The notes under the pieces are model-generated. The model made no database searches and was not told the DNA's origin. It was given only the letters and a program-made list of their open reading frames with translations. Made by a program: the position numbers and the translations under genes. A DNA stretch of 64,000 bases, from NCBI GenBank assembly GCA_021927905.1, contig BLLK01000046.1, positions 372,001 through 436,000 of the forward strand. Direction: 5' to 3'. This document shows positions 1 to 64,000 of this stretch, piece after piece (within the stretch, counting starts at the first letter, position 1; the number at the start of each line of letters is the position of its first letter). This DNA is from Chaetoceros tenuissimus. Lineage: Eukaryota > Bacillariophyta > Thalassiosirophyceae > Chaetocerotales > Chaetocerotaceae.

Positions 1-1
1 A

Positions 2-514
2 GAGCCGACAGAGCCAATAGATGAACAAGACCAGGAAGAAATCATCGCATATTTTGAAAAGAAATGCATAGAAGATTCCAAGTTCTCTGCAAAAGTTCTA
101 TTACATCTATGCTGCATTGCAGCTATGGCCTCTTTTCTTTCATATTTTATACACAAAACTGCAGATGGACTATATTTCTACTATGCTTTGTATGTAGCAA
201 TTCTTCACATGTTGGCTGCGAGAAACTCTCACTTTTTGATGGAATACACTCAAGAATTTGAGCATAAAAGTATACAAGTTGCAAAGGACAAAAAAAAGAG
301 TGCTTACAATATTTGGCTGAGCACAATGCTATGCATTTTTCCTTTTGCATTTCACTTGATCATGGTACCAACAAGTGATGTGTGGGTGTGGATACTTAGC
401 ATAAGTAATGTGTTCACATTCATGGCTGTACATCTCACTACAAATGATTGTCGAAGGTCCTTTGAGCAATTACACGAATTGAAAGGATCAGTATATAGAC
501 ACAAAGCACTGTAA
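2..514 (+). CDS. Multi-pass membrane protein, 5'-truncated at window edge
   Basis: The reading frame is open to the left edge, so the N-terminus lies outside the window; 170 codons plus TAA are visible. The visible part starts with an acidic soluble stretch (EPTEPIDEQDQEE). It then has about four hydrophobic segments, around LLHLCCIAAMASFLSYFI, GLYFYYALYVAILHML, WLSTMLCIFPFAFHLIM and VWVWILSISNVFTFMAVHL, and ends in a short polar tail. I do not recognise the family. It is convergent with the next gene; the two stop codons are 79 bp apart. It is probably an integral membrane protein, but the location and function are unknown. Confidence 0.6.
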   Translation, partial: EPTEPIDEQDQEEIIAYFEKKCIEDSKFSAKVLLHLCCIAAMASFLSYFIHKTADGLYFYYALYVAILHMLAARNSHFLMEYTQEFEHKSIQVAKDKKKSAYNIWLSTMLCIFPFAFHLIMVPTSDVWVWILSISNVFTFMAVHLTTNDCRRSFEQLHELKGSVYRHKAL

Positions 515-593
515 AGTATACAAGGAAGCTATGCCTAATCTAATATGTATAATTATTCTCTGTATATTCTTTTTTTCTAGCGACCTGAGTATT

Positions 594-1205
594 TTAGTAT
601 CCAAGCCATTTGTCAAATTCTTCAGGTGACAAACCTGTCCTTTCAATCAAACGCTCTTTCACAATATCCTTGACAGTATCCACCTCCACGACACCTTTTG
701 CAATCAAAGACATTCCATATTTATACAAATACGCAAACTCTTGCTTCACTTCAGGAATGTCCAGTCCTTCTTTGATATTGAATGAGGTAGGAGTCAATCT
801 TCCATCATCTGGATCTTGATCATAAGTCATTCCCTGTTCAATCAATAAGATGTAAATCTTGGCTGCAATTTCAGATGCAGGAGCTTTAGCATCTCGTGCT
901 TGTCTCAATTCTTCCAACTCTTTTGGAGGTGATACACCTTCTCCAAGTCTACCTTCTAAATCTACAATAAAGGTTGTTGCAGATTCATACATTTGTTCTT
1001 CAAATGTCAATTTTGGTTTTTCTGGCATAGCGCTGGCAAAGTCACTTTCCATCTGGAGTCTAGTAGACGAATGTGAGACTGCGCCATGTTGATGATTGCT
1101 GTAGGTGTTTTGTGAAACGAGACATCTACCTGGAGTTATGGAGAAGCTTTGAGATAATTGCAATTGCGAGAAAAGAAACGGAGCGATGAAAGAGTAGAAC
1201 TTCAT
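594..1205 (-). CDS. Plastid-targeted protein of unknown function
   Basis: This is a 203-aa protein from a single exon. The first ~20 residues form a signal peptide ending at LSQS, followed immediately by FSITPGR. A signal peptide with Phe at +1 and a Ser/Thr/Arg-rich transit region is the bipartite signal used for diatom plastid import. The mature part, from about residue 60, is hydrophilic and mostly helical by composition (EEQMYESATTFIVDLEGRL, then ELEELRQARDA). It ends with a conserved-looking tail around LIERTGLSPEEFDKWLGY. No enzyme motif or cofactor site is visible and I do not recognise the family. Plastid location is an inference from the presequence. It is divergent from the secreted-protein gene on the right. 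Confidence 0.7.
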   Translation of the reverse strand: MKFYSFIAPFLFSQLQLSQSFSITPGRCLVSQNTYSNHQHGAVSHSSTRLQMESDFASAMPEKPKLTFEEQMYESATTFIVDLEGRLGEGVSPPKELEELRQARDAKAPASEIAAKIYILLIEQGMTYDQDPDDGRLTPTSFNIKEGLDIPEVKQEFAYLYKYGMSLIAKGVVEVDTVKDIVKERLIERTGLSPEEFDKWLGY

Positions 1206-1356
1206 ATTGCGAATGCTGCTTGGGATGAAAAAAAGTTTGATATGTGTTTAGAGGGCTATGTTTTAGATAAGTACACAATAGATTAGTTAGTGCATCGATG
1301 CATTGACCAGAAAAAATCTTTCAATCCTCATTCATCAAGAGGATTTTCTTCAACTT

Positions 1357-1368
1357 GATGACGTCATC
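1357..1368. promoter_or_regulatory. CRE-type palindrome TGACGTCA in a divergent promoter
   Basis: The perfect palindrome GATGACGTCATC lies between two divergent genes. It is 152 bp upstream of the left gene's ATG (minus strand) and 137 bp upstream of the right gene's ATG. TGACGTCA is the classic bZIP/CRE target, and CRE-like elements bound by bZIP factors control CO2- and cAMP-responsive genes in diatoms. The left gene is plastid-targeted, so a CO2 or light link is conceivable. That link is inference only. Confidence 0.35.
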
Positions 1369-1504
1369 TGCATTATCTAAATGACTCTTGGTTAGGCTCT
1401 TCATAATTAATTTCAAAAAGATCAACGGTTCTTCTGCTCTTCACTTTTTTCTTCTCGATTTGGATTACCACGCTATCTAACTTCTCATTGCATCAAGTTT
1501 GAAT

Positions 1505-2083
1505 ATGAGAGCTCCAAACACAGTCAAGATAGGAATTTCGCTATTTGTTCTTTTAGTTTGTTCCATTGGGCAGGTACAAAGAAAGCGACAAAAATCTAAA
1601 ACGCCTCAAAATCATCATCGCATAGGGATCGAACAGAAACAAGAAGAAACGATAGAATCAAAAGGATTTAAATGTCCACTAACATCTCGCATCTCATGTG
1701 AACGAGTAGACAATGGTGAAGCATGCACACGCGAAACTAGTAGACATGGTAAACATTCTCCTTGTGAAACAATAGAGGGTCTATTTCACTTTTCCTACTG
1801 TAATTTGAATCAAAAAGGATCTATGCGTCAACATCGAGAATTATTCACTGGTGAAATACAAGTAAATCATGAAGACAGATCTGATCCTTCCAAAGAACCT
1901 ATTCATGATGTCAGTTTACGTGGTGAAACATGCAGGACGATAGCAAGAGTAATGAAGTTAGATACTTGTTCTGATACTTTTGAAGCCTCCTTGGAGATGC
2001 AAGCTTGGAGGAATGACGATTTTGTTTGTTCGTCACATGCTACCTTTCGAATTTTACAACCAATTTCCACTCTTGTACAATAA
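1505..2083 (+). CDS. Small secreted protein with eight cysteines
   Basis: The protein is 192 aa. The first ATG in frame is at 1505; an in-frame TTG lies six bases upstream. A hydrophobic signal peptide (IGISLFVLLVCSIG) is followed by a very basic segment (QRKRQKSK). The mature region contains eight cysteines, in KCP, SCE, ACT, PCE, YCN, TCR, TCS and VCS contexts. An even number in a secreted protein suggests up to four disulfides. There is no membrane segment after the signal peptide and no family I recognise. It could be an extracellular or cell-wall protein. Composition supports secretion, but function is unknown. Confidence 0.55.
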   Translation: MRAPNTVKIGISLFVLLVCSIGQVQRKRQKSKTPQNHHRIGIEQKQEETIESKGFKCPLTSRISCERVDNGEACTRETSRHGKHSPCETIEGLFHFSYCNLNQKGSMRQHRELFTGEIQVNHEDRSDPSKEPIHDVSLRGETCRTIARVMKLDTCSDTFEASLEMQAWRNDDFVCSSHATFRILQPISTLVQ

Positions 2084-2438
2084 AGTTTTGATAAAGTGAA
2101 GGATTTTGAGTTAGGATACTGAAAATAGTTTCAATTGATATTGAACGACCACAATTATAAATGTTCTGAAGACAGTCAGCGATATGTAGTAAGGAAAGAT
2201 GAAGTTATCCAAATTGAGATATAGAAAGATTTGAAAGGCATGCAGTAACTGCCTTTATCAGGGCAAGAAAGAAGATATTTATTTTTCTTGTTTAGACTTT
2301 TTTCTGCCTACATTACATTCTTTGAAGAGGATTGAAAGAATGAACGGAAAGTTTCTTTTACTTTTGGATGATTCCTCAACAACTATAGTTTTTCTAAAAA
2401 CTATAATAGGACTCATAGTAGCCTTCATGTTGACACAA

Positions 2439-3719
2439 TTAGACAGCCCAAACAGTTTTTTCTTTGTTCTCGTCTTCGTCGCCCTCTGATTCTTTACTCT
2501 CTAGCATTTTCAATATTTTTGATGGTTCAGGAGACTCCAAACTGTCTGGACCTCTTTTTCTTGAATGGCGTTCTATACTGTGTGATGTAGGCAAAAATTG
2601 TAGATTGTTATTGAAGTACATTTGGTCAGGAGCATGCATTAAGCTGGGCATCTGTACTAAATCGACAGCCACTTGATTCTGGTAAAGGACTCCAGTGCTT
2701 GCTGCTTTTTTGAGTTCCTTTTCCTTCTTGCTTTGCTTTCTTTCTTCTGGACTCTTTTCTCTCAATGCCTGAGCGCACTTGCTGGATGCAACAGCATCGC
2801 CCACATCATACCAGGCGTTGGTCTTTGACTCACGTTTCAAGAACCTGGTATTCTGTTGCGAGTTTCTCATGGCAAAGATTATACGCTTGGCCACACGAGG
2901 TCTCATCTTAGTGGGAGCAATATTGTAGTCAGGTTTGTGTGCCTCTACTAAAGCTCGATAGACCTTGTTACCAGGATGATGATTCGTCATCCCTCCTCTC
3001 CCAAAAAGAACGTCACTGTCGTTTGGTTCGATAAATTGAGTTCGATCTTCCGGGTCTTGTGAAAGGTCTATCGGGTACTTTTTCTCAAATTCGGCGATGG
3101 TATGTACAAGAGGAGTTGCCTTGAGAAGATCTAAACTGTCCATATTAGATGATGAAGCTTCTTCATCGTCTTCATCTGAACCTTCTTCTTTGTCGCTATG
3201 CTCGTTGCTGGGATTATCTTTTTCACTTTCACTTTCAACTCCTTGACTTACACTTTCAACGATTGGAACAAAATTATTGGTTGGTCCAAGTGTGACATCG
3301 AAAGATTCAGTAGGAAACTGAATTTGGACTTTGGGAATATTACTATCCATTGCAACTGTATGATGTGGGACTGGGATGTTTTGCATTGTGCCAGCATTCA
3401 ATTGTTGTTGCATCATCATTTGAAAAAGCTGAAATTGATCCACAGAAAAGGGTTGGGCTTGTGTTCCAATCGCTTCACTCCCATTTATTTGCTCAACATT
3501 AGTTCCAATCTGTCCATGGTTAGATGAAAAAAGAGAAAACTGAGGCGCTGAGTTTTGAATCAAATGGTTATTTTGTTGTCCAAGTAGATTCAAGTTGGTA
3601 CAATTCGACTCGAGGATTGGAAGTGGGAGATCATCCAAAGCTCCATTTTCAGTCGCAGCATTGTCACCTTGCGCAACTTCTTCAGGTGTAGTTATAGTTG
3701 CTTCCTCTGATTCAGTCAT
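2439..3719 (-). CDS. DUF6824 domain protein
   Basis: This is a 426-aa single-exon protein. Residues ~1-230 are low complexity: Gln/Asn-rich, then an acidic Ser/Glu/Asp stretch near 160-195. Residues ~235-325 form the conserved block beginning DVLFGRGGMTNHHPGNKVYR and continuing through RPRVAKRII and WYDVGDAVA. This is the DUF6824 signature, a domain expanded in diatoms. A basic lysine-rich segment follows (ERKQSKKEKELKK). The family is usually described as nuclear or regulatory in diatoms, but a biochemical role is not established to my knowledge. It is divergent from the TMEM17-like gene, with 220 bp between the ATGs. Confidence 0.85.
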   Translation of the reverse strand: MTESEEATITTPEEVAQGDNAATENGALDDLPLPILESNCTNLNLLGQQNNHLIQNSAPQFSLFSSNHGQIGTNVEQINGSEAIGTQAQPFSVDQFQLFQMMMQQQLNAGTMQNIPVPHHTVAMDSNIPKVQIQFPTESFDVTLGPTNNFVPIVESVSQGVESESEKDNPSNEHSDKEEGSDEDDEEASSSNMDSLDLLKATPLVHTIAEFEKKYPIDLSQDPEDRTQFIEPNDSDVLFGRGGMTNHHPGNKVYRALVEAHKPDYNIAPTKMRPRVAKRIIFAMRNSQQNTRFLKRESKTNAWYDVGDAVASSKCAQALREKSPEERKQSKKEKELKKAASTGVLYQNQVAVDLVQMPSLMHAPDQMYFNNNLQFLPTSHSIERHSRKRGPDSLESPEPSKILKMLESKESEGDEDENKEKTVWAV

Positions 3720-3939
3720 GTTTGAAGAAAGAAAGAAGAAAGGTTAGTTTTTGACTAAAAGCCAAAGATGTCACTACTGACACCTCTGGCAATCAATTGT
3801 TTGAATTTATGCACGTAAATGAAATTTGAATTTACTGCCAGCCTCGTCTATTTTACTGAAACCAAGTCATAGTGCTGAAACTGTTGCAGGATAATTGAAA
3901 AGCCTGGCTAGATTCAATCGTAGTAACAAATTCTTCTAC

Positions 3940-4485
3940 ATGACGTATAAAAGAACTTCATGCTTACCTCTGGCAATACTGTTCCATATCGATGAAATTT
4001 TCTCGGTTTTCTTTTTCGCAGGTAGTTTGATCAACTTGTATGACAAGAGAGTACATCACGAATACAACAGTTTGATGCAAAAGGAACTTCTCCCTTTTAT
4101 TCTGGGACTCTGGTCAGTTCTACAAATCATTCGACTCAGTGTTGGACAAAAAGCAAACTTGGATGAGGATGTTGCGAATTTGGGTAGTGTAGCAGTCTTG
4201 ATTCTTTTTACAATCCCTTGTCTATTTTTCCAAGGATTTATGCAGGAAATTGTTTTTCAGAGTGACTTGGTCCTCTCCTGTTTAGCCCTCGGGATTGTCT
4301 CAGCTGAGTTTCTTCTGACTATGTCCGTTCTCAAAGCAATCATTCGAATCAAATCGCATCAATACTATTTCAAGGCGAAAGAAAAGAAAAAAAAACAAGA
4401 GGAAGAAAAGCAGCAAACAGATGCTGATGTAGTGTTTTGGAGCCGACAAAACCAAGCGCTGGAACGTAGAGAACGTAAAGAATAA
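3940..4485 (+). CDS. TMEM17/TMEM216-family ciliary transition-zone membrane protein
   Basis: The protein is 181 aa from the first in-frame ATG; an upstream TAA at 3892 closes the frame. It has four membrane segments: LPLAILFHIDEIFSVFFFAG, LLPFILGLWSVLQIIRL, VAVLILFTIPCLFFQGF and LVLSCLALGIVSAEFLL. The stretch RLSVGQKANLDEDVANLG between TM2 and TM3 matches the hallmark loop of TMEM17 (RLY-G--GNL-E-VPEL), and the topology matches as well. The C-terminal tail is lysine-rich and cytosolic. In animals this family sits in the MKS module at the ciliary transition zone. In a diatom it would serve a flagellated cell such as centric sperm. Its stop codon is only 16 bp from that of the convergent gene. 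Confidence 0.7.
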   Translation: MTYKRTSCLPLAILFHIDEIFSVFFFAGSLINLYDKRVHHEYNSLMQKELLPFILGLWSVLQIIRLSVGQKANLDEDVANLGSVAVLILFTIPCLFFQGFMQEIVFQSDLVLSCLALGIVSAEFLLTMSVLKAIIRIKSHQYYFKAKEKKKKQEEEKQQTDADVVFWSRQNQALERRERKE

Positions 4486-4501
4486 TGAAAACACGAATAT
4501 T

Positions 4502-7500
4502 TTATTCACTAAAAGTTTCAGTTGTCCCCGAGTATGCCTTCAAAATATCAATAAAGTCCTTGAATAACTCGGCTCCTGTTGCTGGACGGAAGGAGCAGAC
4601 TTCATTACCATCACTCGCATAACTGACAACTACTGAAGATGGTACTATACCGAGAAGAGCTCTAGCCGAACCTCTTTTACTTTCCTCTGAGACAGTAACA
4701 GCAATATCTTTCAACTGAAACAGAAACATTTTCTTTCCTCCCAGAACAGGCACACTCTTTGTAACTACTAGTAGTTGATGAAGCGTCACGTAGCACATAC
4801 CCGCTCCCAACCCACCGCCAAGAATTGCTCGACAAGATAAAAGAGGCACCTGCTCCTGTACTGGAAGCACATTAATGCTTTGCCTGCTATCTACATTACT
4901 GTTTAAGTCAGCCATTGCACATTCCAACACATATTTATTGACCTTTTCTGCGCTCTTGGTTGCAATCTCAGATATGCCATAGTTGCCTCGTATGGTTTCA
5001 ATACAACTCATAGTGTATGCACGAACCCTCTGTAAACGATCAAAAACAAAACGATTTCTTCGATCAAGACGAGCCTTTAGTTCCTCGTCAAATTGCCCTT
5101 GAAATGCTTTGTACACCATTTGTACTGCTCTCTTGGCTTGTTCAAAACCGATGCGTTTATCAACAAGTGCTAAATTCGATGATGTCCTTGCAAAACTAAG
5201 GATCTTTCTATCTCTTTCGTTCATTGGAAGTTTTGACATGATTGGATCATTGCTATTTTCTAGTATGATTTGTTCCAAAGCCTTGTTTACTATAGGGCCA
5301 TAAGGGGGAGCAGTTTCTTTTAAAAAGAAGAAATGTTTGTTAGAATCATTCAAATGTAAAAAGGATAGATGCACAGCATGATGATCTCAACTTACGTCTA
5401 GGATCAGAGTAGTTTAGTGAGTATTCAGACAAAGGGTTTGCTTCTGGAAGTTCAAACAAAGTGTCAGAGTACATGTCCGCCATAGGGTCTAGAATTTCCT
5501 TGAGCTCAACACAGGCATCCTCCGCAGACCTTGCGTGCTCCTCCATTTTATCCACGGATCTCCAAAGTGAATTCACCATTTCATTTTTGCAGATATGTCT
5601 TATTTGCTCACAATAATGTCCATCTAATGTGGAAAGGGACGAAGATGCTTCGCCAATCTTTGAATTTGTCAATGTTCTAAAAATATAAAAGGTTAAAATA
5701 ACTGAAATAAGAATTGAAAAGAAAGCAATTGATATCCATGTATCCACAAGCACTTACGCATACGATAGTTTCTTGTCCTCCAACTCTTTCAAACAATCAG
5801 ATAGGAATCTCCATGTTGATTGGATATACATCCAGTCAATAGATGATAAGGCAGGAATAGCGTTTTCATATCCCTCTTCATGTTCAGTCACAGACTTTCC
5901 TTCTTCAAACGATGTCAACAAGCTATCTCGAACACTTTCCTTTGGATCTTTTTTGGCAACAAAAGTTTTCTCCACAGTGTCATCATCGGCATCTTCAAAA
6001 CGAATGTTAGCGTGTTTTGGTGATACAGGAGATTCAATCTTTGTTTTTGAAGAAGAAGGACTGAGGAGTTGCCTTAGAGAAGAAAATCTTCCAAGATTAC
6101 CTGGAGATGCACTTTCTGGATGAATGTCCACAGCTTCCCCAGATAAATCCTTCTTCCCAAAAGAAATTCTCCCACCTTCAGTAGCTACAGTTTTTGTCCG
6201 TTGAAAAAGTGCAGCACTCTCCAGGAGAATGCTGTTAGGATGGAGAATTTCTCGCCATTCTGCTTCAGCACTCTCTGGATTTCCAAGCATTGTTGCAGTT
6301 GTAGGACAAACTGCCTGTCCATGGTCGAGTATTTGACCTTCTTCAATAGCAAATGACCTAACAAGTAAAATTCTTTCCAATTCTTTCGACTTTTTTCTTG
6401 TGACAAGTTGCGAATCTATCACGATAGGAGGTGCCAGCCTCATTCTTTGTGGAGGTGGAGAGGCGCACGAATCTGGAGTTGATGGCCTCTTCTCTATTGG
6501 TGGACGAAAAGGCATAAAGTCATCATCGTGAATCCAATGTCCAGGCACCAAGGCTCGTAGGTGTCCTTCACTCTTTAGTGTCACTTTAGCCTCCAACAAA
6601 GTCATTGATGTATTTATAGCATCCATCACTGAATCAGCGGCTACATCTGGTCTGATACGAATTGCAACCGTTCTAACAGGTAAATGCTCAATGTCTTCAC
6701 TACCACCAACATAGCTACCGTCAAAATTTTGAATAGTAATGTCACATTTGCTATCTTTTTCAAAACTTTCTTGTCGAGGAAATTTTGTTGTATTGTTCCT
6801 CATTGTGAAAGAATTTCTCATGTTCATTGATAAATTTCCCAAACTCATTGATGAACTTTTTCTATGCAACAAACGATGTGAACTCGCCTGCTGAGACATT
6901 GGGGTAGTTTGTAATGCTCCTGTCATGGGTACATGAACATGAACAGCTTCATTCAATCCACTATAAATGCGGCTGAGAGCTTCCGTGCTCATTGGTCGCA
7001 CATACTCCCTTGTACATTCTATAATCTCTTTTATTGCGAAATTCTTACTTGTCAAGTAAGCAGTGGCTTGAGACCGATTCTCAGACTCCTCATCGTCTTC
7101 CAGTAGAATCTCAGATGACTCCTTTCCTTCATTGTTTCCATTATTCATGTGATATGGTAATTGTTCATCAATAGAGTCAAACTTCTCTTCGAGCAAATGA
7201 GATGCATCCTTACTGGTGAGCATTGGACAAGTGGGATAACCAAGATCCTCTTCGGTATATTTCAGGCCCAAATATTCAGCATGATCCAAAAGACTATATG
7301 GTTTGGTATCTTTGTTGAATATTTTATATGTTTTTCCAACATTTAGCTCGTTTCCTTTTTCTTCTGGTTTTGGACCTCTCTGGAACTTGCGTGGAAATTT
7401 CAAACTAGCAGGCATAGGCGTTTCAGGACGATTTGACTTTGATCCTCTTCCAGGTAAATTCACAGATGGACTGAGAGAGATATCTGGAACAGCGATAGGA

Positions 7501-8015
7501 GTTAAATCTGTCAAAACAACTTCATTATGTGACTCATCAATTCTCTTGTCTGATTCTTCATGGTGAATCATCTCAGGTACTTCCTTGGGAGATACGTTTT
7601 CTTCCACTTCTTTCTCTTCTTTCAGCATTGCTTCGTGATAAGCTGTTGCTGCATTGACAAGCTGATGAAGACCTGATAGCTGAGATCTTTCCGTTTTCAC
7701 ACTTGTCCCAGATTTGTACGCTCCCTCAGACAACCACAAATCCTCATTTGTAGGTAAAAAGCTATCGAGAGCATTTTCACTAGAATCAAAACCACGTTTA
7801 GGTGATTCTTTCATTTCAGGGATTTCTTCCTCATGGGAGTCAAAATCTTGAAGAGATTCTTGCAAGCTTTCATCATCGTCAGTTGATACAGGTGTCAACT
7901 TTACTGCTTCATTTTTTGATACATCTGCATTTTGTTTCTCTTCCGTAATCCTTGCTGTGGTGGGCATATTGTTGCCAAGTTGATCTAACGCTTGAGGATT
8001 TACAGGTTCTTTCAT
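4502..8015 (-). CDS. Large diatom protein with GRAM/PH-like C-terminus (paralog A)
   Basis: Three exons are inferred: 8015-5758, 5676-5396 and 5316-4502, with introns of 81 and 79 nt and GTAAGT donors. They give 1117 aa. The start is the ATG at 8015 inside an ORF that opens with TTG, and an upstream 5' exon is possible because TTGACTTCAG precedes it. The first ~230 residues are acidic and disordered. Conserved blocks shared with the neighbouring paralog include LDHAEYLGLKYTEEDLGYP, CTREYVRPMSTEALSRIYSG, PVRTVAIRIRPDV and GHLRALVPGHWI. The C-terminal block (VPLLSCRAI, GMCYVTLHQLLVVT, FSFRP-like FRPATGAELFKDFID) resembles a GRAM/PH-type membrane-lipid module. That assignment is pattern-based. 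Function unknown. Confidence 0.8.
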
Positions 8016-8253
8016 ATCTCCTGAAGTCAAAAAGAAATATGATGCAATGTTATTTTAATGGTTGCGAAAGTAGGCTTCTCTCTTCAAATAGATGGAACTT
8101 AACAAAATATATTTGTGTGTTTTGTTGTGCACCAGCAAAAAAAAAATCTCAGAGCTCTGGTGATGAGAAGCCTAGCTCGAAATAAGACACCGTGTTTTTG
8201 TCTAAAATAGTTTAAACAGGATTCTGATTCTACTTAAGAAATGCAGTGTATCA

Positions 8254-11200
8254 TCATTGTTGTCCCAAAGCTACTTGGGCAACGTGCTCCTGTTGTTCAA
8301 ACATTTTTAACATACCCCCGGTTGAGGAGAAACTCAAAGCTTCTGGACTTTCCTCAGACACGGCTTTGACCACATCAATAAAATCCTTGAAAAGGTGTGC
8401 TCCAGTACTTGGTCTAAAAGAAAAGAGTTGCTGCTCATCTAATTTTCTAGTAACAATGAGCATAGATGGTACCGGATTCAGTCTAGATTTTTTCCCTTTC
8501 TTCAGCTCAATCTGGACATCTTTCAAAAGGACCAATGACAGATGATTTCCGCCAAAGAGAGGAACACTCTGAGTAACAAGTAGTAGTTCATTGTATGTGA
8601 CGTAACACATTCCTGCAGATCCACCAACAATGGCTCTACAAGATAATAGCGGTACTTGATCAGATGCTGGTAAAATCGTCATTTTCAATGGAGTACTGTT
8701 GTTATTTCGTTTCGAGCTTGTTTTCAAAAAGTCTTTTGCATAGTCATGAAAACGTTGTGCAGCTTTTGTTGCAAGTGAATTGATACCAAATGATCCCCTA
8801 ATGGTAACAATGAGTTCTCGTCTAAATGCTTGCATTTTCGCAAGCCGGTCCATAACTTGGCAATTTTTACGACCTAATCTTGCACTCAACTCCTCGTCGT
8901 ATTGCTTTTGGAAGGCTGTCAAAACTCGGGAGACTGCATCCTTCGTTCGCTTGAATTCGTCAATAATATTTTCTTCAATGCATTTATCCTTGATTTGTAC
9001 AGCGTTCATACCCTGTTCGATATTTCCATTTGAACTTTTTTCTGCAGCGATAATGTTTAGAGCCTCTACCACTTCACGTCCCCAAGGTGGAGAAGAAACT
9101 GGTTTGTATGTATATTGTGAGTACCAAATATTGAAAAAATGTTTTGGTCAAGTACCTTAGTAGAAGTCTTACCTTCAGGAGCAACGTAATCTAATGGGTA
9201 AGCAGTAAGTGGAACTGTTTCAGGTAATTCAGGCGATTCTTCTTCATATGAAAGAATCATTGGCTCTAAAACTTGCTTTAGTTTTGCACATTGAGTCTCA
9301 GCTTCTTTTGCATACGATTCTAACTCATGAGCTGATTTGAGAAGTGAAGAAACCATATTCTCTTTACATAACTCTTTCATTTGCGAGCAGTGATGTACAT
9401 CTAGAGTTGGAAGTGAAGGGAATTCTCCGAACGAACAAGATGCAAGTGTGCTTAAGAGAAAAACATCGTGAGGACCTTCTTCCAGGAAGTACACATCACG
9501 ATTAATCACTTTCGTTCCGACTTACCTGTAAGCCAAATCCCTATTATCAAGTTCATTTAAGCAATCTGATAAAAATCCCCAACTAGAGAAGATGAAAGGC
9601 CAGTCAACATGTGATAAAGCGGATATAGGATCTACATCATAGACTTCGTCTAGGGTAGATGGTGTTTCTGTAAAAGACGAGAGAATATTTTCAGATGCTA
9701 TTATTCTTGCCGCTTTCTTACCAATCAAAGCCTTTTCATTCGTATCAAATGTGATGTGATGAGGTTGTTGCTGTTTCCTTCTACGAGGAGATTGCCTTTG
9801 CGGTGTCTGTGGATCAACTGGTCTTTTTTGATTTGGCGAGAACAATTTTAATGGCGATGCAAATAGACCTCTAACTCCCCCACTCTTCTTTTGAGAGTCA
9901 TGTGAAGGAGACGAAGGTATGTCATGGTGTTCAAGGATATCGCCAACATCAAACGATATCTTTCCTCCTACTGTTGCAATTTGTCGCATCCTTTGGAACA
10001 ACGCAGCAGATTCTCTTAATATGTTGTTTGGACGCCTGGCTTCACTAGCCTCAGCAGTAGAGTCAGAAGTCATTCTGTTTGCTTTGTATGGAGGGTTTGG
10101 TGGACAAACAGCGGAACCTTCATCTAGAATCTGTCCTTCACGAATACTATAAATTCTTATTAATAATATCCGTTCTGCATACCTTGATCTTTTCTTCGTA
10201 CATAGCTGGGCATCTATGACAAATGCCGGAACAAAAACCATTCCATTGGAACTATCCAAACTAGGTTGAGGCATGGGGGAACCGAAAATGTTTGATAGAG
10301 TACTGGCTTCAACATTCTGTCGAAATGGAACGTAGTCATGTTCAGGTATCCATCTTCCTGGTAACAGTGCCCGCAAATGTCCACCTTGTCGTTTGGTAAC
10401 CTCACCAGATGCCGATACAATAGCAGTATATATTGCGTCCATAGTTGCACCAACTAAAACATCAGGCCTAATTTGGATAGCAACAGTCCTAACCGGGGCA
10501 ATTTCACTATGTTGACTACCAATTAGCGTCCCATCTGGATTCTGGATAGTAATGGCTAACAATCTATCATGTTGCTTTTCATCTAAATCTTTCTTTTCAT
10601 TCGACTTGCGTCTGGATCTATTATATATATGTTTTCCATCTTCGAGACCAGCATAGATGCGACATAGAGCTTCACTTGTCATTGGTTTCACGAATTCCCT
10701 AGTACATTTCAACAATTCTGCAATTGCATTCTCCCTAAATTTACTCTTTATCTCCAATGCCTCATCATCCTGATGTTTTTGACTATGCTCGCTTGCATCA
10801 ATGTCACTCCCCAATTCATCACTTTCGGATGGTTCTGTATCAGTATAATTATGCAAATCATGTCGGAATGTAGGTATATCCAGTATACTTTCTGCATCTT
10901 GTTTGGTCAGCAACGGGCATGATGGATATCCAAGGTCCGAATTATCGTAAGAGAGACCAATGAATTCAGCATGATCATAAAGTGTGTAAGCCTTCATTTT
11001 TGTATCTGGAGATGATGACTGCAAATGCCTATTTTTGTTCTCCAAAGTATTATCTTCCCGACTAGATACAGAAGAAGAAGGTTGCACTACATTTTCAGTA
11101 TTGGATCGAATTGCATCAGGAGGAGGCTCAATGTGTTCTAAATCTTTTTCATCACCAGAATCCTTCTTCTGTGCATCATCTTCATGATTGTCATTATCGT

Positions 11201-11726
11201 CTTCGCCTAAATCTTCTTCCTCCTCTTCCGACCCATAAATGTCATCATGATCATCTAATGAATACAATGAAGTATCAAGTCCTTGATTCTTTTGTGCTTT
11301 TGAAATTGCATCACTTGCTTTCGTACGAGCTCCACCATCATCATTCTCCATGTACTGTACAAAACTATGAAAGCCCATACCACTCATTTCCAATTCATCT
11401 CTCAAGAGCTGCTCCGCATCAGCAAGTCTATCAATCTCCGAATGAATGTCATCATCTTCATCACTACTTATATTCCCTGCAAAACCGAATTTTTCCTCTT
11501 CTTCCATCCATGCTTTTTGATTAGAAGACAACAAGTCATCCAAGGCTGCTTCATTTGTATCCAGTAGTGAAGTTACTTTGGGCGACATAAATTCTGCCAC
11601 ATGTTTCAGTTCTTCATCGTTGTATTCTTTACTAACTGCTAGATTGAAGCTTTCTTCTTGTTCATCTGATTCTATGGAATGGATAGAGTCATTCTGTGGA
11701 ATAATTTCTTGTTCTTGATCTGACAT
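8254..11726 (-). CDS. Large diatom protein with GRAM/PH-like C-terminus (paralog B)
   Basis: Three exons are inferred: 11726-9526, 9450-9173 and 9098-8254, with introns of 75 and 74 nt. They give 1107 aa. Both introns interrupt the protein at the same aligned positions and phases (2, then 1) as in the downstream paralog, so the pair arose by tandem duplication of a gene that already had introns. Shared blocks include YDHAEFIGLSYDNSDLGYP, CTREFVKPMTSEALCRIYAG, PVRTVAIQIRPDV, GHLRALLPGRWI, RILLIRIYSIREGQILDEG and SCRAIVGGSAGMCYVTYNEL. The N-terminal third is very acidic and varies in length and sequence. The C-terminal ~150 residues look GRAM/PH-like, which would suggest binding to membrane lipids. 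I recognise no enzyme motif. Confidence 0.8.
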
Positions 11727-12639
11727 GATGTCAAAATCGAACGGAAATTTATTCTGCTACTTTCTCTTTTGTTTCTGCTTTGGATGCGTTTTCGTTTGCA
11801 GGCACTCTACTATAATTCAAAGGCTCTTTTTGAAGATCTATGTTACAGATTTTTATATGATGCAGTCAGAATTCTTATTAGATAAAACTGCTTGTATCTC
11901 CTACCGTAATGTTGGCTTAGAATGAAGTTGGTAACGTCTTTTACTGGAAAAAAATTTCCGTTGAACATATCAGTGGAAAGCTTGCAACGAGCTCTATTTG
12001 TCTATTCTACTTTTATAGAAGACATGTTACTTATTGTAAAGAAAAGAGTTTGACATTTTACTATTGCCCCTACCTTGTTTAGCTCAAATTCGATGTAATA
12101 TAGATATGACTGACTAAAATTCTGTCAGTCCCATTTCTAAGCCAATAGATTTTCTCAATTCTTCACCTCGTAGGTACTTTGTCAGTATTCCTTGGTTGTC
12201 CGACCTTCACTTCGTACGTACTTTTTCATTGTATCATTTTGAGCTGCAATTGGGGAGTCTTATATCTTCCTTGAAAGCATTATCTTAGTTTCAATAATGT
12301 TACGTTGCAATAGAACAAAGTCTGAGCTATTGCAACGTATGTCTGGCAACTTCGTATGGCACATACTTGCTGAAATATAAGACTCCCCAGTAAAATCACT
12401 TCGTACTTACTCAACATTACGGTATGAAAAGGTACTACACAACTTTTTTCTCGAGCAGAACAACTCTAACAATGTACGTATATATTGATACTAGAGAAAA
12501 GCGGCACACGAAAGATATTACTAGTATACATTAGAGTAGGCAATTCTTAGAGGTTATGTTACTACTTACTTTTGAGTAACAAAAGTAGTACGTAAAAATA
12601 AAATTGAAGTTTATTCTATCATCATTTTATTTTATCAAC
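11727..12639. other. Intergenic stretch dominated by a fold-back repeat
   Basis: This non-coding 913 bp lies between the start of paralog B and the stop of the MAPK gene. It contains the long imperfect inverted repeat listed separately, several TACGTAC motifs, and a hairpin near 12560-12591 (ACTACTTACTTTTG against CAAAAGTAGT) just beyond the kinase stop. I see no RNA gene or convincing ORF. Confidence 0.6.
12150..12510. repeat. Long imperfect inverted repeat (fold-back element)
   Basis: Two arms of roughly 165-175 nt fold back on a centre near 12320. The core is a perfect 13-bp stem (12301-12313 with 12327-12339, TACGTTGCAATAG) around a 13-nt loop. A second perfect 14-bp stem, GGGGAGTCTTATAT, is at 12252-12265 with 12375-12388 and has the same centre. 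Outer arms match with small indels, for example GTACTTTTTCAT near 12218 against ATGAAAAGGTAC near 12424, and TTTTCTC near 12150 against GAGAAAA near 12494. No target-site duplication is obvious. It could be a degenerate MITE-like element or a hairpin-RNA source. Confidence 0.6.
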
Positions 12640-14606
12640 TTAAGCTTGACTTTGGAAACCTTCAAGTTCCTCCAGTGTTATCCTTTTTACTTCTTCTATG
12701 TCAATGTCGTCCAAATTGAGAAAATCTGGACCGTCCAATGACATGCCTACCGGTTCAGTACCAATCTGTCGTATCGGTTGCAGGAATTCATGCTCCAAAG
12801 CTTCTTCAGCCGTGCATCTTTTGTTAGGATTAAATTCCAGCATTTTCTTGAGTAAATCGATAGCACTCGCTTCTGCAGCGGGGTAAAGTTTCTCAAGATT
12901 CTTTCTTGGACTTTTCTGCAGTGATTTGATGTAATTGGTGGCACTTCCTATGGATTCCAAATCTTCCTGTGACGGAGTGCCAATGACACCAAAAATAACA
13001 CTCAGTTGATCCATTCGTTCAGACTTTTTTGAATCTGTGTCTCCCGAGAGTGGAAAACATGATCCACCTGGAAATAAAGGTTCGCGGTCTTCATAACTTG
13101 GTACACTCTCTTCTTGCATACTGAGCAACTCCGCGAATATACACCCAACACTCCAGATATCGACCGCTGTAGTGTAAGGTTGGATCAATATTAGTTCAGG
13201 GGCTCGATACCATCTTGTTACGACGTGCTTCGTCAGTTGTCGAGTCAGTCCTTGTTCCTGTTTTTTCGAACTTTTATCATCGTTGCCTTTGGCAACTTGA
13301 TTATCATGTACTATGCGTGCTAGTCCAAAGTCGCATATTTTCAATGAGCAGTCTTCATTCAACAGGATATTGGCTGGTTTAAGGTCTCGATGTATCACTG
13401 ACGAGGAATGAAGGTATTTCAATCCTTTCAGTATTTGGTAGAGGAATGTTTGTATATGTGCTGTAGTGAGATATTGCGGAGACATGATTAATTTATACAA
13501 ATCAGTGTCAACATCTTTGAAAAGGTCTTAGGGTGAGTGTTGCACAAAAGTAGGATGTATTCAACAAGTTTCGTCAATTAAATTTACTTACATTCGAATA
13601 CCAGATAAATATCATCCAATGATTTGTTTTTGTCAAAGTTGGGTGCGATGGCATCGACGAGTTGAATAATACAGTCATGCCCTTTCAATCTTCTCAACAA
13701 ATGAAGTTCTCTGAAGAATCTCAGAGCATCTACTTCCTGTTCAAAAGCCGTTGTTATTCGTTTGATGGCTACAAATTTTGCTCCGTTGGGACTTCGCAAA
13801 TCTTTCGCTTGAGCTACTTGTCCATAAGATCCACAACCTAATATTCGCATGAGTTCATATCGAGGACCTACTTTCCATGTATCGAAATCACTAGATTTTG
13901 GGAAGCGCGAATGTGCTGTTGTCTTATTCGTAGCTTTTGTTTTACTAGGTGAAGATTTCTCCGAAGCAGGCATACTAGCTGTAGATTCTCTACCCATTTG
14001 TTGTTGTGAGGGAGGACGACGCATTTCTTCATCTGTAGGCAATGGTGGGAAACCAGACGCTGATGGTTTCGGTGTTGCTACATTATGAAAAGCAGAGGAA
14101 TTCGCAACTGTTTTTGGTTGTATTGGTGTTGTCGGTGGTGCCGGTGGACATTGATACGAAGATGTAGATGACACACCACTAGATGCAGATGCCGCACTAC
14201 TTATACTAGCTGCACTTTCACTTTCGTTAGACTCTTTTTCACCTGAATATTCTTCATTATAAGAGGAATAGTCATGTGCTGGGGAAGAACACCTTGAGCT
14301 TAGCGCACTGCTGCAATGTTCATCGTCATCTTGAGGTACTTCGACATCTACAACATTTTGTTCATCCATAACCCCAGCGTTCATGTCATTTTTGTCAGTA
14401 CGACCTATAGAAGCATCTTGAGCTTTAGTTCCTTCTAACTCCCTTTCATCAACATAAGATGAGATTGCATCATCATCTGCTACTTCTTCATGACCTCCTT
14501 GACTTTTTTGTCGTTTTGAATCGTCAATGACAAGCTCCCCTGATGGAGATCTTTTTCGTATGGAAGAATTTTCCGGAATATCATCTGTTGCACTATTGCT
14601 ATTCAT
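12640..14606 (-). CDS. MAP kinase of the apicomplexan MAP2-like type, TKH activation loop
   Basis: Two exons are inferred: 14606-13592 and 13514-12640 (77-nt intron, GTAAGT), giving 629 aa. The first ATG is at 14606. Residues 1-~225 are low-complexity Ser/Glu/Pro. The kinase domain follows: glycine loop [19 protein letters not shown] lysine, [12 protein letters not shown] hinge restored across the intron, catalytic [12 protein letters not shown] and DFGLARI. The activation lip reads [16 protein letters not shown], so the usual TxY is T-K-H. Together with the insert [14 protein letters not shown], this resembles Plasmodium MAP-2 (TSH). A tyrosine-less lip implies activation unlike classic dual phosphorylation. 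It is probably a nuclear or cytosolic signalling kinase, substrates unknown. Confidence 0.88.
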
Positions 14607-15856
14607 ATTGTATCTTAGATGAACCCTCACTTCACAAATATGCACCAATTAAATGTATATAGCTGATCTCTGAAAAATAGAAGGCAATGTTGGTCCGATT
14701 CTATTCTATCGTATGAAATATCTTGAAACAAAAGATACGAATCTTTAAAAGATATTGTAGAAATCAGAGAAATGTGATACTATGCCTAAGCTGTTTCTTT
14801 CTCTGTATTAGAATAAGGCAAGTAAAAAAGGCACAACCTTTACTTTTGCAAATTGTCTTTCAGCTCTGAAAAGCCAAAGATATTAACTTTTACACATCAT
14901 ACCATAGATAGCAGAGGGATGTGGATCCATAACATATCCAAAAAAGCGATCTTTCTTCAGGAATGTATAAAAAGTCCTATTAACGACAAGTACGTACAGT
15001 CATTTCACAAACAGCTAAGCAGCTAGGGAGGAATGCTCTTAATTTGGGGTCAATTTCAATTTTATTGTCCACCCCCCTTTGACAGTTACTTAAGCTTTTA
15101 GTGGGAATGGGTGAACTGTGAAGAACATTAACGAAGGAGCGATGATGATGCAGCGAGCTAGAGCAGAAGGAAGCAAGGTGAAAAAGTGCCAACCTCCATT
15201 CTTCAACGGAGCTAGTGCACCTAGCTCGAATTGAAACAACACTTTTTTGCCCCAAACCCCTGCATTTCTACAATCCATACCGAAAGTAGACTGACTTTGC
15301 TTCACGCTAATAGAGCAAGGTAAGCTCGATAGTTTTCATTGTTTCACTTCCTGCCACCTTCCTCTCTCTACTTATGTCAGAGCTTCAAAAGAGGAGAAAT
15401 GTCAAAAGGCCTGATTTCCCATAAGTAGATTTTTCCTTATGACGTCAAATGGCCTGCATTTCTTTAAGTACTCCTATTTTGCAGACAAAAGATGGTGTCA
15501 ACAAATAAGCAGGTGGTGCAAATGCATGCATTTCCTTCCGTGCTGCCTCACTTGTGTGTGAAGAACAAGAACCTGTAGATGTTGTTATTAACTTTTGTGA
15601 TTCAACTCTTTGCTATTTACTCACCAACCACTTATTTCAATCAATCATTTCATCAGTCTAGATATTTCCTCATATATAACAGAACTAAGGGAATCTACTC
15701 TGATCGATCCAGCAGTGATCCAAAAAGATCAATCGCAAACCTAAAACACCGCAATATTCTACACACATTTCTGTGATAAAGTCAATGCTCAGTCCTTATC
15801 GCACCACTATTATCCAACGTTACATTTCATAGCTTATTATTTATTTTTAATCAATC
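14607..15856. other. Divergent intergenic region with a CRE site and repeated motif
   Basis: This 1.25-kb region separates the divergent MAPK and FHA genes. It contains a CRE palindrome TGACGTCA at 15440-15447 and a perfect 14-bp palindrome AAATGCATGCATTT at 15520-15533. It also has two near-identical motifs, GTCAAAAGGCCTG at 15401-15413 and GTCAAATGGCCTG at 15444-15456. The short frames on the minus strand around 14980-15305 show no family features, so I left them unannotated. Confidence 0.4.
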
Positions 15857-17190
15857 ATGCCTGTAGGTCTAAAGATGACGGTGAATGTTAGCCTCTGTGG
15901 CTCCATTCCTCGTTCAGAAATGCATAGCTGCTCTCACCGATCACCATTGACTGCTTCTTCAGAACAAACGAGTCGTAAGACAGATCAAGTGATTGCCATG
16001 GCTGCTTCATCTCTAGCACGTAAAGTGTCTGATGATCATGTTGTTTCTAGCTCACAGCAGATTGAACCGCCGTCGTGGGCCGTTCCTGCCAAAGGGGAAG
16101 CTGTATTAGAAGTAAGTACTTTTTGGGTTCGCATAACTACTCTCTCTTTTCGATAGGGTACATGAAGTTTCACCACTCTCATTATTTTATCATTCTTTCT
16201 CTAACCCTTTTTTCTCTTCTTTAGCCCATCAGCGAAACGAAACAATTGCACAAACCAGTGGACCTCACTCGACAAGCAGTCTTTCGTATAGGCCGTTCCG
16301 ACTTATCTGACATGCAATTACTACACTGTGCCTCTTCTAGACGCCATGCTATTCTTTTCCATCATCCGAATGGCTCTTGCTATGTAGTTGATTGCGGTTC
16401 TGCTCACGGTACCTTTGTCAATGGGGTGAGAGTCAAAAGTTCAGTCACTGAAAATGGTGTTGTTCCGAAAAAGGTCAAGAGAGGGGCTCTCATTCGTTTT
16501 GGAGGTCCAGGTGCACCTTCCTTTATTTTAAAATCATTTTCAATTGGACTTGATTCTTTAATGCAAAACTTAAACGGAAGCAAAACTATTACCTACAAGA
16601 CAAATATTGTGGAAGATGAACCTCCGTCGTCGCTACTTGAGACCTCATCGGAATATTCACTTGATGCTTTAGTCACTCTCAACACAAGATTAAATTCTGT
16701 AGGGAGTGCCTCGACCTTAATGCCTTCTAAAAATGCATCATGCTTGGCTGCTGCTCGACTCTACGCCCAACGTAATAGCGGATCCAAAGGCACATACCTC
16801 AAGAAGCGTTCCATTGTCTCCTTCGATGAAGACTCGGAAGATGAAGCACCTCAAAAGAGACTGAAGATTGAAGATTCTTCATCTATCGAGAGCATTGGGA
16901 GCTCTGATAGTGAGGACTCTGTTGCTATTGTCTCTCCATCTCGTCAAAAACCAATATTGCAACTGGACCTTTCGGATGTTGGTAGACCTGTCGTGTCACC
17001 TAACCCATTCGAAGATGGTTCCAGGACAATTAATCTGGTGAAAGGGATCACCAGTGGTATTTTGACCGTTCCTCTAAGTTTACCTTCTTCCAAGAAAAAG
17101 AAGAGTGTAAACTTTAGCACGGAACCTCCAGAAGTTCATCATGCACCATCCGTTACTCCAGAATCGACATCCGACAACGAAGAGCCGTGA
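15857..17190 (+). CDS. FHA-domain protein resembling NIPP1 (PP1 inhibitor)
   Basis: Two exons are inferred: 15857-16111 and 16225-17190 (113-nt intron, GTAAGT to TTTAG), giving 406 aa. PSWAVPAKGEAVLE leads into an FHA domain at ~residues 80-200 with FRIGRSD, SSRRHAIL and GSAHGTFVNGV, the phosphothreonine-binding core. This is the order seen in NIPP1/PPP1R8, a nuclear regulator of protein phosphatase 1 and splicing. Two RVxF-like PP1-docking candidates follow: RSIVSF in an acidic context and KKKSVNFS near the C-terminus, where NIPP1 has RVTF. Lys-rich segments would serve as nuclear signals. The NIPP1 assignment rests on domain order, not on full-length identity. Confidence 0.75.
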
Positions 17191-18527
17191 AGATGAGATT
17201 CAGATTCTATCATCTACAATTATTTTTACAAAAATACGATACAAACCATTGAACTAACAAGGCAGCAGCTACAAAAACGAAAAAAATAAAACCTATGCTG
17301 CGCACATATATATCAAAAATTACTAACATTATCTTCAATATATTTATGACCAATTACAAAAGAAGGCAATACAGAAGCAAATAGTCCAACACTTCGTAAC
17401 CTTACTAATTGTGTTAGATTTTTCACAAAAGATTTTTTTCTTTGAATTTTACCATTGATATTGACCTAACATCTTTGCATTGTATGATTGACAATCATGT
17501 GGGTACGTAGCAAAAGTCAAGTCCAAAGTGTATGATTTTACATCTGAGATGAGAAAGTGTTGTGTAGATTTGCGTGCACTTGATTCATACTTACACGAAT
17601 TCTTTGATAAAGAGAGTACTTATTGCTCGCATTGTCTGATGTTCAACAATTCCTTACGTTAAAATTGTGAACAAGAAAGCGTTGAATTGATGGAAGCTTC
17701 TATTCCTTACTTTCATGATCATAGTTGCTTGCTTGATCTGGATATTCAAGCATCAACCTCGAATCATTAGCGAAGAATGAATAGAATACAATCAAAAATA
17801 TACAAGCTTTTCGCTTGCCTGTGCAATTCTATTCTATTATTCAGCAACTGCGCATATTATCATAAATGATCAGTTGTTGTACGTAAGTATATATTAGTAG
17901 TGAGTCACGGTTTGTCAATACTAATTATCCTCGTGATGAAAAACATCTCAGAAAAGACGGAAACAAAACCTTCCCAACAAAAGTATCAGAGAACTTTCAC
18001 TGCTCTTCTCGACTCGACTCATTTGAACTACAAACAGAGAGATGATTTGCAAAAGAAAATCAATCGAAGTAGATAAATAGCTTTTTACTAAATATCAAAT
18101 TGTAAGGAGTTCTTCGACCGTATTTATCTCTGAAAATACAATTCCAGTTCTCCTGACATTAATGAATGGCCTATTCATTTTTGTGCAAAACAATCCTTGA
18201 AGGACTCTTTTCTGAGATACTTCCAGCTACTTCCCGCTGTCGTCTCGTGACTCAAAACTATCACTAATGCTAATTTCTAAGGATACCATTACCAAGTTGA
18301 ACTTCGTTTCATGAAAGCATTATCACAATTTCATTTGTTTGTCACTTTTCACACAACATAACTTCGACACCATTATCTGTCCTGACTATAATCTCATCAT
18401 AAAACAAAGCTCTAAAAGCTGCAAGCTGCATGCATTTCAAAAACCAGCATAGCATAGTTGATATCATAGATTTGTATTTTCGAACTGATTACCAGGAGGA
18501 GAAGAGAAGATTACACGTCACCTCGGA
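17191..18527. other. AT-rich intergenic region, nothing recognised
   Basis: This 1.3-kb non-coding stretch lies between the FHA gene and the TPR gene, which run in the same direction. It should hold the first gene's 3' UTR and the second gene's promoter. I found no RNA gene, repeat or coding relic that I can support. Confidence 0.4.
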
Positions 18528-21500
18528 ATGACCAATACAACAAATATGAGGATGAATGGCGGATCAAAATTAGTTATTCCAAAATCAATCCAACGTTCGC
18601 CAAACAAACAATTAAGCGCCAGGAGTCTACTGTTATACGAGACTGGTAATTCATCATCATCAATCACTGAGATCAAGCTTGATTACCTCCCAGATCGAGA
18701 AAAGGCGGAAACACCAACACCAGAAGCTGGGGAGAGCCAGAAGTCCGATAATGACCGGATGAACTCCTCTTCTGGTCACACACAACACTTCGGCGGAGAT
18801 TCTACACACAACACCATAAAAGGAAGAAGTGTTCTTATTACAAGTGACCATAGTGTTGTAACAAAACACTCCCTATCCATGAATACCATAACAACCACAA
18901 ACCCTTCAATACCCATTAGATCTAACCTACTTGATAGAGAGGCACAGGAAGGCAGCATGAATAAGAGATTGGAAGTACCAGATGAAAGAATGATCGATAC
19001 AGAGTCCTTCCCAAAAAAGGAACATACAGACTTGCAAAAAGATGAAAAGAAAATACTATCTATGGCTCAGAATGACCAACATGTATACGAAACAGAGAAT
19101 GAAAGTTGCAGTCATATAATGCTGAATCAGAAAGAAAAGAATACTAGTAATACAAGTGCTCCGGAAAGGAAGCATGACCGTACGATGACCGCCGAAAGTA
19201 GTGGCTCTTCTACGGCAGATCATTCTCAAAAGTCATACCAATCATCATCGTCTTCATTGCAAATAACTGCGCAAATTGCACCTGGAGGAAGCACTTCAAG
19301 TACTAGTAGTACAGGTCTGCCACATATTAAAGATGGGATAGGGCATTACTTCAATGGACGATATTTGCTCAGACAAGATTTGTTTTTACACAACTCTCGA
19401 GGAAAACTTTCTTCGGATGATTTACAAAAGGAGCATGATCAAAACAAGGCTTTCTTTGCAAATATTGATTCATCGTTTGAAGATTGTGCCAAAGAAGATT
19501 ACAAGAAAATACAAGAATTGGATGCAACTGAAATCATGAACATTAGCAAGATATGTTTCGCTGCGATGTGTATAGTTTTTTCTTCACACAACCCATCTAC
19601 TACAAAGATATCGACCGATTCTGAGTCTAGCGAGTCCTCGGTAAAATCCTCTTTGAGCACAAATAGCGACGATGATGCACTTGTTAAGGGATCTGCCATG
19701 AGCTCTGCATATCAAAGTGCCTTGGAGAGAGATACTTCCAAGACAGCAATTTTGGCAAAACACCGACGAAAAATGTTTGCTGATAATTTTGATCTTTCTG
19801 GAGCTGATTCAAAGGCCAGGGATAAACTCCTAGGAAAAAATATTGATGGTTCCCAGTCCCATCGCAGTTTTGATCATGCATCATTTGGATCCTCAGATGA
19901 ATTGAAAAATTCTACAAACAAATCCAATAGTGTTTTGCTTCAGCGGCCTTCAGTGCCTTTGCCTGTAGTGTACATGCTCTGGAGCAAATTGATTCTCACA
20001 TTTCTAGAAGATAAAAATATGAATGATGGCAAAGATGTGCTTGTGCCCAACAAATTAGTAACTGCATTACTTGATAGAGTGGAAGAAGTTCTTGTGACAA
20101 AAACTTCATTACTGCAAATATTACCATCGAAACAAAAGGAAAACTCGACTTCTTCAACGAGCAAAGATGAATTCTTCCAAGATATCGTATTTGATTTTGA
20201 CAAAGAATCAGCTTGTCTGAAGATCAGTCATGACTTACATCTACAATATGGTCTCTACATTTCACAAAACACAAAATTGTTTTCCTTCTTTTTTAGAGGG
20301 CCATCAAGCGAGCAAGGTTGCCAGCGTCTACAATTTTCATACAAAATTTTTGATGAAGACTCTTGGAACCCAGAACAAGCTCTGAATTTTGTGCTTGCTT
20401 CATCTTGCCTATCTTTGATTCACAATATTCAGAAACCTAGTAGTCTACATAGTATGGAGAAAACGCAAAGGGAGTACGCATTCGAAATGCTGCCGTGGCA
20501 CCTCATGCGATCAATGCAATATCAAACCGTTACTCGACTTTTATGTGATGTCTCATTTGTAAAGGGACGACTCGACGATCTCGACTTTGCAGGAGCTACT
20601 GAAATGCATGTTGCTGATTTTGAAGAACTATATGACTCAGTCATTAGTCTTCAGAGCGAATTTCCTTTGCTAGTGGAAGATATAAATGTGGAAAAATCCA
20701 TGACAGAGTGCTATGGTTTGCTAGGAAGCCTGATCAGAAGTAAAGATAGCTACCGGTGGCAATATGAAGACGATCACTTTGAAGATGCAGATACACCCGA
20801 GGACGATGTTGACCTAGCTTACGTGAAGAACGTGGCTCGAAGTCTTCAAGCAGTAGGTGATTCGTTATTTCGATACAAGAAAGAGGCAGAGTCCATGAAA
20901 TACTATTATAGGTCACTTGTTCGCTACGAACATGTATACTCCATTGAATCAAAGTCCTTGAAGAGTAGCTCAAGCAGTTCCATACGTGGACTAGAAAAGA
21001 CGCAACTGCAGATGGGAGGGGTGCTAAGCAGAATTGCTTCAGTTTATGAGCATACAAACGACAAATCAGACGCTATGCTCTGTTATGAAAAAGCACTGAG
21101 CTTTTACAGTAAAGGTCAGAGCAGAAATCATCTTCAAGGTATAGCAAAGACTCTCGCTTCTATGGGGGAACTTCATTTTTCCTTGAAGGAATACGATTCA
21201 TCTTTATCCTGCTTCAACGAGTCACTCTTGATGCTACGGTCTATGGACCAAAACTCTGATGAAGTAGCAGCAAATTTACTTATAGTAATGGGTAATGTGA
21301 GAAAAGACATGGGAGAGTTAAATGAAGCTTTAGAACTTTTCTCGGAAGCTCTATATAGCAAGACTGTTCTATATGGCAAATCCCACCCAGAAGTCGCCTT
21401 TATCCACCAGGTCATAGGTATTGCTTATTGTGAGAAATCTGACTTTCAGAAAGCTTTGTCACATTTTGAAGACGCCTTGAAGATACGGAAAGATGCCGTT

Positions 21501-23945
21501 GCTTTACTTCAGGAGCACTTGTGTGCAAATGACAAAAGTGGTAGAATACAGGCTAGGGAACTCGAGGTTTCAGAATCTTTGGAAGCAATTGCAAGAGTTT
21601 ACGAAACTCTAGATGATCTTGACACTTCCTTCATTTTCTTTGAGGAAAGTGCTAGTATTCATCATAACCATCTTCTTGATTTGGTTTGCTCAGAATCGTG
21701 TGTAATGATGATCAGTGATGTATTCATTTCTCTCCAAACAGATCCAGATTCCGAATGTTTTCTGGATGATGTTTACGATCATCTAAAAGCAATTGCTGAG
21801 ATAGGTCTACGACTTTGTCCTTTGAGCCGAATCTTCAAAACGAAATTGGATATGGAAGACTTAATCGAGATCGAAGGTCAAGTTGCCGAAATCCTACTTG
21901 ATATGGGTACTATCCAAGGTGCAAAGTTTTTATTAAAAATGGATCAGATCGACCTTGAAGTTGAGAATGTGTCCGCAATTGATGTTTCCAGTGAGCGGAA
22001 ACAAGCAATCCTTCATTTTGAAGATTCTGTCACTCTCAGAAAAAGACGCATCGAACGTCTGAAGTATGATGAAAGCACTACCACGGAAGGCGAAGAAGAA
22101 ATTAACTACGAACGCATTACAATGGCTGTTATGCTTTATGAGCTGGGCAAAATGTGCTCTTGGCTTGTCCTTCGTAACGACATTGAAGATATCGAGTCGC
22201 GAAATTTACGTCTTATACGCCCGACAAGTTTTGCTGTACGTGATTGCAAGAAGGCATTAGCTTATTTCGAGGAGGCTCGGGAAATATTGAGAGATAGTAT
22301 CTCTATTTCTGAAACTCTTGCATATCCAAACGAGGAGGAGGACCCACTTATTGCTCGTATCCATCTCACACCATCCATATACGAAGAAATGCTCCAAATG
22401 ATGGCAGTCCTGTATAGGAAGGTTGGTCAGTATGAGAAAAGTGTTCAGTGCTATAATGAAGTCGCTATGTTGATCACCCGTATGGGACTTGACGAGAATC
22501 ATGACAAGGAGGATGAAGTGTACATAAGTCAGAAAGAAAAGGTGGCATTTTCATCTCAAAGTATTGGGGATATTTTGTTTGATACATCCGAATTTTCAAG
22601 AGCACTTGAAAGCTATGAAGAAGCCATTCAAATGTTTGATAATTTGGGTGTGGATAGCTTGATAATTGCTGATGCTTTGAATAGGAAAGGGCATGTTTTA
22701 CTCAAGATGAAAAGGTGGACTGATGCCGTAGGGGTTTTCAATAAAGCATTGTTCATCAGAGTTGATCGCCTACCATCCGATGATAGTTCAATAGCAGAAT
22801 CTTTCCATCTTATTTCTAAATGTCATGAGGGGCAGAATCAGATTGAAGAAGCTCTGGGCTACTCAAAAAAGGCTCAGAAGATCTTATCAGGACATTTAGT
22901 TGACACAGATATTATGGCAGCTGATGCATTCTTTAGTCTCGGGAGACTCGTTCTCCTGTTGGAAGATTCGTCTAGGAGATGCTTAGGCGAAGCCCCAAAT
23001 GATGACGATATTGCCTTAGCTCTAACGAACTTAGCCCTTGCTCGCGACATTTACCTTCGAAGTTTCGGAGAAGAAGCACTGGAAGTTGGAGATACTTTAA
23101 GCTTGCTCGGATCAATTTATCATAAGTATGGTGAATTTTCTAAAGCTGTGAGTGTTTTCAAGAAAGCTTTGGCAATATTTAAAACTGCTCCATTGGATCA
23201 AAGTGAAAGGATCCGAGAAAGTTTAGTTAAATTAGGAGCTGCCACTGCAGATCTTCCAGAAGCTGACTTCGACAAGGTGCTTGAATGTTACGGTCTAGCT
23301 CAGGACATGTATGAAGAAATGGAAGAGTGCAAGAGTGTTGAGTATGCAGATCTCATTTTCAATATTGCAAATGCATACCTAAAACAGGAAGAATATACAA
23401 AAGCTATGGAATACTTCCAAGATGCTCTCGCACTGTACAACTCTATTTTAGGAAATGATCATCCAATTGGATCAAAAATATTGACAAAACTAGGAGAGTG
23501 TTTGCTGCACTTGAGGAAGCATAAAGAAGCCTGTTCAATTCTTGAAAATGCACAAGAAATCTACTACGATTCTCGGAAGCAACAATCCGAATTACTTCTT
23601 TCTGATATTCTCTTTAATCTAGGGATTGCTCACTGTGAAACTGGTAGATTGAACAAAGCAATTGATTCATACGAATCAAGTATGAAAATACGGAGAAAGG
23701 TACTAGGAGAGAATTCGATCGAATATGCACAAATTTTAAATAATATTGGCTCTGTTTTCGCAAGAAACAAAGAATATCAAAGGGCATTGGCACCTTGGCA
23801 AGATGCCATCAACATATACATAAGTATGGGATTAAACGAAACTGATCCTAAGGTTGCATGCACTAAAGGAAATATAGAAATTTCAACAAACCTACGATCG
23901 TCCACAGCACGAGAGGACAAATTGAAAAGTATAAACGAATATTGA
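18528..23945 (+). CDS. Giant tetratricopeptide-repeat protein (1805 aa)
   Basis: This is a single uninterrupted exon. Residues 1-~330 are disordered and Ser/Thr/Asn-rich. A conserved-looking globular stretch follows at ~470-700, including PVVYMLWSKLILTFLEDK. From ~770 to ~1790 there are many TPR units, for example YEHTNDKSDAMLCYEKALSF, MGELHFSLKEYDSSLSCFNE, MGELNEALELFSEALYSK, SDFQKALSHFEDALKIRK, YGEFSKAVSVFKKALAIF and TGRLNKAIDSYESSMKIRR. Their ~42-residue spacing and the RKVLGENS-type linkers are kinesin-light-chain-like. TPR arrays are protein-interaction scaffolds; no catalytic domain is visible. An intron-free 5.4-kb frame is notable. The partner and pathway are unknown. Confidence 0.9.
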   Translation: MTNTTNMRMNGGSKLVIPKSIQRSPNKQLSARSLLLYETGNSSSSITEIKLDYLPDREKAETPTPEAGESQKSDNDRMNSSSGHTQHFGGDSTHNTIKGRSVLITSDHSVVTKHSLSMNTITTTNPSIPIRSNLLDREAQEGSMNKRLEVPDERMIDTESFPKKEHTDLQKDEKKILSMAQNDQHVYETENESCSHIMLNQKEKNTSNTSAPERKHDRTMTAESSGSSTADHSQKSYQSSSSSLQITAQIAPGGSTSSTSSTGLPHIKDGIGHYFNGRYLLRQDLFLHNSRGKLSSDDLQKEHDQNKAFFANIDSSFEDCAKEDYKKIQELDATEIMNISKICFAAMCIVFSSHNPSTTKISTDSESSESSVKSSLSTNSDDDALVKGSAMSSAYQSALERDTSKTAILAKHRRKMFADNFDLSGADSKARDKLLGKNIDGSQSHRSFDHASFGSSDELKNSTNKSNSVLLQRPSVPLPVVYMLWSKLILTFLEDKNMNDGKDVLVPNKLVTALLDRVEEVLVTKTSLLQILPSKQKENSTSSTSKDEFFQDIVFDFDKESACLKISHDLHLQYGLYISQNTKLFSFFFRGPSSEQGCQRLQFSYKIFDEDSWNPEQALNFVLASSCLSLIHNIQKPSSLHSMEKTQREYAFEMLPWHLMRSMQYQTVTRLLCDVSFVKGRLDDLDFAGATEMHVADFEELYDSVISLQSEFPLLVEDINVEKSMTECYGLLGSLIRSKDSYRWQYEDDHFEDADTPEDDVDLAYVKNVARSLQAVGDSLFRYKKEAESMKYYYRSLVRYEHVYSIESKSLKSSSSSSIRGLEKTQLQMGGVLSRIASVYEHTNDKSDAMLCYEKALSFYSKGQSRNHLQGIAKTLASMGELHFSLKEYDSSLSCFNESLLMLRSMDQNSDEVAANLLIVMGNVRKDMGELNEALELFSEALYSKTVLYGKSHPEVAFIHQVIGIAYCEKSDFQKALSHFEDALKIRKDAVALLQEHLCANDKSGRIQARELEVSESLEAIARVYETLDDLDTSFIFFEESASIHHNHLLDLVCSESCVMMISDVFISLQTDPDSECFLDDVYDHLKAIAEIGLRLCPLSRIFKTKLDMEDLIEIEGQVAEILLDMGTIQGAKFLLKMDQIDLEVENVSAIDVSSERKQAILHFEDSVTLRKRRIERLKYDESTTTEGEEEINYERITMAVMLYELGKMCSWLVLRNDIEDIESRNLRLIRPTSFAVRDCKKALAYFEEAREILRDSISISETLAYPNEEEDPLIARIHLTPSIYEEMLQMMAVLYRKVGQYEKSVQCYNEVAMLITRMGLDENHDKEDEVYISQKEKVAFSSQSIGDILFDTSEFSRALESYEEAIQMFDNLGVDSLIIADALNRKGHVLLKMKRWTDAVGVFNKALFIRVDRLPSDDSSIAESFHLISKCHEGQNQIEEALGYSKKAQKILSGHLVDTDIMAADAFFSLGRLVLLLEDSSRRCLGEAPNDDDIALALTNLALARDIYLRSFGEEALEVGDTLSLLGSIYHKYGEFSKAVSVFKKALAIFKTAPLDQSERIRESLVKLGAATADLPEADFDKVLECYGLAQDMYEEMEECKSVEYADLIFNIANAYLKQEEYTKAMEYFQDALALYNSILGNDHPIGSKILTKLGECLLHLRKHKEACSILENAQEIYYDSRKQQSELLLSDILFNLGIAHCETGRLNKAIDSYESSMKIRRKVLGENSIEYAQILNNIGSVFARNKEYQRALAPWQDAINIYISMGLNETDPKVACTKGNIEISTNLRSSTAREDKLKSINEY

Positions 23946-24028
23946 AAAAAGCAAACGGATGTAAAATATATACAAATCTTATCACAAGTTCATAAAAACA
24001 TTTTTCATAAGTATGTGATTTAATTGCT

Positions 24029-27000
24029 TCAATTAATATTCATTGTCATCTTAATGTTCATTCCTGCTAGCTCGTTTGCAAGATATCTGAAAACATAAGG
24101 TAAAATAATTGGCTCGACCATTTCATCATTTGCTCCTTCTCTATTGGTGACAGCTCGGCACTTTGGATTCCTACAGAATACACGAAGGTTGTTCTGATTA
24201 GTAGCCATAGCTTGGAGTGCAGATTCGCCAGCAGCCATCACTGTACTTTTCTCAGTCGTAGGTGAAAGTAAATCACCACATCTTCTACAAGCATAAGCGA
24301 CATGTTTGTCACTACAGTTCAACAATCTGTCATGAAGTAAGAACGCAGTACCGTGACTGAGGAGAGAATCACGTTCCATTTCTCCTAGACGAATACCTCC
24401 ACCTTTCTTTCTTCCTTTGATTGGTTGCCTTGTCAAAGCATTAACTTGCCCAGTTGATCTCACTTGATATTTGTCAGAGACCATGTGACGAAGACGTTGG
24501 TAGTATACAACTCCTATGTATAGATCGGCTTGCATGAGACAACCTGAGACACCACTGTAAAGTGGCTCACTTCCGTAATAACTGTAACCAGCAGCTTGTA
24601 GTTGCTCGCCAAAGTAATCGACAGCAATCTTATCACCAGATTCATGGAATGAGAATGGAGTTGCGTCTTGGAACATACCATGTAGTGCCCCACTTTTACC
24701 GGCCATACTCTCGATAAGCATACCAATTGTCATACGACTAGGGAAGGCATGAGGGTTGATGATAACATCAGGACTAATTCCACTTTCACTGAATGGCATA
24801 TCAGTTTGAGGCCATAAAATACTCAAAACTCCCTTCTGTCCATGACGACTTGAAAACTTGTCTCCAATAACTGGGTTACGAGGGATACGGAGAGTCATGG
24901 AAACGATGTCATCACGATTCACTTTGTCTTTGCTAGTTCCTGGTTGACCTAGCAATCGAACAGACTGAATACATGCCTTTTCTTTCTCCTTGTGTTTTCC
25001 AGCTCTTTCCCTACCAGTAAGTTCATCGACCACACAATACAATGGATCGCCCTCATCTACCCATGTTCCAACTTCTGGAAGACCGTCTTCTCCCAATGTA
25101 GGATACATGTCTTCTTCTACCACCGTATATCTAGCCTCATCGTCATCGTCTTTCACCTTCTTTTTGATAGTTTTATTTCCAAATCTCATTCTAGGCTTAT
25201 CGCCTCCTTTAGCTTCTGCACCAGCTCTCTCAGCTTCATCCTTGATATCAATACGCATGGTCTTGTAAACACTTGCATGGCCGAATCCACGCTCATATGA
25301 TGACTTATTCAAAATCATTGCATCTTCCATGTCAAACCCAGTATAACTCAAAACAGCTACAATTGCGTTTGTTCCATTTGGATATTCGTCCATTTTGTAT
25401 TCCCCATGACGAGCTGTTTGCGCGATTGCTGCCTGTGGAGTTTGCAGTTTATAAAGCTTGTTATCTGTTCGATGTGGAAATGAATGGCACGGTGTCCCCA
25501 TTGTTTGTTTACCCATCTGACATTGATACATGTTACGAGGACTCTGATTATAGTCAGAAAATGGAGTAAGACTTGCAATCAAACTGAGCATATTTGTAGG
25601 ATCTAACTCTTGATGAGTTGTAATACCTTCTCTCACATCCTCCGCTAGACATGCAATGTCCATAAATGGTTGTTCCATCGGTCCAATCATTTCAGTTTTA
25701 CCCGATGATCTATTCAACACAGGACGAACTAGACGCGCACATCCAGTAAAAAGAAAGAGACCTGGGTAAGGTCCACCCTTCATTCCTTCATTAAACAGAT
25801 AATCGTTAATTAAAATATAAGCAAAGTAGCTAGAATACAGATAAGATAAAAATAGTTACTCACCTGGTGGGATCAAAGCGACTTCCAAAGTTGGTGGCAC
25901 ACATGGGTTATCTTGTACCTTCATTGCTCTTAGCTGAGACGCTATTGTTTTGCACCTCTTTGCTGGTGCACCACCGATAACTCTTCCATCTAAACAGACG
26001 GGAATATGACTATGAATAGCAGCTGAGCGTCCATCACCACTTTCTCCTCCAGCACCGGACGGTGAGACACCAAGTTTAATTAAGAGATCATCAATGCTTT
26101 GAAGATTATCTCCAATTAATGGAGCAGGAGACACCATTGGAATACTTTTTAGTGCCAAGTGACTCAGCAAACCACATGGTCCTCCATCAGGCGTGTGTAC
26201 AGGACAAAGGAAACCCCATTGATCTGGCAGCAATTTTCTTACAGCAGTAGTTTTCATTTCCATAAAAAATTGACCACGATGCACACTGCGGAAATGTGCA
26301 CAATACCTCAAGAAATTCAGTCTCTCTGCAACAATTGTATATCCACTAACTTGCATAAGATCCAACCCACTTGATGAGATAATATTCCCCGTACTTAAAA
26401 AGTGTTGAACTTTCTTTCCAATTCCTCCACCAGATAGTTGCCCATAGCGGTCAACAAATTTGCTCATAGTGGAAGCATCCTGAAGATTAGCTGTCGCCTT
26501 TGAGAAATCTTGTCTCATTTCTTTCACGATTCCAATACGTACAGCCATGAACATTTCTTCGAATTTCTCCTTAACGAAAGAGCATATCAAATGTCCAGGC
26601 ATCAAAATTTCTTGATTCTGTAGACTATCCGCATTATCAACCCCGCAGTCTCCAGCAGCGAAAGAATACAGCTTTCTCAAGAGAAATAGTAAACATTCAA
26701 GTTTGTCTCCATATCTATCTAAGTGGATCAAAACATATCTATTGATGATGTAATGACCAATCTCTAAATCAGTTGTTGAATCGGCTTTCATACTCAGCAT
26801 TCTGAATCTAGATCCAATGTAAGCAATGCACTCGTTTGGGGTATTCAAAGAACTGAATCTCTGTGCATCTTGAAGTAATAGTTCAGCACGAGCTTTCAAA
26901 AATGTATTTTCTTCATCTCCTTGTAAAATTCGATTGTACAATTCTTCATCGGTAACTCCACCTGAATTCTTGCTTCCCTTATCATTACCAGATAGTGCAC

Positions 27001-27936
27001 GCAACAATAGAATTACCGGAATCAAAAACTCTTGCTTCCTAGCTGTAAACTTCAAACTTGCACCTCCTGTAGTCAAATAATGCACAGTGTTTGTAATAGA
27101 TGTTTGATCTTCATTACTTCTTGCACAACGGATAGCAACTCCAAGGTCAGTATATGTCGGTCCACGATTTTTGTAGTTTGATCTTTGAATAGCAGTTGGA
27201 TGATTTCTGCGTGGAATTTGAAGAAGTCGCACACAACGTTCAATACCATTTACAATAAAATATCCTCCAAATTCGTTTTGCTGCAAATACAAGGTGAAAA
27301 GTGAGAAAAGATTTGAAATTGGATATGATTATTCACAAGACTACAAAACACGCTTACCTCTTCCTTCATGGCGACAAGCTCAGATGGCTTTTTCTCATTC
27401 AAATGACATGCCTTACTCATAACCATAATTGGCATGTCTCCAAACTTTTTGGCAACTCGAACAACCTTTCCAGGCACTTCAGTCATTCCACCCTTGCCAT
27501 CAAGAGTTCTATGGTTAATCTGATAACACAAGTCTCCATTCATTGGCCCAGAATACATAAGACCCAACTCTCTACATTCTCTAGGAGTCAAACGACTTCC
27601 GTTTCTACTCAATGAATGATCGGTCTTTACTGGTCTCCCAACTTGTACATTCTCAACCCACATCTTTAGAGTTTGTACTTCTCTTTTACCAGAGAGCGAA
27701 GTTGTTCTTTTCGGATTCACAATATCGATCTCGAATGGCACAATGTCTGCCACTCCAAGGGCCAATCCCTTTGTAAGAAAGTAGTCAAATGAACCGACAT
27801 GAGGAAGTGCAAGGGTTCGTAGACGTTTCACATCTTCATAAGATGGAACATGGCCTCTACGAAACGAAGGACATGTTTCTTTTATAGATGCCTTTGACTT
27901 TTTTGGAGAGCGACTATTATTTGATGCTGCCCCCAT
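24029..27936 (-). CDS. RPA2: DNA-directed RNA polymerase I second-largest subunit
   Basis: Three exons are inferred: 27936-27358, 27280-25864 and 25785-24029 (introns 77 and 78 nt), giving 1250 aa, close to the usual ~1200. The N-terminus HVGSFDYFLTKGL and LMYSGPMNGDLCYQIN are Pol I-type. Further landmarks are FGGYFIVNGIERCVRLLQIPRRN, the lobe/fork region LNFLRYCAHFRSVHRGQFF with CPVHTPDGGPCGLL, and the hybrid-binding motif GDKFSSRHGQKGVLS. A C-terminal zinc ribbon has ACRRCGD and CRNPKC. The end IILPYVFRYLANELAGMNIK matches Pol I. The enzyme transcribes pre-rRNA in the nucleolus and pairs with RPA1 to form the active centre. The third-exon acceptor (AAG before GAATGAAGGG) was chosen to keep frame. 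Confidence 0.93.
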
Positions 27937-28382
27937 TTTCAAAGATAATATATCGATGCTTTTAGTTTGTAGTTTACTTAGTAGTGATCAAACTGTTGCA
28001 ATCAGATGGAATGGATCAATTAAAAGTGTTTTTGTTCTACAGGAAATCTCATTTTTGATTGGCTTGTGGCGTGTGCTCTCTTCATTTTTTTGGTGGCTTT
28101 GAAGCTACCCTAGCCAAATTTGTAAAAATCGCTTTATTTGGCATGAATTGGAACCATATTGGTATGGGAGATTCAAACGTCTTCCCAACGCTCACTTTTC
28201 CAAATTGAACTGGCATTTTTTACAATATTATTCATCACGCACAAGGATGTCTACAAACATTTTTCTGTAATGCAATGTAATGATAAATATCTTTCTTTAT
28301 AAATTGAAAGGATAGATGAATTATTCATGAAAAAACATTTATCATATAAAATCATCAACAGCCCCAACAGATGTAGAATCAA
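27937..28382. other. Intergenic, promoter of RPA2 and 3' side of next gene
   Basis: This 446-bp stretch is AT-rich. It should contain the RPA2 promoter and the 3' UTR of the minus-strand gene to its right. No specific element could be supported. Confidence 0.35.
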
Positions 28383-29492
28383 TTAATTGTAAGGCATTGC
28401 TGACATTGGTATATGCACAGGAACAGAATCATCTCCTTGAGGGTTGTTGGGTACGTATTCATGAGTAATTGTTTGAAATACATATGCAGATTCCTCGTCA
28501 GGGGGAGGTTCAAGACGACCTTTCTTTCTTTTATTCTCGCAGAGTTTGCAATGGCAATTTTTAGGGTGCAATGCATTGTGTACAGCACTCCAATACATAT
28601 CCTGCACCTTCGAAAGAGCAAGTTCATATGCTCGGTCGGCATCAACAATACTCCACGGCCAAAATTTGCACCAGCGAAAACAAGTTACTCGTTTTGTGTT
28701 CACAATCTGACAGAATAATTCTGTATTCATTTCCGCCATCATTCTCAAATCAAGGAGATGATTGTCACCATGGATATCAGTAAAATGGCGCTTTAACTCT
28801 TTTACTGCAACTGCTCCTTGAAGATCGATTGCGAATCTTGCATCTACGAGAGCATATACAGCATCTATTTGGATAGGAATCGTAGAAGTGCAAGAACTTG
28901 AACATTGCATGAAAAGTTCGCGATACTTTTCAATTCTGTTATCTTCATTGATCTTTTCGTCGTTTTTGAGCCAAGATCCTACAGTGGAATTATCTTCTGG
29001 ATTGCTTGTCGAGCCATCTCTTTTTGGCGCTCCTATTGATTGAATTGTTCCTGTGTTCTCTGGATCGATAAGATTGAATTTAATATTCTGTTTCAAGTCC
29101 TTCATACCAGCAGCGCAATTATTATGCATCTTTGCTCTTGTTGCATATTGGAACATCTTTCCCATTTGTTGAATAGCAACCGATACGATCGAAAGTGAAC
29201 CTACGATGAGCGTTAGGATTTTGGTTACAGAGGAACACTGATCATCTCTTGAGCTACCTACAAAAGCCAAAATTCCGGATGCAAGAGTAATTAAAGTTAA
29301 GGGCACAGTATGCGTCCACATTTCTTTGTGCTTGAAATACATGGATGATAAAAAATGCATACGATAATGCTTGTCACACATCACATAGAGTTTCATAATT
29401 TGCCGAAGTTTCTTCTTCTTTGTTTCAGCATCATTTTCTCCTACCTTCAAGTAGGTTTCTTGATCTTGGAGTGTATCTGATTCGCTGGTCAT
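28383..29492 (-). CDS. Two-transmembrane protein with SLATT-like layout
   Basis: This is a 369-aa single exon starting from ATG. A charged N-terminus (KKKKLRQIMKLYVMCDKHYR) precedes two adjacent hydrophobic helices at ~58-105: WTHTVPLTLITLASGILAFV and ILTLIVGSLSIVSVAIQQM. A long helical cytosolic part follows (MGKMFQYATRAKMHNNCAAG, then EKYRELFMQC). Two closely spaced helices, an amphipathic linker and a long coiled region match the pattern of SLATT-type 2TM domains, known from bacterial immune systems and present in protists. That family link is inference from layout only. A Cys/His cluster (CHCKLCENKRKK) near residue ~315 could bind metal. Substrate and function are unknown. Confidence 0.6.
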   Translation of the reverse strand: MTSESDTLQDQETYLKVGENDAETKKKKLRQIMKLYVMCDKHYRMHFLSSMYFKHKEMWTHTVPLTLITLASGILAFVGSSRDDQCSSVTKILTLIVGSLSIVSVAIQQMGKMFQYATRAKMHNNCAAGMKDLKQNIKFNLIDPENTGTIQSIGAPKRDGSTSNPEDNSTVGSWLKNDEKINEDNRIEKYRELFMQCSSSCTSTIPIQIDAVYALVDARFAIDLQGAVAVKELKRHFTDIHGDNHLLDLRMMAEMNTELFCQIVNTKRVTCFRWCKFWPWSIVDADRAYELALSKVQDMYWSAVHNALHPKNCHCKLCENKRKKGRLEPPPDEESAYVFQTITHEYVPNNPQGDDSVPVHIPMSAMPYN

Positions 29493-30126
29493 TGATTATG
29501 AGTGAGCTTATTTGGTTTCAATATAGGGATAATAAGTCTATCTAGCTAACAAGTGATTATGCGTTTATGTGAACTCTTAGGTGGGGATAGATTATCTGCT
29601 TTCACATAAATCCAACCGTTCCACCTTCCACCCTTCTCATCATTCGTAAAGTGGTATTTCTAATCTGCCTAAGTTTGAATTTAGTAAGTTCTGGGTTTCC
29701 ATTGCTTGTAGATTAATCCCGATGATGATCATTTTGCATGTTTCTTACACAAAAGTATTGAATCTGCATCTTATCTGAACTTCTCGTCAGAAATTGTAAA
29801 TGCTTCTAATTCAACATCTTCTGCTTCAACATCTTCTGATTCAATAGCAGCTGCGTCATTTAAGTAAAGTTACCCTCTGGTATTATTCCGTCTAACCGAT
29901 GTTCAAGTCGTGGTTTAGTATATAGCTAGAACTCTAGCTATATAGGAACTTCGATCTCACCACCACCACCACCACCACGACGGCGCGACGCTGGATTATT
30001 TTTGATTTTTGAGATTTGAACGCTCTCTAATAAGGGACTGTTGTACACGAGTAAAGATTGCACAGTAATGCTTCTAATGGAAAACTTTTACCCAATATAG
30101 TATACATTGATTAGAAATATTGAAGG
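29493..30126. promoter_or_regulatory. Divergent promoter region with hairpin, CAC repeat and GGCGCG
   Basis: These 634 bp separate the two-TM gene and the E2F-like gene. Visible features are a 15-bp tandem repeat (TTCAACATCTTCTG twice, ~29810-29840), an 11-bp perfect inverted repeat with a 4-nt loop at 29919-29929 and 29934-29944 (TATATAGCTAG), a CAC microsatellite at ~29959-29978, and GGCGCG at 29982-29987. GGCGCG is the core of E2F sites (TTTSSCGC type), so autoregulation of the E2F-like gene is possible but unproven. Confidence 0.35.
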
Positions 30127-31447
30127 ATGAGTGATGAGAATGATGCTTTTGCGCAGCATTTACAAAATATGGTTGCTGCCAGTAGATACGACACTTTGCC
30201 ACTAGGAGTTATCACTACAAAGTTTATAGATTTTGCAAAGGTGCGATATGTTCCCTCCTCTTATATTTCATGTTCTCATCTAATCATGCACTAACAGAAT
30301 TGTCCCAAAGTCGTCGACAATGGGGAATATTAACATAATTGATGCGGCTGAAATACTTGGAGTTCAAAAACGACGGCTTTATGATGTTACTTTAATTTTG
30401 GAAGGCATCAATGTTTTGAAGAGAGCATCAAAATATGAAATCATCTGGAAAGGTATTGAAGCTGGACATTGTTCTGACCCAAACGAATTCATTACTGTTG
30501 CTGGAAATAGCTCTAACTCAAATAAAATGGAGAAAGATAATGAAAGTGATGATGACGATCAAGATAATGAAAGTGCAACTACTGAACATGAAGCGAATGA
30601 AGGAGAGAATACTGGTGGTGATCGAGATGCACAAGAGAAATCTCTGATGAAAGAGGAGAATGGCAATGATGCTGTAAGCCCAAGCAAACCAAAAGATATA
30701 GATGCAATAAATACACATGTATTATTACAAAAACCAAAACCACAACCTCCTCAGAGTGAGGAGAAAGAAAAGCAAGATTCTTCCGATGTAGCACAGGAAA
30801 AAGAGGACAAAGGAAATCAATCGAGTTCTGGGAACTCTATTGCTGAGATGCAAGCACATATGCGAAAAATAAAAGAGGAAGAGGTTAAACTTGATAAAAT
30901 GATCAAAATACTTTGGAATCAAAATAACATTTTACGAGATCCAAAAATTGTGCATGGTATGTCTACTGGAAAAAAGCGTCGAGGACGGCCTAGAAAAAAT
31001 CCTCCGCTTTCTTTAGACAGCATTTTGGCAGCAGTTTCTTCACAGTCAAAGACAGGAGCATTGTATTGCACAGTTGAAGATATTGTTAGTACAATTGGAA
31101 GTGATCAGAAGGTCAACAATGACAAGAAAATCGATGAAGAATTAGGTGACAAGAAGGATATTGAAAAAGGAAATATTTCAGACACCTGCACTTTTATCAT
31201 TAATGCTCCAGCAGAAAGCACCATTTGTATTCCTTATGAAGACAAGAGAAAGTTGCAACAGTTGCGTGTAACATGTCCATCAATAAAGAAAGGTCGGGGA
31301 TTGGAAGAATTCATAGACCAGAGTACAATTAATACGAAGCAACGTCCAGAGAAGGATGAGAATATAATCATCAAGGCACTGTACACTACATATGATGTGG
31401 AGAATAAGAGACGGAAGATTGCAAAGGGCCCTGTTAATATTGCATGA
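30127..31447 (+). CDS. E2F-family transcription factor with AT-hook
   Basis: Two exons are inferred: 30127-30240 and 30311-31447, giving 416 aa. The 70-nt intron (GTGCGA donor, CAAAG acceptor) was set by matching the winged-helix spacing. SRYDTLPLGVITTKFIDFAK joins SSTMGNINIIDAAEIL and then GVQKRRLYDVTLILEGINVL, which aligns residue for residue with the E2F DNA-binding domain, including the RRLYDV recognition helix. A long acidic linker follows. Then comes a coiled coil at ~195-225 (LDKMIKILWNQNNIL), an AT-hook-like KRRGRPRKNPP, and a marked-box-like TFIINAPAESTICIPYE. E2F factors govern G1/S genes, usually as heterodimers with DP. It is convergent with the receptor gene, 68 bp apart. Confidence 0.85.
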
Positions 31448-31515
31448 ATATCAATGATTTGATTCTCAAACTCTCATGATCAGAAGGGTCAAATCTATAA
31501 TCCTGAACTTTATTG

Positions 31516-32685
31516 TTATAGTTGTAAAAATAAATTGTCAAAGTCGTTGATAGCTGCAGCTTGTGCGGCTTGGTCAGGGATATCTTGGGATGACATGCGT
31601 CTATTTCGACGTGAAAGATACCTTTGTGCAGGTGCTTCTCCACCAAATAGAAAGACAAGTAAGACTCTTGCACAGTAACCCAAATGCGGATGCGCCACTT
31701 TTAGTTTCATTACCTTCGGCCTTATATAAATTAAGATGTTAAATAAGCCGCCAGACGGCCAAAACAAAGATATCGCGTGAAAGGTCCATCGTGGATGATC
31801 TCCAAGTACAAATATCGAGATGACATTGATCAAAATGAAGATGTAACAGAGTAGGAACGCACTGATGTAGAGACAAGCTTGAATACATGTTTCCCGTGTC
31901 AATGGATACGAACCATTCTGTTCCAATTGTTGTGGCACTACATTTCCTTCTCGATGATTTCTCCTTCGTAATGCAGTCAAATGTTGGATGTGTAGTATGC
32001 GTTCTTCTCTGAAAACGGTCCAAATGAGTATTATTAACATAGCCACAAGAAGAATGAAGGAAATACAAACAGGACCGTACTGAAGGATAGCTGCATTTCG
32101 AATGGAATGTTCCCCTCTCGTACATTCTCCATATATATCTGGGTCTTTATCACAGCCGATTGGATATGGATGCATCACACAAAGAGAGCCATATCTAGAA
32201 GCGTTGATATCACCATTAATAGTGCTGAACAAGGCACCAATTAATGTCCATAAAATAATAAATCCATGTCCATACTTTTCATATCGCTTTGCAAATTCAA
32301 TCTTTGATAACTTCCATCGAACTCGACAAAAGAAATAGAACATGAGTAAGACAGTGTACATAGGTACAGCAACTGCTCCTGATAGTAAAAATCCTGCAAA
32401 TTCACAACTTCTTGTATTTCCTCGGGCAAATATTGCTTCGGGTGTATCAGAAGGTGCTGCAAATGGAGAAATTAAAATTCCAAGGGACTGAATTATATCA
32501 CTAATGGCAAGTCCAAATATTATCCTAGTGTATGGCAGTTGTAATCCAACTAATGATCTTGAACCATTTCTTCCTGGTCGACTATCCTCTCCGAAATATA
32601 TCATGAGAGCCATAAATGTAGATGCGAAACATGAGATAGATGCCGTTGTGAGTCTAATGATTTGAGAGTCTCTCAATGAACTCAT
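31516..32685 (-). CDS. Seven-transmembrane receptor (GPCR-like)
   Basis: This is a 389-aa single exon. Seven hydrophobic helices are visible: LTTASISCFASTFMALMIYF, YTRIIFGLAISDIIQSLGIL, AGFLLSGAVAVPMYTVLLMF, GFIILWTLIGALFSTI, YGPVCISFILLVAMLIILIW, QACLYISAFLLCYIFILI and FHAISLFWPSGGLFNILIY. Helix 7 ends in a GGLFNILIYIRPK motif comparable to the NPxxY-type end of family-1 or cAMP-type receptors. Cysteines in extracellular loops (SCEF before TM3, CVMHP and CDKD in loop 2) suggest the usual disulfide. The third inner loop is basic and the C-terminal tail lies in the cytosol. The ligand cannot be inferred. Confidence 0.75.
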   Translation of the reverse strand: MSSLRDSQIIRLTTASISCFASTFMALMIYFGEDSRPGRNGSRSLVGLQLPYTRIIFGLAISDIIQSLGILISPFAAPSDTPEAIFARGNTRSCEFAGFLLSGAVAVPMYTVLLMFYFFCRVRWKLSKIEFAKRYEKYGHGFIILWTLIGALFSTINGDINASRYGSLCVMHPYPIGCDKDPDIYGECTRGEHSIRNAAILQYGPVCISFILLVAMLIILIWTVFREERILHIQHLTALRRRNHREGNVVPQQLEQNGSYPLTRETCIQACLYISAFLLCYIFILINVISIFVLGDHPRWTFHAISLFWPSGGLFNILIYIRPKVMKLKVAHPHLGYCARVLLVFLFGGEAPAQRYLSRRNRRMSSQDIPDQAAQAAAINDFDNLFLQL

Positions 32686-33378
32686 TGTTTCAGTTTCTTC
32701 AGCATAAAATAATGAATATGTAGCTTTTTCTCAAAGAGTATGTTGGTGTTTGTTTCGTGAAAGAGCAACAGAAACGAGAACAGAGAGAACAGGCAATTGA
32801 CCCGTGCATGATGAATGACATGGTGATTATTTTTTTGTACGTACTCCACTCTGAAGTAATACACCCGTGATGCCGGACTACGACAAGTCAACCCCACTTA
32901 CTCTCCTAATCTAAATTGATGTAAAAATGGCTAATTTTGTACTTTTGAGCGATAGAGAAACTCACGATTCAGAGTGCAAATTCTTCTGTCTAACCCTCCA
33001 CTTCAACTGTTGCTACGACGAACACCTAATTCACTAATACTCTACCTAGACTAGTTTCAAGTTATAGACCTTGCAGACGTTCTTCATCAGTTTGATTGTT
33101 CAATACACAATAGGAACAACTCAGCAAAGAAGAAACAGCCTAGTAGCTGGTCAGGAAAGGCACGACAGATTTTCAATTTATATGCATCACCCATTTAGGG
33201 GTTGACATCACTTGAAATTTGTAGATTAGAATATTAGACATCAAATCAGACCAAGTATATAAGAAAAGTGTTTCTTGGAGAGGTCGAGGTTTATGCACGT
33301 CAAAGTTTAACACATCTCATTTATATTAAAGACACCTTGCAAAGAGATTTAAGAAGCAAGGTACACTACTTTAACGAT
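32686..33378. other. Divergent intergenic region
   Basis: This 693-bp region separates the receptor gene and the DYRK kinase gene, which diverge. The frame of the kinase gene extends upstream to 33268, but the first ATG is at 33379. I see only AT-rich sequence and a TACGTAC motif near 32837. Confidence 0.35.
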
Positions 33379-35124
33379 ATGGACAATTCAGACTCGAGGA
33401 TCAACGAAGAACAACCATCACGAGCAGGAAGGCATAGGAGGCAGAATAACGAGGAGGGTCTTATCCAAAACAATAGAGAGATTATTTATCAACAACCTCC
33501 AGTACAACAACAAATGGCAGCTTCTGTTGATCAAATGTATCGTTTGCCTCATGGCGTCAACCCGCAACAGCAACCGTCGAGGCAACAAGCTCCTCAAAAT
33601 ATGTACCAGCAATACATGGGACAGCAGCCTCCTCCACAAGTGCCACAGCAAAGGTATATGCCTGCTGGGGTTAACAATTATGGGATGGGAGGAAATGATT
33701 TTGGTGGGCAAAATTATGCTGAACTCGCACAAATGCAACAGCAACCACCTCAATTACCGTATCAACAACAGATACAACAACAAGCTCCACAGCAATTCGC
33801 TCCCGCTCCCATTCATAATGCAGCAAGACGACATGTCAATGATCGACCGGTTGTAAGATTGTCTGTTCATCTTATAGATACGTATAGAAGGATTAATGAG
33901 ACATACTATGAGAATAGAAGGAGGAGAGAAGCTGCTGCAAGAGCTGCCTCGGAGGCTGAAGCTGCTGAAGAATTAGGTAGAAATCAGGCAGGGCATGGAG
34001 GAGTACATAATCATGGATTTGATGATGAAAATTATGATTACATTTTGAGACCTGGGGAAGTTATTGAAGGCAGATACAAAGTTAGAGAAAGGATAGGTAG
34101 GGGGTCTTTTGGGCAAGTTGTACTTGCATTTGATGAACACGATGGTTGTAATGTTGCCATCAAAATCATCAAAAGTCGAAGGCCTTTTTTACTGCAAGCA
34201 AGAACAGAAATTGATCTATTGACACATTTGAATGAACAAGATCCTGGCGATACAAACAATATTGGTGAGTTTGAAAAGTACTGATGATAATTGCCTTTAC
34301 ATGTTCTGTACTTTATTTTTCTAACAATCATTATCTTCCACACAGTTCGTCTATTGACACATTTCATGCATAGAAATCACCAATGCCTTGTATTCGAAAT
34401 GCTTTCTCTGAACTTATATGAGCTCCTTCGAAATACACAATTCAATGGTGTTTCGCTGAATCTCATTCGCAAGTTTGCCAAACAAATTTCCAAAGCCTTG
34501 AGATTTCTCGCAAGTCCCAGCGTCGATGTTATACATTGTGATCTAAAACCAGAGAATATCTTGCTGAGACATCCGAAAAGAAGTGGTATCAAAGTGATTG
34601 ATTTCGGATCATCTTGTCGTTCGAACAACCAAATGTACACGTACATTCAAAGTCGATTCTATCGATCACCTGAAGTACTACTTGGATTACCCTACAGTAC
34701 TGCCATTGATACTTGGAGTTTGGGATGTATACTTGTAGAGATGAAAACAGGGGAACCTCTGTTTTCAGGCTCGAATCAATTTGATCAAATTAAAAAAATT
34801 GTGCAAATCCTTGGCATGATGCCCGATGACATCATTGAAAACATGAGGGATCAGCAAAGAAATCAATTCTTTGAGAGAGACCTAGAAAATAGATGGACTA
34901 TGAGGGTCACCGATGCTCAAAGGGAACCAGTTGTACCTAGTACGAACCCCAGAGAATCAATAAGAGAAATACTGCGTCGATCCGATGAGAGCTATGGTAA
35001 CTATGAAACTTTTGTAGACCTAATCTACAGAATGTTAGCATATCGTCCTCAAGATCGAATATCACCTGCCGATATCCAACAGCATCCGTTCATAATCGCA
35101 GGTGAACAACCTCAACCACGTTAA
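33379..35124 (+). CDS. DYRK-family protein kinase
   Basis: Two exons are inferred: 33379-34264 and 34346-35124 (81-nt intron, GTGAGT to CACAG), giving 554 aa. The N-terminal ~200 residues are Gln/Pro-rich and disordered. The kinase domain contains the glycine loop RIGRGSFGQVVLAFD, VAIKIIKS lysine, the DYRK-typical CLVFEMLSLNLYELL hinge, HCDLKPENILL (Cys in place of Arg in HRD, common in DYRK), DFGSSC, and the activation loop YTYIQSRFYRSPEVLLG. The YTY tyrosine is autophosphorylated during maturation in DYRKs. Subdomain XI is complete (RPQDRISPADIQQHPFI). DYRKs act in growth, differentiation and splicing control. The subclass is probably DYRK1/DYRKP-like but not settled. Confidence 0.92.
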
Positions 35125-35378
35125 GTCCAAACCATCTGATCTATAAACCTACTGTTAAGTGGTTTTACAGTGCCCAGTTGCGGATAGCGTGACCTCGGAA
35201 TGAAAATTTCGTACAAGAGTTAAGACTAGCTTTTGAGATACTTGGAATATCTCTCTGGCAAGAAGTACAAAAAGATATATGTTATATTTGTGAATGTGTG
35301 TTCCGACATGGAAAAGTAAAGAATAGAGTTATACATTTATAAAATAGACGCCAAAATGATTACCTCATATTATGCTTA

Positions 35379-37721
35379 TCAGCTCCCTAAAGCCCAACAC
35401 ATTGCTGCCTTTTCACATGCATTATCTCGTCGGCGAGATTTAACCAAGAAGCCTGTATAAATCAGTTGATAAAGTGCGAAGGTAAATCGGTGAATGAGAT
35501 CCTGCTTATCGATAGAGTCGCCTTCGCTTACGTAGCTGAATACTCTTTCTATATATTCTTCAAACCATTCGTTTATGGATTTGATTCTACTATCCATGGT
35601 TTTAAATACCAAACAAAGGTCAAAAGCCTGATCGTCGTCTAGTGATTTAGGTAGAGAAATACTGCCGGCGATATTTCTTCGCAATTGAATCTTTTCTGAC
35701 GTCAAATATGTTGTCACTAAGGGATTGTCATTTAATTTGTAGAAACTAAATGACAAGAAATTGTCGCTGCGAGAATTTCGCTCTTTTTGTCCCCTCCAGA
35801 AGGATTTATGTAGCCCTTCTATTAAACTCTCGCGGAGATCGTGCAGGTAAATTTTGCTTGAATCCGCATTGGACTCATCTTTGCTTTCTTCGAGTGTTGT
35901 TACCAATAAGCACAAATGCGATTTGAAATGCAACATGAGTTCATCCAGCCAACTTTGATTACAATCCAAGGATTCGATCTGATTGAGTGTTGTGTCTTTT
36001 TCTGCCTCGTTAATAGAAGAACTACTCTTCACTTGCTTAATACAAGAAGCAATCAATGCAATTAAATCGCCTATCGGTAACTGACGAATATGATCGTAAA
36101 ACTGCTCAAGTATAAACACAAACTCATTGGACCTATTCACACAGTGCCCAATTGTGAGTATTGATTTTGCATAGACAGATGAAGTCAAAGATGATCCTTT
36201 CCTCTTTCCAATAAAAAGCCTAACGAAATTCAACAATTGGCAGACCTTGGACCAAAACTGAAAGTCTTCCTTCAATGTAAGCAGTTCTTGCATCACTTCT
36301 TTTCTAGAATTCAAATTAACTTTCCAGTTGCTCAAAATGAGATTCCTGGCGCGTTCATCGGAGCAATACCATAGTGCATTCATACCACAACTCTTCTTAA
36401 AGTCTTCACAACCAAGCAAGGCGAGAAACGATCCCTTTTCTACAAATTTCTTTGCCATTACTTTCTTTAACTGAAGCACAAATTCAGCAAGTGACCCATG
36501 ATACTGAACAAAGTTTCGTTTCATTTCATCTAGTATCGACGAATCAATAGCAAATGGGAACTCAAAGTCTTTGTACAAATTTTCAACATAATCATTGATG
36601 ATATCTTCTTGTAATTTTTCCAGCATTATTTCATCAGAGTTCCCACTTTTGACAAAGAAATCTTTGACCATTGTTCCAACTGCAAATTCACCACCAATCC
36701 AGTCAAGTCTTTCTACTACCCTTTCCCTCCCAAGTTCAGTACAGACAATCGTTACACAGATGGGAATGCCAATTTCCCTCAAGTCCTTCAAAATTCCCAT
36801 AACCTTTTCAATCAAAATGAATCCTTTCCCTTCTTCTAGGGAGTAACTTTTCGAAGTACCAGAGCTCATATTTTCTTGCTCTTCCATATTTTCAAAAATG
36901 ACAATGATACTTTTCTTTTCCTTGGTTATGGATGCATACTCCATCAATCGTTGAGAATATCCCCCTAAAAAACTCCTAGCATTTCGTTTCTGTAATAGAT
37001 ATTTATAGGGGTATGGATTTGATTCTTGAGAAATGCATTGCTCGAGTATAGATTTTATGCATTCTCCATGATCCCGATAAAGATTCGCGTGTGCGGTAGA
37101 TATTCTACACACGGCTGGTAGAAGCTTCGGACTGGAATGTATCAAATTTCGTTTACGAGATTCACCGGGATAGTTTGCATGTAAAAATTGTTTTTGAATC
37201 ATTTGCACCACTTGTGACCGATCTTGAATACTAGTAGTTGGTGAAGTAATGATGGCTATTGGTAATATTGTTGGATCATGTTGAAATCTAGATTCTGTAC
37301 ATAAATCTTGAATGTAATTTTCCAGGCTATATTCTGAAAGTTGGTCTTTGTGATTGGATATGTCAGCCTCTCTTTTTCTTCGTTTGGAATTATTCGAGCT
37401 GCTTTCAACTGTCGATGAAGATTTTACATCAGACGAATGCTTTGGTTGAAATTGAACAAAAAATGATTCCAGAGGTCCCGTCATTGCATCATTTTGTTTT
37501 GAAGTTACAGTGCTAGAAGAGTCTTCATCACTAGTGGCACTGTAAAGCCCTTTTCCAGTCAATGTGGATTCGTAGCACATGTTTAATTTTTGAGCAGTGC
37601 ATTGATATGCATGATGGCGCAATTCATATTCTTCCTTTGACAAGGACGTGTCATCGTACCCCTCCAATGGTTCATAGTACCTGGCCCAAGATGGCAAATT
37701 TACTTTTGATGTCCCCCTCAT
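35379..37721 (-). CDS. ORC3: Origin recognition complex subunit 3-like protein
   Basis: This is a 780-aa single exon. The first in-frame ATG is at 37721; the frame extends to a GTG ten codons upstream. ORC3-type features are a degenerate AAA-like N-terminal half, with KKSIIVIFENMEE (Walker B-like position) and EIGIPICVTIVCTELGRERV, and no functional Walker A. A helical middle follows (FVQYHGSLAEFVLQLKKVMAK). The C-terminus FTFALYQLIYTGFLVKSRRRDNACEKAAMCW matches the winged-helix end of ORC3 (L--LGF---S-R--D-V-RL-W). ORC3 is part of the six-subunit complex that marks replication origins. Overall divergence is high, so the call relies on these landmarks plus length. Confidence 0.72.
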   Translation of the reverse strand: MRGTSKVNLPSWARYYEPLEGYDDTSLSKEEYELRHHAYQCTAQKLNMCYESTLTGKGLYSATSDEDSSSTVTSKQNDAMTGPLESFFVQFQPKHSSDVKSSSTVESSSNNSKRRKREADISNHKDQLSEYSLENYIQDLCTESRFQHDPTILPIAIITSPTTSIQDRSQVVQMIQKQFLHANYPGESRKRNLIHSSPKLLPAVCRISTAHANLYRDHGECIKSILEQCISQESNPYPYKYLLQKRNARSFLGGYSQRLMEYASITKEKKSIIVIFENMEEQENMSSGTSKSYSLEEGKGFILIEKVMGILKDLREIGIPICVTIVCTELGRERVVERLDWIGGEFAVGTMVKDFFVKSGNSDEIMLEKLQEDIINDYVENLYKDFEFPFAIDSSILDEMKRNFVQYHGSLAEFVLQLKKVMAKKFVEKGSFLALLGCEDFKKSCGMNALWYCSDERARNLILSNWKVNLNSRKEVMQELLTLKEDFQFWSKVCQLLNFVRLFIGKRKGSSLTSSVYAKSILTIGHCVNRSNEFVFILEQFYDHIRQLPIGDLIALIASCIKQVKSSSSINEAEKDTTLNQIESLDCNQSWLDELMLHFKSHLCLLVTTLEESKDESNADSSKIYLHDLRESLIEGLHKSFWRGQKERNSRSDNFLSFSFYKLNDNPLVTTYLTSEKIQLRRNIAGSISLPKSLDDDQAFDLCLVFKTMDSRIKSINEWFEEYIERVFSYVSEGDSIDKQDLIHRFTFALYQLIYTGFLVKSRRRDNACEKAAMCWALGS

Positions 37722-38331
37722 TTCTTTTTTGTTTCTATTTTCAATATGCACAACAAAAGTAATGCTGCCATTGCTTGTTGCTTGTGAATAGTGTGTTTTT
37801 CATCAGTGTCAATATTCATATTACCTATAAAGCGACTTCGCAAAAGAAGTATAGTTATGGAAATTTCGCAGTGTCTACGACTATTTTGAAAATAGACAAC
37901 ACGGAAGTACGTACAAGTTCCAAGCAAACTAACTTTGCTGACTTGCTATTACTTAATGCAATATTGTACAGTATTCTCAATAAGCTTACAATACCTAAAC
38001 CTTCCCATCATTATCAAATACCTATGGTATGTGCGTTAACTCGTTAGTTCGCTCTCATTGATATCTGATCTTAATTGAGCTATTATTCTGCACAAAAGAA
38101 AGGTAGCATAACTTTGTTTCTCACACAAGATCTAATTGAAACGTGTCGACATATAACATATAACATACACTCTCACAAGACCAAGAAGACCACATTCTTT
38201 CTTCTTCGCTTTTATTCCCAACATTTCAATACGCACAACAGTTACTGTCACGAAATCTCTATTCCATATACTACAGTTCAAAAGCTCTTCAACTTTCTAA
38301 TCATTCATTTCTTGATCAAACATTTGAAGAA
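37722..38331. other. Divergent intergenic region
   Basis: This 610-bp AT-rich stretch lies between the ORC3-like gene and the coiled-coil/PDZ gene. It presumably carries both promoters. I found no recognisable motif or RNA gene. Confidence 0.35.
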
Positions 38332-41300
38332 ATGACGAAGATGGAAGATACTAATACCGAAGCAGTAGACTCAATTGATAAAAGTACCATTGTGAAGAAC
38401 CTTTTTCATCCAGCATATGAATCTAATACCGAGTCAAATGAAGTACAACATAGTTCAACCGTGGAATCCATGTCTGATTCATTTCAATACATGGACAAGG
38501 AGGGAGATGATGAAGAACAGACTTTAGAGCAAGAGGATCCTATCCATGTAGATACTTCCACTAGCAATCATGAACATGTTAATTCTAGTATGGCAATGAA
38601 TATTACACAGGAAAATGTCGATCATCACGATATTCCACAACTTGATGAAAAGGAAATTCAAGAGCCACAACATTTACAAAATGTAGAACAGATACAACAA
38701 GAAGAAGAAGAAGTAGAGAAGACGGGTAATGATTCTGCTTTACCAAATATCAATCAGGCTCAACCATCACTTGAAGAACAAGGGTTGGTCACTCCCCAAA
38801 AAGATTTATTATCACCACCGCCCGTGACACGAAAAATAACAGATAGTCAAGGACGACAACGTGACTCTTTATCGCAATATGCAAGTATGCGTTCAGGGAG
38901 AGGGAGAGCCGTTTCAAATAGTGAATCACGAAGGCTGAGAATGCATTTGTTTCAGAATAGTCCCATGGTGAAAGATTTGGACAAGAAGGATGAAAAATAT
39001 AATGAGGAAAGCGATCTCAATATTGCAGGTGATGGTGATGATGCTGGAGAGACGAGTTCGCTTGTATCAGAATATGGCAGTGAAATCGGAGAGGTGAAAC
39101 TCCGTCTTGATGATGTGCAAGCTATGGAAGCTTTGGAAGAAGAGCAAGATGATAGTCATGAAGAGGAGGAAGAGTTGAAGAATGAGCAGAAGATTGATTT
39201 TGAAGATGAAAAAGAAATCACTCAAGAAGAAAGTCATTCCAATAGTAATCTACGGTCGACAGATGAAGATTTGGAAAAAGAGGCATCTAATGCTACTGGA
39301 TATGAAAAACAGAAACCTGTCACAATTAATGACGATTCTTCAGATGTGGCAAGTCAAGATGAGGATGGATCTGTTGATTCTGTAGATCTGTCGTCGACTT
39401 TTGAACCAGTGCAACCTGTGACAAAGTCACCTGATCCAGATGATTTTAATTCTCATTCATTGCATCAAAACCTGCCCAAAGTGCCTGTGGGTTCACCAAG
39501 GCGTTGCAGCAATAAGCCTGATAATGCACAAGAAGATGACGATATTTGCCCTCTTTCTCCGCATGTCGGATCTTTTGGGGATGACTCAAAGCACAAAGAT
39601 GAACAAGGGGAGCCAACAACCCCTATTGCAGCTGTATCAAAAGCTTTGAAACATATTCGAAACGGTGTTAATCCATTTGTAAGGTGTACAAAGACACCAC
39701 CACAAATGTCTCCAAGTACTATGAACTTGAGTGACGCAGTAAATTTTCAATATCGCGATAATGGTGCTTTGAGTGGAGATCATTGGCTATCTCCCCGATT
39801 TGGGAACCAAAAGAACTTTGTCTCGAAGTCGGCCATTCAGCAGCCTCTGATTGCTGCATCGGACGCAGTGACAAAGAGTCCCTCTTGGAGGAATGAAAGA
39901 TATGAGAAATATAAAGTGAAGGGCACAAACGCAATCCGCGGTATAACATCTTGTTTATCATATGATGATCAGGCGGGAAGTCCACCTTCTTCACCATTAC
40001 CACAACATCGCAGACCTTGGGGCAGTACGGGATCAGAATTATTATCAAGTGACGTTGGGGAATTTCTTGGATCTATCGCTGTTGATTTTGATGAAAATGA
40101 ATCACAGCGAAAGGTCAGTAGCTCTACTCCTTACAAGTCTAGATCACAAACATCTACTCCGAACCATTTGACAAGCCCAAAGCCGACGACAAGTGCATCG
40201 AGGAGTCTTCTTATTTTGCAAAGCCCGAAGAGAGCAAAAGATATCGACAAGGAAGATGCTCTGGATTTGCTAGCATTGTTTGTGGATAGAACCAGAACAT
40301 TCAATGAAAAGCTTAAGGCAGAATATAGAGCTACTATTCAGTCGACATTTGATGATAACATCAAAGACCTGAAATCCACACTTGCGACCTTTTTGGAGAA
40401 TACAGATGACAAGAAAGAAGAACAAATGAAGACACTTGAAGCACTGGAAGATGCTTATACTTATGCCATGGAAATGCGACAGGCGTCACGCTCAGCATCA
40501 ATGTGGTTGGATTCAATTGATCGCACAGATCAGCAGTTACAGTCATCAGATGTAAGTCAAATTGTTCCGGACGAGAGATTGATGCAGATGAATGTTGAGG
40601 AGTTGCGAGATATTGTTCGTGGTGCACATTTCCAGCTATTAGAACAGAATGAAATCAATACGAGGCTTAGTAATGAACTTTCCTTACATAAGGCTGAACT
40701 CATTAAAATGAGAACTCTTGAGGTGAGATAAAAGGATTTTATAGAATGTCTTGATAATAATTTCTTCACTTTTATGCTCACCAACAATAAATTCAGAACT
40801 CATTGTTGGCACAGAACAAGTCTATCCTGGACGATGAAGAAAATGATATTGATGAGTCTTCTGAGTCCAGTAGCGAGATTTCACACAATGAATTCCCATC
40901 TAACACATCAGATATCAAGATTGACATAAAGGAAGATCTGAATAAGAGTGATGATAGGACTTTATCGGATCAACTTAATTCAACTTCATTGGATGTAGCC
41001 AATGCTAGAAAAGAAATCGTCATATTGAAGGCTGAACTTGAGATGGCAAATAGAGAATTACAGCAACTGAAGAGTTCACGAGTAGGGAAAAAAGAAAGAG
41101 CGGAAGCTTTGGAGGTTGAAGACGAATCTGATGATCTCAGAATAAATGAAAAAAGTGATCAAATCCAAAATGATGAATCTGGTAGAAGACCAATGGTAAC
41201 TGATGAAGATCCAAGTTCTTCATTCCTAATGGAGGGTCTGAAGGAGGAGCTTGATAATTATGTTGCTGCTATCTGTCAGGTCGATAAAGAAGAGATATCG

Positions 41301-42578
41301 ATATTGAAAAGACGTTTAGAAGAACTTGAGAGTCAGAAAGAAGACATGAATCAAACTGGAGAAAGTATGGTCAGCGTGCAACTTCAGAATGATGAGAACT
41401 ATTCATCAGAATGGGAATCTCTTGGAAACTTGCCGCCGCCTCCAGATCATGATCTTCGTTCGCCTATCGTATCGGACCTGTTAAAACAATGGACTCAAGA
41501 TTCAAAGACTCAAGATTCCCTTCTAGAATGGGTCGAAAACGTGCTGAAAGGACAAAACCCAGCCGATGTTCCTCCTCTTCAATTATCCGGGCTTGATCAC
41601 CAAGTCAAAGATGGTTTTGCGATGCATCTCCTCCCTTTTCTATTAAAGAGATCTGATATTCAGGTTGAAGTCAATGTCCGTATGCATCGCAAGTCTTCGT
41701 ATGATATTTCTGTACGAGTTGATCGAGCTTCCTCGGTTGCTGGAATTGTAGATAGTACTTCGGTTGCTAGTGGTGTAAACAAAAATTTGTCAGACTTGAT
41801 TTTCAAAGCCAAGAGTCCTCATATGATGGCATTCAAAGCTAGTAGCACCAACACACCAGTTGACAACTCTCTAGAAGAGACTGAAGCCCAACCGCTGAAA
41901 GGATTCCGGAGATTTCTATCCTCGCCGAGCTCCGAAGTAGGTAGTGCAACTCATAGTACAGTAACAGCAACTACTTCAAATCGATCTCCTGCTGCAATTG
42001 ACAATAATCGCAAAACTATTGTAGAAGAAGAACCGATCAAAGCTGAAAGTGGAAATATAGGGAATCAGCCTCAGGATCAAACTCCTCGACAAGAAAGTAG
42101 ATTTAGTGGTGCTTTCAATGCTATGGGAGGACTTTTGTCTCGAAGAAAAACTCCAAATACAGGTGAAAGTAAACAGAGTGGGTTGTTTTCATTTTCATCT
42201 CCTTCACCAACTCAAGTACAAGAGAAGGAAGAAGACCTTCATGAAACAATAATCTCTCAAGAATCTGAGGGGGAGGACGATCAGCCATTTCATAGGGTTG
42301 TTTCGTGCCCACCTGGAAGAATCGGTATAACATTCGTCCAGTATCGCGGTCATGCTATGATAAGTGATGTATCCAAAGAATCACCTTTAGCTGGCTACGT
42401 GTTCCCATCTGATGTTGTAGTTGCAATTGATGAAGTCCCTGTGAGTGGAATGAGAGTTCCCGATATTGTGAAGCTTCTTACAACAAGAAAGGATCGACAG
42501 CGTGCTTTGAGGGTAATAAGTTCTCATGCTATGGTTGAATTGTTGGTCACTCCAAAATCAAATGCACTTATGGAGTAA
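38332..42578 (+). CDS. Coiled-coil protein with C-terminal PDZ-like domain
   Basis: Two exons are inferred: 38332-40722 and 40797-42578 (74-nt intron, GTGAGA to TTCAG), giving 1390 aa. The first ~640 residues are acidic and disordered with Ser-Pro sites (SPRRCSN, TPPQMSPST). Residues ~640-1000 form coiled coils in two stretches, around DALDLLALFVDRTRTFNEKL and ARKEIVILKAELEMANREL, with the intron between. The C-terminus holds a PDZ-like fold: GRIGITFVQYRGHAMISDVS, PLAGYVFPSDVVVAIDEVPV, and DIVKLLTTRKDRQRALRVI. PDZ domains bind C-terminal peptides, so the protein may be a scaffold. A family name is not recognised. Confidence 0.78.
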
Positions 42579-42622
42579 AGCTGATTCAAAATAAAGTATA
42601 CAATTTTTAACTCGCATCTATT

Positions 42623-44323
42623 TTACTGCATTCTATCAATCAGCATCTGCTCCACTGTCGCTAACGCTGATCTAATATTTTGCCCTTTACCTTGGAATTT
42701 GCCTTTATTCCCACCACCTCGACCATTGAAAGTTTTTGCTACATCTTTGCCAATGCCATCCACAATAGATTCGTTCCCAATCAATAAAAATGTACCATCA
42801 TCAGCATCTTTTTCTCCTCCGAGCAGGAGGATAACTCGGTTTTCTCTGTCTACCCTTTCAAACACTTCATTTGCAATCATGGTAAGATAGCCCATGTCGA
42901 CATCACCAAGATCTACAATCGATAGAAAAATTCTATCCCCCATCTCCTTGAAAGAGGCAAGCACATCATTGGCTTGAAATTCACACAATTTATCATTGAG
43001 AGTTTTCACCTGCTGCTGTCGAACCTTTTTATCTTCAATCAATTGTTCTACACGTTCTGTTTGTTCTGTATCCATGCAACTCAACATAGCTGTAATTTGA
43101 GCTTGAGTTTGGAACATATCATTCATAATATTCATCAATCTTTTGCCTGCAGCAAAGTAAACTCGCATAATTGTGGGTTTAGTTCTTTCCATGCGAAAGA
43201 ACTTTACCATTTGCAATTGCCGCAAAGAAGGAACATGTGTTCCACAGCAAGTATTAAAGTCTACATTTTCTTCTTCTGGTGAACTCTTTCCAATCTCAAC
43301 GAGACGAATTACCCCTTTCAAGTTCTTTGGTAAAAGTCTGCTTCTTGCCTTTTCTTTCAAAATCGCAGCATCTGATTCATTTTCAGGATTGAGCCAAGTC
43401 GGAGTCATTGGAAGGTCCGCACGAATATAATTGTTTACAATTTCTTCAATAGATGCAAAAATGGTTGCTGCATCAGTCCCCTTTTCTTTCAACTCTTCAT
43501 CGGTTTCAGTTGTGAAATCAATATAGGAGTAATTACTCTTTTCTCCTAAACTAAATGTATGAGTATTGATGTTGAACTTTGCAAGTGCAACAGCGGAGCA
43601 AAGATGCTGAGCTGAGTGTTGAGTCATCAAGTCGTAACGACGATCCCACTCAATCTCCTGTTTGACGACTGTATTTGAATCTTGCAGAATTGCAATGACT
43701 TGTTCCAGTGCAGTATCTTTCGATGCATCTGATAATTAGCAGAATAATACACATGTCTGCTCAATGTTTTGAGCATCTGTAACCTGTAGTTGAATACTAT
43801 CCTCATCACGAGACAAAGTTACCAGACCATGGTCAGAAGGTTGACCGCCACCTTCTGGGAAGAACACAGAGTCTGACATGGCAATTGCAAATTCTTGCGG
43901 ACCAACTTTAGGACTAGATGCTTTGCCTTTTGATTTCTTCTTTCCTTTCCCTTTACTCGTCTCAAGGATTGGCTCTTTGTACAGTTCAAAGCCTACAATT
44001 TTTGCATCTTCAAGAATAGTTTTGAAGCTATCATGCTGACATGCAAGTTCTCCACATGATACTGTGTCTGAGTGGTTGATTGAAGATATCAACTTTGCCT
44101 GTGCTTCTTTTTTCGATAATGATTGACTTGTAGTCATGGTTGCCTCAGATGCAAAATGAAGAATGGATTGAGTTTGTCGAGTGACTGGACGTAGATGAGA
44201 TCTGTACAAAGTCCTTTCAAAATATCTAGAAAGATTGTAATGATGAAGTGCCCTTGGTGCGAAAGAAGATGAAGATGAAATGCAACTGAAAACTGTCCAA
44301 AGAGAAAGCCGATTCAAAATCAT
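42623..44323 (-). CDS. AlaX/AARSD1-type alanyl-tRNA editing protein, interrupted by an in-frame stop
   Basis: The frame runs from ATG 44323 to the stop at 42623 but contains an in-frame TAA at 43736-43738. The N-terminus has a signal peptide ending SSSS before FAPRAL, so plastid import is likely. A second ATG at residue 63 (MTTSQS) could give a cytosolic form. Editing-domain hallmarks are FFPEGGGQP at ~154-162, WDRRYDLMTQHSAQHL with the metal-binding HxxxH, and CCGTHV, the second half of the zinc site. Such proteins hydrolyse Ser or Gly mischarged to tRNA-Ala. The TAA could be removed by an intron ending at 43729 (69 nt from 43797 or 81 nt from 43809), or it may be a nonsense allele. See findings. 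Confidence 0.72.
43729..43752 (-). other. In-frame TAA within the editing-protein gene
   Basis: On the minus strand this segment starts GT and ends TATCAG and is 24 nt long, a multiple of three; it contains the TAA at 43736-43738. The same AG could also close longer frame-preserving introns with donors at 43797 (GTATTC, 69 nt) or 43809 (GTGATG, 81 nt). Those lengths match other introns in the window, but they would remove the coding-like VTDAQN segment. Confidence 0.5.
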
Positions 44324-44726
44324 GAGACAAAGGAACTGTTGATTATGATGAGATAGAGAGATGCTGCTAATGTCTCTATCGCGCCGGATTCTTTTTAAAG
44401 CAGGCAATCTGTAGAAAAATGTTATGGTACCGAGTTATTATCGTCGTCGTTGCGATTGTTCTTTTTTAGAGCGATGAGTACGTCTATAACAATGACGAGT
44501 TAGATTTATGACGTATGTTCAACTGGTATGTATAATACGTACATCACGTATGTATCGTTGCGTTGGCAGGTGTGCAGTGTAAAAAGTGGTTGGAAAAGAG
44601 AAAAGAACCCTCACTGATGAAACTCTATTCCAAGCACATGTCAGATCTCAGTTATTATTCTCAAGAGTAATATCTATATACGTATAAGAAATTCTTTCCT
44701 TCAAGAGAAATCTAGTGACACATAAA
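44324..44726. other. Divergent promoter region
   Basis: This 403-bp region lies between the editing-protein gene and the rhodanese gene. It has several TACGT-type motifs (TATGACGTATG near 44507, TACGTACATCACGTATG near 44537) but no element I can assign. Confidence 0.35.
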
Positions 44727-45356
44727 ATGGGAGCCGAAATGGATCAAACGATGACACTCAAAACAAACAAGGAAAGATGTGCTGAAATGTCAGCAGGCTA
44801 CCATTCAAACTTTCCCATTGAAACATTGACTTCTGCAGAATATTTACAAAATATTGAAAATGGAGCTGTAGAATACACGCTGATTGATGTTAGGTCTCCA
44901 GCAGAGCAAAAGATTTCAATGATTCCAAATGCAATCACACTAAAAGATTTTGAATCCGATTTCAAACGAGATCCGACACAATGGATTGGAAAAAGTGACG
45001 ATGAAACTCCACTTAAAACAGTAGTTACATATTGTACAATAGGATATAGATCAGGAGTAGAGGCACAGAGGATAAAAAGTCAATATCATATTCCCAACGT
45101 GAAAAATCTAGATGGTATCGTTTGTTATACTCATGTATGCTCAGAAATAATGAACAATAATGGTGAAAAGTTCGTTGAATTAATTGAGCCAAGGTCAAAG
45201 CAAAAAACTTCCAAGGTTCATGTATTTGGATCATCTTGGAATTACGCTAGTAAAGAGTTCACAACTGTCTGGTTTTCAAAACTAGACATGGCTGCGAGAG
45301 GAATAATTGTAATGTTGAAATCTTTCAGGGTAAAGGTGTGCAGTTGTTGTCATTGA
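44727..45356 (+). CDS. Rhodanese-domain protein
   Basis: The protein is 209 aa from ATG 44727; the frame opens four codons earlier with GTG. The rhodanese domain covers residues ~30-135, with YTLIDVRSPAEQKISMIPNA and the active-site loop CTIGYRSG. The loop fits C-x4-R-S, with a catalytic Cys that would carry a persulfide. NLDGIVCYTHVC follows. The C-terminal extension VHVFGSSWNYASKEFTTVWFS resembles that of sulfurtransferases that transfer sulfane sulfur. No targeting sequence is visible, so it is probably cytosolic. An intron close to the C-terminus (TTTCAG at ~45328) is possible and would change the last residues. Confidence 0.8.
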   Translation: MGAEMDQTMTLKTNKERCAEMSAGYHSNFPIETLTSAEYLQNIENGAVEYTLIDVRSPAEQKISMIPNAITLKDFESDFKRDPTQWIGKSDDETPLKTVVTYCTIGYRSGVEAQRIKSQYHIPNVKNLDGIVCYTHVCSEIMNNNGEKFVELIEPRSKQKTSKVHVFGSSWNYASKEFTTVWFSKLDMAARGIIVMLKSFRVKVCSCCH

Positions 45357-45476
45357 TGAGAGAGGACTATGTGGAAGATGTATAAAGGAATATATGTAAA
45401 ACAATAATGAGATTAAATATTGCAAGTAATTATGGCTTGGCCCTCTGTAGGGAATTCAATTGCATTGCCATGTGTG

Positions 45477-46196
45477 CTATATCCACCATGGCTTCTCCCC
45501 AGAGCGAAAATCATCTTCAATCCAAGGTTCTAGCAAAACTTTTCCTGTTTCTTCTTCTGTTGTCACCTTCGCAAGCTTCAAAGAACTGGGTGCTGGTCCC
45601 CTCAATACACTTCCCTTTGCATCGTAGATACTGCCATGACAAGGGCAAATAAATTTCTGTTGATTCTCATCCCAAGGAACTATACAACCTAAATGAGAGC
45701 ATTCTGCATTCAGAGCAAAATTCTCCAACGAAACTCCATCCTTGGAAAGTAGTAGATATGTAGGATCTCCTTTTAATCCTTGTACCATGACTCTTTCATT
45801 ACTTTTATGCTTTTGAACAAATGCATCGTAATAAATTGGAGACCCCGTAATATCAGTTGCAATCTTTGGTTTTGGTCCCTCTTTGGCTGGAACTCCAAAA
45901 AGTGCAGAAGACGATGATGGAAACAAAACTGAAGCCATAGGAAAGCTCGAAGTAAGGAGTATATCACGGAGAAAATTTCTGCGGTCATTGAGTGTGTCGT
46001 TCTGACCCGACATCATCAAAGTACTCTTGCCATACATCATTTTTTTTCTCTCGGAATTCGTTTGCAAGCTGAATCTAGTATGTATCGTAGAACTTGCACC
46101 TTTATCTCTCTGTTGGGTTGTGAATGCGTCAACATTGTTGTTGCAAGCAAACAAGAGCAAGGTCATAACAAGTATCGACTTTTTTACTGAATACAT
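45477..46196 (-). CDS. petC: Cytochrome b6f Rieske iron-sulfur protein, plastid precursor
   Basis: This is a 239-aa single exon from ATG 46196. Residues 1-24 are a signal peptide ending NNNVDA, followed by FTTQQR, an ASAF-type bipartite plastid signal. DRRNFLRDILLTSS at ~71-84 is a twin-arginine thylakoid signal and membrane anchor. The Rieske domain contains CSHLGC (166-171) and CPCHG (184-188). C166/H168 and C184/H187 ligate the 2Fe-2S cluster, and C171 and C186 form the disulfide. The protein carries electrons from plastoquinol to cytochrome f in photosynthesis. It ends EPWIEDDFRSGEKPWWI, typical of algal PetC. Convergent with the rhodanese gene. Confidence 0.96.
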   Translation of the reverse strand: MYSVKKSILVMTLLLFACNNNVDAFTTQQRDKGASSTIHTRFSLQTNSERKKMMYGKSTLMMSGQNDTLNDRRNFLRDILLTSSFPMASVLFPSSSSALFGVPAKEGPKPKIATDITGSPIYYDAFVQKHKSNERVMVQGLKGDPTYLLLSKDGVSLENFALNAECSHLGCIVPWDENQQKFICPCHGSIYDAKGSVLRGPAPSSLKLAKVTTEEETGKVLLEPWIEDDFRSGEKPWWI

Positions 46197-46911
46197 GAAG
46201 ATTACAAAAGTCAAGAACGATCCAGAGAAAGAAAAAGATTGAAACGTTACCAATACCCAATACAAAGACTGACTAGAATTTCAAAAATACGAGAAGTGGA
46301 AATAGTGAATACGTAGTATTCCTCGCAGATAGATACAGAATAGACTAAGGTATATGATGAATGGATGAATGGATGAAAGATGTGAAAGGTGAAAGGGAGA
46401 GTGTGTTGAGTGTTGTTGCGGAAAGTCGATGCATGATGTGGCATGTCTCGTCATTGTTATTTCTATTTAGCTACATGCCATAGCTGAGTAAAGGATGACC
46501 ATAGCACCCCCATTATATTTCAAAAACAATGACAGCACCATTCTGACCAGATCCAACAAGGTGGTTCCAATCTATCTATCACAGCCATCATAGGATATGT
46601 ACATAAAGCAAAAGGGAGGCGAAGCTCTGTGGGAGACAAAGAATTGTTCGTATCAAACAAAATCTAATTACTTCCATCTAAGGCTTCTTTCTACGTTCTA
46701 GTAGTCAAGCGTAGCAGGATTAAAATTCGTAAAGTTTTATTATTAAATTTTACAAAAGGTCTAAACAAATATAATAAAATATTGATGGGAATAGCATGAT
46801 ATATTTGGTTTGCTTAAAACAGCACACGCGAATAATACGGGCAAGCAACCTATTCATGAATTGAAAGTAGCCATTTTTGAAAAGGCTTCATTCAAGACAA
46901 GTTCGTTTCTC
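46197..46911. other. Intergenic: petC promoter and silaffin-like 3' region
   Basis: This 715-bp region lies between two minus-strand genes and should contain the petC promoter and the 3' UTR of the silaffin-like gene. A short GAATG repeat is near 46360. I saw no RNA gene or other element. Confidence 0.35.
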
Positions 46912-48207
46912 TTACTCGTCAGATGATCCCTTTCCTTTGGAGCTAGAAGATTCCTTGGAGGAGCTAGATCCCTTTCCTTTGCTGGAAGACTTTGGACTCT
47001 TGGAAGACTTTGGACTCTTGGAAGACTTGGATCCCTTTCCTTTGGAAGAACTAGATCCCTTTCCTTTGGAAGAACTAGATCCCTTTCCCTTGCTGGAACT
47101 CTTCGGACTCTTGCTTGACTTTGGAGACTTGGAAGATTTCATTCCCTTTCCTTTGGAGCTGGAGGATCCCTTGGAAGAGCTAGATCCCTTGGAAGATGAT
47201 TCCTCTAGTCGTCGTCTTTCATCGTCAGATGATCCCTTTCCTTTGGAGCTAGAAGATCCCTTGGAAGAACTAGATCCCTTTCCTTTGCTGGAAGACTTTG
47301 GACTCTTGGAAGACTTTGGACTCTTGGAAGACTTGGATCCCTTTCCTTTGGAAGAACTAGATCCCTTGGAGCTAGATGATCCCTTGGAGGAGCTCTTCGG
47401 ACTCTTGCTTGACTTTGGAGACTTGGAAGATTTCATTCCCTTTCCTTTGGAGCTGGAGGATCCCTTGGAGGAGCTGGATCCCTTTGAGGAGCTAGATCCC
47501 TTGGAAGATGATTCCTCTAGGCGTCTTCTTTCTTCATCATCGGATGATCCCTTTCCCTTGGAGCTAGAAGATCCCTTGGAAGAACTAGATCCCTTTCCTT
47601 TGGAGCTAGAAGATCCCTTGCTAGGACTCTTGCTTGACTTTGGACTCTTGGAAGACTTGGATCCCTTAGAAGAACTAGATCCCTTAGAGCTAGAAGATCC
47701 CTTCGATGAGCTAGATCCCTTGGAGGAGCTCTTCGGACTCTTGCTTGACTTTGGAGACTTGGAAGATTTCATTCCCTTTCCTTTGGAGCTGGAGGATCCC
47801 TTAGAAGAACTAGATCCCTTTGAGGAGCTAGATCCCTTGGAAACTGAGTCTTCTTCTAGTCGCCGTCTTTCTTCAACATCGGATGATCCTTTTCCTTTCG
47901 AGCTAGAAGATCCCTTGGAGGAGCTAGATCCCTTTCCTTTGCTGGAAGACTTTGGACTCTTGGAAGACTTGGATCCCTTTGACTTTGAGCTCTTCGGACT
48001 CTTGCTTGACTTTGGAGACTTGGAAGATTTCATTCCCTTTCCTTTGGAGCTGGAGGATCCCTTGGAAGAACTAGATCCTTTAGAAGAGCTAGATCCCTTT
48101 GAGGAAGAAAGCTGTCGAAGACCATGTTCAGCAGATACTGGTGTAGAGATTGCAAGCAATGCAAGAATTGCTGCAAGGAGCAAAGCGATAGTTCGAGTTA
48201 TCTTCAT
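46912..48207 (-). CDS. Silaffin-like biosilica polyprotein with pentalysine-type clusters
   Basis: This is a 431-aa single exon. Residues 1-26 are a signal peptide ending STPVSA, followed by EHGLRQL, an RxL-type propeptide site. The rest is almost only Ser, Lys, Gly and Pro. It forms four ~80-105-residue units (about 34-113, 120-226, 233-330, 337-431), each ending in an acidic GKGSSD-D/E patch. The first three are each followed by RRRLEE (114-119, 227-232, 331-336). Each unit has SSSSKG repeats plus blocks of the MKSSKSPKSSKSPK type. Lysines there are spaced every third residue, matching the pentalysine clusters that target silaffins to biosilica in Thalassiosira. Silaffins carry polyamine-modified Lys and phospho-Ser and promote silica formation. 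Function here is inferred. Confidence 0.85.
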   Translation of the reverse strand: MKITRTIALLLAAILALLAISTPVSAEHGLRQLSSSKGSSSSKGSSSSKGSSSSKGKGMKSSKSPKSSKSPKSSKSKGSKSSKSPKSSSKGKGSSSSKGSSSSKGKGSSDVEERRRLEEDSVSKGSSSSKGSSSSKGSSSSKGKGMKSSKSPKSSKSPKSSSKGSSSSKGSSSSKGSSSSKGSKSSKSPKSSKSPSKGSSSSKGKGSSSSKGSSSSKGKGSSDDEERRRLEESSSKGSSSSKGSSSSKGSSSSKGKGMKSSKSPKSSKSPKSSSKGSSSSKGSSSSKGKGSKSSKSPKSSKSPKSSSKGKGSSSSKGSSSSKGKGSSDDERRRLEESSSKGSSSSKGSSSSKGKGMKSSKSPKSSKSPKSSSKGKGSSSSKGKGSSSSKGKGSKSSKSPKSSKSPKSSSKGKGSSSSKESSSSKGKGSSDE

Positions 48208-49539
48208 TGTATTAAATGTATATGGTAGTGAAGAAGATGCAGTATCTTTTCTCGACTATGAATAATTTATGAGCAGTTGTGTTGTTTGTGTGAAAAGAAA
48301 TTCCGTTTGTGCAACAATAGAAAAATGATCGTTATGTACATCTTCATCTGTCTGGAACAAACTGAAAAGTCACACTCACTCCTGTTTGACTGCCTAAATT
48401 TCTACTCGTTTAGCCAATGACTGCCGTCAAAATTGGCTTTTAGGTTGTTCCGTCCATGACTCAATCATTACTTTCTTGAGTCGTGCGCAAATTTGCTGTT
48501 TTTTCGCCGCCCTCCACCGAGGAATTGCTTTCCTAAAAATTCGTTAGGAAAAGAAAATATCGTTACCTTTTGTGTGCAATACTCATTAGGATACCGCCCT
48601 ACGTGTATTTCTTTCGTTGAAAGGAAACTACAGATAGTTCAGTCTATACATACATGTTAATAGTTTATATATATGGAGTAAGAAGAATGAAGAATACTAA
48701 ACATTTAAAGCCATGAATTTGTAATTTTCTTGTCATCTGTCTATTTCAGGAGGAGAGATGGAAACTTGCGAAAATAGAACGACGAAGAGAAAGAAACGAA
48801 TATGTTAGGCTGGCATGGATCATTTTGTTTTGTAGATATGTCTCCTGCTATTTTGTGGCAGCAAGAAACATGTGATTGAAGATGGACACTTCCGTTTACA
48901 ACTCAATATTCCTTTGAAAACTATTTCTGGAAGAATTATACAAAGAGGTTCTAATATCAACATGACGTTCGCATTGATTGTAATATACTCCTAAGTTCTA
49001 CAATACAAATAGAGTTTTAAAGTGATGTCAAAAGCAGTAATGAAGGAATACATTACAAAAGGCAGCAACAGCCAGAATTGTGATGTTGAATGAGAATGCA
49101 ATTTCATATTCTCCAGCAGGTCTCCAGCACCATTTTTATTTTCACAAAAGCAATTCATAATTAGAAATTTGTTTTGTTCGTTTACTAAAATATCATTTAG
49201 ATTATTGTGTAGTTTAGCAAATACATAGATAGATAGATACTACAACAATGCTTCATTTCGTTGACCTTCGTGTTTTCTTCTGATATTTTTCTCCATACTT
49301 GCAAAACTATTTTTCTGCGACTTTTTATAGTAAAATTCAAATTTCAACGATTTTTCTTCTCACAGAAGGCAACACTACTACTGTACAAACTACGAAACAA
49401 CAACACTGCATCACCAGTAGTCACTAGCTAGCATCCTTACTAATAATAGAAAGAGGAAACTAGAACCTATTAGTAGTATCTATCTTCAAATTCAAAGTGG
49501 AAACTGAGTTGAACTTCTTCAAGTCATTCATTCGTAAAC
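48208..49539. other. Intergenic: promoter side of silaffin-like gene
   Basis: This 1.3-kb stretch lies between the divergent silaffin-like gene and the following acidic protein gene. It includes TGACTCA (AP-1/bZIP-like) at ~48457 and a short (ATAG)n microsatellite at ~49225-49239. I found no coding relic or RNA gene. Confidence 0.35.
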
Positions 49540-52500
49540 ATGACATCCTCTTATCAAAGCAATCACGATGAATTGTTCCATAGACTTGATGATCAAATGC
49601 GATCCTACAGAAAGACAATCACACAGCCAAATAATTACTCAAACAAGAAAGTAGTTTCAAAAGCAGAAATCAAGCAAGCATCTCAATTCCTGCATACCCA
49701 ACATGACCGTCTTTCCAACATTGAGTCTTCCTTTCCTCAACTCGTAGATCTATTGCTGGAAAAGGATCAGGACAAACTCTCCCTCAGTGCATTAAGTAAT
49801 CAAATGAGACATTTACATTCTCTACACGCTAAACAAATATTACACATTGAATCACTGCTCGTGACTCAATTCGGCTATCAGAATTCATATCTCAAGGAAG
49901 ACGCCAACACTGCTTCTGTCATTCAGCAGCAGCAAAAGACCAAATTGAATCAAATGTTGCTACAGACTAGAACTAGAAATGAAGAGATTTACTTTGAACA
50001 GGATATAGTAGGTGGTCCCCTGTCGAGATTATCAGAGGCGACTTATGAGACCGATGCTACGGTTACTCCCATGAGCATGAGTTTGAACAGTGTAGGATTG
50101 AGTTTAAGTGGGAATCCATATTCGGGTAGTAGAAGGAAACGAACTCCTGGTGGCTCATTTATCTCGATAAGAGAGCATGATGATGAGAATCTACATGGTG
50201 GTGGGATGAAATTGGAACAGGAATTGGATATGGAAACGGAAGAACGTGGTTCGCCTCCTAAATCTTCATTTCAAAAGGATGATTTGCCAAAAACTCCTAA
50301 TTTGAAGGAGTTGCAATTAAGGTATGTGAATTTGTTGATTCGTGGCTTTTTTACAAATAATATTTACTCAATCTTTGTTTAGTGATGCTACTCTTAGCTT
50401 CCTTGAAAAGAGCTCTCCACCTTCATCTGTATCAGATAGTCTTGTCGATAGTATGGAAAACGATGAGAATGACGACAAAGTTTCAGAAGATGGGTCCTTT
50501 CATCCTTCACTTGATGACAGTTTTGATTTGGATGAAATACGTGAAGCATGTGAGTCCATGTGTCAGTATGATAATGATGATGTCGCAGAGGACAAGGAGC
50601 CGATTGGTGAACAACAATCTAATACTCCTAAAGAAGAGAGAACTGGAAGTATTGAAAATATTATTGACTATCCTCAAAACGAACAATCTGAAGACTACTC
50701 GTATGAGAGTGAAGAAAGCGAAGATGATTTTGATGATGAAGACGAGACTACACTTTCCATCACTTCCACTGTTGTGAGAGATGTAAATAGAGTACGACAA
50801 GAGCTCAATCTTACCAATGATGATTCTCAAGAATGTCCAAATTGGAGCGAAAGCCGTATTGAAGAAAAAGATTCTTATAATACCAATGAGAATGAAAAAA
50901 AGAATCTTGATCAAACCATTATTCCTAGTATCATTGTGGAGACATCTACTGTGAAGGATCTGGACAAAGCTTTTGTGGATAGCATGAAAGAAGATGAGAA
51001 CAAACATGAAAATTCCAATCCTATTGACTGCTCCATAACAAGAATCCAAGTAGGAAATGAGAGGTCTGATACCTCAGTATCTATTCATGATGTCCAAGGA
51101 ATGTCTACAGTTGACTTTGCTGATGAAGGGAGTGAGACTGAAAGTGAAGAGAGTTTCTACTCTGTTGGAACTGACTCTGAGCATTCACCACGTAGTACAA
51201 TTGACACTTCCTTGTATTTGCGATCTCCGAATCATTTAGAAGAAGTTGATGACAAGTATGAAGGTGATGATGAGGTAGAATCAGATAATGAAAAAGGAGC
51301 TGATTGTTCAATGGGTAGCGATGCTAAAATTGAGGCTAGTGGACCAAGAAATTCGCTCGAAGCTGAAGCATCCATGTCTCCACTCGATCGATTTCAGGTG
51401 CAAATACTTAGCGGAGGAACTGAATGCAAAGTCACTCCTATTGGGGGCGATATAATGAAAGCTTCCAACTCACCAATAGTCCAAGTTACTTCACCAGTTC
51501 TCCCATCCAGTGTGTCCAGTAGAGAGAAGAGGAAGCAGCAGGCTGTAAGAAAAAGCGAAGCTTCTGAAGATGACTCCGAAAGTATTCTTTTCAAAAGAAA
51601 TGAGGAGGTGCCTTCGTCGTCTTTCGAGGATGAGGCTGCACCATCTGCTTCCTTTCAATCTCCTGAGGTGAAAAGGTCTTCAGACCAAGTCGGAGAGATG
51701 AAGAGAGACATGAGTTTACAAGATGAAGCATCTATTGCTGAATCAACTCAAACTGATTTGAAATCCTTTGTTTCTTCTCACACCTCTTTTGATGAGGAAG
51801 ATGAAAATGAAACAGAATCAATTCTCACATCTAGAGCTTCGTCCACTCGAAAAAGTTTGCTTGAATCTAACATTAGTGTTGAAAATAGTAAGGATAGAGG
51901 CTTCTTTGAAAATACTCTTGAAAATACAGTGATTCCTGAGGAGACCTCAATACAAAATCAGGCTTTGGGCAGTCAATTGAGCATTAGTCGAGCGTCAATA
52001 GACAGAGCTAGTGAAAAGCTTGGAAGAGATTCTTCACTTTCAAAAAGACTTTCTCAAGGCCAAGAATCAAGTCCTTTACAGAAATCGACACAAATTTCGA
52101 GCACTCCCATCACTGGTGAAACACCAAAGGCAAGTGCTGCAATAAAATCGATTATGTCAAGAACACCTCGTGCTGCAGCCTTCATCGAAAAACATATGGG
52201 GGAGGAGGACAAAGGCCGACTTATTGAGGTCCTACAAAAAGCTACTTCTTCGGTAAAGTCAGAAAGAAGACGAAGATCTTCAACTCGTAACACAGGTGCA
52301 ATGATGAACTTAGACTCGGACTTTGCATCGGAATCACCTAGAAAGTCTAATGCGAATGAAAAGAGTTTTGCTAGTACATTACCTGAAGATGATGACCGGC
52401 TCATTAATCCAGTTTCACTCCAAGAATATGAATCGGCAGCTCCGATTATTAGAAAACTGATCTCATGCGATGATTTAAATCGAGGAATCATTGCTCTCAA

Positions 52501-52711
52501 CAATTGGCTCATCTCACAGGGAGATGATGTACCGTCATCCTTTGCTGAGAGTACCGCAGTGGACATTCTAGGTAAAACTTTTGAGAAAAAGCAAGTGAAG
52601 AGAATTTTCCCATGTTTGTGCTCGTTACATCGCATGATGATTATACGCAAGAAGAATGGCAGTAATGACAAATCTGAGATGCATTACGTCATTTACAAAG
52701 AGAAGAAGTAG
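49540..52711 (+). CDS. Large acidic protein, possible SKA-like kinetochore component
   Basis: Two exons are inferred: 49540-50321 and 50383-52711 (61-nt intron, GTATGT to TTTAG), giving 1036 aa. The N-terminus (residues ~1-150) is helical/coiled-coil (DELFHRLDDQMRSYRKTI, MRHLHSLHAKQILHIESLL). The centre (~250-880) is a long acidic, Ser/Thr-rich disordered stretch with many S/T-P sites. The C-terminal ~105 residues are globular: LQEYESAAPIIRKLISCDDL, LNRGIIALNNWL, KRIFPCLCSLHRMMIIRK and MHYVIYKE. Coiled coil plus a winged-helix-like end with this spacing is reminiscent of the microtubule-binding domain of SKA1/SKA3. I regard that as a suggestion only. Otherwise unknown. Confidence 0.75.
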
Positions 52712-53714
52712 CGAAACTCTGTCACTGTAAAGTGCCTTTTGTAAAAGTAGATACTAAACTCCTATTACATGAACTCTTTAATTTTATAAATAGAAGCTAG
52801 CTTGAACGTTTGATAAAGTTGATGAACCTTTATCGAGATTTGTATCACCTTTCGTGTTGAGGTAAGAAGTTGAGACTTGGAGTCTCAGAAATTTATCATG
52901 AGATTATCACTACCATGAAAGTGTAACTGATAACCAGCACATAAAACTACTTCTTTTGTTTGGATTATAATATTGTTCAAATACAATTGGCCATTTTGCA
53001 AATGGATTTTAGTATAGAAGCGACCTCAACACGTTCATAAACACTTTTGGAGAAATGATTATGTGGAAAGGTGGCGTGCATGAACAGTAGTTGCATTAAC
53101 AGGTTGAGATGAATAGACCAAAGAGAAATTTGTTGAAACTATCGATCAGTAGATGTTAACTATTTCCATAATAACGACACATTATCTGAGGTCTAACTGG
53201 TAAAATTTGAGATGGTATTTTAATCAGGATTTTAGATCAGTAGAGGTCTAGCTACTTGAACTTTGTCTTCATGCCTTCTGATGAAATTGAATATATTCAT
53301 TGATATTATCCACGAGGAGCTACGAAATAGTAAATTCTTCTTTAGATCTCGCTTTGCTTTGTTTTTCTAAACTGGTAAGGTCTGTGAAAAGAAAATTTGA
53401 AGCAGTGAGAGAATAATATGTGCATGAGTTTCGTCGTGTTCTGAGAAAGCATTTGCGTATTTATAAAGTTTCTCGTGAAAGTGCTTTTGAATGCAGTGAA
53501 TACGCTTAGATGGGCTAACTACTACGACTTGGTGAGCTCTTTCTATTCTCGAAGCAATGAGAAAATATATCTGCAAATCATGACACTACCGAACTCATTT
53601 GGGCGCTACCTTCCAAATATGATTACTGCTACAACAGTAGTGCGCAGTGGCATAAAGCCTGACAGATACAGTCTATTCGGAAGGTAGAGGCTCCATTGTT
53701 TACTCTGGCAAATC
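52712..53714. other. Intergenic sequence, mostly featureless
   Basis: This ~1-kb AT-rich region lies downstream of the acidic protein gene. Its right part (53520-53714) may hold more decayed sequence of the MYND relic, for example TTCTATTC-GAAGCAATG near 53540 compared with the first zinc finger, but the similarity is too weak to annotate. Confidence 0.3.
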
Positions 53715-54640
53715 ATCAATGTTACTGCTATAATATCGAAACCATACGAGGTCATTGGGCTCTCTACGTCTACAAATCAAGTACACTACTCAAACACTTC
53801 TCCCTTCAGAAGACTCATAGGTAAATTCTAAACTCTGACCTGCATTGCAATCATTTGAAAACCAGTCAAATCTTTAGAAGAGAATTGTTCAAAAACATTC
53901 CTAGTTTCTTGTCGCAACCCTAGTAACCCTAGTAAATATGATCGTCTTTTACCTCGAAATGGGAAAAGAAATTGGACAGATTGGTGAGTTCGCAAGGCAA
54001 TGTCAAACCTATTGCTACTGAAAGGCTTCACTAGGAAAAAGCAGAAAGTGCTAATAAGAATGAATTTGATGTGAACTATTTTCCATAGCTTTGGACATCG
54101 CGTCGATAGAATCCTAAGAAAATAATAATTGTAATGAATTTTGTAGACCACACTTGTGTAAGATTCAGAGGTATGCGAACTTCTAACTAGGGCTCAAAAA
54201 GATATATCGAAGCATGTCATTTGCATATTTGTTATAGGACTGACAGAGAAGGTGAACTTGTATAAATAATTAGCTTAAAAAGTAGATTTGACTATGGTAT
54301 GAGTACAAATCGAGAGTTATGCTTGATACGAAATGAGAACGAAACTTGCAGCATTGGCAGTATGTATAGGCTGGAATCATTGAGTAGAATTGTTGTTACA
54401 GAGGGAGGTCTCGACTTTAAATCATACAAAATATTCATGTAAATGCATTGCTCAGTGGAAACTGGAGTCTACCTATCATGAGTTCACAATATGAAGCGAT
54501 ACTTCATTTGTTATGAATACAAAAAGAGAAAAAGTTCGGTTAATTCGGTTTCCAAATGAGAAATGATTTGTTGTATGCTGTATTTCATCTTGCCACACTT
54601 CAAGAAGTGAGAAGAGAGGTGCCTCTATGAATTTCAATTT
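53715..54640 (+). pseudogene. Decayed duplicate of the downstream MYND gene
   Basis: The stretch keeps scattered similarity, in order, to the intact gene at 54931-56340. AATGTTACTGCTATAAT...CATTGG (~53718-53765) recalls the second finger (NVTYCSR, HW). GGGAAAAGAAATTGGA at 53961-53976 is identical to 55959-55974 and encodes GKEIGQIGEF against GKEIGEIAEL. GAATGAATTTGAT at 54058-54070 matches GAATGAAATTGAT at 56079-56091. CTTCAAGAAGTGAGAAGAGAGG (54598 on) reads LQEVRREVPL against LQGMVKEVPS near the C-terminus. Frames shift between the blocks and stops interrupt them, so it cannot be expressed as a full protein. Confidence 0.65.
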
Positions 54641-54930
54641 ATCTGTCAAATTAAGTCTCTTTGCATAATGCTCGAATAAATCGTTATGTTCATTTTCATT
54701 TACTATGCGAAAAGAACTTATGTCTCTTCCAAAAATACGAAAAGTTTATACCCAATGACTGACAAGCGAAATGGCCTATAGCTTCCATGCTGTTCTTCAG
54801 TGTTCTTCTTTTTCAGCACAATCCAAAATACTTTTTTCATTAGCTTCGGCACAAGAAAGACAACCATAGAATCATTGCGTACCAAAACAAACAGAACTAG
54901 CAAGGTTTCCGGTCAAGCATTCCATTCAAC

Positions 54931-56340
54931 ATGAAATCTAAAGATACTAAGACACCGACTGGCCCGTGTGCTGCATGTAAAAAGGAACATGCAACAAGCC
55001 GATGCCTCGCTTGCCTCAAATTTGATATAGAAGTATTCTATTGCAACCGAGACTGTCAATTGAAGCATTGGAAAATACACAAACCAAAGTGCAAGGTGGC
55101 AACAAATCTCAGCAACGAGGAGCTTATGAAGTTGAATCGCAAGATTCAGAAGTCCACTATTTGCGCAAACTGCTCCAGGTCTAACTTTGAAACAGGCTCC
55201 AAAATGAGCGTCTGTTCTAAGTGTAATGTAACATACTGTAGCCGCATGTGCCAAACTGCTCACTGGCCAAAACACAAATCAATGTGCAAGGTAATTGTTG
55301 CAGAGAGGAAGATGTTGGATAGAGTCATGGATTCCGAAGAAACAAATATTCGCCTACTCTTGCAGAAGTGGTGTGAAAAGGCAACACTTTTCTTTTTATC
55401 CGCCATTATGTACGCCTTGACGACAGATGAATTGAAGCAGCAGCCCCCTACAAAAGTTGTTACCATAAACCTTGAGTTCAATTACAATCTTCGTACTTTT
55501 CTACTAGTGGATGAACCAAAGGCTGTTGCAACTAGCGAGTACAGTTCGCATGATGGAATGAAGTCGATCATTGATAGACTATACATGAGATTCGAAGACT
55601 CCAACAAGAAAATTGGATCTGAACAGGTGTATCCATCAGTTTGCGCTCATTAACTGTACAGAGTTTCAAGGTAAATATGTTGCTGACTATGTATACATGG
55701 ATTTTACGAAAGTCAGCTGGACGTGAAAAAAGAGAAGGGTTTGTTGGATATAAGTAGCGTCGATAATTTGTGCAGACATGTGAAACTAAACTCTCATTTG
55801 TTTCAGGGATGGGACGCACTTCGTGCATCGAATTTCCAACGACAGATCGATTTTATGAAAAGTAGTCCAGCTTATTTGCGATTTGCCCAAAATGCTTTGC
55901 AGCTTTTCTGTAAGAAACCGAGACACATGACACACGGACTCGTTCTTCGAATCAAATTGGGAAAAGAAATTGGAGAGATTGCAGAATTAGTAGAGTATGA
56001 CGTCGCATCTCTCCCTGCAATCAGGAAATTGACTGAAGTCAGAGTGAAATCCACAAAAAAGCAACAACTTGTCGTCTCGAATGAAATTGATATCTTGAAG
56101 TCGCCGAAACTATTGAAGGCTCGTCAACATAATCCCAAAAATATCATGATGGTAATCTGCTTCATGGACACGGAGACAGCAACAGCTTTTATCGCGGATT
56201 CGGAGGTTTGCGAACTGCCTTTAGTTCGGAAGGGTTCTAAAGTCAAGACATGTAATAGAGATGCAAAGAAATATTTCAAACAGCTTCAAGGTATGGTGAA
56301 GGAAGTGCCTTCGGAGCTGGTAGAGAAAGTTAGCTTGTAA
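54931..56340 (+). CDS. Protein with two MYND-type zinc fingers
   Basis: Two exons are inferred: 54931-55626 and 55807-56340, with an intron of 180 nt (GTGTAT to TTTCAG), longer than the others here; two introns are possible. The protein is 409 aa. Two MYND fingers sit at ~13-54 (CAACKKEH, CLACLKF, FYCNRDCQLKHWKIHKPKC) and ~78-115 (CANCSRSN, CSKCNVTYCSRMCQTAHW, HKSMC), each with the seven Cys and one His that bind two zinc ions. The C-terminal ~280 residues have no recognised domain. MYND fingers bind proline-rich peptides, and large MYND families are common in diatoms. A decayed relative lies directly upstream. Confidence 0.85.
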
Positions 56341-56535
56341 AAGAGATTGTCTCTTATTTCTATCTCGGTAGATTTTTTCGTAATGGCTGTAGGAATTTGT
56401 CAACAATACAAGTGTTGTCTATCGATCTTAGAGAATAAGTTTAGCACTGATGTGTCTGAAAGGAAAAAAATTGACTTGACTATTATTTTTGATATACTAC
56501 TCGTAAATAGAACTATTCCCACCGTCTAGATTTGC

Positions 56536-59500
56536 CTAGTGCTCTGTCTCAGAATGTTTTACAATATCGTAGAACATAGAAGTTTCATCCTTGAGAAGGT
56601 CATCAGGTGGAGCGAACTCAGCTGCTTGACCATCTTTCATCACAAGAATCTTGTCTGAATCACGAATTGTGTTGATTCTGTGGGCAATTGTCAATACAGT
56701 GCAATCCTTAAAGTCTTCTCTCAGTGTTCTTTGGATCTCTTTGTCAGTCTCGAAATCAACAGATGAAGTTGCCTGTATATTGAAAAGAATGATATGTTAA
56801 TAAGTTGAAACAATTTGAACATATAATGAAAATATATTTGACTGACCTCGTCTAAAAGAAGAATTCTACATTTTTTCAGCAGCGCTCGACCTAAACAAAG
56901 AAGCTGGCGCTGACCTTGGCTCAAATTCTCTCCGTATTCAGCAACAGGTGCATCAAGAAGATCTGGAAACTTTTCAATCGTTTTCTTCATACCGCATCCT
57001 TCAAGAGCACTCCAGATTTCTTCATTTGTATAGTCATCAAAAGGATCCATATTTGATCTAATTGTTCCTGAAAATAGTACAGGATTTTGTGGGATGATCT
57101 GGATCTTTTCGCGAAGATCATGAAGTCCGACGCGAAGAATGTCAACGCCATCAACGACAATAGGTGCCTCATATCCTTCATCGAGAAGAGTAGGCTCGAC
57201 AATACGAAGCAGAGTCAAAAGTAAACTAGATTTTCCAGATCCCGTGCGCCCTACGACACCGATTCTTTCTCCTCCTTGAATGGTAACATTCAAACCTCTA
57301 ATAACCAATGGATTCTCCGGACGGTAACGCATCTTCAAGTTGTTTAGCTCAATTTTGCCTAAATTAGGCCAGTCAGATGCTACTTTCTCAACCCCTTTGG
57401 CTTCAAGAGCCTTTTCAACTGATGGACATCTGCGTTCGTCGTTCTCATCAGACATTTTTTGACTGAAGTCAGACATGTCTTCAACTCTTGCTGGAGCTTC
57501 TTGTGGAATGTTTTCTGTGTAGTATAAAACGCGCTCTGCAGCATTCATTGCCGCTTCCATCTGAGCAAAAGAACGCACCAACCAATTCAATAGTCCAGTG
57601 ATTGAAATGGAAAATGACATGGAAAGTCCAGCGTAGGAGGCAAAATTGGTCTCGCTTGAGAATGCTGTCTCTGCACTAGAGATAGCCACATTCGTTGCAA
57701 AGACAGCAGACAAACCAGCAATTACGGAACCAAGTAGTTCCAAGCGAGTTGATAACCATCTATCAGCACTTTTGTTGTTGTAATATGCACGGATATTCGT
57801 ATCAACCTTTGTCTCAAACTCATCAATAAAACGATCAGCCTCTCCATACGCACGGATGGTCCCAAGACCTCCAAGAGTTTCGGAGAAATGTGCGAAAACA
57901 GGACTTCTGGAAACACTTTCAACACGCTTTGTTTCGCGAGCCACATCACGGAAATAGTTCAGAACCTTGATGTAAATAAAGGCAAGTGGAATCACTGCAA
58001 TTCCAAACCAAGGAGTAACGAAAATAATAGTGCCCAGGGAGACAACAACTGTAACTCCCATACTGAGAAAGAAGTCAAGATATTCAGTGAGCTCTAGGTC
58101 AATTGAGTAGAGATCCTTTGAAAATCTACTAAGTATCCTTCCAGTTGGAGTAGCATCAAAGAAAGACATTGGCGCAGCCAAAATGGACTTGAGCAAATTG
58201 TTGTGCAAGTCATCACTCGCACGAACACCAAAGTTAGCAAGCATGAATGAGCGAAAGAAAGTAAATATACCTATAGAGAGAATCATTAGAAAGAGAGAAA
58301 ATATAAGAGGGTAAAATGCGCACGATTCCACCTACCTAATGTGATTGCCCATAGAGCATACAACCCCAAATAGAATGCTCTAGAGTGTTTTTCATAGGAA
58401 GCATCTTGAGTCCAGAGTGTAATCCATGCTGTGCTCAAAAGCTGATTTGCAGAACATAAAATGTACACGAAGTAACAAAAAGCGAAGAGACACAATCCAC
58501 CACCAGAAGATAAATACTTCTTGTAAACAGATAATGACACAGCACCAACATTCCTTTCCTCTTCAGATACAAGACCAACATTTTCCTTCTTTTCAGTCTT
58601 TTTCTTCTCTTCAGACACGCTTTCTCCTCTCTTTCTCCCAGTCGATGCATCACTATCAGATCTTGCACGTCCTTCAGCCTCTTGATTCGTGGATGAAGTC
58701 TTGCTTGGACGCAATTCGTCTAGAATTCGTCGTACTTCACCACTTCCTCTGGAAAGTTCTTGATATGATCCTTGCTCAATAATGCGTCCTTCTGAAAGAG
58801 CAATAATGGAGTCACAGTATTTTAGGCATTGAAGCTGGTTTGTCACGAGCACTCTTGTCTTTCCCTTCATCAATTTCACTATGCACGCATCGAAAAGTTT
58901 TTGTCCAACCTCAGGGTCAAGCGCCGATAAAGGATCATCAAGAATGATGATATCAGCCCCAGAGTAAGCTGCTCTGGCGATGCTCACTCTTGCCTTTTGT
59001 CCACCTGACAAGTTAATTCCATTTTCTCCAATCTCTGTCAAGTCTCCATGATCAAGTAACGCAAGATCATGAGTCAACTGACAGGCCTTGATGATCTCAT
59101 TATACTTCTCCTCTTCGTAAACCTTTCCGAAAGTGATGTTGTCACGTAAGGTAGCGTTCAAGATCCAAGGTGACTGTGCTGCATATGCGACAGAACCATT
59201 CATACTGACGTGTCCATTCCCAATAAAGGTCTCGTTGAGCATAGCAGATACCAAAGTAGTCTTTCCTGAACCAACTTTTCCGACAATAGCGCAAAGCTCA
59301 GACGGAGCAATATTGAAGTCGATGTTGGAAAGAATAGCCTTATGGTAACGCAATACCTCCTCCTCTTCCTCATCAACGCTCTTCCCTTCTGTGACATCAC
59401 GCTTACTTCCTTTTGAACTAAGTGAAGATCTTCTAGACGCATTCAAAGATGCATTCAAAGATGCTCTCATTTCCTCATCCTCATTGTTTTTGATAGGGAT

Positions 59501-60859
59501 AGATGGATCTCCCCAATAGCATGTAAGATCCGATCCTTTGATCTCACCAACTTTGAGAGAATCATCGTTTCTTTTGAAAGTCGTCAGTGAATTATCGTCA
59601 TCTGCAGAGGTAGAAATTTCTTTCAATCGTAGAAACGATTCAACTCGTTGTGCCGATACCGATGCCTGTGCTAACTGTGCTAGACTCATTGGATAGAATA
59701 ACAGTGGGAAACGTAGTTGATCAAATGCAACCAATGCAGTAAAAAGTGTAGATGCAGTAATATTTGCATCCTCATACGCTACTGCATAGACAGCAAACGA
59801 AACAACAGCAACTACTCCCGGAAGTGCACTCATGTATGCTCTGCTAAATCCTCTCAAATATGCAACGGTAGAAAGAAACTTCAATTCAACGGAACGACTT
59901 CCTGAGATTACTTCTTGGAATGAATCTTCCCAAGTATACATTTTGACGCATCTAATACCTTGCACAGCCTCATTGGTAGTCTTGACACGAGCATCAGTAT
60001 ACTTGGCCATCATTCTATTTTGTCCATATAGTTTCTTCATAATGATTCCTTGCATAGGTCCAGCAAGAATCATAACAACTAATCCTGCAAAGCAAGGCCA
60101 ACCAATTTGCAAATAAAGAATTGTCATGTATCCAAAAATCTGCAACAATCCATCCCAAAGCACGTGAAACTGAGGCACAAACATTTCAATCTTTGTAGCA
60201 TCAACTTGCATCAAGTTAATCAACTCTCCAAGAGTTGTCCCATTTCTTTCAGCCCCGGTCATTCTCAAAGCCTTATTGTAGACAGCGACACTGACCGCCA
60301 CTCTTGTCTGGTATCCAGCCCTATAAACCGAATGAAAGTAAAGGTTTTCAGTCAAAGCCTTTGCAGCCATTGCAGCGAATAGCACAGCAGATAGCCAATA
60401 TCCTCTGTAAGTAACATGCCAAGGATCATCTTCTTTCCCTACAGTCCCAAGTTGTGTCTCTTCAATGAATCGGAGAATCGCATTAAGTAAAAGAGGAAAC
60501 GTAAATTGCAAACAAGAATTAAAAGCTTTGAGAAATCCGGCTAATACGAATCTCTTCCCCATGACATACTTTACAGCAGTAGCTACAGTAGCTTTCTCAA
60601 GGTCAGGTTGATTTCTCCATGCTTCCTCAAACACAGGTGCGATATTTCTACCGTGGTCGATGTTTGGTAGAGATAACAAATCGCCTTGTTCGAGAGCTTT
60701 ATTTTCTTTATGAAGTGCAGCTGCTCTTTTGAATAGTGGATTGACCCATATGTAAAAGATACGGGAGATGAGGTTTGCATTCATCTCTTGTGAGTCATCC
60801 TTTTCATTTTCATTCTGGTTGTTACCAGTATCGGATTTTGATTTTGTTTCACTGGTCAT
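56536..60859 (-). CDS. ABC transporter, ABCC (MRP) subfamily, full-length
   Basis: Three exons are inferred: 60859-58336, 58270-56847 and 56772-56536 (introns 65 and 74 nt), giving 1394 aa with layout TMD1-NBD1-TMD2-NBD2 and no TMD0. NBD1 has Walker A GKVGSGKT (527-534), signature LSGGQKARVSIARA (~617-630) and Walker B DIIILDDP with DPLSALD (~636-648). NBD2 has VGRTGSGKSSLL, signature LSQGQRQLLCLGRALL and, across the last intron, LLLDEATSSVD, followed by the H-loop region TIAHRINTIRDSDKILVM. Such pumps export glutathione conjugates and other organic anions, often at vacuole or plasma membrane. The linker at ~463-476 carries a short tandem duplication (ASLN twice). Confidence 0.94.
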
Positions 60860-60929
60860 GTTCCTTTTCCTTTTTCTCAAAAACGAAGGAAGTGCACTCA
60901 ACTGACTCCCAAGGTCTATTTTATGGTAA

Positions 60930-60967
60930 CTATGTTAGAAACTGTAAACTATGTTAGAAACTGTAAA
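60930..60967. repeat. 19-bp perfect tandem duplication upstream of the ABCC gene
   Basis: CTATGTTAGAAACTGTAAA occurs twice in a row (60930-60948 and 60949-60967). The start codon of the minus-strand ABCC gene is at 60859, so the duplication sits 71-108 bp upstream of it, in the promoter or 5' UTR. Confidence 0.75.
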
Positions 60968-61517
60968 CCCTCTCTGTTATTCAATGAGTACTAAGATGTT
61001 CTAAAAGCAGGAGTGACACTTTTGGTTGGTACCATGAACCATGAAATATGTGAATCAAATGGTATGTGGAATGTGGAATGTAGAAAGCAAAATAGTGACG
61101 ATAAATGTGGATGGTGGCGGAAGGCGGAAAGCTCTCGAAATCTTAGCACCAGTCGTGGTTTACTTTTTGACAGTCAACCACGTCAACTCAAATATAATTC
61201 GGATAGGTACTTAGCCAGATGTGATTGATGAGTATTTGTTCGTTCGTCATTGTCTTGTGAAGATGGAAGAGTGATGACAATTAACCCAACTGGCAAACCA
61301 AATTTTACTAAATTCCATCACGAATAGAAAGTTCTTAGGTCAGAAGTATATATGAGTATTTCTTACTCACAGTGATTCTACCCCGTGCACAAATTGGGGG
61401 GTAAATTTTCATCTGGGGGAATTACACAATTTTAAGCTAAATCGCTGTTATTTCGAATTTGCAGATTTTCTTCAACTAATTTAACTAAGAGAAAAGACCC
61501 GGAAGTTCACGCGACAG

Positions 61518-62068
61518 CTAGGGGTACGGCCACATATCTGCGGATAAAATGGCACATTTTTTCCTGATTTCAGATATCAAAATATATCCAATGGATATTA
61601 ATGTATATATGCTTTATATAGTGTATTTAACTCATATTTTAGGCATTGTAATCATCTACAAGACAATTGTTGCATCATAGAAGCACTCTATGTTCTAAAG
61701 TTTCTCTAACAAACCTATCTCCTACGATCTATGAGCTTGTCAGGACTCACTTCACTTGCTCACAAGACGAAGCAGCAAACCATGATCGCAGATAGTATCA
61801 CTGAATTGACTTTTTGTAAATTCGACAGCTTCTTGTTCATATTAATAAACTATAAACTTCATCGTCGATCTTCTTGAGGTTAAGCTTGTTAATAATTTCT
61901 AATGCTCTAACACCAGATACAGCATTTATAGTTTGTACCAATGCTGTGCCAATGGTAGGCACGACAGATGTCGGGTCATGTAGGGGACGTCGGGTAGGCC
62001 GTTCAAGTAGGACGGATATATTTCGGATAAAGTGCCACTCAAAACTGGATATGTGGCCGTACCCCTAG
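61518..62068. mobile_element. Second MITE-like element nested inside the first
   Basis: Perfect 21-nt inverted ends (61518-61538 and 62048-62068, starting CTAGGGGTACGGCCACATAT) enclose 551 bp. The flanking 6-bp sequence CGACAG is repeated exactly at 61512-61517 and 62069-62074. No transposase frame is visible. Short subterminal copies of CGGATAAA occur near both ends. As it interrupts the outer element and both still have clean duplications, it inserted later. Confidence 0.85.
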
Positions 62069-62143
62069 CGACAGCAACGCTTACAAAAACCTAATTCACC
62101 TCCTATTTGAATGAAATGCATTGAATAGACCTGATTCTTATCA

Positions 62144-62222
62144 GTAGAATAGGGATCTAATTATCAAAGAATAGACTAATAGTACTCCTCAAATAGAATG
62201 CGACGGAGGATCCCTATTCTAC
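62144..62222. repeat. Small inverted repeat within the outer element
   Basis: GTAGAATAGGGATC at 62144-62157 is repeated as its exact reverse complement at 62209-62222, making a 79-bp fold-back unit with 14-bp arms. It could be a third, very small insertion or part of the outer element's own structure. No target duplication is clear. Confidence 0.5.
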
Positions 62223-62720
62223 CATGTAGAAGAGATGCTATAGTAGAGGAAGTCAAGACTGAAAAGGTGGGAAACACACAACACTTTCGGATCGATTGAA
62301 ATCAATTCACAACACTTTACAAACAACAGCATTCGATGCACTATACATATAGACTAATAATTGTTTATTGATGTAAAATATTTGTTTCAATATCATTTCT
62401 TTGTTATGTACAGAGCCTTTGTATTCACTCTATTGTGGTGTTCGTTTGCGATGTTGTTGAGTTTGGTGTTGGAGATGCGGAAAGAGAGCAGCAGCAGAGA
62501 GCACCAGTATCTAATGTACGTACCCTACTGTGCAAATATGAAATGTCGCAGAAATCCCTTTTTACTTAAGCCCCTCCCCTCTTCTAAAAAGATGAAAATA
62601 TACCCCCCAATTTGTGCACGGGGTAGATTCGATTCTAATACAGATCTACAACCTCTTCATTTTTGATATTTAACAAATTACCATTTTTATTCATAATCCT
62701 TGAAAAACAAGAAAATAAAC

Positions 62721-63764
62721 CTATTGCTTCTTTACATCTAGACACCATAAATCATTCAAACGTTTAGGGGCAGAATCATCACCTGATAACCCTCCATATA
62801 TATAGAGTTTTCCCGATCCATCTCCATTGTCCAAGGAAGCCCCATCAGACCAACCTCTTGTTTCTGGCCATGATTCATTGGAAGGAGCGGGATGAGATAC
62901 TTGATATTTTGCACTATCTTCATCTAGAAACACTAAATCATTCTCAAATCCTCCAGCTCCCTCGTGCCCCTTCTCACTTGGATCAACTTCTCCACCAAAG
63001 ATGAGCGAAACTCCTATGGATGGAAAACTCGCTGATATACATACACTCCTGGGTCTTAAGCCATTAAGTTCGTTATTGATATCTTTCTCTTGCCATACCC
63101 CTTTTTCAATATCAAACAAGTGGCCATCATTAGATTCTTCACCACAAAATCCAGCAACTACTCCAAGATACTTTGATGAATCAAAAGTCATGAAATTTGC
63201 ACCTCCTCTTCCGCGCAATAGATTAGACGCAGGCAAAGTATACCATGTGTTTGATTCAATATCATATCGGTGAAGATCTGCCAATCTACCACTTGCACCA
63301 CAGCCGCCAAACACATATAGGGAGGATCCAACACACAACATTTTATGAAAGGATCTAGCTTCAGGGATTTGTCCTTTCGGTTCAATTTTCTGCCATACAA
63401 AGGTATCACCTGAACAATCTAATTTCCACAAATCTGAAAGAGCCGCTTCCTCCATTGCAATTCCCTGTCTACCTCCAAAGATATAAACAGAATCCTGATG
63501 TACAGATTGGGCATGTGCCACTCTCGAAGGTGGACAGGACGAGGATTGAATCAGTTTCCAAGACCATTCTCCATTCTCATTCAAGGCAGCCCATGTGGTT
63601 TGTGATTCTTCCAATGGTGTTCGGGCGATTTGCTCGCCTCCATGAAGAATGATTAGTTTACCATTCTTCAATATTGATAGACCATGAGAAGATCTTTCAC
63701 AGGGCACACCATGTTTATCGTCTGGTTTAGGACTGATTTTGCTCCAGTTATATTCTACCTTCAT
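62721..63764 (-). CDS. Kelch-repeat beta-propeller protein
   Basis: This is a 347-aa single exon from ATG 63764. Kelch repeats are visible as SSHGLSILKNGKLIILHGGE, RVAHAQSVHQDSVYIFGGRQ, RSFHKMLCVGSSLYVFGGCG, RGGANFMTF, PRSVCISASFPSIGVSLIFGGE and GSGKLYIYGGLSG, with LSDLWKLD and LNDLWCLDV as the usual D-W closers. This predicts a six-bladed propeller filling the whole protein. Size and layout resemble the nitrile-specifier/epithiospecifier-like Kelch family as well as generic Kelch adaptor proteins; no catalytic residues are assigned. No targeting signal or BTB/F-box domain is present, so it is probably cytosolic and interacts with unknown partners. Confidence 0.88.
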   Translation of the reverse strand: MKVEYNWSKISPKPDDKHGVPCERSSHGLSILKNGKLIILHGGEQIARTPLEESQTTWAALNENGEWSWKLIQSSSCPPSRVAHAQSVHQDSVYIFGGRQGIAMEEAALSDLWKLDCSGDTFVWQKIEPKGQIPEARSFHKMLCVGSSLYVFGGCGASGRLADLHRYDIESNTWYTLPASNLLRGRGGANFMTFDSSKYLGVVAGFCGEESNDGHLFDIEKGVWQEKDINNELNGLRPRSVCISASFPSIGVSLIFGGEVDPSEKGHEGAGGFENDLVFLDEDSAKYQVSHPAPSNESWPETRGWSDGASLDNGDGSGKLYIYGGLSGDDSAPKRLNDLWCLDVKKQ

Positions 63765-64000
63765 TCTAGATATGAGATGAGATCTATGTTTGATGAGATG
63801 GTTTTATATATTATTACTTGTAGAAGACAAGTTGTTTTGGATCTTGAACACTTATCTAAGATAGCATACAATATCCAATATCGATATCTTTCGTCTTCTT
63901 AGATTGATGATTGCTTTGATGCTTTGATCGATGAACGATGATTGATGATGTACCTAGTACGTACGTACGTAAGTACTTACTTAAGTAATGATTGAGTCCC
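63765..64000. other. Window edge with a TACG microsatellite
   Basis: The last 236 bp lie upstream of the Kelch gene. A (TACG)n run sits at ~63958-63970, followed by AAGTACTTACTTAAG. No gene is visible. Confidence 0.4.

Follow-up and report, generated by a model that had tools for sequence, protein, structure and literature searches.

Our analysis of 64,000 nucleotides of the Chaetoceros tenuissimus genome (hereafter the window; GC content, 39.1%) revealed a minus-strand gene that encodes a protein built of four similar units (Table 1). The first-pass annotation had delimited its ORF exactly, and the secreted Ser/Lys/Gly/Pro protein that it described was borne out in composition, with 48.9% S, 23.0% K, 13.6% G and 3.7% P in the mature 405 residues. 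The signal peptide is predicted from hydropathy (peak 12-residue value of 3.25), from the VSA end and from the conservation of the leader in two paralogues described below. A search against Pfam profiles at an E value of 0.01 assigned no family to the window protein or to either paralogue, and a search of PDB sequences with the window protein at the same threshold gave no match; the chain is expected to be disordered. The gene is adjoined by an ORF with a Rieske 2Fe-2S domain (window positions 45477 to 46196, minus strand), with which we saw no link.

Table 1. Features of the silaffin-like gene in the window and of its relatives elsewhere in the genome
Feature	Coordinates	Strand	Basis or remark
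Whole ORF, 431 aa, uninterrupted, ATG to TAA	46912..48207	-	window translation
Predicted signal peptide, aa 1-26, ends PVSA	48130..48207	-	hydropathy; both paralogues keep the pattern and the PVSA end
RQL (RXL) site after signal peptide, aa 31-33	48109..48117	-	RHL in both paralogues
Unit 1, aa 34-117	47857..48108	-	C-terminal GSSDVEERRRL
Unit 2, aa 118-230	47518..47856	-	C-terminal GSSDDEERRRL
Unit 3, aa 231-334	47206..47517	-	C-terminal GSSDDERRRL
Unit 4, aa 335-431	46915..47205	-	GSSDE at stop codon, without RRRL
RRRL site 1	47857..47868	-	acidic flanks
RRRL site 2	47518..47529	-	acidic flanks
RRRL site 3	47206..47217	-	acidic flanks
First lysine block, unit 1, KGMKSSKSPKSSKSPKSSK	47983..48039	-	includes the unit's Met
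First lysine block equivalents, units 2-4	47731-47778, 47395-47442, 47101-47148	-	
Second lysine block, unit 1, KGSKSSKSPK	47950..47979	-	
Second lysine block equivalents, units 2-4	47629-47667, 47296-47343, 46990-47037	-	
AATAAA, possible polyadenylation signal, ~170 nt past stop	46736..46741	-	consensus match only
Paralogue A	C33:168055-168942	-	similarity to window gene
Paralogue B	C33:169598-170407 = L009:3599-4408	+	similarity to window gene
L027, 199 aa, leader, LRRL, five units rich in K(A/T)SKSP	C17:703662-704261		

The units follow the predicted signal peptide almost directly, separated from it by the seven residues EHGLRQL alone. RXL motifs start at residue 31 (RQL) and at residues 115, 228 and 332 (three RRRLEE), in register with units of 84, 113, 104 and 97 residues. 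The division into four units by one RQL and three RRRLEE sites, as first annotated, thus stands: the mature part holds four RXL motifs against a mean of 0.12 in shuffled sequences, and none of 5,000 composition shuffles reached four. The two lysine blocks and the single conserved Met per unit were likewise found in all four units, the Met each time within KGMKSSKSPK.

Lysines within the blocks are strongly clustered. KxxK motifs number 38 (shuffle mean, 21.1), lysines at four successive third positions 22 (shuffle mean, 1.1) and pentalysine windows 36 (shuffle mean, 3.2), and in each case none of 2,000 shuffles reached the observed count. The every-third-residue spacing noticed at first sight is therefore real as clustering; however, the longest such run, of seven lysines, was equalled in 24 of 2,000 shuffles, so this figure alone is unexceptional. 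The blocks also satisfy the pentalysine rule, although that rule was misdescribed as every-third spacing and calls for five non-consecutive lysines within 12 to 14 residues (PMC5501833, as far as the accessible text goes). The further claim that this geometry routes proteins to biosilica needs to be qualified. In the accessible part of a study of cingulin W2, the isolated lysine clusters LER1 and LER2 reached the frustule, whereas LER3 and LER4 stayed mainly intracellular (PMC9650480), and KSSKSP blocks also occur in C. tenuissimus ORFs with hydrophobic tails; lysine geometry is therefore no proof of silica targeting. Motif searches of the accessible literature found no description of SSSSKG/KSSKSP-type repeats, and the available passages on C. 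tenuissimus and silaffins do not describe this gene.

We compared the protein with known silica proteins, in each case as characterized in the accessible parts of the cited papers. For silaffin-like proteins (SFLPs), the rule of Scheffel sets minimum contents of 18% Ser and 10% Lys over 100 aa (PMC3478156), and the best 100-aa window of the protein has 45% Ser and 25% Lys. An ER signal peptide is the other criterion of Scheffel, and the hydropathy, the PVSA end and the conservation in the paralogues agree with one. The KXXK screen looks for repeated K-x-x-K motifs, with S or G at x, spaced 1 to 6 residues apart (PMC5501833); the protein carries 20 such motifs and 12 spaced pairs, together with the pentalysine windows and, at the level of the motif, four RXL processing sites in register with its units. 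The SFLPs and KXXK proteins of Thalassiosira pseudonana resemble it in Ser/Lys content, KXXK, pentalysine clusters and RXL (PMC3478156, PMC5501833), and their signal peptide has a predicted counterpart in the window protein. In one of them, Thaps3_24597, the motifs within three repeats of 53 aa are mostly KSSK (PMC3478156). SFLPs, however, are united by composition rather than by homology, and acid-capped RXL units are not described for them in these sources.

In format the protein resembles silaffin-1 of Cylindrotheca fusiformis, as first proposed. The Sil1p precursor of 265 aa has a signal peptide, RXL, an acidic domain (aa 20 to 107) and seven basic Lys/Ser repeat units, R1 to R7, ending in RRIL or RRNL (PMC4557024, as described there in part), a format that the repeats bounded by RRRL match. 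The window protein differs in spreading its acidity as small caps at the putative cut sites, and it has four units of 84 to 113 aa, each with two KSSKSP blocks and one Met (Sil1p being compared by its description). Sil1p units are much shorter. Having only EHGLRQL in place of an acidic domain between signal peptide and repeats, the protein was rejected as a Sil1p orthologue. Silacidins likewise derive from a highly repetitive precursor with RXL at the repeat ends, which yields Ser-rich acidic phosphopeptides (PMC4557024, in part), but they are Asp/Glu-rich throughout, whereas the window protein is acidic at its unit ends only; with a net charge of +17 to +20 per unit before modification, it is not a silacidin. 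The cingulins CinW and CinY share K(S/G)2K clusters (PMC9650480) and RXL (PMC4557024), as far as these sources describe them, and have a signal peptide (PMC9650480), as predicted for the window protein; they have Trp/Tyr-rich regions, which by inspection are absent from the window protein, and this class was rejected too. Judged by its sequence, the protein fits the published composition and motif rules for silaffin-like proteins, and its format appears close to that of Sil1p. It lacks a Sil1p-type acidic domain, and the acidic caps at predicted internal cut sites appear to be new relative to the silaffin-like proteins described in these sources.

Collectively, these features suggest that the gene probably encodes a secreted silaffin-like polyprotein that is cut into four peptides, modified and active in silica formation. 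The signal peptide would take the precursor into the ER, and an RXL-specific endoprotease would remove the short leader at RQL and cleave the three RRRL sites. Trimming of Arg-Arg-Arg-Leu would then leave four peptides of about 80 to 110 residues, each with a strongly basic Ser/Lys body and acidic ends (EE... in units 2 to 4 and ...GSSD(D)E(E) in all). The lysines of the KxxK clusters would be methylated or alkylated with polyamines and the serines phosphorylated, and the resulting polyampholytes would bind polyamines and silica during formation of wall or seta silica. We infer secretion, cleavage, modification and the role in silica from the precedent of silaffins.

To find relatives, we searched the genome (41,027,912 bases in 68 contigs, among them those labelled C17, C33 and C34). 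Two paralogues lie head to head, separated by 655 bp and some 250 kb away from the window gene. In each, a leader similar to that of the window gene (MNITRSIALLIFACLALLAITTPVSA and MNIARSIALLIFACLALLAITTPVSA) is followed by RHL, and the internal sites are GSADEPETRQLEE and GSADEPERRQLEE in paralogue A and GSADEPERQLDN and GSADEPERRQLEE in paralogue B. MKSSKSPKSSKSPK blocks recur in both, preceded in both by Met. We also scanned with a codon pattern for K-x-x-K-x-P-K, where x is drawn from WSN codons (mostly Ser/Thr). It matched 80 times and the reversed control 17 times, and 31 of the 80 fall in the window gene and the two paralogues. The plan is not strictly kept, since both paralogues end in GKGYDRS instead of an acidic cap, DN replaces EE after one site of paralogue B, and unit 2 of the latter contains a scrambled stretch, IFQGKQVQEARGSSKEREESLKG, that resembles the family read in other frames and may stem either from paired frame shifts or from misassembly of the repeat. 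Paralogues A and B have DNA in common on both sides, upstream and downstream, while the flanks of the window gene (800 bases upstream and 500 downstream) have nothing notable in common with theirs, which points to an older split and, more recently, an inverted duplication.

A third gene on this plan, L027, has internal sites reading SDSEDS-RRL-SS (three) and SDDE-RRL-SS (one), and its last unit closes with SVSED at the stop; it holds only two pentalysine windows, and searches with the window protein and with the L027 protein did not link the two. The arrangement that was at first noted as unusual, possibly a new silica-associated polyprotein, is real, and silaffin-like remains its best reading, in line with the published sequence rules, but it is not isolated, as three further genes (paralogues A and B and L027) clearly share the plan. 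As sequence evidence, the paralogues, L027 and the published rules strengthen the reading as a silaffin-like polyprotein. In another locus, L016, the sequences AEDRRLKG, EEVDRRLKG and VPERKLKG stand between Lys-rich repeats; a search with it matched L027 (E value of 0.001) and, at a weak E value of 0.08, the window gene, matches that shared composition may explain. L038 (two ORFs) and L039 carry two RXL motifs each. Because L027, L016, L038 and L039 add to the window family, RXL-punctuated, Lys-rich, secreted-looking precursors appear to form a repertoire in this genome, and the window gene is the longest and most regular among the loci examined.

These loci were chosen by similarity to the window gene, L027 or L016 or by the codon pattern and are therefore an uneven sample of the silaffin-like proteins of the genome. 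Across 29 sources (the window and L009 to L036), 22 ORFs passed a hydropathy and Lys filter; the Lys-rich ORFs of seven further loci were listed apart from this filter. The Ser/Lys composition rule, applied to the whole body where this was shorter than 100 aa, held for 17 of the 22. At least two RXL motifs occur in 5 of these 17, namely, the window gene, both L009 genes, L018 and L027, but those in L018 do not mark acid-flanked ends of repeats. Two or more are present in L014 and L016 as well, which fail the Ser rule.

The repertoire bears on the strongest competing explanation, that the protein is a basic component of the extracellular matrix or cell surface (for example, of an organic coat, an adhesive or chain-linking material) that is cut at RXL without becoming embedded in the silica. 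Several secreted-looking ORFs (L012, L013, L015, L023 and L030) combine KSSKSP/SKAPK stretches with hydrophobic C-terminal tails like those of membrane- or GPI-anchored surface proteins, so the blocks may be a general surface motif of the species, and frustulins also have RXL sites yet join the wall after the silica is made (PMC4557024, in the part consulted). Against this, the window protein and its paralogues lack a hydrophobic tail (best tail hydropathies of -1.34, -1.03 and -1.03) and contain 36, 32 and 22 pentalysine windows, compared with 0 to 12 in the other 19 ORFs. We regard a matrix role as unlikely, though it deserves to be kept in mind.

Several further observations were made at these and other loci. 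A secreted-looking ORF (L019:720-1487, plus strand) has SKGKGSKSSKSP repeats joined to a sequence that by eye resembles the start of an LRR domain. The KTSKSPK codon pattern has six matches within C34:3815895-3827481 (minus strand), at five sites spaced by about 2.9 kb, which suggests a tandem gene array; in L028, a piece of this putative array, the motif stands at the end of a 374-aa ORF that carries three RKL motifs. Silicon transporter (PF03842) matches occur at 11 places in the genome, in keeping with the silaffin-like reading of the window gene. Three lie side by side at C17:442278-446357 (minus strand), with one open frame of 1,459 aa and two internal stops in the third, a layout that suggests a multi-module SIT.

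The positions of the acidic residues, overlooked when the RRRLEE sites were first, and correctly, described, add to the case for cleavage. Of the 21 acidic residues of the window protein, 20 are found no more than about eight residues from an RXL motif or among the last six residues, a zone that covers 66 of 405 positions (p = 2e-16). The same zone holds 14 of 14 acidic residues in paralogue A, 13 of 17 in paralogue B and 14 of 14 in L027, and 9 of 13 in L016 (p = 0.053). Ahead of RRRL, units 1 to 3 read GSSDVEE, GSSDDEE and GSSDDE, and unit 4 reads GSSDE ahead of the stop, so that the natural C terminus of the protein appears to mimic a predicted cut product. Unit 4 thus stops where RRRL starts in the other units, as expected if RRRL is discarded; most simply, GSSD(D)E(E) would be the mature end and RRRL would be lost. 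The cut sites are tribasic, and a Kex2/furin-type protease could cleave there too. Mature silaffin-1 peptides are described, in the accessible text, without their RRIL/RRNL ends (PMC4557024), and the removal of RXL domains in silaffins is attributed to a still unknown protease (PMC5525289, in part). The coincidence of the caps and the natural C terminus with the sites, along with this reported removal of RXL domains, argues against a protein that works uncut, with RRRLEE as mere spacers. The RXL motif is short and cleavage is read from the motif, which leaves such a protein conceivable; we consider it distinctly improbable. The basic, multi-unit build with basic cleavage sites would also suit a secreted protein that releases antimicrobial cationic peptides or bioactive peptides of another kind, but about half of the residues are Ser, hydrophobic residues are almost nil, the unit ends carry acidic caps and the composition obeys the published silica-protein rules, and we think this very unlikely.

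The ORF and its architecture are plain from the sequence, and the constraint on its protein shows in the comparison of the units. Nucleotide differences between units fall at codon positions 1, 2 and 3 in numbers of 52, 50 and 122, i.e., 122 of 224 at third positions, and in each of the six unit pairs pS is greater than pN. Units 1 and 3 have 79 of 83 aligned residues identical, yet they show 20 synonymous differences. Both TCN and AGY codons are used for Ser at equivalent positions of the KSSKSPK core, and all nine codons of the RRR triplets still encode Arg, with AGA and CGN mixed. The sense frame had the top identity among the six frames in all six pairs, in an alignment that was built on the sense protein and so favours that frame. 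Between genes the synonymous excess is weaker (pS of 0.534 and pN of 0.342 for the window gene and paralogue A; 0.118 and 0.070 for the two paralogues). One antisense frame is also open, for 431 codons opposite the ORF and 464 in all. Because it contains no ATG and the third-position excess tracks the sense frame, we rejected an antisense gene and took the open frame for a by-product of repeat composition. Tandem DNA periods of 18, 24 and 99 to 117 nt, the 464 open antisense codons and the frame-shifted stretch of paralogue B would fit a low-complexity repeat expansion of little function, its open frames being by-products of the DNA repeat, but the third-position differences, the encoding of Ser by both TCN and AGY and the leader and RXL sites kept across genes make this highly doubtful.

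A silaffin-like polyprotein is of added interest in C. tenuissimus because silicification of the setae independent of a silica deposition vesicle (SDV) has been reported there. According to the accessible part of that report, seta silica lies outside the cell membrane and no SDV was seen, and its authors speculate on a secreted organic template (PMC8324917). The window gene is no more than a candidate for a part in seta silicification. A more specific version, in which a fused silica peptide with a basic, silaffin-like body and acidic, silacidin-like ends would be released outside the plasma membrane at the growing seta tip as part of the secreted template for SDV-independent extracellular silicification, is in our estimate improbable. 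Homology is a poor guide to silica proteins, and a family within one genome reveals which features are kept, in this case the leader, RXL, the acidic caps at predicted cut sites and the KSSKSP blocks. The secreted-looking peptide precursors described here would provide a concrete list of candidates for the speculated seta template.
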